64,000 bases of DNA from Zingiber officinale. Lineage: Eukaryota; Streptophyta; Magnoliopsida; Zingiberales; Zingiberaceae. Below, piece after piece: positions 1 to 64,000 of the stretch. The stretch's first letter is position 1; every line of letters begins with the position of its first letter. The notes beneath the pieces were generated by a model. The model made no database searches. It was not told the origin of the DNA and was given only the letters and a program-made list of their open reading frames with translations. Position numbers and translations under genes: made by a program. The DNA lies in contig NC_055988.1 in NCBI RefSeq assembly GCF_018446385.1, positions 164,064,209 through 164,128,208 on the forward strand, read 5' to 3'.

Positions 1-596
1 TAATTCCATATTTATATAAATCCATGTATATATCACCCGTACATGGTAATATTTTTAATTCATATTAAAGTTTCTTAATACAAGTCATTAATTTGATATT
101 AAATCAAATTATATATTTCCATATATATATCATGTATACATAATAATTAACATATTATAGTTTTCTAAATATACATGTTCCATTAAATTTACATTATATA
201 TATAATATATCATTAATATTAGTCATTAATTTGATATTGAATCAAATCTCCTATATCTATCTTATAATTTTCATATTTCCATTATTTATGCTGTATACTT
301 TATATTTCCGATATTATTTATATGGATCAAATTTTCCTATATATATATCCATATATACACATAGTAATATAATTCTCATATTAAATGTTTTAGTTATTAT
401 CTACGCGTTTCTTATATACATATTATATTACATATTACATTACACGTTTATAATTCCTATATACCTATATTATATTATAATTTCTTATTTACACGTTTCT
501 AACCATATAATTTATATCATATATTTTATATTATACCTAATATATTATTTATATTTTATTTCTATATTTACTACATGTTACATACATAACATATTA

Positions 597-633
<37 letters not shown>

Positions 634-840
634 CTTATTCTTATATTTTATATTATATAATATATCCTATTATTTCCTTAATTGATTAATCCAAATTCTA
701 TAATTATATGTTAACTTAATTAATTTAAATCTATAAATAAATTCTTAATTAAATTGAATGAACCCTCTTAATTAACCATTGGTTTGCGGATATTACAATA
801 ATATTGTTTGTTTATTTTGAAGCTTTCTTTCTTTATTTAG
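1..840. repeat. AT-rich degenerate repeat region, no gene
   Basis: Very AT-rich sequence with many TATATA runs. A block reading roughly AGTCATTAATTTGATATT occurs near 84 and again near 222, about 138 bp apart, and contains short inverted arms (ATTTGAT/ATCAAAT), so this looks like decayed tandem repeats. A perfect (TA)15 microsatellite lies at 601-630. The open frame at 231-689 translates to almost only I, Y, L and F and is a by-product of AT richness. I see no gene. Confidence 0.6.
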
Positions 841-844
841 TATG

Positions 845-1111
845 TTGATAAAAATTTTATTGATGAACATAGTTCACGAACATTGCTTATGAACATTGTT
901 CACGAACATTGCTCATGAACGTTGTTCACAAACATTAACTAAACACATATGTGTTCAAGCTTGTTCATTTAGTTTAATGAGTTGTTCAAGTTTGTTTATT
1001 TAATTGATCTTTTGTGTATTAAACGAACATAAACAAATTCTTACCAAACTGAACACTAAGCTTCTTCACAAACATTCGGTTCATTTACAACTTTAGTATA
1101 AGAGTTTTATT
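845..1111. repeat. GTTCACGAACATT-rich repeat, left copy
   Basis: Dense in alternating GAACATTG and GTTCACGAAC words, followed by a distinctive stretch (ACACATATGTGTTCAA, then TTTATTTAATTGATCTT). The same order of words recurs at 9765-10130, so these are two copies of one repeat family, now separated by the hAT element at 1112-9764. The last eight bases, 1104-1111 (GTTTTATT), are the left target duplication of that hAT. The family is not identified. Confidence 0.6.
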
Positions 1112-1387
1112 CAATGTTCTAAAAAGCACGAAGCATGACGAAGCGTCGAGTCCAAGCTTCAAGCTTTATAAGCTTAAGCAAGCTTAGGACGATTTTAAGC
1201 GTAAAAAAGCATTTTTTTATTTTTAAATAAAATTTAATTATATTAAACAAATAAATAGATCAAATAAGACTTAAACATGATAAATTTAAGGTTCATGCAT
1301 AAATTTCTCACATTTTTAGAAAGGCAAAAGTCACAAAGTTTATAATATCCAGTAGTTTTCAGTTTCACAATAAAAGAACATAAAAAA

Positions 1388-2729
1388 CTAGATATTATCT
1401 AATTCCTTGTCTGATTCTAATTTGATCTCCTCATCTTCATTCATCTCATCTTCTGTATTATCTGATACAAACTCATTTTCATAGGGCTCCCCTATAATAT
1501 TAGCATTAGTGTCTCTTGTTGGCTGTAAAGTGTCAATCTCCACCTCAACTTCATCATCACAACTCTCAACTATCCAAGATTGTGCCTTGCTACCATCACG
1601 TGCAAGTAGAGTCTCTAATTTATCCTTCCCCTTCTTCTTGTTCATCAATCTTGCATTAAATTGGGCATAAACTAGATTATTCATCCTTGTAGCATCTAGT
1701 CTATTCCTTTTCTTGGTGTGTATCTAGATAAGAAAAAAATAAAAAAGTTAAGAGTAATTTATAAATTATTATACAACTATCAAATTAAAATATAACAAGG
1801 CAATTAACAATATTTTACCCCATCAAAGACACTCCAATTTCTTTTACGGTGAACTAGTAGTTAAGCCAAGGATCCTCTTTGCCATCACTTCTAAATTTGG
1901 TGTCTCATTGCCATAAAAATCCCACCAACTTACTGGAAAATATTGAAAAAGAGACAAAATATGATAACAATAATATATTAATATGAAAGGAAATCAAGAA
2001 TAATGTCAACATACCTGGATTGTAATTTTGATCATTAATATGACGTCCGCTTGTTGCTAGTTTCTTCCCAAAAGCACCTTCTTTCTGAGTGTACTTTTGC
2101 AATTCAATATTTATCACATGATGTTGCATTTCAGCTTCGGGAAAGAACTTTTCAACACAAACAATCATATTATCCATTATCAAAGGATCATCTTTTATAC
2201 TTTGATTCTTGAAGAAGTAATATGGATTCAAAAGATAAGTTGTGGTATGTTGCATTTGATTCTTGAAGAAGTAATATGGAATCAATAATGTTTAAAATCA
2301 GCAAATAATCATTCTCTTTCTTGAATGTTTTTTCGAATTTCCTCTTTTGCATTCAATATCTCTCCATACACAAAACCCATGGATGGTTTCTCCTCTCCAT
2401 CAACAAGTCTAAGAACTTTTACCAATGGAGTGAATATCCGCAAGCACAAATCCATCGAGTTCCAAAAATCATTTGGAACAACAACATCAAAAGCCTCTTT
2501 CCCCTTTTTACTCCTAGACCATTTAGTGTTAGCCCATTCATTGCTAGTCATCATATTTCTCAATTCTTGCTTCTTGTCTAGCAAACTTTGTAATGTTAGG
2601 AAAGACCTTGCAATAGTGACTACTGGCCTAACTATCTCCCTTTTTGTAAACTTTCTCATCAATGCCAAAGTCTTGTGGTGTGCATAAATGAAAATAGTGA
2701 AAGACTTTGCCTTTTTGATCACTCCATTA
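1388..2729 (-). pseudogene. hAT transposase, C-terminal part (hAT dimerisation region)
   Basis: This continues the transposase beyond the copia insertion. The frame 2722-2309 encodes FTKREIVRPVVTIARSFLTL and a block including EWANTKWSRSKKGKEAF, as in the conserved middle of plant hAT transposases. Around 2285-2210 a piece of about 30 bp (CCATATTACTTCTTCAAG) is present twice within about 55 bp, a local duplication absent from a normal hAT. Near 1925-1830 the minus strand reads WWDFYGNETPNLEVMAKRIL, the C-terminal hAT dimerisation domain. A probable intron separates this from the last exon (1388 to about 1730), which starts IHTKKRNRLDATRMNNLVY and ends in an acidic tail. The break at 2729 coincides with the copia target duplication. 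Confidence 0.75.
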
Positions 2730-2940
2730 ACTTAGAAAAGGAGGAAGAAATAATTTCTTATACAAAAGAATATGTACACGACTCTCTTGTTTATAGAGAG
2801 AATTTACAATAGAAAGGAAACTAATGAAAAGAAAATTAAATAATAAGGAAACTAATTAAAGCTAATAATTGACAAATGATCCTTTCCTATTTTTCCTAAT
2901 TTGTAGATCTTTGATTTTAATGATGACAGGATTTCCCAAC
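2730..2940 (-). repeat. 3' LTR of copia element 1
   Basis: Pairs with 7330-7542. The outer dinucleotide next to the polypurine tract has decayed (TG expected, CG seen). Confidence 0.88.
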
Positions 2941-2948
2941 GCTCCCCC

Positions 2949-4735
2949 TCAAGCTGGTTTGTAGATATCTTTCATAGCTAGCTTTCTAGTTAGCTTATCA
3001 AATTGTTTCTTGTGTAGTCCCTTCATTAATACATCAGCTAATTGTTCATTTGTTGGAAGATATGTCATGCATATTATTCCAGTGTTGATTTTTCCCTTGA
3101 TGAAATGTTTATCCACCTCTATATGCTTTGTGCGATCATGAAGAACAGGATTATGAGCTATGGAAATAGCAGCTTTGTTGTCACAATAAACCTTTATAGG
3201 AGTTGAGTAAGAAAGCTTCAATTCCTCAAGAATTCTTTTGATCCACATTACCTCACAGATTCCATGGGCAACAGTTCTGAATTCTGCTTCAACACTACTT
3301 CTGACTACCACATTTTGTTTTTTACTTCGCCACGTAACTAGGTTCCCACCAACAAAGGAACAGTTGCTTGATGTTGATCTCCTATCCATAACATTCCCTG
3401 CCCAGTCTGTATCTGTGTAGACTTCGACTTGAAGATGTCCATGTTTCTTGAATAATAAACCTCTTCTTGGAGTTCCTTTCAAATATCTTAATATCCTATA
3501 GACAACCTCGAAATGTTCTGCACCTAGTGAGTGCATGAACTTACCATGCTAACTGCGAAAGTGATATCAGGTCGTGTATGAGACAAGTAAATCAATTTTC
3601 CTACGAGTCTTTGATAAAGGTCCTTGTTCTTTACTTCATCCCTAGCAGCTTGTAACTTCAAGTTAGGCTCAATTGGAGTCTCAACCATTTTACACCCCAA
3701 CAAACCTGTTTCTCCAAGGAGATTAAGAATATATTTTCTTTGATTAACAAATATACCTTCTTTGGACCTTGCAAATTTCATTCCGAGGAAATACTTGAGG
3801 GCTCCTAGATCTTTAATTTGAAACTCTTTTGCGAGTCTCCTCTTTAGGTCTGCTAATTCTGTTTCATCATCACCGGTTAAGATAATGTCATCAACGTAAA
3901 CAATTAAAACAACAACTTTACCCCTTTTTGAATGTTTATAAAATATTGTGTGATCTGCTTGACTCTGCAAAAAACCATAACTAATAGCAGTCTTTCTAAA
4001 GCGTTCAAACCATGTTCTTGGTGACTGTTTGAGTCCATATAATGTCTTGTTTAATTTGCATACTTTTTCACTGCTAAGTCCCTTCTCAAATCCTGGCGGT
4101 AAACTCATGAACACCTCTTCTAGATCACCATTGAGAAATGCGTTTTTAATGTCAAGTTGATGTAGAGACCAATCTGAATTTACTACAAGAGATAACGGAA
4201 TTTTGATAGAGTTTATCTTAGCAACTGGAGCAAAGGTCTCTTGATAGTCAATCCCATAAGTTTGAGTGAAGCTTTTAGCCACTAGTATAGCCTTGTACCT
4301 TTCAATGCTTCCATCAATTTTACATTTTATTGTAAACACCCATTTACACCCAACTCGTTTCTTGCCTTTGGGTAGATCAACTATCTCCCAAGTGCCACTT
4401 CTCCTTAAAGCATTCATCTCTTCCATGACTGCTAAATTCCAACTTGGATCATCCAATGCTTCCTGTATATTCCTTGGAACAAACAAGTGTGAAATCCTAG
4501 AAGTGAAAGCTTTATGGTTTTTTGATAGTCTTTGGTAGGAAAGATAATTTGCAATAGGATGATTAGTGCAATTTCGAACACCTTTTCTAATTGCAATAGG
4601 AACATCAAGATCGGGAATAGTAGGTGAAGAATTAGACACAATAAGAGGAATCAAAGCTGGACTTGTGATAAGGTTACCATGAAATTTCGAAGCTAGAGCT
4701 CGATTTTTCAGACGGGTGTTGTGCAGGCTTGGCAT
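2949..4735 (-). pseudogene. copia element 1 reverse transcriptase and RNase H
   Basis: The frame 4735-3524 is the RVT_2 (copia) reverse transcriptase. It shows KRVGCKWVFTIKCK, then SLHQLDIKNAFLNGDLEE, and the catalytic YVDD in VLIVYVDDIILTGDD near 3900. A frame change at about 3530 leads into the RNase H part at 3536-2949: YTDTDWAGNVMDRRSTS with catalytic Asp, SSVEAEFRTVAHGICEVMW, and CDNKAAISIAHNPVLHDRTK. The region 5078-4674 upstream is the poorly conserved integrase-RT linker. One frameshift separates RT from RNase H. Confidence 0.88.
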
Positions 4736-5088
4736 TTGAGTCTTTATTCCTCAGATGAAATCTCTTCTTAGTATAAACTTGAAGCTCAGAAGTCAGATCA
4801 CGACGATCAGTTTGTAGTATTTCTCCCCCTGATCGAGAGTTTCCAACACTAGGCACTAGAGGTGGGTGATTATTTTCAAGATTGTCGGGAAAAATGATAT
4901 TGGGAAGTGGGTTAGAAATGTCCAAAAAATTATCTTTTTCTTCACCTGTCGTCTCTTGTAGAAAATTTTTAGAAAAATAGAGTTTTGTTTCTAAAAAGGG
5001 CACATCCATGCTCACAAAAAAAAAATTTATTTGAGGATCGAAACACTTATACCCCTTTTTGTTTAACAAGTAACCCAAGAATACACAT

Positions 5089-6377
5089 TTATAGTACGTC
5101 GTTCAAGTTTTGAACGAAATTGACATGGAACATGAATATAGATAGTACATCCAAAAATTTAGACAAATCAGAAAACAATCTAATTTCGGGAAAAAATTTT
5201 TTAAGACAATCAAGAGGTGTTTTGTACTCTAACACCTTAGTAGGCATCCTATTTATCAAATAAGAGGTTGTTAAAATTGCTTCACCCCATAAATACTTAG
5301 GAACATTCATATAAAATATTATGGCATATGCTACTTCAACTAAATGTTTATTTTTTAGTTCTACAATGTCATTTTGTTGAGGGGTATCTTGACAAGTGAA
5401 TTGATGAAAAAAACCTTTTTCATTCAAAAAATCACCCAAGTGCTCATTAAAATATTCTATTCCATTGTCAGAATGTAAAATACAAATTTTGATTTGAAAT
5501 TAGTTTTCAATCAAAGTGTAAAAATTTTTGAACAAATTTCTCACTTCCGATTTTTTATTCATTAGATAAATCCAGCATAAACGTGTATGGTCATCAATAA
5601 ATGTTACAAACCATTGTTTTTAGAAAGAGTAGTAATTTTAGATGGGCCCCAGACATCACTATGAATCAAGTAAAAAGGTTTGGAGGCCTGATAATTTTTT
5701 GGCAAATAAGTTGAACGATGAAATTTTGCAAAAAAACAAGTTTCACAATGTAAAGAAGAACAATCAATGCCTTTAAATAATTCTAGAAATAAGGTTTTTA
5801 GATAAAGAAAGCTAGGATGTCCTAGTCTATAGTATCATAGCATTATTTTATCTCGAATCGAGTTTGAACTAATACTGTTAAGGCTCTGAGCTATTTTATT
5901 ACTAACAGGTATTTTATCCAAGTAGTAGAGACCTTCAATCATCCTAGCACGCCCAATCATCATCCCCGAGTTCTGATCCTGAATTTCACAATGTGATTTA
6001 AAAAATATAATACAACGATTAGAATCTTTAGATAGTTTACTAATAGACAAAAGGTTGCAGGCTAATTTAGGAACATGAAGAACAGAATTAAGATTAAATT
6101 GTTCGGTCAATTTGATAAGTTCTTTTCCTACAATAGGTGAAAAATCGGCGATTCTAATTTTCTCGTTTCCAGAACAAGGGGAATAAGTATCAAATAGGTG
6201 AGAGCAACTAGACATGTGGTCTGTGGCTCCAGAATCTATGATCCACGGAGAGAAGTTTAAACAGGAGAGAGCTTTAGACATGTGGAGGGCTTTAGGATTG
6301 CTACCTGTTTGTGCCAAGGAAACACTAGGAATACGAGATGAGAAGTTGGATTTTATCAGCTTCAAGAGTTGATCCAT
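5089..6377 (-). pseudogene. copia element 1 protease and integrase
   Basis: The frame 6377-5835 has the aspartic protease signature WIIDSGATDHMS near 6245-6210, then the gag-pre-integrase linker (LHVPKLACNLLSISKL). A stop near 5835 and further breaks follow before the integrase core, whose C-terminal half is readable at 5439-5089 (TPQQNDIVELKN, then KYLWGEAILTTSYLINRMP). In copia elements the protease matures the polyprotein and the integrase inserts the cDNA. The region 5440-5834 keeps recognisable integrase sequence but no continuous frame. Confidence 0.78.
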
Positions 6378-6455
6378 CTACTCTTTGTTGAAGGGACCTG
6401 AGTCGGCTTCATTTGCAGTAAGAATTCCACGATTCTTCTCTTCTTGCTTGCTATT

Positions 6456-7316
6456 TTAGTTGGTAGGTTTGCCATGAATTTTCCAACATGTCTCATGTTT
6501 ATGGCAAGGCTTGTTGCAGAAATCGCACCAAACCCGTGGCTTATCATCAGACGTGCGCTGGTAATTTGCAACATTAGTAAATAAGGCAGAATTTTCAATT
6601 GACTCACTGGTACTCCTTTTTCCGAGCATGACATTCCTTTGGCTTTCTTCTCTTCTGACTTCGGCAATTACTTCACCAATGGATGGGAGAGGAAGTCTCC
6701 CAATAATCCTTCCTCGTACTTCATCAAATTCGATGTTGAGACTAGTAAGAAATTTGTAAATACGACCATCTTCCATGGTTTTCTTGTGGTGGTTGTAGTC
6801 ATCAGGAGATTTCCATTCGTATTTGTTGAAGAGGTCAAGATCCTGCCACAATCTTTTCAATGAATTAAAATATTTTGTGATAGAATCATCTCCTTGACGC
6901 ATTTCCTCCAACTTTAAAGTTAATTCAAAAACCTAAGATTGGTTACCCAGGTCAGAATACATCTGACTAACATTATCCCACAGCTCTTTTACAATAGGAT
7001 AACACATGTAATTGGTACTTATATCCTTCTCCATGGAGTTGACAAGCCATGTTATAACCATGGAGTTTTCCGCATCCCATATGGCATGCAGTGGATCATT
7101 AAGAGCCGGAGTCTTCTTGTCACCCGTGATATAACTGATTTTTCCTTGCCCACGGATATACATTCGGACAGATTGCGACTACCGGAGGAAGTTGTCACCA
7201 TTTAGGCAGATGCTGGTGATCTGGACTGAATGAGAGTTGGAATGGTGTTGCAGGGTCTCAAAAGGTTTTACCATTGTGGCAGAGATTGTAGTGGTTTTGG
7301 ACGTGACTTCTGACAT
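6456..7316 (-). pseudogene. copia element 1 gag (UBN2-type with CCHC knuckle)
   Basis: The probable start is the ATG at 7316, thirteen bases into the element past the primer binding site. A stop sits where a Trp is expected just before SQSVRMYIRGQGK. The next segment (7163-6933) and the one after it (6911-6456) form a retrotransposon gag of the plant copia type (MRQGDDSITKYFNSLKRLW). Near 6530-6490 it has a zinc knuckle, CDFCNKPCHKHETC, matching C-X2-C-X4-H-X4-C for RNA binding. The protein would form the capsid of retrotransposon particles. At least two internal stops break it. Confidence 0.8.
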
Positions 7317-7329
7317 AGCTCTGATACCA

Positions 7330-7542
7330 ACTTAGAAAATGAGGAAGAAATAATTTCTTATACAAAAGAATAGATACACGACTCTCTTGTTTATAGAGAG
7401 AATTTACAATAAAAAGGAAACTAATGAAAATGAAATTAAATAATAAGGAAACTAATTAAAGCTAATAATTGACATATGATCCTTTCCTATTTTTCCTGAA
7501 TTTGTATATCTTTGATTTTAATGATGACAGGATTTCCCAACA
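7330..7542 (-). repeat. 5' LTR of copia element 1
   Basis: Starts TGTTGGG on the minus strand and ends TTTTCTAAGT directly against the primer binding site at 7318-7329. Confidence 0.88.
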
Positions 7543-8622
7543 CATTAAATATAGGAAGTTTAGAAATTCCTTCAAGCATAAGATTTATTGTGTGAGTGGC
7601 GCATGATGTCCAAAATATATTGGGTTTTTCTATTGCTAACAATTTTGCGGCTGCCATATTATTTGAAGCATTGTCAGTCACAATTTGAACCACGTTTTGA
7701 GGCCCAACCTCAACAATACATGCATTAATAATCAAATATGTATTGGGCAGTGTGAGCATCATTTGAAGCTTCCTTCGATGAAATAAAAGTGGTACCCAAC
7801 TTACAATTCACACATAAATTCATGATGCTTCTTCTTTGCCAATTACTCCAAGCATCTGTCATAATAGAACAACCATTCTTTTTCCATTCTTCTTCTTGCT
7901 TTTTTAGAGTTTCTTTTGTTCTCTGTACCTTTTCTTTTAAAAGTGGCTCTCGTAGTTGGTATTGAGGAGGGATATAACCTGGACCATATTGTCCTAAAGC
8001 CTCAACAAATATTTTAAAACTATCATGCTCAATTGCATGGAAAGGAAATCCAGCTTCATACACCCATCTTGCTAAATATTGATGGACTTTAAGTAATCTT
8101 TTCTTAGCAATTGCATCATTAATATTTTGTTGCCTCATTTTCTTACTTGCACTCATAGAAGCATCATCTACTTTAATTGACTTTGCAAATTGGTCAATGG
8201 GTCTTAACTTGATGGACCTTTTCCTGCTTTCTTTCTCAATGATAGCTATTTCATCATTATTCATTTTCCTCCTCACGAGAATTCAAAGTCATAACCACGT
8301 CATCCATTATCTTAGATTGATTCAATACCTTCTCTAGCTTCTTAGACTTGTTCTCCTCAAGTGTCGAACGATATTTTTCTTTTTGTTCTTTGGTTGCCCT
8401 TACATATGATTTCACACATTTTCCTTTAATTCCCAAAATATGGATTTTGTGCCTATATGTTCCACCCTTTGTAACTTTACCACATAAAATACATTTAACA
8501 GAGTTAAGATTTTTTGGATCTATAAACACAGCCGTCTCTCATCCAACATTCCTGGACTCTTTTTCCAATTCGCTGTCTTTAGAATTAGAGTTAGATGCCA
8601 TCGAAGAATCATTTTGTTCCAT
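7543..8622 (-). pseudogene. hAT transposase, N-terminal part (BED finger + DUF659 region)
   Basis: The likely start is the ATG at 8622-8620 (MEQNDSSMASNSNS). A TGA soon afterwards, around 8532, interrupts the frame just before the BED-type zinc finger (CILCGKV near 8490, then spaced H and C residues). The frame 8276-7725 continues with the region typical of plant hAT transposases: EAGFPFHAIEHDSF, then CSIMTDAWSNWQRRSIMN, which holds an Asp of the catalytic core. The frame 7762-7543 carries VTDNASNNMAAAKLL and FWTSCATHTINLML, both classic hAT motifs. The coding sequence then stops at the copia insertion at 7542. Conceptually the protein cuts and pastes the surrounding element in the nucleus. 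The nonsense codon, the overlapping frames and the insertion make it non-functional. Confidence 0.8.
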
Positions 8623-9764
8623 TGATCCCTACGAAATACAAGTCCAATTGACCATCTACTCACAATCCAAATTTCTCCAAATAAAAGACAATTAACACGA
8701 ATTAAAATTAAAGTACATAAAAAAAATACTTTATTTACAGATCATGTACCAGAAAACACTAAGCAGAATCTTGATTAATCTGACAAAAAGAAAACCAGAG
8801 CAACTACCTACTAGTTTACTACAAGCCCTCTGCTGGCTGCTTCAACAAAAAGGATTGCATGATCTGGATTTGTCTTGATAATTGGTAAAACCAGAGATGG
8901 CCATGAATTCTAAAACTTAGTTAGGTGATTGCATTTTATTTCGTTTGAAAAAATTCCACCCTCATGCTTGCAACAATATGCCTAAAATTCACAGCCTCAA
9001 AGAACCTATAATCAGCAAGAACAACAAAACATTATGGCTTCTTTGTCTCGTGAGGGAATACCTATAGCTTACAAGGTTTATGACTACATAAAGGTCCCGA
9101 TTAGACAGACAATCTTACTTCCTTTCCAGATCAGAATGAGGAACTAGTTCTTCAAAGGCAGAGCACTAACCGGAACTCAAATTAGATTTACTCGATTCTA
9201 GAACAACCATCCCAAGCTCACCTCTTACCCTTTTTCGGAATTTCCAAACTAAAAAATAAGTTCTCTATGAAAATACACATCAAATCAGATAGCAAAGAGT
9301 GGTGATCGAATCGAAACCTGCTTTTGAGCGAGTTCAATAAATTGTCGGGGAGACTAACCGTGTAGAGAAGTAGAGAATGGACAGGAAACAAGAAGACAAG
9401 ACCGGACAGAAACTGTCACCCTTGCCGCCGTCACCACCACCCCACTGCCGATTTGCTTGCAAAATTTGAAGTCGATGACAAGTTGTAATACTTTCTGATC
9501 GTTGGCAGATTATGGGGTTTTCTCCTGAGAGTTAAGAGACGATCGCTTTTTATCTCTTGGTTTTCTCCAAATTTGTATTCTTATGTTCTTTAAAAATTTA
9601 CAAATCAATTAAAATTATAATAAAAAATCACACTTAAGCGCTATTAAGCACGCTTAATTCGATCAAACGTACTTTGATTGCTTTTTCTCCGCTTTTGGCT
9701 AAAGAGAAGTTTTTCTTCCTCGCTTCACGCTTTAGCGTGCTTAATGACGTTTTTTAGAACACTA

Positions 9765-10130
9765 GTTTTATTAATGAACATTGTTCACGAATGTTGTTTA
9801 CGAACATTAACGAGTTGAACACATATGTGTTCAAATTTGTTCGTTTAGTTTAACAAGTTATTCAAGCTTGTTTATTTAATTGATCTTGTGTGTATTGAAC
9901 AAGGGGAGCCTTGGTGCAATGGTAAAAGTGTTACTTTGTGACCAAAAGGTCACGGGTTCTAATCCTGGAAACAGCCTCTTGCAAAAAACAGGGTAAGGCT
10001 GCATACAATGGATCCTTCCCCGGGACCCCGCATAGTGGGAGTTTCGTGCACCGGGCTGCCCTTTGTGTGTATTGAACGAACATAAACAAGCTCTTATCAA
10101 GCTGAACATCAAACTTGTTCACGAATGATC
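9765..10130. repeat. GTTCACGAACATT-rich repeat, right copy, split by an Au SINE
   Basis: It has the same word order as 845-1111: GAACATTGTTCACGAA, then ACACATATGTGTTCAAA, then TTTATTTAATTGATCTT. It is interrupted by the Au SINE at 9901-10062, then resumes GAACATAAACAAGCTCTTA and ends near GTTCACGAATG. Confidence 0.6.
9901..10062 (+). mobile_element. Au SINE (tRNA-derived)
   Basis: The head AAGGGGAGCCTTGGTGCAAT carries pol III box A (TTGGTGCAATGGT), with box B near 9954-9965 (GGGTTCTAATCC). The Au family landmarks follow: ACAGCCTCTTGCA, GGGTAAGGCTGC, CCTTCCCCGGGACCCCGC and the end GTGCACCGGGCTGCCC. It is flanked by a perfect 15-bp target duplication TTGTGTGTATTGAAC at 9886-9900 and 10063-10077. 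A few internal bases of the consensus are missing, but it is close to full length. Confidence 0.92.
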
Positions 10131-11706
10131 AATTACAGAATTGTGCACAACCTTACTTGCATTTCAAGATGTTGCTTCCATGACTTGAATCCATTTCACA
10201 TGGTAGCAATTTTACTGTTGAACCAACATGACATGATTCGATATGGAAATTGTATCATCCCATTAGTGACTGAAACTCGACAAAATTCAAGATTCCAAAT
10301 CTTTTGCCTAAATTATTAACAAAGAGCTCATTCTAGACTTGTATTCTTAGCACTTTCTCACAATCATGTGGGAAAGCAAACTAGAAAACCCAAGCCTAAC
10401 ATGGTCTTTCTTAAAAGCTTCAAACGCTTGACCTCCTACTTTGTTAAGAAGCTGAGTCATGACTCACAAACTATCTGAGCTTAACTGACCATTGGGTTGT
10501 GCAAAGTTATATCACTGGTTGTGTCCAGAATTTGTGAATGACTTTGTATAACATCTAATGTAATATTCTTTGATCTTCCTATATATCTATGGCTGATACT
10601 ACTAGTCTAGTTAAACCTATTAGTTATCTTTAAACATGTCCATACTATGAACTTATTTTCTCTTGTTTTATCATCCACACCTCCTCCTTTGAGTAAATTT
10701 GATTTAGTAGCCACTTAAAAAGTTTAAGCTATTAAGAAAGAGATCAATCTACACTATAAACATATAGTATTTGTTACTGCTCACAAGTGTGCATGGAGTT
10801 TCAATATAAACAAGCGTATGCTTGTTGCAGCATCCATAGCAAGTAGCCACTTTTTGGTACAAATGAAAAGAATTGCAGTTTACCTCTAGATGTGTTTCCT
10901 AGTCACCTTAATGCTTCCTGTATCTCGAATATCGATTGTCTTTTTTTAATTGAAGTCAATTTTATCTTCTGAGATTCATTGGTGAATCTTTGAAGTCCTT
11001 CCACGACAACATGGACAAAATTGTGATAGGTGATCAAGTTTTGTCTCAGATCACAAGAATGTCTACAGAAAATTCATTTTTCTCAATTTGAAAAAAATTG
11101 TAATTCTCAGCATCTATAATATTTTGCCTTATATGATGGGGTTATATTTGACCATTTTCTTCTAAGTTGGCTTTTTATGACCAAGATAATACATTTGAAA
11201 ATAATGGTGAATAAAGACACCCAACATATTACTATGCTGAATGAACAAGGCAGTGCATTAGAATTTTAATTTTTGACTAAATGGATAAAGGTGATACCTT
11301 GGACTTGGCTTTTTGTAAAACAATTACCTAAATACAGGCATTGGGGTTTGGGCTTCTCCAATCAGTCTATTGAAAGAAAATAATTGACTTTCTCAGCCCT
11401 TCATTTATTGACTATGTTTGCTACATTGATGGGATTGGGCAAGAGGTATGTTCACTACATCCATTCAGATAGTGTGTTTTCTATGTGGAAAATGCAGTAT
11501 CTTATTCTGTAATAGTTTGCAATGGTCTTGCTTTCCAAGAAGATTTGCAGCTATAAACTAATTGTTGGTTGCCTTAGTGACTATTGATCTGCATTCCATC
11601 TATACATTTTGCTCTGGAGCAACTTGTTTATGATATTTTTCATATTGTTTTTTTAAAAAATATTGTATCTTGCTTTTTTACATGTATTTAATATTTCTAA
11701 ATCCAG
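10131..11706. other. Probable intron or intergenic sequence
   Basis: AT-rich with no long open frame on either strand and no recognised repeat. Its position immediately before an exon with a good CAG acceptor at 11706 suggests that at least the right part is intron of the gene whose last exons follow. Earlier exons of that gene could not be identified. Confidence 0.35.
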
Positions 11707-12754
11707 GATGCATTGGAATATCCATCAGAAATTGAAGTTGCTCTTCGCGAGTGTATTTCTATATTCAAAGAGGTACACCAAAAATGCATAGTTTCTTTTT
11801 TCTTAAATTTTTGATATTTAGCAATCTATTCAAGATTGAAATCTACTCAAGATTATTTTCTAGTTAAGAGATAGTGTGTTGTGCCTATTCACGGAGTACT
11901 AACATTTAGGTGCATTTGAAACTTCAGTTTGAAAATAGCTTCAAAATTTAGTTCTGTCTCAGCTCTTTGAGAAAGTAAATTACATACTTAACTGAACAAT
12001 TCTGTGGGTGAACACAGATATGTTTTCAGCATGCAATTCAAAGTTTCAAGACATGTATTTGTTGATTTTGTTCCACTCGAACTTTGAAATTGAACTCCTC
12101 TTTTCATGTTAATAGCATCAACTTCTGTATTTGATATGAACACAATCGCTATTTTCAGTGATTCACATGTGGTGACAACAGCTAAGCATTTTGGTATTTA
12201 AATTCCTCGTTCTGCTTAAGTTCCACACTATTGTGTAGATTACCATAGCTAGATTCATATCATCAATAACTCAGTTCAAATATTGAACCAGCAGAACCTA
12301 AACTGCAAGGAATGAGCATTATCAATTTTTAAAGAGTACCAATTATTGCCTTAGACATAAACAGTGATTATTTTATGATAAACATTGAGGATTGAAATGT
12401 CAGTTTGTGTCATGGAAAAAATCTCTTCCATGCTCGTCCTTATAATAGGAATTTCATTGGGTATTGAACTGTAACTGTTTATCAAGTTTCCCAATAGTTT
12501 CCCGATAGAATATGTTAATCATTGATTATTTTCTTCTTATGTAGTCTTACCAACGGAGCATGGTTTTGAAATACCCCGACGTCAAGAAGCATTACATCTT
12601 GTGCTTGAAGCACCTGGCGGATCATACCATCACAATTATGAAAAACCCAGCCTTTGAAACAATTATGAATGAATCACAGAAGTCAAGAGCGCTGAAGGAT
12701 TTGGTAGATGAAGCACAGCAAATAGAAGCTGAACTATCATCAAAGCAGCACTAG
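11707..12754 (+). CDS. C-terminal exons of an unidentified plant gene
   Basis: Two exons can be joined in phase. 11707-11772 (22 codons, DALEYPSEIEVALRECISIF...) is bounded by CCAG and GTACAC. 12545-12754 (70 codons including TAG) is preceded by TGTAG. The 771-bp intron between them is AT-rich. The C-terminal 91 residues are charged and predicted mostly helical (YPDVKKHYILCLKHLADHT, then a Glu/Ala-rich tail IEAELSSKQH). There is no signal peptide, membrane segment or zinc motif in this part. I do not recognise the family. The codons and the two agreeing splice phases support a real gene. Earlier exons should lie to the left and may have been separated by the nested transposons at 845-10130. 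About 400 bp of untranslated trailer follows. Confidence 0.55.
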
Positions 12755-13235
12755 GATGGAACATGTTGTAACTTCAAGACCTGCAATTGAGAGGGACGGA
12801 GGACGGAAGAACGGTCCGGTCCCCATAAATTAAATATTTCATTAGTTCCTTTTATTTCAAGTATGTCTTCCCTAACGATCAATGTTAACTACATAATTGG
12901 CCTCCCAAAGCATGAATTCTTGCTTTATACTTGCAACTTAGGGTGGGTAACCGATACATCAATCTCTGTGATTGAGCTATGTTAGTATCTGAATGTAAGA
13001 ACTTGTTCATATCAATAAGTTACTGGCTGCTCATATTCATCATACACTGTCATGTAATGCCATCTTTTTTGAAAGTACATTATGGATGTTTTATTTATTT
13101 TTCCTTTTTTTCTTCCTTTTTATTGTATTGAGGAGTAATGGATATGTCTGCTGCATCGACTAGATTTTTGTTCTTGTGGATATAAAAATGCTGATCTGGC
13201 ATCACACACTAGCTTGAACACTCTTTTTTAAATAA

Positions 13236-13309
<74 letters not shown>

Positions 13310-13685
13310 TGAGAGATTAAAAACGTCAGTCCTATGCGCGAAGTTTTTGCTAATATGGATCATTGTACTAAGGTTTATTTTGCATTGTAAAAAGTTATTT
13401 TTGCAATTTGAATATGTGATGACCATCAGATCAAATGATAATAATTTTATCATATTTTTTTTTGTAAATTGAGAGATTATGCATAATTAAGAGGGAATTT
13501 TAATATGTATATTAATTTTTTTTAAAATAAATCTTCATAGAATTTAATTCATGCATATATTTAATTTAGATATTAAATTAGAAAAAAAAATATTTTAAAT
13601 AAATAAATAATTAATTATCTTAATATAGTAAAGATATAATTAATTCATGTATTCAGTTAGATCATTAATGAATAGGCAGAGATAA
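12755..13685. other. 3' flank with a (TA)n microsatellite
   Basis: This holds the probable 3' untranslated region of the preceding gene, then a long (TA)n tract at about 13240-13307, then AT-rich spacer up to the GATAA target duplication at 13681-13685. Nothing coding. Confidence 0.5.
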
Positions 13686-13726
13686 TGATTCGGTGATAAG
13701 GGCCCACTCCTCAGGGGTCATGGTCA
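13686..13726 (+). repeat. Ty3/gypsy-type solo LTR, left end
   Basis: Starts TGATTCGGTGATAAGGGC right after the 5-bp duplication GATAA (13681-13685). It continues at 20159 beyond the MULE insertion. The last ten bases (GTCATGGTCA, 13717-13726) are the left MULE target duplication. Confidence 0.65.
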
Positions 13727-14460
13727 ACGTCGAATCCTTTGTCCCGAAGATGCCTCTGTCCCCGTGTCCCATTCAGAAAACGACAAAAAAACGTGTCAAA
13801 CACGTGCTTTTGCTCCTTCGCTCTCTGTGCCGTGTAAACACTCGCCGAAGCCTGCTTTTCTCCAGAAAGCAACTCCAAAGCTGTGCCCTAACCCAAACTC
13901 CAACCGACCCCTTTGCTTCTGCAGTCGCCGTCGGGCTCGACGATAGCCATCTCCATCCCCTCCCCAACTCCAGCGGCCCGCGACGCCCTAAAACCTTTCC
14001 TCCCCAGCAACTCCAACAGCCATCCCGACCCCGCTGTTTCCGTCGTCGCATTCGGACTCGACGACAGCCCTCTCTGTCCCCTCCCCAACTCCAGCAGCCC
14101 GGCGTCTACCTTTCCTCCCCAGCAACTCCAGCAGCCATCTCGGCGACTCTAGCAACTCCGGCTTCCCCTCCCTTCGTCGACTCTAGCAGGTATGTATCTC
14201 CCTTCGTGGTCCTCAAAAGTTTTAAACTTTTTACAACCTTTTATTAGCTATCTCTACCACTTCACAGAGCATAATTCTACATGATTCAAATCCAATAATA
14301 GTTAGTTAGTCTAATCAAATCCTTGCCTTTTGTTAATTTTTTTAGCATCAAAATGATCATGACTCTTGCACAAATATGTGGTGATCTTTCAAGTTTTAGA
14401 AATGGTTATCTAATAAATGATTAATTTCAAAAAAATATTCTTATATAATATCGAGGTGAC
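13727..14460 (+). repeat. MULE 1 left terminal inverted repeat
   Basis: Its outer part is GC-rich and holds an internal tandem duplication of about 120 bp: the block from near 13926 (GGGCTCGACGATAGCC) is repeated from near 14044 (GGACTCGACGACAGCC), each ending in a CCCCAGCAACTCCA(A/G)CAGCC motif. The inner part is AT-rich. The open frame at 13693-14247 reflects this composition and is mirrored in the other arm. Confidence 0.85.
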
Positions 14461-14837
14461 AAACAACAAAAGGAGTGCAAAACAATTTCTTATGCTTCTA
14501 TAACAATATTAATCTAGTAGAAGATACCGCCTAAACCACTTAATGGAAATCCCTGGTGACACGTAATGATGATTATATTTATACATTATGACAACTAATT
14601 TTCTACCTACATTATCCACAATCATACTTAATATAAGCAGCATAATATAGAAGTTGATTGTCATTCCATTTCAGATGCTAACACATCCTACAAGAATAGC
14701 ACCTAGCAAATCTCCATGGCGTTTATTGACACATTCATATGTGAATCACAATAACGACTAAAATCACATAGGCTACCTTGACAAAATTCTCTAGATACTC
14801 TTGTAATGTATGGTTGGTACAAATAGATTTTATTGTA

Positions 14838-14957
14838 ATCAATCATACAAGCTGGAGACTAGTCCCACCTCCATTCACTACATAGAAGCCGAGCCGCCAG
14901 GCCTCACAGATGTTGAGGTTGGCAAAGAATATGAAGTTATTTTTAGCAATTTTGCAG
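14838..14957 (+). pseudogene. Captured GH3 (acyl-acid amido synthetase) exon fragment
   Basis: Inside MULE 1 a short plus-strand frame encodes EAEPPGLTDVEVGKEYEV followed by IFSNFAG, then a splice donor GCAG/GTATCA at 14957/14958. As I recall it, this matches the GH3 family region just before the conserved YRYRLGDVV motif, closest in style to the jasmonate-conjugating JAR1 branch (PxGLTxVxxGEEYE, TNFAG). GH3 enzymes couple jasmonate or auxin to amino acids using ATP. Only this fragment is present, with no adenylation motifs, so it is a transduplicated piece of a host gene (Pack-MULE style). The preceding residues YKLETSPTSI may be captured sequence too. Confidence 0.55.
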
Positions 14958-15745
14958 GTATCATTTTTCATCTGCACATCCTGTTTGCTATTTCCAATTT
15001 TCTTTCGTCGTTTCTTCTTTGTCCGTCTACTAGTCAACTTCCTGCAAATTTTGTCATTCTGAACTTTTCTTTAGATACAAATACATAAGCCTGTAAATGC
15101 ATCAATCATAGTATGGCAAGTTTGATTCTTCACCAATCTTGCATCATCAGACTATTTATTAAAAAGCAGAGTCAAATTTGGTGACAAATTTGATGGTTTT
15201 AGACTAGGTAATCTGGAAAAGGATTCAACGACACTTTCAATCAAGTTTGATTGATTAGCAAACCTCCCAACCTCTCGTTCTATTTACAGAAAAGCAGAGT
15301 CAAATTTGGCTATTGAATTACAATAGCAACAAGAGTATGGTTGATTTAACCAATATAATATAGATATGATTTAACCAAAACAAGGAGCATGCTCTTTGTA
15401 TATATAGGTTAGCTCATGTTGTAGAATTTTTTAATGTTTGTTGTTGATTTTCTAATGATTGTCATTGATTTTATGAAATGCAGTTTTTATTTTATGTATT
15501 GCTTAGATTCATAAGTATAATTTATATGTTATGAATGCTTGATTTAATCATTTAGTGATAGTGAAAATTATGTTGATATCACTTTCAGGCGAGTAAATGC
15601 ATAAAAATGTATGATTGTTGCTACTTTCAGTGAAGTTTATCAAATTTTTCATAAAAATGTGTGATTTTTTATTACTTATCTAAATTGTTATTGTTTAGTT
15701 TAATTTTATCGAATATAACTTTTTTGAGTATTAGGTTGCTATTGA

Positions 15746-16117
15746 ATGACATCATCAAGTAACAGCAGCATTAACCATACCAAATTTGAAAATGTACGAT
15801 GCAGGGATTGTGGACTAAATGCATTGGTGCTAGTCTCTAGATCAATCAAGAACCCAGGAAGATTATATTATGGATGTAAGCAGCATGGATGGTTAAAGTG
15901 GGTGAGATATGATGCTGTACTAAATGAAGATACCAGTGATATACATTTTAGGATGTTGTCAAGAGTGGAGTCAAGGATAGGAAGGGAACACATTACTTAT
16001 CTTGGACATAATATGGGAAATTGGAATATACCGCATATGATCTGGATATTAGTAATAGTAAACTTAATTCTTTTGGTTGTATATTTGTTTTGTTTGTTAG
16101 TTGGTCTGGTTAAGTAG
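15746..16117 (+). CDS. Small zf-GRF / membrane-anchored ORF inside MULE 1
   Basis: A single 123-residue frame. Residues 17-53 resemble a GRF-type zinc finger (VRCRDCGLNALVLVSRS, then NPGRLYYGC and WLKWV). The Cys at 19, 22 and 44 are present, but the usual fourth Cys before the WV end is replaced (KQHGWLKWV). Residues 97-119 form one hydrophobic helix (WILVIVNLILLVVYLFCLLV), so the product would be a C-terminally membrane-anchored protein. GRF fingers bind nucleic acid in nucleases and topoisomerases. In plants short GRF proteins with a C-terminal membrane helix are common, often in transposon-rich DNA. It is transcribed toward the transposase gene. It may be a passenger gene or an accessory gene of the element. 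No function is assigned. Confidence 0.5.
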   Translation: MTSSSNSSINHTKFENVRCRDCGLNALVLVSRSIKNPGRLYYGCKQHGWLKWVRYDAVLNEDTSDIHFRMLSRVESRIGREHITYLGHNMGNWNIPHMIWILVIVNLILLVVYLFCLLVGLVK

Positions 16118-18000
16118 TGCTAGTGATGTAATGTATAATTATGAATGATGTTGACATTTTTATTATTTTTTTTGTTTATGAATGTATATTAATTATGTAT
16201 CATTACTTCAGTTAGTTTTATATATCAGCAAATGATGTCAACATTTGTAAGTGATGAGATTTGTTCCGTATATGCATTTGTAACAATCTTAAGATTTGTT
16301 TCCTTAATATTCGAGAATGAACTAAAATATTGTTGTTTTTTTTGCCCATCTTCTTTTCTGCGTTGTTACAGTTAAATCTCTCATCTCTGCTGAGATGATG
16401 TAAGTGCCAATTTTTATATGCAACAATTGTGTGTTGTTACAAATTTCTTCTCATTTTATTTCTACCTAAATTTCTTCACGTCCTTATTTACTTAAAATAC
16501 TTGCCATGGAGATTGTACTCATGATAGGAAAACAACTTGCAACTCTGTAAGTCTCTAAGAAAACCAGACTACAACATAGCAGATAACACCAATCCCAATC
16601 AATCCCCAGAAGCCACAGCTCCTTTTTAAATACATGAATCTGCATAACACTCACTAAACCAAATATTTTGTAAGAAAACCCCAGCTACATCAAATATTCA
16701 AATTACACCAACATTTCCACCGACAAAGAAGCTCCACCGAAACACTAGCTTATCTCTAGAAACGAAAACCACACTCACAGAAATTTCTCCATTTTCAAGC
16801 AAAATCAAACATGTGCATAAGAAACTAGCTCCCAGATTTGTAATGATACACACCAAAGAGAATGCCCATATGAAAGCCAGCAGCAATCATCAACGATACG
16901 AGATCACTCCCAACGGAGAAACCCAGAGTGAATAATGATTCCCCCCAACACCTTTCTACAAACAGAGCAAACCTTCATAAAAAGTAAACTCATAGAAACA
17001 ATCTCCCAACCAGCACTAAAACCCAGAAACTACCATGATTCCAGATTTTCTAAAAAATCACTAAACATCAATTCAAACATCACTGTGCACAGCGCAAATA
17101 CAATATTGCATGAATATCACAGGAAGACGAGCTCCATAAGAAACTCACACATAATGATCACACAAAAGAAGAGAACACCAGAAAATCAGTGAATATATTC
17201 CTCCCATATCCAAATAAAACATTTCATAAAGGTCCAAAATGAGAAGAAAACAAACTAGGAATCAGACAAAACCACAGAGTCCTCCAGCAAGCATAGTGAA
17301 CCTACACAGAAAAAGAAGACCAGCAAAAACTAGCCAGGTTTACAAGATATGGTAACCACAAAAGTTCCACAAAATATGCAACACATGAGTTTTGAGGAGC
17401 TTGCTTCATTACATATTTGTTTGCATTCCATTGTAACTTGATGCCGACGATGCCTATATTGACATCAGTCACTCTTTGTGGTGTTCTTTAGTTGATGTGC
17501 ATTCCATTGTAGCAACATCCACACCATTGAAGCACCTGGAGAGAAAAAAAAACAAGTAAAGCCATGTAAGTCTACTAAAAATGGCAGATGCTACTAAAAC
17601 TCTTATCAAATATCATATATATAACATGAAAAGATACTAGAACTAGTGAAGTTTGATAAGCAGCGCATACTATACTATCACAATATTAGTGATGGCATAT
17701 TATTATCCTCATGTGCAATGTGCAAGTCTACTAAAAATGGCAGATAGAAATTTAACTCACCCTCTCATGTGCATGTATACTAGAAATAAAGTAACGATAG
17801 ACAAATTGCTATCAATTTGCCAGATTTCAAACTGTGCTAACAAGGTGTTAACAATAAATGTTTAAAACATGGTTAAAAATGGTACAACAATGGTGTAAAC
17901 ATGGTTAAAAAGCATACTGATACAACAAATTTAATCTTATGACAAATGGTTAAAAAAACAACAATGATGTAAACATGGTTAATTTCTTACCATCCTTCCC
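16118..18000. other. MULE 1 interior without a recognisable gene
   Basis: Mixed sequence. A 22-bp word (AAGTCTACTAAAAATGGCAG...) occurs at about 17571 and 17725. Degenerate repeats of the form ACATGGTTAAAAA occur at 17865-17985. Open frames here are short and low-complexity. It could be captured host sequence, but I recognise none. Confidence 0.4.
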
Positions 18001-19153
18001 GATTATTTGTCTGAAAATAATCATTATCAGAGTGAACCTGAGATAGTTGTGTTGACAAAAGTGGTGGAAATTGAGTTTCAGCAATACTCAAACCTTCAAC
18101 ACAGCTATAGTTTGTAAGCTAAAACAATAAAATATAGTTTTAGATAGTGATAACAATAAACCTTCAACACAGCTATACTCAAAAGTGGTGGATTGCTTGT
18201 GATGATTAACACCTATAAACAACGCAATTGGGCGACCTTCATTATTCTTCCTGTAGGTTGTGTCAAAGCAAACAACATCTTCAAAATATCCATAATCAGC
18301 TCTTATCTTAGCGTCACACCAAAAAATATTAGTTATCAAATCATCTTCATCAACTTGAATAGCATAAAAAAATTGGGATCATCGAACTGCATTTTCTGCA
18401 AAAACTCCAATACACCTTCTGTATCACCAACTCTCATATTTCTTGTTCTTTTGGATTGCAAGTAGTTTTTATAATCTTCAAGAATAAAACCTAAATTCTC
18501 TCTCCCACCTACTTGTCTCACCATAAGATCATGAGATGCTTAGGGGGGATTCCCACATCACTTGATATCTCAATCTGTATCGCCACAGAAGAAGATATAT
18601 TCCTATGACATCTATAGATGTGAGTTTTGTTTGGACTTGAAAGATAATGATTATGCTCTTTAACAAATTGCTCCACAGTCAAGTTGCCATTATTTCGACA
18701 ACTAATCTTCATTTTAGCCTCACAACCAAATCTTGTTTCAGGACGACTTGATTTCACATAAACATCTCATTTGTCTTTTCCCCTTTTACCTTGTGCACTA
18801 CAACAAAAAATTCTGTCAACTAATTTACCCGATTTATCATTGTGGCTTTTGCACCTTCTTACACCAAATCCAACTTGTTTAGCATATTTCAAATAAAATT
18901 CATAGGCTTCCTCTTTTGTCTTAAATTCCATACCGATTTTTGGTATCAATTCTTCTATGATAGATTGGTCAGAACTCATCAATAACATGGTAGAGTCCAT
19001 ATCCTCATTAATAACATCAAACTCATCATTCTGACAGTCTTGGTTTACATCAAAACTCAACCTACGACAACTTGTAGATTCAACCAACGACAACTCCATG
19101 ATAATTACAATTAGGCATGAAAAAAAACAACCAACCAAGAAATGTATATTCAT
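18001..19153 (-). pseudogene. FAR1-type MULE transposase, truncated and frameshifted
   Basis: The start is probably the ATG at 19099 (MELSLVESTSC) or 19153. The first block encodes a FAR1 DNA-binding domain (GMEFKTKEEAYEFYLKYAK, GVRRCKSHNDK). A stop near 18765, a frameshift near 18520 and another near 18360 interrupt it. Recognisable pieces are FGCEAKMKIS, FVKEHNHYLSSP and the start of the MULE catalytic domain (VVCFDTTYRKNNEGRP, FIGVNHHKQ) with the first Asp of the catalytic triad near 18260. After about 18190 the expected second Asp, Glu and SWIM finger are missing; instead a 20-bp word (AACCTTCAACACAGCTATA) is repeated about 70 bp apart and an unrelated tail follows. The element could not move itself. 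Confidence 0.75.
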
Positions 19154-19414
19154 TATATTAGGTGCAAAAAGAACTCATGTAGTACCAAGAAAATGAACTG
19201 GAGCAACCACCAAAGCTTATTAGGTGATGTGTTTGGCTGAAATGATCTAATTACAGTCCATTAAGCCATGTTTAATCAATTTAACAATCCCTAAACCTCT
19301 AAAGCGCTTGGGTAGCATTTAAGGATAAAGGAATGCAGTAGCAATGCAACAGCAACATATTAAAATTTCCCACAACAAACTATCTAAACAGCAACAATTA
19401 AAATTGGAACTGCA

Positions 19415-20148
19415 GTCACCTCGATATTATATAAGAATATTTTTTGAAATTAATCATTCATTGGATAACCATTTCTAAAACTTGAAAGATCACCACATAT
19501 TTGTGCAAGAGCCATGATCATTCTGATGCTAAAGAAATTAACAAAATGCAAGGATTTGATTAGACTAACTAACTATTATTGGATTTGAATCATGTAGAAT
19601 TATGCTCTGTGAAGTGGTAGAGATAGCTAATAAAAGGTTGTAAAAAGTTTAAAACTTTTGAGGACCACGAAGGGAGATACATACCTGCTGGAGTTGACGA
19701 AGGGAGGGGAAGCCGGAGCTGCTGGAGTCACCGAGATGGCTGCTGGAGTTGCTGGGGAGGAAAGGTAGACGCCGGGCTGCTGGAGTTGGGGAGGGGACGG
19801 AGAGGGCTGTCGTCGAGTCCGAATACGACGGCGGAAGCAGCGGGGTAGGGATGGCTGCTGGAGTTGCTGGGGAGGAAAGGTTTTAGGGCGTCGCGGGCCG
19901 CTGAAGTTGGGGAGGGGATGGAGATGGCTGTCGTCCAGCCCGACGGCGACGGCGGAAGCAAAGGGGTCGGCTGGAGTTTGGGTTAGGGCACAACTTTGGA
20001 GTTGCTTTTGGGAGAAAAGCAGGCTTCGGCGAGTGTTTACACGACACAGAGAGCGAAGGAGCAAAAGCACGTGTTTGGCACATTTTTTTGTCATTTTCTG
20101 AATGGGACACGGGGACAGAGGCATCTTCGAGATAGAGGATCCGAACTC
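19415..20148 (-). repeat. MULE 1 right terminal inverted repeat
   Basis: Inverted copy of 13727-14460, equal in length at 734 bp, with about 12 differences in the outer 245 bp compared by eye. Confidence 0.87.
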
Positions 20149-20935
20149 GTCATGGTCACGGTGGAAGTCCAAGTCTAAGCGGTCAACATCCATGTGTCGC
20201 TGGCTAGTCGGACAACTCACTCGCCCGACCGGGACAAAGAAGTACCAATCAGATATCACCACAGCTCGGCTAGGCATCGAGCTTCCGACGCTCAAAGCAA
20301 GATATACGTCGAGCAGCTAGCTCGCTCGGACTTACATCGAACCTCGGGAGCCGGTGAATAAAGATCACAGTGCAATGGAATGTCAGCCGAGCGACCACTC
20401 CACTTGGTCGGCTGGTCGAGCAGCTATCTCGCTCGGCCCACTTACAGACAAAAGGAGGATCAGCCGATATCCTCGTGGGAACTCGCACCACCGACAGACG
20501 GCATGGTTGGCGGCATGGACAGGCAAAGGATCGTACGATAAAAGTTTTCACTGTCATGTCAGAGATATGCCCGGGTCATTGAGGTATGGTACCAGGGACG
20601 CTTTCCTAACATGTCTTTTCAAAAAAAACTTTGAGAAGCGTGCATGTCTCGAGAAGCGTGCACGCGCTTCCTCGGAGCCTTATATAAATAGCTCTAAGCT
20701 TCGACGGAGGTATGCACACTTTACTGTAGCTACTGTTACTCTGCTTCTTTGCTTTTCTCGCTTATACACCGCCGGAGATTGACTTGAGCGTCGGAGGGTT
20801 GTCGTCGAGAAACCCCTCCCTGGCTCGGTACTGACGCTGCTGTGGTTGCAGGTTCCTTCAACTCGGAGTCCGTCAACAATCAACAGGAGTGCCACGTCTC
20901 CCAGCATCCATCGTTTCGACTCCTGGACAGAATTA
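20149..20935 (+). repeat. Ty3/gypsy-type solo LTR, main part
   Basis: Continues 13686-13726 after the MULE and its duplicated GTCATGGTCA. It ends ...GGACAGAATTA at 20935, directly followed by GATAA (20936-20940), the same 5 bp found before the left end, so the whole is an ~818-bp solo LTR with a perfect 5-bp duplication. It is GC-rich with repeated GCTCGG words. It has a promoter-like TATA box (TATATAAATA, 20681-20690) about two thirds along, as in plant gypsy LTRs. The open frames here are not genes. Assignment to gypsy rather than copia rests on style, since no polyprotein is attached. Confidence 0.7.
20681..20690 (+). promoter_or_regulatory. TATA box of the solo LTR
   Basis: TATATAAATA in a GC-rich setting, positioned where an LTR pol II promoter would start the R region. 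Confidence 0.5.
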
Positions 20936-20940
20936 GATAA

Positions 20941-22189
20941 CATATATTTACAATTTAATTTAACTTAATAATTAATTTTTTGAATTAATTTCTGATTAAA
21001 TTTGTTTTTTTTTAAATAAGTAACAATTTTTGCAGACTAAAAAATAAATAATTACTATCTACTTTAAGATTATTAATAGTTAAATAATTTATATTTTTAC
21101 TTAAAAAAATTGATGAATCATGTAAAATCTGGGACTACTGATCTCATCCTATAAAAAATTTTACCGCTAGGATAAATCGTAAATTAAAGTATTCATAATG
21201 AATAATCGAGAATCTCAACGTGATTGTAATTTCCATTTGAAGAAAAAACTCTATAATGAGAGATTGAATATGAATATATGGATGACTCCCTTACGTTACA
21301 CCATAGATTTATTTTTTTACTTAGCCTTTGACTATAGGTTGTGGTGTTGGCTCGATTATTAATTATCAAATATTTAAAGTCTTAAGTTTATGTTAAATGA
21401 TTAGTATTGAAACATCCACATTCATATTAATGATATTAATATGTGAGTGAGATTCAAGTTAATGAGAAGAATAAAAATATGAGTCTGATATTTTTGAAAC
21501 GGTAAATTTGAATCTGACAGCTAGAAATAAATGTAAGGTGTTTATGTTATTTTAAAAATATAATTAATCATTAATATAGAAAAAGATAATTTTTAAAAAT
21601 TAAATATAAAAATATATGAAAAAATATATAATTATCTTATAAAATATGATATTATTTATAAATCCTTAATAATGATCCTAAAAATTAGGAAAGAACTAAT
21701 TTTAAAGAACCAGATTTTAGTTATTTAGTATTAATTTTTAAAAAATATTACATATTTTAAAAATAATGATTATGTCCTAATTATAATAAGATTTTCAGAT
21801 ATTTAATAAAGTTGATTGTGCTAACGACAAAAAAAAATAAAAAGATTTAATTTTTAAAACTAAATTTATTTTTTTAAAAAAAAAAAAAGCAAAAGGAAGC
21901 AAGGAAAGTGGGTGGTGGAGGTCTATCGAGCTCTTCATTGAGTGGTTACTTCGAATCTTCGATGGTTCAGTTCGAACTACACCGATCCTGTCCGTCCATT
22001 TTGACGGAGGTCCCATGGAACTTGATGTAATGGACGGCAAGGATCCATCCAACTGAATCGCCCGACCCGCACTTGTTTAAATGGCGACATAGTGGAGAAC
22101 ACCTCGAAAACCGTTTTTTTTTCTTTTTTCCTTTTTTAATTTCCCTCTCGCGAATCTCGCTGCAGTCGTCGCCGTGCTCCTCCACTGCA
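20941..22189. other. AT-rich spacer and DRP1 upstream region
   Basis: AT-rich and unremarkable until about 21880. It then becomes more balanced before the DRP1 start. A pyrimidine-rich leader (TTTTTTTTTCTTTTTTCC, 22113-22136) precedes the ATG. I could not place a TATA box with confidence. Confidence 0.45.
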
Positions 22190-25100
22190 ATGGCGACCAT
22201 GGAGAGCCTGATCGGGCTTGTGAACCGGATTCAGAGGGCGTGCACCGTCCTCGGCGATTACGGCGGTGATGGAGGATCTCTCTGGGAAGCCCTTCCCTCC
22301 GTCGCCGTCGTTGGTGGTCAGGTAACAATACGTCTCCCCTAGTTTCTAGTCCATTTCCAGCTTTTTTATTTCTTGAATCCGCCCAATTTTTGGACTTTGT
22401 CATCGTGATCTCAGAGTTCGGGGAAGTCGTCCGTGCTAGAGAGCATCGTGGGAAGGGACTTCTTGCCTCGTGGATCTGGTAATTACTCAAGGAGGATCTG
22501 TTCCGATCCGCCTTAGTCTTCTTATTCCTTGGGTGACAGTTTGAGATCTGTGCGTTTGGATCAGGTATTGTGACCAGGAGGCCGTTGGTGTTGCAGCTTC
22601 ACAAGACTGAGAGCGGGTCCGAATACGCAGAGTTTCTTCATACTCCTAGGAGGAAGTATACTGACTTTGGTACGATCGGATTCACTAACTCATTTACTTT
22701 TTCTCTGTTCTTCTGAAGAATATTAGTAGCTCAATTTATAAGCATTACATCTTGTAATGAACTTTTCGTTTTTGTGATAGTACTTTTTCACGTTTAGATT
22801 TTTCTCATATTTTTTTCTATGCGGAAAGACCTTGCATATTTGCAGTGATTCTTTGATTGTACTTGCTTGGTAGATGGATGAAATATTCACTTCCTCTTTC
22901 TTTTAAATTGAACAATTTTGATGAATTGACACCACCCTTTATAGTACTTTCAAGTACAGTGAGAGGATTCTGATTTTGCCTTCTAATTTTTTGCTTTAAT
23001 TATTTTTCTTAAATCTATTTGTACGAGCAACCATGATTAATCAGCCTGTCTGAATTTTTAAAATATACAGCTGCTGTTAGGAAGGAGATTGCAGATGAAA
23101 CTGATCGGATTACTGGAAAAACAAAACAAATATCCAATGTTCCAATCCATTTGAGCATTTACTCACCACATGGTTAGTATGCTTGCAATGGTTTTTGCTT
23201 AGGTTTTCATTCAAGGAACTGTTGTTTACAAATGTTAATATATAAATTTGTTCTTTACGGTTTATTTATTTTCCTCTTTTCCATAAGTTCCCACAAGAGG
23301 AAGATGAATCTTGTAAATGTTACCTGTTGTTCTCAGTCAATTTATAAATCACTTACATGGTGAGGGTAACCAAATCATAAGGAAAAACTACATTCTAGAA
23401 GATGATGTGTTTCTTTGCAAGCCTTTACATGGATTTGAGATGAAATGAATGCACCAAGGCAAGGAAATACAACTACAACTGAGGAACCATGAGGATTCAT
23501 ACTTGACTAGTTAGTGTTTGTTTGTAAAAATAAAATCATGTGAGTGGATGATAAATGGAAAGATGACAAGTGAACTAAGAGTCAGGGGCCATGTCCAAGA
23601 TGGTGGCTAAGGTAGGCAAGATGAGGCAGCTGTGATGATACTTCCAGTCCAATTTGGATGTGTCAATTTTGAGGGAAATGAAGAGAAGATTCCTCTCACT
23701 TTCGTTGCAGTCTTTCTTTGAAATGTCTATTTTCTTTCTCCTCCAGTTCTGTTTTCTTTCATTTTTTCTCTCACTCAATAGCTGACTGATTATGGTGGTA
23801 CTGAAGGCATTTAAAAAACTTGCTAGAGTGGCCATTCTATTGGGTACCACAGGAGTGAGCCAAAAATAGCCACTATACGACATCATTCTATGGCTTATTA
23901 GCGGAATTCATCTAGAAGGTGAGCTTTGATCATAGAGACACAATACGGTCTTGATCAGTTGGATGAGATAAAGTTATCTGCTAATCATCTGATCACCTGC
24001 ATGTATTAACTTAGCCAGTGGCTTAACTCTGTCAATTTGTAGAAACTCTTGTTTTCTGAAGCCTACAATACGTTCAAAGGTGATACACATAGTAGTGATA
24101 TTTACATTGCATTGTTACGGTCTGCATTTTTTTTTATTAAAATTAGCTGAATTATTTTATGTAAATGTTGAAACAAAAGTTAGTTTTTGACACAAGAGTA
24201 GCTGAAGTAACTTTCTATATCATGCGATGCTGATTGCACGAGTTCCTTTACTTTTATGCTCCCATATGAAGACTAGAAATACTGATAAAATATCACACTT
24301 GATGCTGTTTAAAATTGCAAATAGGATTTGATTATCAAAAACGAATAAAGCTTGAATTAGAACTTCGTTAATATGATTGATTGGGAAAGATGGTGGGTGC
24401 ACTAGATATGTTGTACTTATCATTTATGTTTATGTACCCTCATGAAAACACTCATTCCACATGCATATAAATAAAACTGATAAAGATAAGCATGCATCAC
24501 ATGTAAGATCCACATTTATTGTAAGAAAATTATGGAAATATTATCTTTTGTTTGTTATATTTCCAATTATGCAAGAACTTCTTGAGATTCTATGCAAGAT
24601 ATTATATCTTTTATGGTGTCCTTTCACATCTTTTGTTATACATGGATGTTCTGATTCTTGCACAAAAATCAGTATCTTCCAGATCATTTTGTTTGATCAC
24701 ATTGCTTTTCTGCAGTTGTTAATTTAACACTCATAGATCTTCCTGGGTTGACCAAGGTTGCTGTAGGTAATGATCTAAACCTAAAAGTTATCAACTGTAG
24801 TTCAGCAAACAATATTATTCTATTCTGAGGAAATTTCTGAATCTTCTTTTTTATGCAGAGGGACAACCCGAATCCATCGTGAGAGATATTGAAGATATGG
24901 TTCGGTCTTATGTTGAAAAGGTTAACAAAATGCCTCTAGATTTCTGCTTTTCCAATGTTATGTGAATTAATTATGTTCAATGAATCTTGAGTTCAATCAA
25001 ACAACAAATAGTTAGGTTTCTGGTTCTATTTTACATATCTATATAACCTTAGGCACCAAGATTATGTACCCAACCCAACATGACTCTTCCAGCTGACCTG

Positions 25101-28100
25101 CCTTCTTAATATACAAACTGCAAGGTCATTTCCCACTTTGCACAAGGTGTGATTGCTTCCATAGAAAATCCATGTTTGGTGTCCTCTTTCAAGGAAGCCT
25201 TTAGTATTTTTCAAATTCTATTGAAACTATTACATTAACTTGCTTATTTTGATGCTGATTTTTTTTTTTCATAATTGTAGCCCAATTGTATCATTCTGGC
25301 CATTTCTCCCGCTAACCAAGATATTGCTACCTCAGACGCCATCAAACTTGCAAGGGAGGTGGATCCTACAGGTAGAGATTACTTATATTTACTTAGTGAA
25401 ATTCACTGGATGTTTGGGGTCTGTTTGGTTCGCAAAAAATTTAATTTTTTTTTTCTACGGATTGGAGATCATGAAAATTTCACTTTTCATGAATTTTAAA
25501 AATGTAAAAACTTGTTTGTTTTAGTGACAACTAAATTATTCATGGAGATACAGATAATCAGAATTTATTTGGCGATTATGAATAGCACATTATAATAGTA
25601 ATAAAGTATAACATAATAATGTAGAATATATTACTTGAGAGATTAATAATTATAAATTTTATATATGTAAGTTTGTCATTCTCAATTTAACTTTTTGAAG
25701 ATAGAGCTCACCTAGGCTTTTAGTTTACATGTATACATATAAACAATGGATGTAAGTTTTTTGTTCATTGATCCAGGTGAGCGAACTTTTGGTGTTGTAA
25801 CAAAGCTTGATCTTATGGACAAGGGTACTAATGCTCTTGATGTAAGCTTTACATCACTAATGAATCTATGATGTAAAATTTGTGAACATTATATCTTATA
25901 GAGCAACCCTGCCTTTGAAAACTTACCTTTGTTTTTGTTATTCTAGGTGCTGGAAGGAAGATCATATCGGCTGCAACATCCTTGGGTAGGAATTGTCAAC
26001 CGCTCACAAGCTGATATCAACAAGAATGTTGACATGATTGCTGCACGGCGGAAGGAACAGGAGTATTTTGCTACTAGCCCTGATTATGGACATCTAGCAC
26101 ATAAAATGGGTTCTGAGTATCTTGCAAAACTACTATCCAAGGTGGATCCTTTCTCCATTCTCATTTAGCTCTCTTGTGCTTTTCCCATTTTGTTGGTAAC
26201 TTTTGATATTGGAAATAATCAATCATTTCTCTTTTCTAGCATTTGGAGAGTGTGATCAGACAACGAATACCTAGTATAATATCTTTAATTAACAAAACAA
26301 TTGATGAGCTTGAAGCTGAGTTGGATCGGCTTGGCAGGCCTATTGGGGCTGATGGAGGAGTAAGATACATAACACTATACTTTTTTTTGTGCATAATCTT
26401 TTAACCCACTTAATGTTCTTGCATGGTTTCGAATATGCAGGCACAACTTTACACAATATTGGAGATGTGCCGTGCATTCGATCGAATTTTCAAAGAACAT
26501 TTGGATGGAGGGTAAACTGTTTTCACTTGATTTTCTTATGTTGATGGCACAGTTAAATATTCTGTAAATATTGATACTGGTCCAAGATCATACAATTATC
26601 TTACTGGTTTGCCAAGCAATCAGCCAGTCTATTGTCGGTGTCAAGAAAAAAATGTATGTATTTTTGACACAGCTGTATTGTCGGAGTACTGGTCCTTTGT
26701 TAAACTGGTAGCAGTTGTGATTTTACCTTTTATTCCCTTTTTTGGTAAAATTTGATTGACCTATTTTTTGCTAAAATCATATTGACAGAGAACTTCCTTT
26801 AATGTGGCAAATATATGGCAAACTTGACTTGTGTTATGATTTTCATTATTTTTTTTTGTTCTAGACGACCTGGTGGAGATCGGATATATGGGGTCTTCGA
26901 CAACCAACTACCTGCAGCTTTAAAAAAACTCCCTTTTGATAGGCACTTGTCTCTGCAGAATGTTAAAAAGGTTATATCAGAGGCAGATGGTTATCAGCCC
27001 CATTTGATTGCTCCTGAACAAGGATATAGAAGGCTGATAGATAGTTCTCTTGGCTATTTCAGAGGTCCTGCAGAGGCTTCTGTTGATGCTGTAAATCTCT
27101 TTGCCCACTCTCCTATTCTTTTGATATCATTGCTATGCTTCTATGAACGTTTCATTTTTGCTTATTGTGTGATGCAATTGCTCTCCAAGTATGTATTTTT
27201 TTAATTTTTGTCTGGATATCGATGTAGATCAACTATGCAAACTAATTTGTTAATTTTCATTTAGCTATAGCCTAAGCAAATTGCGCTCACTATAATTTCC
27301 AGGTGCACTTTGTCCTGAAGGAACTTGTTCGGAAGTCCATTGGTGAGACAGAGGTAAGCATCCTTCTGGTAAAAGTTCGGAAGCATATAATTTACGTAAT
27401 ACATGCTTTCTGGTTCTTGTTTATCTAGAAGCTCAAGTTGTGCCTAAATGCTTCTTCATTATCATGTCCATTAATCATCATATAGCATTTTCCTACAAGT
27501 TTGCTAGATTTCTTTTCATGTACTGAACTTTCTCTGCGGCGCCATAGCTTTTGTTGTTTGGTTAATTGTGATGAAGCGGTGGCTGCTTTCCTATCGGTAG
27601 GAATTGAAGCGTTTTCCAACTCTCCAGTCAGACATAGCAGCTGCATCAAATGAAGCCTTGGAAAGATTTCGGGATGAAGGCCGTAAAACAGTTCTTCGTC
27701 TTGTAGAAATGGAGTCCACCTACCTTACAGTGGAGTTCTTCAGGAAACTTTCTCAGGAACCTGACAAAGGTCAAGCTCCTGGCTCCACGCCAAATTCTCA
27801 AGCACCAGATAGATACGGTGATAGCCATTTAAGGAGGATTGGTAAGTTGAAAACTCCTGGTTGTAAAGTTTGCATTCACTTGGATAATATCTGCCTACTG
27901 TTTTCTTTATCCCAGTTAAATTAATGCTTAAGATTATTTCCTTTTCTTCATAATGGCCACTTGAGATGCACATCATCTGATTTTCAGGCTCCAATGTTAA
28001 TGCATACGTCGCCATGGTATGTGACACCCTGAGGAATACTATCCCCAAGGCTATTGTTCATTGTCAAGTTCGAGAAGCAAAGAGGTCACTGCTTAATCAA

Positions 28101-28571
28101 TTCTATGCCCATGTCGGGAGTAGGGAGGTGTGTCTTCAGTTACCACACTCATCTTGTGATTTTTAATTTCAGTCACTCATGAAAGCCTTGAGATGCATTA
28201 AAATGATGCCTACTTATCATGTAGTTATGCAATAAGTTTTCCGCTAACACTACTAGGTATATATGATCTTTATGAACTTGCTAAGATAAAAGATAACCTC
28301 TCCATAACAGAAGAACTACGGCCCAAAAGAGTCCTTCTCTTTAGCTCCTCTCGAATGCGTTTTACTTGGACCTTTAGATCCATACAAATTCCCATACTGA
28401 TTCAGTTGGACGTTATTCATTTCTGCCTTGCAGAAGAAACAACTTAGTGCTATGTTGGATGAAGACCCATCCCTCATGGAGAAGAGGAATGCCATAGCGA
28501 AGCGACTAGAGCTCTATAAGTCAGCTAGACATGAGATTGATTCTGTTGCATGGAATGACAAACTAAACTAA
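22190..28571 (+). CDS. DRP1C: Dynamin-related protein 1 (DRP1C/DRP1E type), 16 exons
   Basis: Complete 617-residue plant DRP1 GTPase, the usual size. Exons: 22190-22321, 22415-22478, 22565-22669, 23071-23172, 24716-24766, 24859-24920, 25281-25371, 25777-25841, 25947-26141, 26240-26359, 26441-26511, 26865-27090, 27303-27353, 27601-27841, 27988-28127, 28434-28571; all junctions are GT/AG and stay in frame. The GTPase domain shows the P-loop [13 protein letters not shown] (about residue 42), switch I around [33 protein letters not shown] and [14 protein letters not shown] WVGIVNRSQ. The middle domain ([39 protein letters not shown]) and the C-terminal GTPase effector domain ([17 protein letters not shown]) follow. 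There is no PH or proline-rich domain, as expected for DRP1. In plants DRP1 proteins assemble at the cell plate and plasma membrane and act in cytokinesis and clathrin-mediated endocytosis. The start [20 protein letters not shown] is DRP1C-like; DRP1E is the alternative. Confidence 0.96.
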
Positions 28572-29140
28572 ACTAAACATCAGATGCCACACAAACGAGT
28601 AAAAGCAAAGGTGAGAATCCACTTCCACAAAATTACATTCCTTGATTCTATCATGCATTTTCTCTATACCATCGCCACTAGCTGCAGGTCACTGCTTATT
28701 CATCTACTTTAATTGTTCTTTTTGCATCCTGTTTGGTTGGATCATATTTCAAGGCAGATAGGAAGACTATGACTCACTCCTTTTTTTTCTCTCTTTTGTT
28801 TTTCATTTACTTCTTTAATATGCTTGATGTCCAACAAAAGCTCAGGCAATCTTTGTGGTTAGTTACTTTTACCCTGATTTTTGTTTTCAAATAAAACTCC
28901 TACATTCTTTCCTTTGCAGTCTTGGTCCATCGTTCCTGTTCACCCTCTGTGACGTTGACATCTGACCGTACGTGGAGATATTGCTGCATAGCTGCACCTC
29001 ATGAATGCACTAGATGCGATGGGATATGAAGGAGAATGCAAAGACGACAGATGAAGAAAACGTGTATTAGATAAATGTTTGTGTTACTTTCACGCATAGT
29101 GCTTATGATAACTGTCCAGCCAAATAAATTCTCATTGATT
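28572..29140 (+). other. DRP1 3' untranslated region with a probable intron
   Basis: After the TAA, GCAAAG/GTGAGA at 28610/28611 and TTTGCAG/TC at 28919/28920 make a good donor-acceptor pair, so a 309-bp intron in the 3' UTR is likely. An AATAAA signal is at 29123-29128. 29140-29405 is AT-rich spacer. Confidence 0.5.
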
Positions 29141-29405
29141 TAATTTAGTGCAATACATAAGTTTTTAAAATTTTTAAGAAATTGAAAATGAAATTTATAG
29201 TGAGCATATTTTTTTGTGGTTTTTTTTTCTTTAACTTAAATACTATAACTCAAACTCTACATTTAAACTTTAATTTTAAATTTTAAACCTTATGTTTTAA
29301 AAAAATAATAAAAAAATATAATTGGTGCTCAGGGTAACATTCTTGTGAAGGAATGTTGCACTTAATGTAATTTTTTTATTTGAATTTTTTTTTACACTTA
29401 ATACG

Positions 29406-29652
29406 TGATAGATATTGAAGTAGAGAATAATATTACCATAGAAAAACAAAAAATCTGATGAATTATTTGATTGAACTTGTTTATGGCATAGCCATTATAA
29501 TCTTATAAAGACATGGATAGTTCTAGAATTATATTAGTTATTGTTTAATTAATTTGGTCATCATCTATTAGATTCATAAAAACTCCCAATACATGCATCC
29601 ATTTTAATTTTATGTATGCATGTACATTAATTCTCAAAATTAACTTTTAACC
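29406..29652 (-). repeat. 3' LTR of copia element 2
   Basis: Pairs with 38423-38692. It is about 20 bp shorter, mainly because it lacks part of a GCATGTGTATATATTC-type repeat seen in the other copy. Confidence 0.85.
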
Positions 29653-29655
29653 CTC

Positions 29656-30254
29656 TCTCTTAATTTTGAGAGATTTAATACTTCACGCAAGTAGAGAAAT
29701 TTTTCAGTGGAAAGTGGCTTTGTGCAAATATTGGCTACTTAATCATTAGATTTGTAGAAAGCTAATTTAATTTCTTTTTGCTTGCTAACTCTATGATGAA
29801 GTGATGTTGTAATTCGATGTGCTTTGTGCGACCATGAAAAACAAGATTCTTGGTCATTGCAATAGCAGACATATTATCACATAAAAGTATGATTGGTGCA
29901 AATTGTTCTTGCTTCATATCCTTGAGAATATTTCTTAACTAGACAACTTCACATGTTGCTCCACATGCAGACATATACTGTGAAGAAAATATAACCATAG
30001 TATTTTGCTTCTTTGATGGTCAAGAAATAGACTTTGTTCCTATGAAGAAAATATCGATTTTTTTCAGCTTTCAATATTAGTCCAATAATGCTTAGTTCTT
30101 TGCACATATCTAAGATATGTTTAGCTATAACAAGATGAAGTTTACTAAGTTCACTCATAAATCTTAAGACAACACCAACTGCATATATAATGTCTGGTCT
30201 TATATTTGTTAGATAAATGAATGATCCAACAAGTTTTTTTGCAAATGGTTTCAT
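29656..30254 (-). pseudogene. copia element 2 RT end and RNase H
   Basis: The minus-strand frame 30254-29949 reads KLVGSFIYLTNIRPDIIYAV, the end of copia RT. Below it, separated by breaks, RNase H pieces such as LLCDNMSAIAMTKN and GRTKHIELQHHFIRE can be read down to about 29700. The upstream RT continues at 35608. Confidence 0.8.
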
Positions 30255-30261
30255 TTGATTG

Positions 30262-31454
30262 TGTAAGTTGCACTAATAATTAGGTTTTGATGTATGACAA
30301 ATAAGTTAAAGTTAGATGTGTTATTATCTAATCTCTTTACCGAATGTGTAGGAATTGACGAGTTTATAGTACCTGACACAAGGCTACAGTCCAAATGTAC
30401 GATTTTGACAAGAAGTCCAATTGAGTCTGTGAGACCTAACAGTTGGCTAAAGTCCAATCGGGATGTTCGATTACAAATGATTGGCTGAAGTCTAGATGTG
30501 TGATTCTGGCAGAAAGATATGATAGGTCAAGAAGCAAATCAAGAGACTTCAAATGGTAAGTGAGGTAAGTCACTGGTAGAGATAGATCCAATGAAGACGA
30601 GTCCCTGAGGGACTATAGGCGCGGTCAAGCTTAGAGCCATTTGGGAAGTATAAGCTGAGACTATGACTAGATCCTGATCTTGAAAAGATAGGATCTAAGT
30701 CATAAATTGATCATATTTTTCATGTGCTAATTCTATTTTGTAGGGTAATTTTTGTTGCTTAACATGTTTTGCAGGGAACCAAAGTTGCAAAATGGATGAA
30801 AAAGAGACTCCAGGCCCTCGAACTTGTCTGGACTCCCAGAGGTCCAAACGCCCAGAGATGCTCCAGGCACCCAGACAACCTGGGTGCGATAGGAGGCGAC
30901 TAGCTGAGGTGGCGATTATTGTTTGGTAGGCATATGCCATGGTCCAAGCGCCCGGAGGTAAAGTCTGCGGGATAAACTTTTGATGAGGTGTAGCCATGAT
31001 AGCACATCTAGGCATCCGAAGATGGATCCAGGCACCCGAATGGGTCTATAAAAAGAGGACTCAACCCACAACTTCAAGAGATCAATTCAAATGACTTTCG
31101 TTCTTGTGCACTATTTCGAGAAGGCTCCTATGACACCAAAAGGTTACTTCGACAACTGATACTTAAGCTTGTACTCTACTTGTTATCAGTAGCATTTTTG
31201 TTTATATACATTGTACTTAAATTCATGTAATCCTTTCAATATTATAGTGATTGCCTAACGAAAGCACTCAATGAGTGCGAGTTTTGGAGTAGGAGTCGTC
31301 GAAGGTTCCGAACCAAGTAAATATTACTTGCGTTACCTTTTTTCCTTACTCTTTTCCATTGTGTTTGCTTTTATTCTCGATTTTTGAAAAAGTGAAGAAC
31401 GCTATTCACCTCCCCTCCCCCCCCCCCAAAAAAATATCTTTACAATCTTACATC
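30262..31454 (+). repeat. Long LTR 'A' (SIRE/Maximus-like copia style)
   Basis: Starts TGTAAGTTGCACTAATAATT and contains repeated CCAGGCACCCGAA / GCGCCCGGAGG words, a TATA box (TCTATAAAAAG near 31048) and a tail ending in GTGAAGAACGCTATTCACC, a C/A run and ATCTTACA. The CTATTCACC(C)n tail is typical of long SIRE/Maximus-type LTRs as I know them. The left flank is GATTG (30257-30261), similar to GATTT after 35607. No coding capacity. The right end is approximate. Confidence 0.5.
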
Positions 31455-33640
31455 ATTAACAATCCTAAGTATAGTTTTATCAACACTATTATTTGTTGTT
31501 ATACTAGTTTAGTATTGTTGGAAAAGTCTTAGTGGATCAGGCGATCAGACACTGAACAGAGAAAGTCCAAATAGGTCTAGAAGACCAGATGTTTGGTAGA
31601 TGAGTTAAGGTAAGTATTGGAGGTAGTGCGGTGAAGTCGTGTCCTAATAGGGACAAATCTTAGGTGCTGATCCAACTGGAGAAACAAACGAAGGTTTCGA
31701 ATTTGAAATCAAGACAATCCTTATTATCTTTATGTAAGGATCTTTTGCAAAAAAAATAATAACATACACAGTGAAAAAATGATCCCTCCAGAGATCCAAG
31801 TGAATATTGTATACACGTTATTCTACTCTATCAAGATAGAATAGTTAACTTTTTTATGTGAATGGTACAATTCCGATAGCAACTTTGATTTGTCGGATCA
31901 AAGCGCGATTAGAGTCCTCTTTGGTATGCACATGAACACATCATTCGTTCGTCTCACGAACTCAACCTTTAGAGAAGAACCACCTTCGTTGTGCTAGCCA
32001 CTTTAGTAATTCGGCCAAGAGAAGAAGAAGAGGAAGGAAAAGATCAAGAGTCTCACAAAACTTCACTCAACCATCCAATGAATACCAAGGGTTTTGCCTT
32101 TTGGTCTTCTTCTATTAATGATGAATTAATCTCTATTAATCTTTATTAATCTTCTTAATGGATTGAATTTAGTATATTGGATTACCCATTACTCAATAAG
32201 TCATTAACCAAATAGTCCAATGAGTCTAACTCATTAATCTAATGAGTCTAATCCAAATTGATTTGAGTCTCATCCGAATTCATTTGAATTAGCCCACTAA
32301 TTTTAAGGCTATAGTATTTTAGTAAAACTAAAATAAACCTATCTCTAAATCAACATGTTCTCTATTTATGTGACCCAATAAGTTCTCATAATATTGACAA
32401 TGTCTCTAAAATAATATTTTAGATATATAAGCAATAAGTGACATCTAACAATGCATCATTGATACCCAAGTGATGAGAATGTCGAGATCTAACCTAATAT
32501 TTCTGTGTCTATTATATTGTATAACTTGGTCCTTCTATTCTCGATATTTAGATTGATCAATGAGGTATAGATTATATCATCATCTTATCAATCTTTGTGT
32601 TTCTTGATCTCCAAGTAGGCTCACTTAACCAAATGAGCTCAATATCTCATATTGATTTATTTGAGCATGACCATGCATTTTAGTAGTCATACTTAATCAA
32701 GGGGCCCACATATATCACTTCAGTCATATGAAAGGGATAAATCTCATCTATATCACTCACATCTCTCAATATAACTTATTGCATATCAGTTATCAACTTT
32801 ATAGTCTATCTTGTTATAGGTGATATTTATGGATACCAAAGTACACAATTTCTTATGTAAGAAACCGTAGTGATTCTAGGTCTAAGGACTATTCATACTA
32901 ATAGTCACTATGAGAATATTTATGACACTCATATAATGATGTATGAAATATTTTTATAGCGGGTCAATTCAGTATATATTCTCTAATATATACTCATGTG
33001 TCAACTTTATATTTTATATTCATGACTTGTGAGATTAAGATGACGTTTGGTTAAATGATGGGAATGACTATCGGTACATATTTGATAGTAAGGTGGAATG
33101 AGAATGGAAATGGAAATGAAACCCACCTAGTTATATGGATTTTATTGATCCCCAAAAATTTAGAAATCATTCTCAAATCATCATTCCCAAACCCACAAAC
33201 CAAATACTATCTTTTACTATCATTCCATTCCCTCATTTCCAAACTCATCAACCAAACACCCCCTAAGTCATCAGTTGACTTACATGCTCGTCTCAATGTA
33301 TTAATATTGCCCTTATATATTAATGTTTGACTAGAAATAGTTAAGAGTAGTGTTTTATATATATCTATAATATCTCACTATCAATTCAACTAATTGATAT
33401 GTTGAACTAGAACCTACCATTCTAGGACATTATTATACTTATTCATCTGGCACAAATCTGAAGTAACATAATAATCATTGCTTTTTATTAATAAAATATT
33501 ATATAAAAATTCTCTTGTCAATCATTTTATAATTAGCTCTAAGGGCTAATACTAAAACTTCATTATGCACATTTGTACTAATTTTATTTTGTAAGTTTAT
33601 GCTCTAACTTTGTTTTACAAGATAAACCTTATATCTATTT
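31455..33640. repeat. Non-coding LTR-like sequence, ends unresolved
   Basis: 31500-31740 resembles the start of another long LTR (GAAAGTCCAAATAGGTCTAG, AGACCAGATG). From about 31741 to 33640 a different block with no ORF follows (TCACGAACTCAACCTTTAGA near 31955; GGGGCCCACATATATCAC near 32700). The words CCTTATTATC near 31720 and CCTTATATC near 33620 may mark its insertion points, but the match is weak. It contains the Tourist-like MITE at 33039-33263. Confidence 0.4.
33039..33263. mobile_element. Tourist-like MITE (PIF/Harbinger style)
   Basis: A 225-bp element with imperfect inverted ends: left GATGACGTTTGGTT, right (reverse complement) GGGGGTGTTTGGTT. Further in, GGGAATGA-type sequences also pair (ATGGGAATGACTATC with GATAGTAAAAG... 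ATTCCCAAACC). It is flanked by TAA at 33036-33038 and 33264-33266, the 3-bp duplication typical of the group. No ORF. Confidence 0.65.
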
Positions 33641-34054
33641 TTGCATAATCATTTTGTCAGTGGAAAATGGTGTATAGTTGACGAAACCCTGAAAAACCAA
33701 AGCAGTGAGATTCGATCCATACCACAAATGGAAATTGCAGCTCCTCAATGGATCAAGGTGATCAGTCGATTGATCAACATATTTCTAGAATTAATTAAGA
33801 TTCGAATCAGAGCACAAAAGGTAAAAAGATGTTCAGTCAATAGAAAGACTGTGTTCTATCTACGAAACAACGAGATTTCCATGATCGAACGGATTGGATC
33901 ACAGTAAACAAAGAAGGAACAAAGAATCTGCCAACGGATAGAGTGATCAGTCGACGGATTGGTTCAGTTGACGGAACCTCCTTTCAGTCAATGGCATGAG
34001 CCCTATAAAGAAGCCCTTGAGTTTCGAGCCAGTAACAACTTTTGTCTTCTGATA
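33641..34054 (+). repeat. LTR 'C', middle part
   Basis: LTR-style sequence with GATCAGTCGATTGATC words and a TATA box (CCCTATAAAGAAG near 34010). It is interrupted at 34054 by LTR 'B' and resumes at 35249. Confidence 0.5.
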
Positions 34055-35243
34055 TGTTGGTGTAATCATGCACTGGATGTTTTCAATGTATTGACAACTA
34101 TTTAAGTTTAGGTTAATACATTTGGATCTAACGTGTGCTGCAAGTTTTGCAGAAAGAAGTCCAAGAAGGTCGAGTACCGGAGTCTTGGCAGAAAAAGTCC
34201 TTGTAGGTCAGAAGACCGGGTGTAAGGCAAGAAAAGTCCAAGAAGGTCGAGGATCGGAGTCTTGGCAAGAAAGTCCAGGGATGCGTTCATCTGGCACGAG
34301 GTATTAGTTGGGAAACCAGCAAGCAATCGATTGGTAAATTGATTGAGGCGCATAACTATGGAATAGAATGATGCTGAATCGATCAGTCGATCGATTGGAG
34401 GAAACCAATCGATCGGTCGATCGATTGATAGCCTCTGCGCGAGAGCACAGAAGGAACTTGGATCGATCCGTCAATCGATTGGAGGAATCCAATCGATCGG
34501 GCGATCGATTCACATGCTTCTGCGCAAGAACACAGTGCGAACCTGGATCGATCAGCCGATCGATTGGAGATAACCAATCGATCGGTCGATCGATTCACAA
34601 GGTTTCTGCACAAAGGAGCAGTGTGATTTTGAATCTATCAGCCGATCGATTAGAGGTAACCAATCGATCGACCGATTGATTGAATCCACTTCTGTACCTA
34701 TGAAATATGCGGCTGAATCGATCCAGTGTTGGCCCAATCGATCGTGACGATGCTCAACGGCTATATTTGAATTGATTGGAGATGTGCTCAATAGATCGAC
34801 AGCGACGATCACGTGAGAAATGACTACTTTTGAAGACAAATAAAAAGGGGAGATGCACTGTAGCAAATATAACACTTGAATACTTATTGTGCTAAGCAAA
34901 AAAAAGAGAGCTCTCCAAGTGATTTCAAAGCAACAGATTTTGAGTCTCTTCCTCCTAAGCCTAGATCTCATCTTATAAGAGGAAGAGACAACCTTGTAAA
35001 GGTTTCTCCACCTTCGTTTGTGATAACGAGAAGAAGAAGTTCATATTGGAGTTTGATCGTGTGGGTGTGTGCCTTGGATTAGTCACCTCAAGGAGGTGGA
35101 GACCAAGTAAACCAAGGAGTTAGCATTGTTTTCTTATTTTTCTTGTCTTTCATTTCTCTTGATTTGCTTTCGCTAACAAGTTGTAGGTGAAAAATCGAAG
35201 AAAGGTTATTCACCCCCTCTAGCCATACGCAAAGGTCCTATCA
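34055..35243 (+). repeat. Solo LTR 'B' inserted in LTR 'C'
   Basis: Starts TGTTGGTGTAATCATGC and ends ...AAAGGTCCTATCA (TG...CA), with a perfect 5-bp duplication TGATA (34050-34054 and 35244-35248). It is 1,189 bp long. It contains the 85-bp tandem array at 34376-34740 and a CTATTCACCCCC-like tail (GGTTATTCACCCCCTCTAG near 35205). No polyprotein is attached, so it is a solo LTR. Confidence 0.75.
34376..34740. repeat. Tandem array, 84-86 bp units with CGATCGAT hairpins
   Basis: Units start at 34376, 34460, 34545, 34631 and (partial) 34715. Each contains a stem such as CCGATCGATTGG, a 6-7 base loop and CCAATCGATCGG, then CGATCGATTCA and a CTTCTGCGC(A/G)AGA(A/G)CACAG spacer. Open frames across it (reading NRSVDRLEE-like repeats) are by-products. 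Confidence 0.85.
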
Positions 35244-35248
35244 TGATA

Positions 35249-35607
35249 TTCTACTATGCTTGTTCAGTTTTCTGCAAGCTGTGACTACTACAACGCTAGG
35301 AGGCTTCCGACAACCTATGCTTCATCTTGTATTCATTTGTTGTTGGTATACTTTATTTCACTTACATATTGTACATTATAATATCATTTGATCATTTAGT
35401 GGATTGCTCAACGAAAGCGATCGACGATCGTGAGTCTTGGAGTAAGAGTCGTCAAATGCTTCGAACCAGGTAAAAAATAGACTTATCTTTTGTTTTCTAG
35501 TTTCACTTTTTTCCGTTGCGCACTCTAAGTTTTTACGAAAGAAAGAAAAAATTTTAAAAGCGTCGAGATTCACCCCCTCCCCCCTCATGATCTCTTACGA
35601 TCCAACA
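35249..35607 (+). repeat. LTR 'C', right end
   Basis: Continues 33641-34054. It shares with LTR 'A' the order GCTCAACGAAAGC, GAGTCTTGGAGTAAGAGTCG, TTCGAACCAGGTAA and a CACCCCCTCC tail, ending TACGATCCAACA. It is followed by GATTT and the resumed copia RT. Confidence 0.6.
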
Positions 35608-38420
35608 GATTTAACATCTAGTTGATATATCAACAACTCAAGTTGAGTAGCAAGAGCCATAAATATACGAATAGTTTCCATACGAATAACTGGTGCAAAT
35701 GTCTTGCCGAAGTCAATTCCAGGATGTTGAGCATAACCCTTAGCAACAATGCTAGCTTCATGCTTTTGAATAGAGTCATCTTCGTTGTACTTAGTCTTGA
35801 AGACCCATTTTAAGTCGATAATGTTGTTGGATAGTGGCTTTTCAATGAGCAGCCAAGTGTTATTTTTTTTAAATCATCTTTATTTCTTCATTCATGGGTT
35901 GTACCCAAACTTCTTCTCCAACAACATCCTCATAATTTTGGGGCTCACTAGCAACTAAAACAACATCACATACTTCATATATTTCTTGTAATGATCGAGC
36001 TAGTCTTTCTTGCCATTGAGTCAATTGTATCTGAAACCAACTAATCATTACTTGATGATGAAGAACTTGGAGTTTCTTGATTTGGATAAATTAAATGAGT
36101 GACTTCATTGTCTTGGAAAGGCATTGCATGTGAATCAAACTCTTTGTCTTCCCATTCCCATATACTTCCTTCATTAAAAATTACTATCTATTGAAATTAT
36201 CAACTCTTGAGTATTGGGATTATGCAACTTGTAACCTTTGGAATGATCACTATAGTCAATGAAGATGCATTTCTCTTCTTTTCCATCAAACTTTTCTCTA
36301 TTTTGCGGAAGAATGTAATAAGCCAAAGAATCAAAGATCTTAAGATGACCAACCTTTGGTTTTCAGTGGATCCCTGCTTCATAGGGTGTCATTTGTTGGA
36401 TAGCCTTAGTTGGAGATCTGTTCAAAAGATATATCGTTGTATTAACAACTTCTGCCTAGTAGGTGTTGGGCAAACTCTTAGCTTTCAACATGCTTTGAGC
36501 CATCTCTGCAATGTTAGGATTTTTATGTTCTACAATGTCATTTTGTTGAGGACTCTGTTGAACAGTAAGCTACCTTGTTATGCCTTTTTTTTTTACAATA
36601 GTTTCAAAATGGCTTTGAAATAAATTCTCTTCCTCTATCTGTTCTCAAGCCTTTAATGACTTGTCCACTTTCTCTTTCAACATAGGCCATAAATTGGAGA
36701 AATTTAAAGAAAACTTCAGAAGAAAAGAAAATATACCCACATCATCTTTGAATAATCATCAACAAATAAAAGAAAATATTTTTTATTGTTCAAGGAATAA
36801 GTTTTGGTTGGACTACAAATATCGGCATGCAATCATTCTAGCAGACTTGTAGCTCTCCATGAAAAATTAGGAAATGATATTCTATGATTTTTTTTTCCAT
36901 AAACACATCCTTCACAAACTCTCCCACTTACGTTAATAGAAGGTAACTCAATAGCCATAGTCTCTTTATTCAGTCATTTAAGACACTCATAATTTAAATG
37001 TGCATACCTCATATGCCAAAACATTAAATCATTTATGATTGCAAACTTTAAAAATCAGCTTTTCTTTATGAGACATGCACATTGGAAATACTCTATTTGA
37101 TGTCATAGGTACTATCATTATTGTTTGTTTCTTTTCCTTGTCACTCATTGTGCATCTATCCTTATCAAATGTGAGCATATAACCATTTACTATCAATCGA
37201 CCCACACTCAATAAATTTTGAGATAATTCAAGAACATAAAACACATCTTTGATAAGTTTAGAAGTATCTCCCTTTGTTTTCATGATGATATTACCTTTGC
37301 CTTCCACCTTCACATACTTTCCATCTCCAAGCTTCACTTTGGATTTAAATGAATCATCCAGATAAACAAAACTAGACTTTATAATTGTCAAATGGCAACT
37401 GCACCTGCTATCGAGGTACCATGTATCTCAATCTTCTTGTGTACTCATGCAAGAGTAGAATAATTGTTCTAAGAATTCATCATCTTCAGTGAAATTGACT
37501 TGATTTTTCAACTTCTTTAGGCAATTGATGTAAAGATGGCTAGAGTCTTCACAATTGTTAGATTGTCGAAACCAACAATCTTTACTTTCATGATTGCTCT
37601 TTTTTCATATGTGGTATTGTCTGAAATCTTTGTTGCTAAATTTATTTTTCTTCCACTCCTTGCCTTTTGATTCACCTCTTGAATTAGAATTCCAATGTTG
37701 ATACTTTGGTCATCTTGATCAATCTTTATTCTTTCTGTCTGTCACATTTATTTTGGATTGAAGAGCCTCCTCTAATGGTTCCTTTGTATATCTAATCATT
37801 CTATTCTCATGAGCTTCAACATAACCCATTAGTTCATATATATAGTCAATGTAGATAAGTTTCCTCAATGAATGACTAGAATAACATGTTGAAAATTTTG
37901 TCAACTATTTTCTTGTCTTCAATAGTATCACCACAATTTCTAATCAAGTTAACTATCTTAGTAATTTTTGAAAAAAGATCACGTACCCTTTCAGTGTCTT
38001 TCATGGACAAATTATCAAAATTCGTCCATAGAGTTTGTAATTTAATGACAATGATTTTCTCTGAACCTTGAAATTCTTTGTTCAGAACTTCCTAAGCATC
38101 CTTAGCCTTTTTAATATTGAAAATGCGAGGAAATATTGACTTCTCAATCCTTGTTGGATGTATCGTAGTGCATTTACATTTTGTTTGATATGCTTTTTAT
38201 ATTGTCGTTGTTGAGCATTTGTCCATGCTAGAGGAGACGTTGGTGATTCTTCGTAGCTTTATTTAGTTACCTCCCAAAGATCTTGTGAGATGAAAAATAT
38301 TTCCATCTGACTATTCCAATAATCATAATGCTCTCCATAAAAAATTGGAACTTGACTTAGAGAGTATTGGAAGAGGATATTTGTCATTAGGAAAGATAAA
38401 TATATACTTGCTCTGACACC
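35608..38420 (-). pseudogene. copia element 2 gag, protease, integrase and RT start
   Basis: Read on the minus strand: gag begins near 38400 (PIFYGEHYDYWNSQMEIFF); middle gag pieces occur at 37904-37719; a decayed zinc knuckle lies around 37610-37560. The pre-integrase region is at 37391-37029 (DGKYVKVEGKGNIIM, NLLSVGRLIVNGY). Integrase pieces follow at 36900-36190 (CEGCVYGKKNHRISF; QNDIVEH-like around 36540). The RT start is at 35830-35608 (KWVFKTKYNEDDSIQK, ARIVAKG-like, DFGKTFAPV). Stops and frame changes are frequent. The RT is cut at 35608 by the LTR nest. Confidence 0.78.
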
Positions 38421-38422
38421 AC

Positions 38423-38692
38423 TGATGGATATTGAAGTAGAGAACAATTTAACAATAGAGAAAACAAAAAATCTAATAAAGTATTTGATTGAACTTATTT
38501 ATGGCATAACCACTACAATCTTATAAAGATATCATGGATAGTTCTAAAATTACATTAGTTATTGCTTAATTAATTTGATCATTATATATTAAATTCATGA
38601 AACCTCACAATGCATGTGTTTTAATTCTATGTATGCATGTGTATATATTCTATGCATACATGTACATTAATTCTCAAAATTAATTTTTAACA
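38423..38692 (-). repeat. 5' LTR of copia element 2
   Basis: TG...CA ended on the minus strand. The primer site follows one base further on. Confidence 0.85.
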
Positions 38693-38697
38693 ATACT

Positions 38698-39587
38698 ATA
38701 CTCTAAACTCTAAAGCCAAAATCATAAATAGCTAAACCATAAGTTTAAAAAAAATTAAAAAAAAAATGTTACACACCGTGTAGTTGCGCACATGTGCACA
38801 TTGCGCGGTGTACAACATAACAATATATAAACCAAATCACCCTCAGCCTATCATAGTTAATCATACATTCATAGATCAATTGCAATGGACTCCCGCACTT
38901 CAGATAAGAGATCTTATATTATCGACTACTGGGTCATCGGAGGCTCTTGGACAGAAGCTAGCAATTGGTTTGCTTAGGATGATGGCGAGCTAGCTAAGAC
39001 ATGATTTTTTTTAGGCATCCTAATTTGGAGACTTCATGAGCTCGGATAGTGTGGAAGAATTAGTTGCAACTGAGTTATGCAGTCACATTTTGATGCTAAT
39101 GCAAGGGTGTCTTCCCAGTTCCCACTAAAGATAGACAGGATCGTTTAAAGGATCGACATTGTATTTTTTATGGACAAATATCAAAGACACAATAGGAGCA
39201 CATATTCTTCATATATATCGGTCATTGAGTGTTTATTCGGTTATTGAGTTTTTACTCTGATTTAATAATTTGTTAGACATAAGTAATTCCGAAATGACTG
39301 ATTATTATAATCTCTTTTATATATTAATTATTATTTTAATTAATAACTATCCGTGATCTATTTCTTTTATATTGACCAATTCATCTTTTACCAATATTAA
39401 ATTACAGGGATGATAAATTACATCTTTCGCAAAAATATTATAGGGACACTTCATCTTTCATCTCCGTTGAATTTTCGGGTTACTTAAGCCGAGCACGTGA
39501 CAGATGGGTTGAAAGGTTCTATCTCTTTGTGATGGTGGTCTGCCTTTTTGAACCGCCCCATCAATTCGTCCTCCAAATCTGCCCGCC
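38698..39587. other. Spacer and upstream region of the six-exon gene
   Basis: Mostly AT-rich. An imperfect palindrome lies at about 38773-38812 around CACATGTG, with arms ACACCGTGTAGTTGCGCA and TGCACATTGCGCGGTGTA. No TATA box could be placed with confidence before the ATG at 39588. Confidence 0.4.
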
Positions 39588-42114
39588 ATGGCCTCCCCCA
39601 CCTCCTCCTCCTCCTCCTCCGCCGCCGCCGCCTCCCTCGCGGCTTCCGCCCCGGATCCACCCTCCTCATCCGCCCATCCCCTCCCTCAACTGCGCCCATA
39701 CGCCTCAGCCTCACTCCGCCCTTCACCGGCCTTCTCTCCCCAGCCCGTCCTCGGCAAACCCCTAAACCCTCCCCCTCCCACGCAGGGACTTCTCTACCAC
39801 CACCGCGGTGCCTTCCCCCCGCGCCCCTCCGTTCGCCCCTCGCAGGCCGCTGCCGTTATGACCTTTGCGGCCGCCGCACAGGCGAGGCCTTTCGCGTACG
39901 GCCCCGCAGATTCGATGGTCACCCAGATGCATGTGCCCATCCACCACCTGAGACCGCCTCCTGCGCCGTTGGTGGTCCACCGGCCCGTCGTCGCTCCCAC
40001 CGGCCCGATTAAGAGCATCCAATCAGGAGCTCATCCAAAGGTTCGCTTTTTTACTATAATTTCATACCATCGTTTGTGGTTTTATCACAATTAGAGCTTT
40101 CTACGGTAGATCGAACTCTGATCTGTGCATTCCTCTAAATTTACAACTCAGGCTACGCCAAATGCTTCAGTGTCTTCAACAGCAGAGGACAACAAATTTA
40201 GGAAGAGGTAAGTGACTATTTGCATGATTTATCTCAACTTCACCATCCCTTTTTTCTTGCTATCACCGATCAAAATGTGCTGTGCAGGGAAAGGAGCAGG
40301 GAAGATGATGTTATGGTGATTAATGATCGTAAAGTAAGCATTGACACGGGATACTTTTCAAGACTTCTTTTCTATGTTGTTGAAGAGGAATATTAACACT
40401 AATGCATATATGTCTTTGTAGCTGTCTTCCATGTCAATCTCCAAAATTTGTTGGATTTCTGTTAACGTGTTTGCACCAGTATTTCTGTATAAGAATTGTC
40501 AAATGTTATTGCTAACTTCGCTAAGTGATATGCCTGGTACTGAATCTAGGTGGATAGCTATTTGCATAGGAGTAACGAGTCAGTTGAATTGAGTAAATAT
40601 GTATGCCTAATGTCATGATGAGTTATCCTTCAACAACTATTAAATATCTTAAGCATATAGATACTAATATAATATACTATCTTGAAGCCTTTTAAGTGAA
40701 AATGACATGCTTTCTCATGTCTCTGTGCATAAAAATATAATCTGTTTGATATGAGATATCTCTGTTTAACATGATTTTTTGTGGGAATATGTATCGTGAA
40801 TATCTAGTTATAAAAGGTGATAGAAGCCTTAGTCGATAGAGTATATTTGGTGGAACATGAATGCTGAATGTTGTTACTCTTAAGAGTTTGCAAAAGGCAC
40901 TTCCTTATATGGGTTTCACATTTCCATTATTGTTCTGATTCCAGTTTCGTATTAATTCAACAACAATTTTTTAGTAAGTTATTAGTTGATACTCAAACCA
41001 TTAGCAAAATGGAGGACATTTATAGCTAAGTATTTCGTCCTCTATAATGTTGGGACCATGGCCAATATGTTATTGGATAAAAGATTATTTAGTTCAATGG
41101 AGGTTGCATTGACGTGGCTATTCCAAGCAAATAATATTATTTATTTTTTTAGAACATTGTTCGATTAGGCTGATTTTGTTTTATGACATATTAGAGCAAA
41201 GGTGATAACGCTCACCCCAAGCGGCTCAGTATTGTCGGCCCTTGCTAGATACAGACGCATGAGGAAAGTTAGGCACCTAACGAGGCATTTTGCATCCATT
41301 GAAATTGACCCCAAGACCTATTGATTTTGTTTTATTACATAGTTTGCACACTTGGTTGATTTGATGACATCTATTGGTAGTGAGTCAGACTCTGCAGTAG
41401 TTTAAACCTCGTCACTGATGATGACTATAATGGCTCTTGAAGGTCAAGTTATTGGATGGTTGCTCAACATCCCTTTATTCTCTTTGCCGATTATGGGTGT
41501 GGAATGGCCAGCCTCATGAAATTCAGGTTTTGACATTCTCATGTATTCAAGAAAATTTTACCCTGTGATTTTGTTTTTTGTGAATTTGATATTTCAAGCT
41601 TCTATGCTTCAAACTATAAGAATCATCTTGATAAGCAGGTCATTTGATGACCACTTTACCATTTCTTGAGCTTGCTTAATGCCCAGTGATTATACACTCC
41701 TAAAGGATCTTTCTCCTGTATATCTACTATAAAGAGTGAACATTATGGCATTGGGTCCTGCCATATGGACTGGTAGTTTGCGTCCATAGGTGCATAGGAT
41801 TGTAATAATTTGTCAAGCATTAGCAAGTTCCTATCTCTCTCTTTTTAGTTCTTTTATTTGAACATGAATCCTATTTGTTTACAGACAAACTTTGGAGATG
41901 GTGAGAAGCTTCTTCCAAGACCTTTGCCTGCTTCTATGGTTGATTCTGAAGTGAATGCGCTACACGAAAATGATACCGAGTCTGATGATGTCAAGGAGGA
42001 TGAGGTATATTTCTGAAGTGACTAAACAAGTTGTAAATGGTATTGAAGCTGTAAAGTGTGGCTTCAGCAATAATAAAAGAGGATTTTAGATGTCTTGGAT
42101 CTACTATTCAACAA

Positions 42115-42162
<48 letters not shown>

Positions 42163-44062
42163 GTGAATTTAGTGGAGATTTTAGAGTCTTGTGTTATTCT
42201 CATGTGTCTCTTAGGCTAGAGGAAAACTCTACAAAATTATGTTGTTTTTCATCTATAATTTGAGCCAAAATATTCATGACAAAAAAAAAATAGTATGACA
42301 GAGATGAGAATGAGGAGATGGGTGTACGGATTCACCAAAAGGAAGCGAATAAGAAATATTAATATGCTAGTGCAATTAGATGTAGCTTTAATTAGTGAGA
42401 AAATTAGAGGAACTATGTAAACATTCGAATGTCTTAAAAAGCAAAATAGTCTAATTCATCAATTATCATTGAATGTGAGAGGTATAAAAGGAAATTAAAT
42501 AAAATTCTACTCAATAAAATTGCAAGTACTTTAAAATAATTGGGGGCATTAAAAGCACAATCTCATATTAAATTCAATGATGGGATGATATGATCCATTT
42601 AGATAGTTGGGGCTTAGTGTTTGGTATGTTGTTGTAGTATCAGTTATATTTATTGCAAGGGTTAGTGTTTTTGTATATTGTATCACTAGATACCAAAATA
42701 TAGTTTGATCAATATTTTTCTTGCCAAATTTTAACATTAGAAAATTCAGTCTAAAAGGTTCGAATTTATGTCGTTGTATGTCGTTTGTTACTAGGTTATG
42801 CAGAAAACTTGTGATTCTAAAACAACTAATTATAACATTTTCTATCATACAGATGATTATGTAGGTGTTCTTTTAAAGCATATCATTACAGATGGAAACT
42901 CCAAGTTGGTGCAAGTAAAATAACACTTTAAGTACCTTACAGTCAAGGACATAGTTTGGTCAATAATGGTTTTAGATTACAAATCATAGGTTCACATTCA
43001 AATATAATGTTTGAAGAGCCTTTCTTATGCATATAGATTGTTTCAATTTGTTTGTCATCCTTTCTTATGCCTTAAATTGTAATTCTGAGCAGTATATCTT
43101 CCAATTTTATCTTGAATTGAGACATTAGAAATGAAGACCAAGTTTTATACCAAGAACTACGTTCATTGCTTTCAAAATCACTTCTTTTGTGGTTTTCTAG
43201 GTGCTTCCGTTGCATGCTTTCATTTGCGTTTCTTTATTAATGACCACTATGGTAGAATTTTAATATGAAAAGCAAACTTGTATTGACATGTAAATTAAAC
43301 TTGCAGCATGTTGGCTCTATTGAGGAGTTATCTATGGAAGATTTGCTCCACAGACATGTAAAACATGCAAAAATTGTCAGGGCGCGGTATGCTCATGATA
43401 TTTTTCCCTTTTTTTTATTCTTTCCATCTTTCTTAACCAATAAGAAATTGCATTTTGTTATTCAATTTTTCAGTGGAAAATTGAATTTTATCAAGTAAGT
43501 TCCGTTACTTGGCATATGCTAGAACTATACAATTTCTTTTTCATTAATTTTTAGATGTTGGTTGCACACATATAATGGTGTAACTACATGTCATCGATTG
43601 GCCTAAAAGATCTCCTCACCACGACAGAACCTGAAGAATTATTTAATATTCTTCTTTATTGGATCCTCGTAGGCCATTGGGCTTCATCCTTTTTTACCTA
43701 AAGAAGCTAGTACCAGCCTTCTACTTCTATGCAATGAGTATCCGTTTACAAAGTCTTTGCTGTTTATATGATTAATTTGGTTGTTAGCTAAGAAGAACAA
43801 AGAGACCTTCACCCAATTAGCATTCAATATATTTCTTTTCCCTTTTTTTGGTTTCAAAGAACAAATCTATGTTTTGCTAGTCAAGGAAAACTACTGCAGA
43901 AACTGTTAAAAGAGTAAAGAATTTTCTTAATCTGGTGTTTCTTTGCGAATGTGATGTAGATTGAGAAAAGAGCGTCTTCGGAGGATTCAACGGTGCAAAC
44001 AGAGACTCGCACTTCTTCTTCCTCCACCAAGTGAGCTTGGTAAAAATGAGATCACTCCATAA
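39588..44062 (+). CDS. Six-exon plant gene of unknown function (285 aa)
   Basis: Exons 39588-40040, 40152-40207, 40288-40333, 41885-42004, 43307-43386 and 43960-44062 join in frame through GT/AG introns to give 285 residues. The start has a strong context (GCCATGGCC). Residues 1-150 are low-complexity, rich in Pro, Ser and Ala (SSSSSSAAAASLAAS, PPAPLVVHRPVVAPTGP). The middle is acidic and hydrophilic (HENDTESDDVKEDE). The C-terminus is a basic, probably helical segment (MEDLLHRHVKHAKIVRAR, LRKERLRRIQRCKQRLALLL) ending PPPSELGKNEITP. There is no signal peptide, membrane helix or enzyme motif. The composition suggests a nuclear adaptor or DNA/RNA-associated protein, but that is a guess and I do not recognise the family. 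Phase agreement across five introns supports it as real. Intron 4 carries a (GA)21 microsatellite. Confidence 0.75.
41192..41335. repeat. Possible SINE or TE fragment in intron 3
   Basis: A GC-richer block in an AT-rich intron: AAAGGTGATAACGCTCACCC ... TTTTGCATCCATTGAAATTG. A similar opening (TAAAGGTGATAATCTTCACC) with a TTTTGCAT word about 90 bp later occurs near 61256. Pol III boxes are not convincing. Confidence 0.3.
42119..42160. repeat. (GA)21 microsatellite
   Basis: Uninterrupted GA repeat in intron 4 of the six-exon gene. Confidence 0.95.
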
Positions 44063-44654
44063 AATCAGCTGAGCAATTACGATTGGGTGTTTCACTTCAT
44101 CCCACAGGCATCCAGAGCTGTTCCATGTTGAAGAAACGCCCAATGTATGTTTGCTAATCTTTAAAATTGTTGTGGAATATGGATTGAAATTGTTCCTGTA
44201 TTACAGCTCTAGATTTGTTTATGCCAATTTCTTCCTCTTTTATAGTGAATTTCTTCAGTTTTATGATTTTGAAGCAATTGTACAAGAGAACTTTTCCACA
44301 TATGTTAAGGATTGAGAATGAGGTAGATAATTTTGATGGAAACATAGAAAATATGGAGAGAAATAACTCGTGAATTTTGTCATGATCATTCATTCATTCA
44401 TTCATATATTATTCATATAGCTCAAATGTTATCATGCAGTCTCTAATTTTAATCTTCCTATTAACTTGCTTCTAATCATATTTAGCGCTGTGCAAGGTTT
44501 TCTTGGAAGTTACATTTCTGTGCTGGTAGATAATCCAATCTACAGTATCTCATATGGTTTAACATGCAGTAGAGCCTTGCATTTCGTTACAAATGTGATT
44601 GATAAACCAACTATTAATCCAATGGAGTGAGCTGAGCTAATTACACTAGTCCAT

Positions 44655-44760
44655 TGCCAACCCTGGTTATGGTGCAGTGGTAGAATACTCATGCAGTTTT
44701 CTAAGTATTCATGATTTGATTCTCAATTGTGATATATTGTAGGATATTTTCTTTTATGGA
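44655..44760 (+). mobile_element. Possible degraded tRNA-derived SINE
   Basis: GGTTATGGTGCAGTGGTAGA fits pol III box A. About 50 bp later ATTTGATTCTC is a weak box B. No clear target duplication or tail. Confidence 0.35.
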
Positions 44761-45606
44761 ATGATAAACTTGAAATGTTAAGTTGTTGGGTTGTCTGTTG
44801 GCTATTGCGAGTATTTCTGGATTTATTTCAATGATGGATGGAAAATTTTTGTAAGACTGAATCAGTCATTCTCAGGAATAATTGATCCAAAGGATTGAAT
44901 TATTGATGCTAGCTAAAAGTAAACTAGTCAATTGTCATTATTTTGTTGGCCACTTTTGAGTCGATGCACACACGATCATAACACCATTGGCATGGTTAGA
45001 GGTGGACTCACAAAAGGGCAAGGGGCTCCTGGGCCCCTCATTTTTTTTAAAAAAAATACTAATATACTCTTAAATTTTAATTAAGAAAGTAAATTTATTT
45101 TAAAAACAAAAGTCACAAAATCCTTTTTCTAATCTTTTTCTCTTGCCTTCTTTTCAAAAAAAAAAAATCTCTTAGCTTGTGATCTGGAAGGTATCACATT
45201 TTCTCTTACTTCCTTACCCTTTTTGACTTTTCAATTATGATATTTTGGAAATATATATTATATTTATTTATTATTTTTTATGTTTAAATTGTTAGTTTGG
45301 TGTCTTTGAGTTTTCATCTATTTTGATATTAGAAATTTTAAATTTTTTCTATTGTTTTGGAGTGTTGATTGTTGAATATTTGTTAGTTTTATCATTTAAG
45401 ATTGATTCTAAGTATTCTTATTTTTGACATTTGCCTTGATTTTTTTTGTAGAATTATGTATTATGTTAAGATATTTTTTAAGAAAATCAAATGTTTAAAA
45501 ATATCATCTTTTGAAAAAAAAAAAGGGAATTGATCTGAAAAAAGAATTATGAAACTTGTGTTGAAAAAAATTTAAGAGTCATATTGGTTTAGATATAGAG
45601 GATTAA

Positions 45607-45668
45607 GATTTAGGATTATGGATTATAAACCTAATATGATTTAGGATTATGGATTATAAACCTAATAT
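45607..45668. repeat. Perfect 31-bp tandem duplication
   Basis: Units 45607-45637 and 45638-45668 are identical (GATTTAGGATTATGGATTAT...). Recent local slippage within the relic hAT. Confidence 0.9.
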
Positions 45669-45818
45669 CTGTGAAAGAGTTTGAAAAAAGTATTATATAA
45701 GAAGCCCACACCAACTCCATAAGCATAAATTTAAAACTAGATATTTCAATAACAAGCTAAGAAGATTTAATTGGTCCTGGTTTGATGAATTTGATTGGTT
45801 AGAGTATAACATTACATG

Positions 45819-46297
45819 TAGAGATGTAAACGAGCCGAACCGAGTCGAATAGTATCAGGCTCTAGCTCGGCTCGAGCTCGACTCGTTTTAGAATTATCAG
45901 GCTCACGAACAGTTCGAGCTCGGCTCGTTATTAGCTCAATTATCAAAGTTAACGAGCCTAACTTGTTAAGCGAGCTCAGACTCATTTTCGGGCTCGTTTA
46001 GAGCTTGTTTTAGAGCTCGTTTTTTGGCTCATTTTAAGGTTCGTTTTAAAGTTCGTTTTTTTTTTACTCGTTTTAAAGCTCATTTTTTTTTTGCTCACGA
46101 GCCTATAAACGAACATGTTCGCGAGCTCACGAGCCGAATATCCTTAAGTTCGAGCTCGGCTCGATAAAACTGTCGAGTTCGAAATCGAGCTCGAGCTCGA
46201 GCTCGGCTCGATAAGATAAACGAACGAACTCGAATAAATTTTTTATCGAATCGAGCTCCGAATAGCTAACGAATCGTTTGGTTCATTTACATCCTTA
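45819..46297. mobile_element. Ac-like non-autonomous hAT MITE (479 bp)
   Basis: The left end TAGAGATGTAAACGAGCC and right end (reverse complement TAAGGATGTAAATGAACC) are inverted repeats resembling the TAGGGATGAAA ends of maize Ac. They are flanked by a perfect 8-bp duplication ATTACATG (45811-45818 and 46298-46305). The interior is packed with GAGCTCGGCTCG-type words on both strands, which may serve as subterminal transposase binding sites. No ORF. Confidence 0.88.
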
Positions 46298-46339
46298 ATT
46301 ACATGCTACATTTTGTCCATATTGCTATCTTTTCCAGAA

Positions 46340-48330
46340 GTGTAGGGAGCAAGGAGATGGCAGCGAAGGTTTTTACAAATTGAAAAAAAGAAAGAAAAAT
46401 TACGAGAGCTGGGGTTCCTAATAGTGCTCATAATTTAACTTTCGGTAAATGCCAAGACTTGTTAAATCAAGAACAACATAGAATAATTTTGTTAAAGCAA
46501 CGGAGGAAATGAAAATTGATTATAGAATTTGATTGAAGTCATCAATTAAGTGCAATAGATTTCTTATGAATCATGATCTCTTATTTCGCGATTACAAGAA
46601 ATCTAAAGATTCAAGTAATCGGGGATTTTTTGTTGAGCTATTGTAATTTCTTGTTGACAATAATGAAGAAGTTAGGAGAGTTGTACTTCAAAATGCCCTT
46701 GAGAATATGAAGTTGAGCTATTTTTGGGTCATAAAGATGTTAGAAGTACTACCACAAATCACTAAAAGAAGCATTTGATGATATGCTTTCGGCAGATGGT
46801 TTGAGCATTTCAATGTTGTGAGGTCAAGGTTATAATGGACTGCTTTTATTTTGAAAGCGAATGGGTCTCCACATTACCATTATTTTACTCATCAACTTCA
46901 ATTAGCACTTGTTGCCAGACTTTGCAATTTAATTTTTGATATTGTTAATATGGTGGGAACCTCATGTAAGCCACAAGATGCTTTGCAATAGTCACAAATT
47001 ACTAGAATAATTGCTAGTTTAGAAAATGAAGAAATCCTTAGTGGATAGGGATTGAATCAAGAGACATCTCTCACTCGTCATGGTGGTACACGTTGGGGAT
47101 TATATTTCAGAACTCTAAATGGTTTTATTACATTATTTGCATATGTGGTTGATGCATTCGATGCTGCAAAAGGCGGGTTTCGCCGCCCAGCGGCCCCCTA
47201 CGCCTGCCCCATGGTATTGTAGGAGGAAGGTAAATCAGGGTGAATGCTGGGTTGGCAAGTTGATGGTTGTTCGAGGCTTTAAGCCAGCAGACAGGGATAT
47301 TATCCCACATTGCAACTGGCGACACTCGAATCGTCGCTCCATGCTGCAAACATATCACCAACTTACCAACTGATCCAGCCCTTGGGGGCGTGGTTGATGC
47401 ATTTGATGTAATTATGGAAGAAGGTTTATTTTGGATAAAAAGTTTGAGGCATCTCGTTTGCTAGAGGCAATACAAGCTTTTGAATTTGTGATTACTTTTT
47501 TTATTTGATGCAATCATTATTGGGAATAACAAATGAGTTGTCACAAGTTTTGTAGAGAAAATATCAAGATATTGAAAATACTTTGAGATTGGTTGATATC
47601 TAAACAACGCCTTCAATCAACGAGGGTTGATGGGTAAAGTTGTTTTTTTGTTGGATATGACTTTCAATTTTTATAGGAAATATTTTATTCATGATCCCAA
47701 TAGGGATGATACATGATAAATTTTCGTCACTATTATGTTGAATTATTCAACACTATCATTGATATGTAATTACATGAGCTAAATAGTCGATTTAATGAGA
47801 CTAACGTTGAATTATTATTTTTGTGTTGTGTGTTTAAATTCATCTAATTCTTTTGCTTCTTTAGACAATCAAAAGATGATTTGATTAGTTGAATTCTATC
47901 TAAGAAATTTTTTTTTTGATATTGACATTTTAGAACTCTCAAATCAACCTCAGATTTTCATCATAAATATCCACTTAGATATTAAAATTTCAAACTTAAA
48001 GGATTAAGTGGATGATGAAAAATAGAAGAGACATGGTATATCTATTGGTTTATAAGCCTTTAACATTGTCTTTAATTTTGTCAATTGCAACTTTCACAAC
48101 AGAGAAAGCATTTTCAACTATGGTAAGATGGTGAAGAATCAACTTCATAATAAAACGAATGATGATGAATGATATATATTTAAAAAATATATTTAGTAAC
48201 TTATCAAATGATTTTATGATAAATTATTATAAAAAATATGAAAGGCCTAGAGATCAATTGTAAGTCTAAAAATGTTTTAACTTTTATTGTCCATCTTTTA
48301 GTCAATATAAATTATATTTTTATAATTTTA
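46340..48330 (+). pseudogene. Decayed TTF-type hAT transposase
   Basis: Only fragments remain. Around 47065-47160 the frame reads SLTRHGGTRWGLYFRTLNG followed by FAYVVDAFDA, matching the conserved R-W-x-S/L-H block of these transposases. Near 48085-48120 the sequence for an ERxFSxM-like hAT C-terminus (TTFTTEKAFSTM in broken frame) is seen. Stops occur every few dozen codons. The SINE at 47164-47389 splits it exactly after VVDAFDA, whose codons are repeated as the target duplication. Confidence 0.65.
47164..47389 (-). mobile_element. tRNA-derived SINE, reverse orientation
   Basis: Read on the minus strand it starts GCCCCCAAGGGCTGGATCAG; box A is TGGATCAGTTGG and box B ACGATTCGAGTGTC. It ends ...CGCCTTTTGCAG. 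It is flanked by a 19-bp duplication GTGGTTGATGCATT(C/T)GATG with one mismatch (47145-47163 and 47390-47408). It is 226 bp and clearly more GC-rich than its surroundings. It is not the Au family; I cannot name it. Confidence 0.75.
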
Positions 48331-48373
48331 TAGCTAATGAGTCCCTAAACAAAATTTCTGAGTCCACGTAGTC

Positions 48374-51300
48374 TTTTCATGTGTCTCCTCTTCAAGTATA
48401 TCCTGTAACTGCTAATGATTCTTACTTCCCTCCATATCCGTGAAACCAGCTCTAGGGGAGCCATTGATGTGACGATTCCATTTTTTTTTTTCCTAACTGC
48501 TAATGACTCAGACAAATAAAATTTATCGAATTAATTGTTTTTTAAAATCAACCTGATTAAATTTTATTATTAAAATTGAATTAATTAATTTTAAAATATA
48601 TAAAAAAATTAATAAAAACTTAATTGATTTAATAAAAATAATTTTTATTTAATGAAAAAAAATATTCAATTTAATTTATTTTTAAAATTTAAAATTGAAT
48701 CCATTTAATTGAATTAATTGATATTAAAAAAATAAACTACTGAATAAATTAAATTGAAAATTTAAATTAATTTAATTCCATCGATTATTTTGATTCTAAT
48801 AGCGTGAATTTGAGAGTGACGATCACTTTTAGCAACATAATTTTAGAAATCTAAATTAAATATAAATTAGATTTTATTTTCAGAAAGTGTTAATAAATTA
48901 AATTATTGAAATTTCCTAATGATATTTTTAGCGTTATTTATAGAGTTATAAATTATTTCTATACAAATTTTATTAATAAAGATTCATTTATATGAGATAT
49001 TTTTCTGAAATACTCATTTCTTTCCATACTATAATCTATTTTTTATAATTGTAATTTTTTAAATGACAAAAAAATTCTCCATATAATTGTAAGCTTTGAG
49101 ACAGATTTCTGTGAACATAACTGCAAAGACATCTTGCCTTTTTTGATAATTGAAATTAAGGCTATTTTTTAAACTTAAAATTAATAGCGACTCAATAACA
49201 ATCAAAATAAGAATAAAAAATATCCAAATGCAAAATGATACCTATTTAGCATGTGTAAGAAAAACGCCATAAACGAATAAATGCTAAATTAATTAAATCA
49301 TTTCTAATAAAAATAAAATTATATTAAACATCAGCTCCCATACTTGTCTTTATATATTAATCCCGACGAACTCAAAATACATTACTATATAAATATTCTG
49401 TACAGATGATATTATTCAAATAAATGAGACAGATAAAAAAATAAATAATAAATTAAAATTTTAACAATAAACATTCGAAATGAAATTTTTTAAATTTAAT
49501 AAAAAAATAAATAAAATATATACAATTTAAATTTAATAATATTAAATATAATAAAATAATTATTAAAATAGAAGATAAAGAATTAAAAGAAAATGAAACC
49601 TTTAAATATTTAAAATCATGTTAGCAAAACAATTAAGGCATATAGAATTATATCTTACATATGGCTGAAATGGAAAAAAGTATTGAATGTCTTATGTGAT
49701 CATAAAGTACTTCTAAATTTTTTTTTAAAAAAAATACAAAATGAAAATTAAATATGCTATTATATGACATTGAATGTTGGATTATGATTAGAACATGAAA
49801 GTTATAGAGATAAAAAATATTAAAATGAATATATATAGAAAATAATCAAAATAAGAAATGACAACATTAAAAAAAATCATAATTGCATCTATTAAAAAAA
49901 CACTATGACAAACACATTTAAGATCAAAAAGATGATGAATAATACTCCAATAAAATGATGTGAAACAATACCAGATAAGAATTTCAAACAAGACAAAAAA
50001 AAAACTTGATCAGTAATAATAAAATAAAATAAAATTTATTTGAATATAAATAATGATATAGTAAGGGATAGAACTAAAATAAAAAAAAAATTATATAGCC
50101 AACTCAACCTAATGGGATAAGACAATTGTTGTTGTAAAGTGTAAACTATTTTAACAATGTCAATTTATCACACAAATTTAAGGCATTCATAATCACCCAG
50201 GACCACTTTGAATCTAGACAACTAGAATAACTTTTAGTAGATCGATTAATCTACTAATCACAACTAAACACCTTTAATCAAAAGTGTTTAATGATTCTAA
50301 AAGACTTAAAATCTGAACAAGTAAACATGGATAACCTTAGAAGAATACCAATAGTGAAACAACATGAATCCAAAGCCTTTAAGGTTGTACTTTTTGCAAA
50401 AAGTGTTCAACTTCTCTATAAAACTCAAATTTTGAAAGAAAAAAGAACAATCTCAGGAAAGATGTTCCTATAAAGATACTTATAGGACACGGATCTAAGT
50501 CATCAAACACTGTAACCAATTGACTAGATGTATTCAATCGATTGAAATCTCTTCTAATCAAGCGGCACTATTTTGACAATTAGGTGCCTTTTACAAAATT
50601 TCAGTGTAATAATTAATATGCAATTTAGATAATTTTAAAAGTTTCTAATTATTTCTTTCCTTCAAAAAAATTGGCTATTTATATTGCACTTCTGTTGCCC
50701 CATAAAGAATCCTTTCTTCCAACCTCATTGTCTCCATTCATAAATGCATTAATATAAATAATTGTAAATATTTACATTAATAGTCTACATACACTCCTTG
50801 AACGAAACCTTTGAATCACTACCCATTTAATCAACTCTATTTAATAACTTAAAATGACTTAGAAATCTAATCACTCCTCCTATTTGATAAATTATAAGAT
50901 GGAATTGTTAATTTAAACATGTGGTGTCCTTCATTATAAATCTACAATGACTAGCATGAAAACTTTGAAACCTTACAATCAAAAGAGCAAAGAAATTGTT
51001 GTTGATCCAGAATTTCTACAATCAGAACAGCAGCAAGTTAATATTTGACACAACAAACAAGCAGCAAGCTCAGTTTTTAAGAACCTCAACGTGTAAAAAA
51101 AACCCAATTTTTATCTAATATTTGTCTACAGATAACTCTGAAAATTGGAATCTAACTCATTCCTGATGAGTTCTTACTGAACAGCAACGTATCAAGTTGA
51201 AATATACGAAATGCATGGAGTGATCGTTCAAACCTGAACAAAAAAAACTTAATTTTGAATGACAGCAAAGATTGGAATTGACCAGAACGTTCGACAGAAA

Positions 51301-51401
51301 ACCACGATAATTTATACGTTTAACAGATCCAAAATCCAAAAGTACATGAATTTTAAGAGTTAAGTAAATCGTCACTCAAGAAATGGAACTAACCGACAGG
51401 A
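48374..51401. other. AT-rich intergenic region and RPL27A 3' flank
   Basis: Long homopolymer-rich AT sequence with no supportable ORF or named repeat. Near 50100 there is a short GGGATAAGACAATTGTTGTTGT stretch of the kind found at the tail of some plant retroposons, without a recognisable body. From about 51000 on lies the 3' flank of the RPL27A gene. Confidence 0.5.
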
Positions 51402-51513
51402 TCAAGCAGTGAGCACTACGGCACCGCCTCCAGCCTTGATCTTCTTCTCAGCGATCTTCGAGATGAGCTTGGCCTTGACGACGATAGGGCGGCCCTGCGG
51501 CAACTCCCCCTTT

Positions 51514-51551
<38 letters not shown>

Positions 51552-51708
51552 GAGCGGGGCACTGGCGCCGCTGCCATCCTTGGAGGCGCCATCCTTGACG
51601 TCGTCTGGGACGAGGGACCAGAGGCTATCGACGTTGACGATGGGGCAGTGGTACTTGTTGCGGAGGTGGTGGAAGTGGCGCATGCCGACCTTGCCGAAGT
51701 ACCCCGGG

Positions 51709-51743
<35 letters not shown>

Positions 51744-51854
51744 GCCTCCTGCGTTTCCGCGTCCACCAGGGTGCTTGCGGTGCTTCCCTATGCGGCCGTG
51801 GCCAGCGCTGACGTGGCCCCTCTTCTTCCTGTTCTTCTTGAAGCGGGTCGTCAT
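51402..51854 (-). CDS. RPL27A: 60S ribosomal protein L27a (uL15)
   Basis: Uninterrupted 150-residue frame in one exon. It begins [20 protein letters not shown], the hallmark N-terminus of eukaryotic L27a, followed by the Gly/His-rich [20 protein letters not shown] and [20 protein letters not shown]. The C-terminal part has [20 protein letters not shown]. The protein is a component of the large cytosolic ribosomal subunit. Length is slightly above the usual 146-148 because of a Gly/Ser/Ala insertion ([14 protein letters not shown]). It is GC-rich against an AT-rich background, with a GC bias at third positions as in many monocot housekeeping genes. It is intact. It may be one of several paralogues, as plants usually have, and its single-exon form would also fit an old retrocopy. 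Confidence 0.96.
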
Positions 51855-51892
51855 GGCGGCGGATGGCGGCTCACCTCCTACTCCTCTAGGGC

Positions 51893-51954
51893 TAGGGTTT
51901 CTATATACTGGAGGAGAGAGGGTGGGAAAAAAGTCGAGACCAAGCCTTATATAG
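51893..51954 (-). promoter_or_regulatory. RPL27A core promoter: TATA box and telo-box-like leader
   Basis: On the minus strand CTATATAAGG (51954-51945) is a TATA box. About 45 bp downstream, in the leader, is AAACCCTAGCCCTAG (51900-51886), a telo-box-like motif typical of plant ribosomal protein genes. The ATG follows at 51854. Confidence 0.6.
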
Positions 51955-53268
51955 ATGTAGGGGTTGAAGTTGAGTCGTCCGATTGAGGTTGCACGGCGTC
52001 TGATGAAATGAAGTGAGCGGAGTTACTGGTTTAGTGAAGAAATTTGAGTTAAAAAATAGTAAAATAATTTCTTAATTAAATAAAATATTATAATAAACTA
52101 ATTTTCATAATAAACTAATTTTCATAATAAAAATATCAAAATAGAACCCAATTACACCTTATGAACAATAGTTTTAAAAAATAACATCCGAATTTTAATA
52201 AAGATGAATATTTTTAAAAATATTTTCTGAGGGTGTATAATCTAAGTATCAAAATTTTTGAATAAATTAATTTTTTTTTAGAGATCATCAGTTTAACCAT
52301 ACAAAAAGTTATTGGTCACCGAACTAAATCTAGAAGCTCGTGTGACTCCTCATTCAATCGGCTTAGATTTTTTTATCACTAGATAAAAATATTCTATTAT
52401 ACGTCATAATTAAAAATTAAGATCGTCGGATCTTTCGTGTGATGACGAAAGATAGTCTTTGGTAATCGAAAGAAGTTATGTGGATTGTGGTTGAATTAGT
52501 TTAGTTTTCTTAGTTTAATTCTGCTCATTGCTTATGTTTATTTGTGTTAATGTTTTGTGGTTGAATGTTTGTATTGAACTAGATTTTCTATGTTTGAATT
52601 GTACTAATCTTGCTTCATTTGATTAATGCTCACAACATTTTCGATGAAATGCTTCAACTAGTAGTTAGGTTTATTTTGATACATTTTAGTTTGGTTAATT
52701 CTTACTTTGTCTTGTTCGTTCAATTTCTTTAAATTTTATTCTTTATTCGAATGCAGTTAGGATAGATTAACTTAGGTTTCATTACATGCTAGTTTCATTT
52801 GATGCTTTATTTATGTTGTCTTTTATTTTCTGCAATTGTAGTTAAGTTAGGTTTAGCTTTATTACTTGTATTGTCTTTCATTATTTAGATTAGATTTCAT
52901 TTTTTACTTCGCTATTTCGATCCGTAGTTTAATTGTGTTGATAGTTAAACCATAACGTAGTGCGACAATATGTTATGAATTAATTATTCACACTTAGTTA
53001 GATTTAATTTATGCACTAAATTAGTTTTCTACTTGCTTTGCTTTTAATTTATTAGATTTAGAATTAAAATCTCAAACCCCCAATTCCATATTAAAAACCC
53101 TAAAAATAGAAATAACATACGATCCTAAGTTTACCATCCTATGGTTGCTTTCGTTAGCGGACGATTCGAGTCATTCCTATGCTACATTAGCGTAGGAGGG
53201 GTTTGGTACTTCATTGTTTGATGCCCAATTCACTAGATAAAAATATTCTATTATACGCCATAATTAAA

Positions 53269-53271
<3 letters not shown>
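51955..53271. repeat. AT-rich region with two 41-bp direct repeats, possible gypsy leader relic
   Basis: A 41-bp block (CACTAGATAAAAATATTC...) at 52377-52417 recurs at 53231-53271 with one mismatch. Between them, sequence such as CATCCTATGGTTGCTTTCG and GCGTAGGAGGGGTTTGGT near 53140-53210 resembles the non-coding leader of some gypsy elements. No ORF. Confidence 0.4.
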
Positions 53272-53330
<59 letters not shown>

Positions 53331-53333
<3 letters not shown>

Positions 53334-54326
53334 GCCGGTTATGCTGGGCGGCGTTCGGTGAGCTCCTGTGCGCGCCTATCCACTGTGGCATTCCACCTCA
53401 CCTTTTCTTTTTTATTTTTTTATTGTTAATTGTTTTTAAACTCTTTCGAACAGGTTTCTTCGCCCTTCCCCTGTTTTCGTCTCGTCTTTTCCTCGCCGCC
53501 ACTCTTCCCTCTCCGAGGCGCGTTCTCGCCACGACTCTTCCCTCTCCTCGACGCAATCCTCACCGCAGCTCTATCCTTTCCTCTCCTCTCCTCAACGCCG
53601 CCCTTGCCGCAACGCATTGGTGGACGCCGTTCTTCGCCGCAACAAGTAGGTTTTTCCCTCACCGCGACGTTGTCCCCTCCTCGAGACCTTTGTGCGACGC
53701 TTTCTGAGCACCGCCGCCGAACGTCGTTCCTCGCCCGGTGAGCTTTCTTATGCCCTTCTTTCTAGGGTTTAAGCATCTTCTCCTTCTTCTTCAGAAACAC
53801 TATTTTGACTTAATATCTATTTTGAAAGCATGCTTTAAGTACTCACTCTCTCATCTTTTGCCTCAACTACGATTTAGTGTCTATAGTTTCACTGATTAAC
53901 CCTCTCTTTTCGTGATCTTGATTTGGTTTTAAATTCTTGATTTTGCTTTTTTATTCATTTCTTCTTTAGAATATCTTGTGCTCTGTATATGTGCTTGCAT
54001 GAATACTTAACCTAGCAAGGGATATCTGAATTCGGTTTATTCATCATGATAGGTTTAGTTTTTTAAGCACTAGTCTGGAACAGAAATACACCAAGCACTA
54101 GTTTTTTTAAGCACTATTCGGTTTATTCATCATGACAGGTTTATTCTCTTTGTGACTTAATTTCTGCCATCTTTATCTTGGTCTTTCTTGCGGATCCCTT
54201 ATAGACTTAATCTCTGCCATATTGATCTTGATCTGATATGAAGAAAAATATTTGTCTATTTGATTTAAAATGTTTTTGTGGATATATGGTGATATGCAGA
54301 GCTGAAGTGTTGATACGAAGAAGAAT
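53331..54326 (+). repeat. MULE 2 left terminal inverted repeat
   Basis: Matches 59228-60223 in reverse. It contains a plausible first exon and splice donor (CGCCCGGTGAGC near 53738). Confidence 0.87.
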
Positions 54327-56329
54327 ATTGGTTGAAGTGTTGATTAGAAAATGTTGGTAGTCAAATAGTTATGTTGGTATACCCTATCAAAAATTATGTT
54401 TAGGGTCATTAGTTAATTTGTTATATTGATTGCTTAATCAATTGTTGGTTATTCTTGTAGTCGATTATTATGGGTTAATAATTAGGTTCAGAATTCCTTT
54501 TTTATACTGAGCTCAATAATTGTTGTCTCATTTTTTATAGCTTGATCACTACGCTTCCATGTATTTAAATGCCTTATTGAACTATATTCTAAATGTTGTT
54601 TTGTAAAGATTTGTTATTTTTTTTGCAGGACTTTTAGAGCGTTATACATCAGTCTTTCAAAATTAAAGAGGAGGCAAAAGAGCTTATGAAGCACCCATGG
54701 ATAAAAAATCTGCACCCACATCAAGTGGAAAAGAAATTTCATGTACAACTTCATGTTCAAATTCAAGGGAAAAGTTCCAAAAGTCTTAAAAAAATAAGTT
54801 GAAAGATGTATTAAAAGAGATAAAGCAATAATTATATTATCTATAAATTAGTGATGATGATTAAATATGCTATTGCAAACTGTTATTTGAATTGGCTTCC
54901 TGTATATTAACACTGCTGAAGTCTTCTATTTGTTTATGTAAACATCGACTGTGTCTTAATATTAACACTACTAAAGTTAACGTTTGCATCATTAAGCACT
55001 AAAATAATGTGTAGATCAATTCTCCATGTCTTTCTTTAGTTATTTGTTTTTGGTTGACCTAAATAGAGTCGAGATTAAAAGTAATTGTCTTTATTAAATA
55101 GTGATTTTGTATGGATCTTCTATTACGGCTACTACCTTCTTTCTTACTTTCTTCATTTGAGACGTAGAAATCAGTAGGTAAACAACGTTGTCTGTTTAAT
55201 TATATTGATAAGGACTTGTAGTTTTTTCAACTCTACTAGTTTATTGCAACCATTAAACATGGATGAACGTTTTGTAGCTGGAGTTATGACTTTGTATTAT
55301 CCCTTTATTGAAAATATTGACACAAGGTCCATTTGAATATTTTATTATAGCATCATAATCCTATTAGCAGTAAGTTATAGACCGATTCAATTGACTATGT
55401 ATGGATTTGAGATAAGTCAAATGTCAACGAAAAACATTGTCACAAGATGTCTCGAAGTTGAGAGGCATTTCGTTTTTCAATGTGTGGTTTTAGTTTCGAT
55501 AAAGAGGGCACAAGAATACAATCGTCACACAGTAAAAATATTGGGCACATTAGAGAAATATTAATTTAAGCCCCTCAACTATCCTTATTACCATTCACTG
55601 AATCAAAACATAATGAGGATGATAATAGCGCTGTCTTAAAAAAAGTACAATCATTGAGTAAAAATCTCTCATACAAATTTAATTCTCATCCAGTTATCCC
55701 ATAAATGTAGCATCATAACAAGTCACAAACATCTTAAATTAATAATGCTGTCTAGAGTCTAGAGTCTAGAGATGATAGCAAAACATTGTCATAACCAGAG
55801 CATCAACTCGAGATATGCTTTTCTTAATTCTATAATCCACATTATCCATGGATGTTGTACAATCAAGCTATTTTTGCCCTCAAGAAGTCCTATCTTTGGA
55901 TGCTACACAGAAGAAAGCAGTCAAATGATTCTACAGAGCAGACAAGTACAGTAAAAAAAAGAAAATGTTGGCAAAAAGCGATGCTCAGTCACCCGACCCA
56001 TGGATTTCTGCCGCGGAACAAACTGAAAACAAAAAATCATTGTGAGAATTTAAGAAAGAATACCATAGCATAATCCATATGTTAATTAGTAAAAAAAATC
56101 ATTTAAGGCATCCTTCAAGGATAAAATTGATCATAGAGTACCAAATCCAATAAAATTCATCTACTAAGTGAATCAAGAAAAGCCTAAACATATTTACCTA
56201 ATTGCAATAGATTATAGTTAACTGAACATCATCCTAATGTATGTTGTTAGAATCTGCAATAATAAAGACAATTATTAACTTTAATTTCTCAATCAATCAA
56301 CCACTATAATTTCATATAAAATGAAACTT
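54327..56329. other. MULE 2 interior without a clear gene
   Basis: AT-rich, with one exon-like stretch (54629-54813). The sequence from 55740 shows a tiny CTAGAGT triple repeat and no supportable ORF. Confidence 0.45.
54629..54813 (+). pseudogene. Possible captured protein-kinase fragment
   Basis: Follows a polypyrimidine tract and TTTGCAG. One frame reads EEAKELMKHPWIKNLHP, reminiscent of the AKxLxxHPWI motif at the end of Ser/Thr kinase domains (MAP3K or CDPK types), then runs on without further likeness to a TGA. The frame has a stop four codons into the putative exon. The match is short, so the call is tentative. Confidence 0.3.
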
Positions 56330-58658
56330 TGATAGTACCAGCTATAGATGCCAAATTTTCTTCATATGTATCTTCATCGCTGCTATGTTGATTATCTATA
56401 GTTGATCTGGCAATTGACACATCATCATACTTATAAATTTTATAAAATTATTTGATTTACAAAAACTATCATACAAATATAGGATTAATCAATACATACC
56501 CTTGCTGCAAAATTGGACAATTGCGTTTGTCATGTGACACACCTCGATGCCCACATCCACGACATAACCGGGACTTTGAGGTTGACTTCTCTTTTGATGA
56601 TTTCAATCTCTTCCCACATCCTTTTGTTCTTACTGAAGATGGATCAAGAATAACAGGAGCCCCATCCATGGATTTCTTCCTTTGACTTTCATTTTCGCAT
56701 ATTCTACTAATGTTCTTCTCTTGAATTTTGCTATAGATACAATCGAATTGTTCATCCAAGAAGTTTGTCCCCTCATCAGTCAAAGATGCATCATCAATTA
56801 ATATCGAAGCTTTATTGGATAATCTTGAATGTCTTGACATCAAAAGTCTTTTTGGATCATCAATAAAATTTTGGTTCCCCAAAACATATATTGCTCCAAC
56901 CTTTGCATCTCGTGTCCATCTTTTGAGTATATACTTATCAGGTAAATGAAACACTTGATTGATACGAAAATAAATTAACATATGCCTGCACGGAATGCCC
57001 TCAAACTCAAATTTCCTACAGCTACAAGAAATGTAGTCCCTCTGTTTATCATACGTGAGCACCCTTGGCTTGGAGGAAGAACAACTTTGAAAGTTCATCA
57101 CATGGTAAACTACCAACTCAACTCCAATAGATTTTTGTTGCACATAATAACCATGACTCTCTTTCATTTCATTTTGAAACTCCATCCATTTCTTTTTAGT
57201 ATACAACTTAACCATTTGTGTTTCTATTGGCCAATTTGTCTTAATTCTCTGATGCTCATTCATATCAATATGGTCTGCAACTAACTCATTGTGTCTCTGG
57301 TGTCACAATGCCCTATTGAAACGGATGATAAAATCCATCAATGAATTCTTATTTGAGACATACCTCTTGAAAAATGAATGTGAACCTTCAGATCTCTGAC
57401 TACTTGACATTCCAGCACAAAATACATGGCTAAAATATACTGGCACCCACTTGTGTCGCAATTCATACATCAATAACAACCAATCATTTTTCTCTAAATT
57501 AGCACATTTGATAACCTCTTCCCATGAATTCTCAAATTCATCAGGTGTTGTAGAATTTACAATGACATTCTTTATGCTTTGATAGTAGTCACGGAAAATC
57601 AAAGGATGCAATTTATCTGAGAATTTGTTTAATATGTGCCATAAACAATATCGATGCACTGTCTGAGGAAAAACTTGGGCAATGGCTTTCGTCATAGCAG
57701 GATCTTGATCAGTGATGATCACGTTTGGTGCACCTTTAGGCATGGCTTCTATGAACTTGTTAAACAGCCAAATAAAAGACTCAATTTTCTCATCACTTAT
57801 AAGGCCGCAACCAAACATAATTGTCTGATGATGATGATTTACTCCTACAAATGGTGCAAAAATCAAACCATATTTATTGGTATTATATGTTGTATCAAAT
57901 ACAACTACATCACCAAATAAATTGTATGTCATCCTTGATAAATGATCTGCCTAAAAACATCTAATAAATCTGTTATCTGAGTCAGTCTCGTAATCAAAGA
58001 AAAAAGTTGAATTCTTCTCTTTCTCAGATGTAAAAAACTCGATAAGTGTTTCAGCATCGATACCCTTTTGTTCATCCCTTAGTTTCTTTTCAAAGTTTCT
58101 AATATCTCTTTCTGTGCAACCTACGCTCTCAGGCCCTCCATACTCGATCTCCAATAATCGCATTTGTTGACAAGTTGACACATTAGCCTCTGAAAACTGT
58201 TGAGTTAATGCTTTTTTTGCTGCCGAAACATTACGATGTGAGCGTAGTAAATGTACCTTTGAAGGAGTTGAGAGTGGATGATTATGACTTTCCATGAAGT
58301 TACTGACAACCCAATTAGGTCCAGTTTGTTTCTTGACAAGTGAAATCTTTGATTGACAACCAGTTCTAACTTCACCACGTGTTCTTTCCTTTTTTTGTTG
58401 ATCACTTTTTGCCTGTTTATTCCGTTGATCATCTGTGTGCCCTTCTTTAAAGCATACAAATGTTTTCCAGACAACTTCATTTGTCCTCTTATTTTTTTTA
58501 CTATTGCTTATTCTTGCGCTAAATCCGGCTTCTCGTGCATATTGGTTATAGAACGAAAATGCCTCCTCTAGTGATGCAAATTTCATCTCAGATTTTGGCT
58601 TTCGATCATCTGCAACTTGGGGAATATATAGTTGCCCCTCATTGTCATGGTCTTCCAT
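56330..58658 (-). pseudogene. FAR1-type MULE transposase, nearly complete, two in-frame stops
   Basis: The start is the ATG at 58658 (MEDHDNEGQLYIPQ). Order: FAR1 DNA-binding domain (MKFASLEEAFSFYNQYAREA, FMESHNHPLSTPSK); MULE catalytic domain with VVVFDTTYNTNKYG (first Asp), NVIITDQDPAMTKAI (second Asp), YCLWHILNKF and SSSQRSEGSHSFFKRYV (Glu); SWIM zinc finger ISCSCRKFEFEGIPCRHML; and a C-terminal zinc knuckle CRGCGHRGVSHDKRNC. The frame is broken by a TAG near 57948, where a Trp is expected, and a TGA near 57303. A donor near 56505 (CAAG/GTATGT) suggests a last exon at about 56435-56330. Domesticated relatives (FAR1, FHY3) act in phytochrome signalling, but the flanking inverted repeats mark this copy as the element's own transposase. 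Confidence 0.87.
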
Positions 58659-58688
58659 TGCTGGGGAATGTCAGATTTAGATGAAGTT

Positions 58689-59228
58689 CAGCTCTACATA
58701 TCATCATATATCCACAAAAACATTATAAATCAAATAAATAAAATACTCTTCTTCATATCAGATCAAGATAAAGATCAAGATGGTAGAAATTAAGTCTATA
58801 AGGGATCCACAAGAACGGCCAAGATCAAGTTGGCAAAAATTAAGTCATATTGGTCATTTTGTTTTTGTGTATGAGCTAGCTAGTAATACAATGTCATTTT
58901 AATGTCACCCACATGAGTTCATTTCCTGGTGTATTTTTGTTCGAGACTAGTATTTAAAAAACTAAACCAATCATGATGATTAAATCGAATTCAGATATCC
59001 ATGCTAGGGTAAGAATTCATACAAGCACATATACATATCACAAAAAAAAATTCAAAGAAGAACAAAATAAAGAAGCAAAACCAAGAATTTAAAACCAAAT
59101 CCAGATCATGAAAAGAGAGGTCTAATCAGTGAAACAATAGTCATTAAATCGTAATCGAGGCAAAAGATGAGAGAGGGTGAGTACTTAGAGTATACTTTGA
59201 AATAAACATTAAGTTAAAACAGTGTTTC
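58689..59228 (-). repeat. Extra tandem copy of the MULE 2 inner inverted-repeat segment
   Basis: Repeats, in the same orientation, 59250-59780 of the right arm (CAGCTCT(A/G)CATATCA, then TCAGATCAAGAT, CTATAAGGGATCC, GAATTCAGATATCC and GTGTTTCTTC). The left arm has only one copy. The copies are more diverged than the two arms are from each other, so the duplication predates the last homogenisation of the ends. Confidence 0.8.
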
Positions 59229-60220
59229 TTCTTCTTCGTATCAACACTTCAGCTCTGCATATCACCATATATCCACAAAAACATTTTAAATCAAATAGAC
59301 AAATATTTTTCTTCATATCAGATCAAGATCAATATGGCAGAGATTAAGTCTATAAGGGATCCGCAAGAAAGACCAAGATAAAGATGGCAGAAATTAAGTC
59401 ACAAAGAGAATAAACCTGTCATGATGAATAAACCGAATAGTGCTTAAAAAAACTAGTGCTTGGTGTATTTCTGTTCCAGACTAGTGCTTAAAAAACTAAA
59501 CCTGTCATGATGAATAAACCGAATTCAGATATCCCTTGCTAGGTTAAGTATTCATGCAAGCACATATACAGAGCACAAGATATTCTAAAGAAGAAATGAA
59601 TAAAAAAGCAAAATCAAGAATTTAAAACCAAATCAAGATCACGAAAAGAGAGGGTTAATCAGTGAAACTATAGACACTAAATCGTAGTTGAGGCAAAAGA
59701 TGAGAGAGTGAGTACTTAAAGCATGCTTTCAAAATAGATATTAAGTCAAAATAGTGTTTCTGAAGAAGAAGGAGAAGATGCGTAAACCCTAGAAAGAAGG
59801 GCATAAGAAAGCTCACCGGGCGAGGAACGACGTTCGGCGGCGGTGCTCAGAAAGCGTCGCACAAAGGTCTCGAGGAGGGGACAACGTCGCGGTGAGGGAA
59901 AAACCTACTTGTTGCGGCGAAGAACGGCGTCCACCAATGCGTTGCGGCAAGGGCGACGTTGAGGAGAGGAGAGGAAAGGATAGAGCTGCGGTGAGGATTG
60001 CGTCGAGGAGAGGGAAGAGTCGTGGCGAGAACGCGCCTCGGAGAGGGAAGAGTGGCGGCGAGGAAAAGACGAGACGAAAACAGGGGAAGGGCGAAGAAAC
60101 CTGTTCGAAAGAGTTTAAAAACAATTAACAATAAAAAAATAAAAAAGAAAAGGTGAGGTGGAATGCCACAGTGGATAGGTGCGCACAGGAGCTCACCGAA
60201 CGCCGCCCAGCATAACCGGC

Positions 60221-60223
<3 letters not shown>
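59228..60223 (-). repeat. MULE 2 right terminal inverted repeat
   Basis: Inverted copy of 53331-54326; the GC-rich outer half differs at only a few positions by eye. Confidence 0.87.
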
Positions 60224-60252
<29 letters not shown>

Positions 60253-60255
<3 letters not shown>

Positions 60256-61353
60256 TGCATATCTATTCGGTGCATATTTTTAGATGACTCTCACATAGAA
60301 TCAAGGTACTCTTGGCCATTTGGACCTGTGAGGGTTGCTCAGAAATGTGTACCGAACGAATGTGTAGGTTATAATTTGCCTCTATGTATTTGTATATATA
60401 TTTGTTACAGTCCAGATTTTCATTGCGGACTTGTCCAGACTTGATTTGGGGGCGCCTGAAATTGATCGAAGCATCTCAAATGACTTGACACTGAGCACTG
60501 AAATTGATCCATGTGTTTTTTTTAGTTCAGAAGTTAAGTCAATTAAATTTTACTTTTAAGATATAGAGTTAGGTTATAGTGTACAAGTTAAAAAAATTAA
60601 AATTAAAAAATTATTTAGATGTTTACAAGTATATGTATTTAGGGCCTTTAGAATTTAAGATTTAAGAAATTTTAAATTTTTTAAAAATAAAAAATAATAT
60701 AAAAAAATCAAGATTCTTGTAGCAATTCCAGGTGCTTAGACTAAAAATTTAAAAAATTTATTTATTTTTTTTAAAACAATTAAAATGTCTGGATCATTTT
60801 CAGATGCCTCGACCACACTGTTGCTAACCATGTCACAAGGAACGATCAGATTGACTGATGCAATTGGGCTCAATACTTTTGGGCTTTCATGGGCCAGACA
60901 AGCTCATTTGGATTGGAAAAAAAACTAAATTATAACATTTATAAATTTCATGTTTAGAAGCAATAATTCTTCTAAAAATATTAGTTTAACACTAACGCTA
61001 ACATATTAGTATCTTAATCACAAATTCAATAATTTATCTAAAATAAAATTTTAAACTCTTAAAAATAGAATACTTAAAAAAAATAATAAATCAAAAAGGA
61101 CCTCTTACATTTATTTATTTTTATATTTTAATAATTCAAATATCCAAATCTAACATCCCGCCTTTAATATAAATGAACGTCTTATTCTATTTTTCTTTTT
61201 ATCTTGATAATCCTCCTACTTTTAGCATTATTATAGCAGATAAGATTATTATAGTAAAGGTGATAATCTTCACCTCGGGCCTCTCCCATATGATCTAAAA
61301 TAAAAGTAAATTAAGGGGAGTTTCACCTGGTACACTAACCTTTTGCATGAATG
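60253..61353. other. AT-rich spacer
   Basis: No ORF of interest. Near 61256-61350 is the fragment that resembles 41192-41335 (see that entry). The stretch CATGAATG at 61346-61353 would be the 8-bp target duplication of the hAT that follows. Confidence 0.45.
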
Positions 61354-64000
61354 CAGAGGCGGTTCTAAGAAAAATTAGACCCTATATGAAACTATAGATT
61401 TACTCATTTGAGTCTTCTATCTTACATTAATTTGAAAAGTCAAATATATATTTAAAAACTAATTGAATATCATAATCAAAATAAGTCAAAATATGTAATT
61501 GAAGAAACTACACTAGAGAATATTTTACATAATTTCTCAAAATAACTTATTCAACAATCAATATTATTTAAAATAGACTCTTCTTAGGTTTTTTTTTTAA
61601 GTAAAGCCATCAATTATGTTATTATATGAGATATTCTCCAATGTGTTTTTTTTTTCATGCAGATGATTGCTAAGTCATTCGATCTGTTGAATCATTATAG
61701 TTCTCAAATAAGATTTTAATAATTTTAATTTTGAAAAACTCCTTTCAACCGATACTACAATCACAGGAATAATCAATAAAATTTAATAGGCAACCAACCA
61801 CGACCATAAGGAAAACATCCATTTTCAATGCAATCTAAAATTTTAACAGTTGTTCAAGATTTATTTGTGTCATATGCTTCCAGAGGTATCATCTTTTGCA
61901 ATATTCGTAATTCTAAAAGTAGATCATGTGCATCAACATCAGAGACATCATCCTTTTTTTAGAACAGATTCAAAATTCACACAATATTTTCTCAAATCAT
62001 CTTCATCCAATGTCATTAATTGTTCTCCATCAAATAAGATTCCAAACATTTCTTCAAAAGTATTCAATTGCTAAAACCTACCCCTCAACTCCATAAGGAC
62101 AATATATACCACAACAAGAAAATAATCAGTTTTAAAGCATTCTTCAATTTTTTTGTGGTTCTTTTTCAGTATTAGCAATCTCATCAAATTATCTTTTATT
62201 TTTAGAACTTTATCATCTCTCAGGAAATACAAGGTCAATTCCTATATTGGAAGCAATTCTTTAACAGATTTTATGGCTTATGCAAATTCTTTTTCCTTAT
62301 AATTCTCAAAAAAAAAAAAAACAAGCCCTTTAAATTATTTCACCGCAACATCAATTCACATCATTTCAGATTGTAAAGATTTACATGCTGAGTTTATGTT
62401 ATCAAATTCAAATAAAGTAGATTATAAAGTCATGTACAGTAAAGGAATGATTGAAATGAAACAGAATTCCCCGGAGTGACTTCTCCGGGAAGATAGAATA
62501 AAAATCACTTAAAAAATAAAAAAATAAGTAATAGGAATGGACGAACATGTTTAAAAAAAATGGGAATTTTTTTTTCTTTTAACACTTGGAACCCACTCTT
62601 CTAGATTCTAGGCCTTTTCGAACAAGTAGAGAATATCATACCAAATTACCTAGCTTAACAAAAATTTAAAACAATGCATCCCTTGATAATCTTGTATCAT
62701 CAATTAAATCAGCTATCTTAGGTAAAACTTCTCTAATTTGTTGAACTTGTGATTTAATGGCTTTGACACTTTTGATATGACTTTCCCACCTCATGGTGCA
62801 CAATGACTTAAGTGTTAAATTATCCAAACAATCAAGTAGAATACTCCAACATTTTATAGAATTGGAGAACATTGTATATATACATTGACATTCTCCAAAA
62901 AAATTTTTTTGCTTTAACACAAGAGTTAGTCAATCACAAATCACCAAAATAAAAGAATGACTACCACATGACATGTAAAAAGCTTTCGGATTTACATCAA
63001 ACAATCTTTACTGAATGCCTTAGTGTTTTCCTTTCATGTTGGAGTCATTATCATAACCTGATCCTCTAATATTATCAATATCAAGACCAAGGGAGTCTAA
63101 TGTATCACACAATTCATTGAAAAGACTCAATCCACTTGTGTTTCCAATATTCAAAAATTCTACAAAGTACTCCTTAATTTTTATAAAAATACATGGCACA
63201 TCAACACACCATAATATTAAAGTCATTTGTTCCTTGTGGCTTGCATTAGGAGTATAATCAAGTATCACTGAATAATACTTAGCTTTCTTGACCTTTTCAA
63301 TGATTATATTTTTCACTTTTAATGACATATTTGTTATCAATTCATTTTAAATTTTATGACTGAGGTAATGATGATGAATTTCTTTTTCTTTAATAAGCCG
63401 AAGATGTTCTTGCATTATAAGATCAAACTTGGCAATCATCTTAATCAAGCTCATGAAATTACTTTTTGAATCATCTTCCAAGTTTTCATTCTTTTCACGG
63501 AATGTCCAAATATTTTACCATTGCTACAATTCTTATCAAGACCCCTCTCTAATGGTATGTTTCATTTTTAATGTGTTCATGTAATTATTTGTCAATTGTT
63601 TCATTTTTCCTCAATCTCACCTATAACTCCACCATGGATCTTAAATTAGCCAGGTGTTCACGACATTGTTCATGTTCTCTAAGCTTCTCACTTAGATGTT
63701 TCCAATCTCTAAATCCCTCTTTGCCAATTAACTTCATGATTGCAGTGTTTTGAAAAGCTTTCAATAGAAATAAAATACTTTATCTAACTCTTTTGAATAA
63801 ACTAGCCATTTTCTTACATGACTTGTTTTGTTTAGAAGCACTCTATTATAATGCTCTGAGAAAATATGTCTACCAAGTTCGTCATGAGGGTATTTAAAAT
63901 TAACCTCTCTAATTAGACATTTTTCAATGAGTAAATCTCTCATTTTTGTATCAAAGTCATCCCAAACTCTTGGATCAAATATATTTAGAGAATGATCTAT
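61354..64000 (-). mobile_element. TTF-type hAT transposon, cut by the window end
   Basis: The terminus CAGAGGCGGTTCTAAGAA at 61354 matches the CAG-GGCGG ends of plant TTF hATs. Transposase pieces on the minus strand continue to the window edge. The other end lies outside, so the duplication cannot be confirmed. Confidence 0.72.
61870..64000 (-). pseudogene. TTF/DUF4371 hAT transposase, partial and broken
   Basis: From the edge inward: the TTF-type zinc finger region (HDELGRHIFSEHYNR, then HVRKWLVYSKELDKVF) at 63943-63761; the DUF4371 catalytic region at 63340-63020 (YYSVILDYTPNASHKEQMTL, DIDNIRGSGYDNDSNMKGKH); and the C-terminal part at 62920-62666 (LKSLCTMRWESHIKSVKAI). Further decayed hAT-dimerisation sequence continues toward 61870. 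Frames are separated by stops, so this copy looks inactive. It is better preserved than the relic at 44997-48373, which belongs to the same broad group. Confidence 0.75.

Follow-up and report, generated by a model that had tools for sequence, protein, structure and literature searches.

We analysed a stretch of 64,000 nucleotides of the Zingiber officinale genome (hereafter the window) and found a Mutator-like element (MULE) at 13726-20148, which corrects the start at 13727 given in the original prediction. The element has terminal inverted repeats (TIRs) of ~735 bp and a 9-bp target site duplication (TSD), and holds the remains of a transposase gene, a second gene and a GH3 exon fragment. This anatomy (long inverted repeats, broken transposase, ORF, and GH3 piece) had been predicted, and is borne out by the repeats, the TSD, and the domain matches. 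The features are as follows, siblings being elements of the same family elsewhere in the genome.

13717..13725, no strand: left TSD copy, GTCATGGTC (eye reading of flanks)
13726..14460, plus strand: left TIR, ~735 bp, with sub-repeats every ~115-121 bp (repeat comparison)
14187..14195, plus strand: splice-donor-like CAG/GTATGT in the TIR, possible shared first-exon end (predicted splice use)
14842..15349, plus strand: segment holding the GH3 exon (sibling alignment)
14885..14957, plus strand: GH3 (JAR1-like) exon fragment, ending at splice donor GT 14958-14959 (profile, phmmer, eye)
15746..16117, plus strand: second gene, 123-codon ORF, with a GRF-like zinc ribbon (putative ligands C19, C22, C44, H47) and a C-terminal membrane helix (ORF scan, profiles, model)
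15797..15904, plus strand: GRF-like zinc ribbon, residues 18-53 (under the Pfam cut-off)
16025..16111, plus strand: predicted transmembrane helix, residues 94-122 (hydropathy and model)
17386..17540, minus strand: transposase gene, probable last exon, present in the coverage of 16/16 siblings (splicing predicted from sequence)
17986..18120, minus strand: transposase gene, probable internal 3' exon, present in the coverage of 15/16 siblings (splicing predicted likewise)
18156..18179, no strand: internal-deletion scar, ~1.5 kb lost (repeat and sibling comparison)
18181..19099, minus strand: FAR1-type transposase remains, residues 1-307 of 778, with stops and frame breaks (profiles and relative)
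19415..20148, minus strand: right TIR (repeat comparison)
20149..20157, no strand: right TSD copy (eye reading of flanks)

The inverted-repeat comparison returned a TIR core pair of 705 nt at 95% identity (13730-14434 and 19440-20144), which runs on inwards as a perfect 31-nt match to 14460 and 19415, respectively. The two TSD copies directly adjoin the termini at 13726 and 20148; they were read by eye off the flanks, where a script scan gave a 10-base common word. A flanking word of 8-11 bases was common to both sides in 12 of the 13 elements that have both ends in one locus (the exception being L026), and long TIRs with a TSD of this size are as expected of the MULE superfamily. A search with the joined flanks for an empty insertion site, in the window and in L009-L030, gave none. 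The GT of the donor-like site inside the TIR is kept in 24 of the 28 matching rows, some TIRs having given no row.

The transposase gene on the minus strand is broken, as the original prediction had it. Two FAR1 pieces score above the cut-off of their Pfam profiles and a MULE piece falls just under it (27.0 vs. 27.6 bits); against an open relative of 778 aa, the window retains residues 1-307 only, split into three pieces and interrupted by two stops; residues 308-778 are absent. The deletion scar holds a 20-nt repeat of 18090-18109. Five ORFs within 16484-17487 gave one profile match, with E = 0.12 and under its cut-off. Better preserved copies identify the family: the transposase is open over 778 codons in L030 and is also open in L029, the MULE domain PF10551 that marks the superfamily is matched in L030 (E = 2.3e-29) and L015 (E = 5.7e-29), and in both L015 and L030 a FAR1 DNA-binding domain is followed by the MULE domain and then by SWIM, the order of FAR1-type (Jittery-like) elements.

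The second gene is uninterrupted and convergent with the transposase gene (tail to tail), as in the MuDR/mudrB type of arrangement, so that the clean 123-codon ORF facing the transposase was correctly predicted. Its C-terminal membrane helix, likewise predicted, is evident from a hydropathy of 3.24 over 19 residues and from a structural model in which helix 94-122 is confident and the whole is weak (mean pLDDT 51.7). The GRF-like finger of the original prediction stands in part. The GRF zinc finger profile PF06839 matched the window ORF at E = 0.002, with 18.6 bits against a curated cut-off of 25.9, and the L030 ORF at 18.7 bits, also below 25.9; it matched 8 of 8 A1 members within a limit of E = 1, the strongest match having E = 0.0018. 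The cysteine that had been called missing is probably replaced by His47 as the fourth zinc ligand, the set C19, C22, C44, and H47 having been read from an alignment by eye that places H47 at the fourth-Cys position (the model is of low confidence outside the helix). C44 and H47 are invariant across eight aligned copies, and C19 or C22 is missing in two of the eight (L009 and L028). Compared with solved structures by phmmer, the ORF had no meaningful match (CAAX protease, E = 0.07-0.14; nitrite reductase, E = 1), and the NCBIfam profiles gave a single match (E = 0.42).

Siblings were located in the Zingiber officinale genome by the inverted repeat, independently of the ORF. We scored 40 of 126 candidates, with at least 65 matches, and examined the surroundings of the better ones in 22 stretches; the whole family is thus bigger than the sample described here. 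The count of 16 siblings leaves out L017, L020, and L021, whose stretches stop short of the ORF side, and L023, whose stretch is partial. The ORF DNA lies at the same place in 14 of the 16 siblings, and also in L023, where it is split by an insertion; L016 and L027 are without it. The ORF is open in the window element as well as in 8 of the 15 siblings that have its DNA, and L030 has both genes open, the 778-codon transposase and the 123-codon ORF. The sibling comparison that the original prediction had proposed thus came out in favor of recurrence. That the window element alone acquired part of a host gene by transduplication is refuted for the ORF by its position in 14 of 16 siblings, and we regard that account as extremely improbable, nearly true as it is of the GH3 exon. 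The ORF is a family-wide second gene and no one-off capture, and sibling recurrence together with the GRF family match rules out a chance ORF.

The ORF is also retained as a module. When coverage was counted base by base against the window's own sequence, so that window-specific segments score low by design, 13-14 of the 16 siblings covered 15602-16160 (the ORF with 144 bp ahead of it and 43 bp behind it) and 14-15 covered the transposase block (18180-19187); 9-11 covered the neighbors of the ORF block (15351-15601 and 16161-16549), and 3-5 covered 16550-17341.

The GH3 exon has a different distribution: it is common, in part, to 2 of the 16 siblings, and six aligned siblings have ~320 bp of different sequence in place of 14842-15349. 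The original prediction of a GH3-like exon fragment with a splice donor at its end was upheld by a phmmer match to JAR1 (E = 0.0015) and by the G/GT border at 14957/14958, seen by eye; the Pfam profile GH3_M matched at E = 0.0019, under its cut-off, and the NCBIfam profiles gave no match for this piece. Judged by its distribution and sequence, the GH3 exon is a local, later pick-up of host DNA, unrelated to the ORF. The suggestion that both pieces are transduplicated host sequence therefore holds for the GH3 exon, with its few copies, but not for the ORF as a one-off.

Purifying selection on the ORF, which the original prediction had put forward as a check, was not detected. Among eight open A/B copies, ORF pN/pS was 0.67 (95%: 0.32-1.49), and between subfamilies it was 0.99 and 0.94, whereas the transposase had pN/pS = 0.45 (0.32-0.65) between subfamilies, indicating purifying selection on that gene. 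Private changes in nine copies numbered 23 non-synonymous to 13 synonymous (P = 0.09), with 0 stops against 3.1 expected (P = 0.04). These nine copies had been picked for full flanks, a choice that omitted L013 and L014, both with stops, and L015; over all 12 aligned copies, the counts were 37 non-synonymous to 18 synonymous (P = 0.085) and 2 stops where 4.7 were expected (P = 0.16), and the lack of stops was consequently dropped as evidence. A count relative to the majority base (nine copies: 38 to 19, neutral ratio 3.29; 0 stops against ~5) was rejected because shared changes were counted repeatedly. Since the substitution tests give no clear signal, purifying selection was set aside as proof of ORF function.

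An ORF pN/pS indistinguishable from 1, beside the constrained transposase, would suit an ancient passenger: a host GRF-membrane gene captured once in the family ancestor and carried without a role in transposition, with many ORF copies still open because the family is young. The stop deficit over 12 copies, which is not significant, fits this account too, as do the greater divergence of the ORF than of its flanks from the nearest copy in 11 of 12 copies and the capture of host DNA by the same family in the GH3 exon. It sits less easily with an ORF block that persists while adjoining non-coding sequence has been replaced among subfamilies. We take a passenger to be a serious possibility, with a chance that falls short of even. 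That the module has been kept is the principal indication that the ORF is used. Our preferred reading, held tentatively at close to an even chance, is that the window element, defective and with an internal deletion, belongs to a MULE family with two genes, the second of which most likely aids transposition. The second gene that had been predicted beside a FAR1 transposase is thus supported by the same-place ORF and by L030, but not by purifying selection on the ORF.

In this reading, each TIR may supply a promoter and first exon to the gene it faces, and the second gene would yield a small tail-anchored protein with a zinc ribbon formed by C19, C22, C44, and H47. Because GRF ribbons in other proteins bind single-stranded DNA, the predicted protein would most likely assist transposition, e.g., by tethering cut ends or transposase to the nuclear envelope or another membrane; by analogy with mudrB aiding MuDR insertion, we infer a mudrB-like role. 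The more specific proposal, that a tail-anchored, single-stranded DNA-binding zinc-ribbon protein of FAR1-type MULEs acts at a membrane as a partner of the transposase in cutting or re-insertion, is in our view unlikely, and we know of no membrane-tethered accessory factor for any Mutator-like element. The second gene might have another job, such as counteracting silencing, as VANC does for the VANDAL elements of Arabidopsis; such a role is known for extra MULE genes (available parts of PMC5735166 and PMC10398659), but a protein this small and with a membrane helix does not look like one that binds specific DNA sequences, and we consider this decidedly improbable.

The roles of the extra MULE genes mudrB, ORFR, and vanB are at best partly known, and the family described here offers a small, recognizable one. 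Some siblings have the ORF and others lack it, and both genes are open in at least one copy, so that a direct test of the ORF in transposition is possible. GRF-type zinc ribbon proteins include APE2, NEIL3, and TOP3A and, in plants, the small At4g04775-like proteins, which are short with a C-terminal helix, as is the window ORF product. They share with it the pattern C-x2-C ... GR.YYGC ... W; the window ORF differs in scoring below the Pfam cut-off, in its probable fourth ligand His47, and in lying inside a transposon. FHY3/FAR1 regulators derive from FAR1-type transposases, so a resident partner gene bears on their origin. Jittery-like or FAR1-bearing MULEs and the derived FAR1/FHY3 genes have FAR1, MULE domain, and SWIM finger in the same order, but Jittery is described with one gene (PMC9168764, in the portion available), whereas here a second gene occurs across the family. 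Like Pack-MULEs, the window element carries a host gene fragment, here the JAR1-like exon and the splice site that ends it. Pack-MULEs, however, tend to be small and non-autonomous (PMC9168764), whereas members of this family encode their own transposase, broken in the window copy.

Among the matches listed, the open literature contained no MULE with a GRF-membrane second gene, and "GRF zinc finger" occurred together with "transposase" only in a wheat QTL paper (PMC7729826, available in part). "GRF" is absent from the main texts of PMC6446971 and PMC8599713, and neither "GRF" nor "transmembrane" occurs in that of the Abermu paper (PMC9168764). Convergent extra ORFs in MULEs are already known (mudrB and the Abermu ORFR). 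MuDR of maize has, as here, long TIRs, a TSD of ~9 bp, and an extra gene in opposite orientation to the transposase (PMC9168764 and PMC6446971, available parts); the present family differs in having a FAR1-type transposase and an extra protein that combines a GRF-like ribbon and a membrane helix, mudrB being compared by its description only. Abermu elements of barley and other plants, also compared by description only, differ in a transposase found through MURA similarity; they are alike in being large, in having a 9-bp TSD for most listed copies, in an extra ORF that in type II runs against the transposase and sits between it and a TIR, and in the loose constraint on that ORF (Ka/Ks 0.39-0.56), as given in the accessible part of PMC9168764.

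The window, which lies at G000:C3:164064209-164128208 (Cn being contig n of the same genome), carries a Mutator-like element (MULE) whose 123-codon ORF at 15746–16117 stands tail to tail with the transposase. We searched the 3.09-Gb genome (211 contigs) for siblings, using the inverted repeat and not the ORF as query; L009–L030 denote the sibling loci. ORF DNA was present in 14 of 16 siblings (absent from L016 and L027), so the GRF ORF recurs at the same place, the check that the original prediction had proposed, with gene order and orientation the same as in the window wherever both genes were read. The L018/L019 and L024/L025 pieces were each counted as one element interrupted by insertions because, by eye, their outer flanks have 9 bases in common. 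In both cases nested insertions have probably stretched a single element, to ~35 kb (L019, L018; G000:C20:22977023-23011985) and ~20 kb (L024, L025; G000:C10:95016858-95037071). The ORF was open in 8 of the 15 siblings with its DNA (L009, L010, L011, L019, L025, L026, L028, and L030). It was damaged by stops in L013 and L014, by frame shift in L015 and L022, by partial deletion in L012, by an altered start region in L029, and by a splitting insertion in L023, which is not among the 16.

Sibling coverage of window bases (n = 16) was 13–14 over 15602–16160 (a block that begins 144 bp ahead of the ORF and ends 43 bp past it), 9–10 over 15351–15601, 9–11 over 16161–16549, 3–5 over 16550–17341, and 14–15 over 18180–19187. 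The mean was 13.5 over the ORF, 14.8 over 18180–19099, and 6.2 over 16160–17340; the 500-bp stretch preceding the ORF averaged 9.4, with 104 bp of it belonging to the window's captured segment, and the 500-bp stretch following the ORF averaged 9.3. Coverage was counted against the window's sequence, and segments special to the window were therefore bound to score low. Among siblings, coding modules are retained and much of the remaining sequence is exchanged, and this retention is the best evidence for the ORF as part of the element.

The captured GH3 exon was borne out. Bases 14885–14957 encode 25 JAR1-like residues (phmmer E = 0.0015) ending, by eye, at a splice donor. Of the 16 siblings, none covers 14842–14899, one (L011) covers 14900–14949, L011 is joined by the C10 element over 14950–15052, and coverage rises to four over 15053–15320. 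Segment 14842–15349 is common to L011 and the window, and six aligned siblings have ~320 bp of other sequence instead. The GH3 piece is a host capture confined to a small subfamily and separate from the ORF. In subfamily C (L029:5134-5444, L030:3085-3378) the intergenic sequence includes a stretch not seen in the window, whose reading frame is repetitive and rich in proline and arginine, possibly another local acquisition.

The inverted repeats match over 705 nt at 95%, followed by a perfect 31-nt pair extending inwards. The element flanks have the word GTCATGGTCA in common, and lining them up by eye on the symmetrical 12-base ends gives a 9-bp target site duplication, GTCATGGTC, around 13726–20148. 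Thirteen elements have their two ends in a single locus, and 12 of these show a common flank word of 8–11 bases, L026 being the exception. Sub-repeats spaced 115–121 bp apart occur at 13904–14101 and 19773–19970. Longer matches between sibling and window TIRs were at 72–95%, compared with ~90–98% for the blocks of the ORF and the transposase. Miniature derivatives of ~470–500 bp (G000:C1:5066733-5067207, C1:5026813-5027284, and C4:144579113-144579609) have roughly the outer 130–157 TIR bases as ends, in inverted orientation. The left flanks of L020 (C4:96088182) and L021 (C3:110487936) are nearly identical on two contigs; this is an allelic or duplicated insertion, and hints that C3 and C4 may be homologous.

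Relatives encode a protein with FAR1, MULE, and SWIM domains. L029 and L030 have a 778-codon frame open from Met, and other copies compared show stops or breaks. The window retains only residues 1–307, broken into three pieces and interrupted by two stops, and lacks 308–778. The deleted part, ~1.5 kb in L009 and L010, formerly lay at 18155/18180, and the scar (18156–18179) contains a 20-nt repeat of 18090–18109, 68 bp away, a kind of trace that abortive or interrupted gap repair can leave. Two further blocks are read, from sequence, as transposase 3′ exons (17386–17599 is covered in 16/16 siblings and 17911–18155 in 15/16):

17986–18120, probable 3′ exon of the transposase, bounded by AG and GT (by eye)
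17386–17540, probable 3′ exon of the transposase, preceded by CAG (by eye)

The window ORF matched the Pfam GRF zinc finger at E = 0.002 and 18.6 bits, below the cut-off of 25.9; all eight aligned copies matched the family with E values no higher than 1, the best being 0.0018. Read by eye, the motif C19-x2-C22 ... GC44-x2-H47-GWLKW agrees with the general GRF pattern. The fourth Cys is absent, as originally predicted, and the place is not empty, since His47 stands there. C44 and H47 are invariant in the eight aligned copies, among which C19 is lost once (L009) and C22 once (L028); among decayed copies, L013 lacks C19 and C44, and L014 lacks C22. The structure model has low-confidence strands at 25–33, 36–44, and 49–53 and a confident helix at 94–122, and maximal hydropathy is 3.24. 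If translated, the ORF would yield a small zinc-ribbon protein with a tail anchor.

The transposase is under constraint (pN/pS = 0.45, 0.32–0.65, for L018, L011, and L022 vs. L029 and L030; 0.81, 0.55–1.24, among the first three). Purifying selection on the ORF, which the original prediction had raised as a check, was not shown: pN/pS ranged from 0.67 to 0.99, all intervals spanning 1. Pairwise values were 0.735 in nine copies (bootstrap 0.41–1.53) and 0.78 in twelve; eight open A/B copies gave 0.67 (0.32–1.49) among themselves, 0.99 (0.44–3.05) against L030, and 0.94 (0.44–2.62) against L030 and L014. Wrong frames or flanks gave 0.73–2.07, so ORF values of 0.67–0.74 are not distinctive. Private changes in nine copies were 23 nonsynonymous and 13 synonymous (neutral ratio 3.0, P = 0.09), with 0 stops vs. 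3.1 expected (P = 0.04); all 12 aligned copies gave 37 and 18 (P = 0.085), with 2 stops vs. 4.7 expected (P = 0.16). Distance to the nearest copy was greater for the ORF than for flanks in 11 of 12 copies (exception L010). Together these counts do not show constraint on the ORF, power being low because the copies read are ~95% alike. The ORF could accordingly be a passenger, a reading of appreciable probability that we rank closely behind an accessory role in transposition; the latter, given the retained module, is the most likely reading, tentatively held at just under even chances.

In MuDR, each TIR gives a promoter and first exon to the facing gene. A donor-like CAG|GT[A/C/T]TG lies within the TIRs here, its GT intact in 24 of 28 matching rows, and by analogy each TIR may serve its facing gene likewise.

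Extra ORFs in MULEs are already known, including mudrB, mutB, and vanB/vanC (PMC6446971). The literature searched yielded no FAR1-type MULE whose extra gene encodes a GRF-like membrane protein, and as far as that search extends such an extra gene is a new variant. ORFR of Abermu, like the ginger second ORF, is a reverse extra ORF and fast-evolving (PMC9168764).
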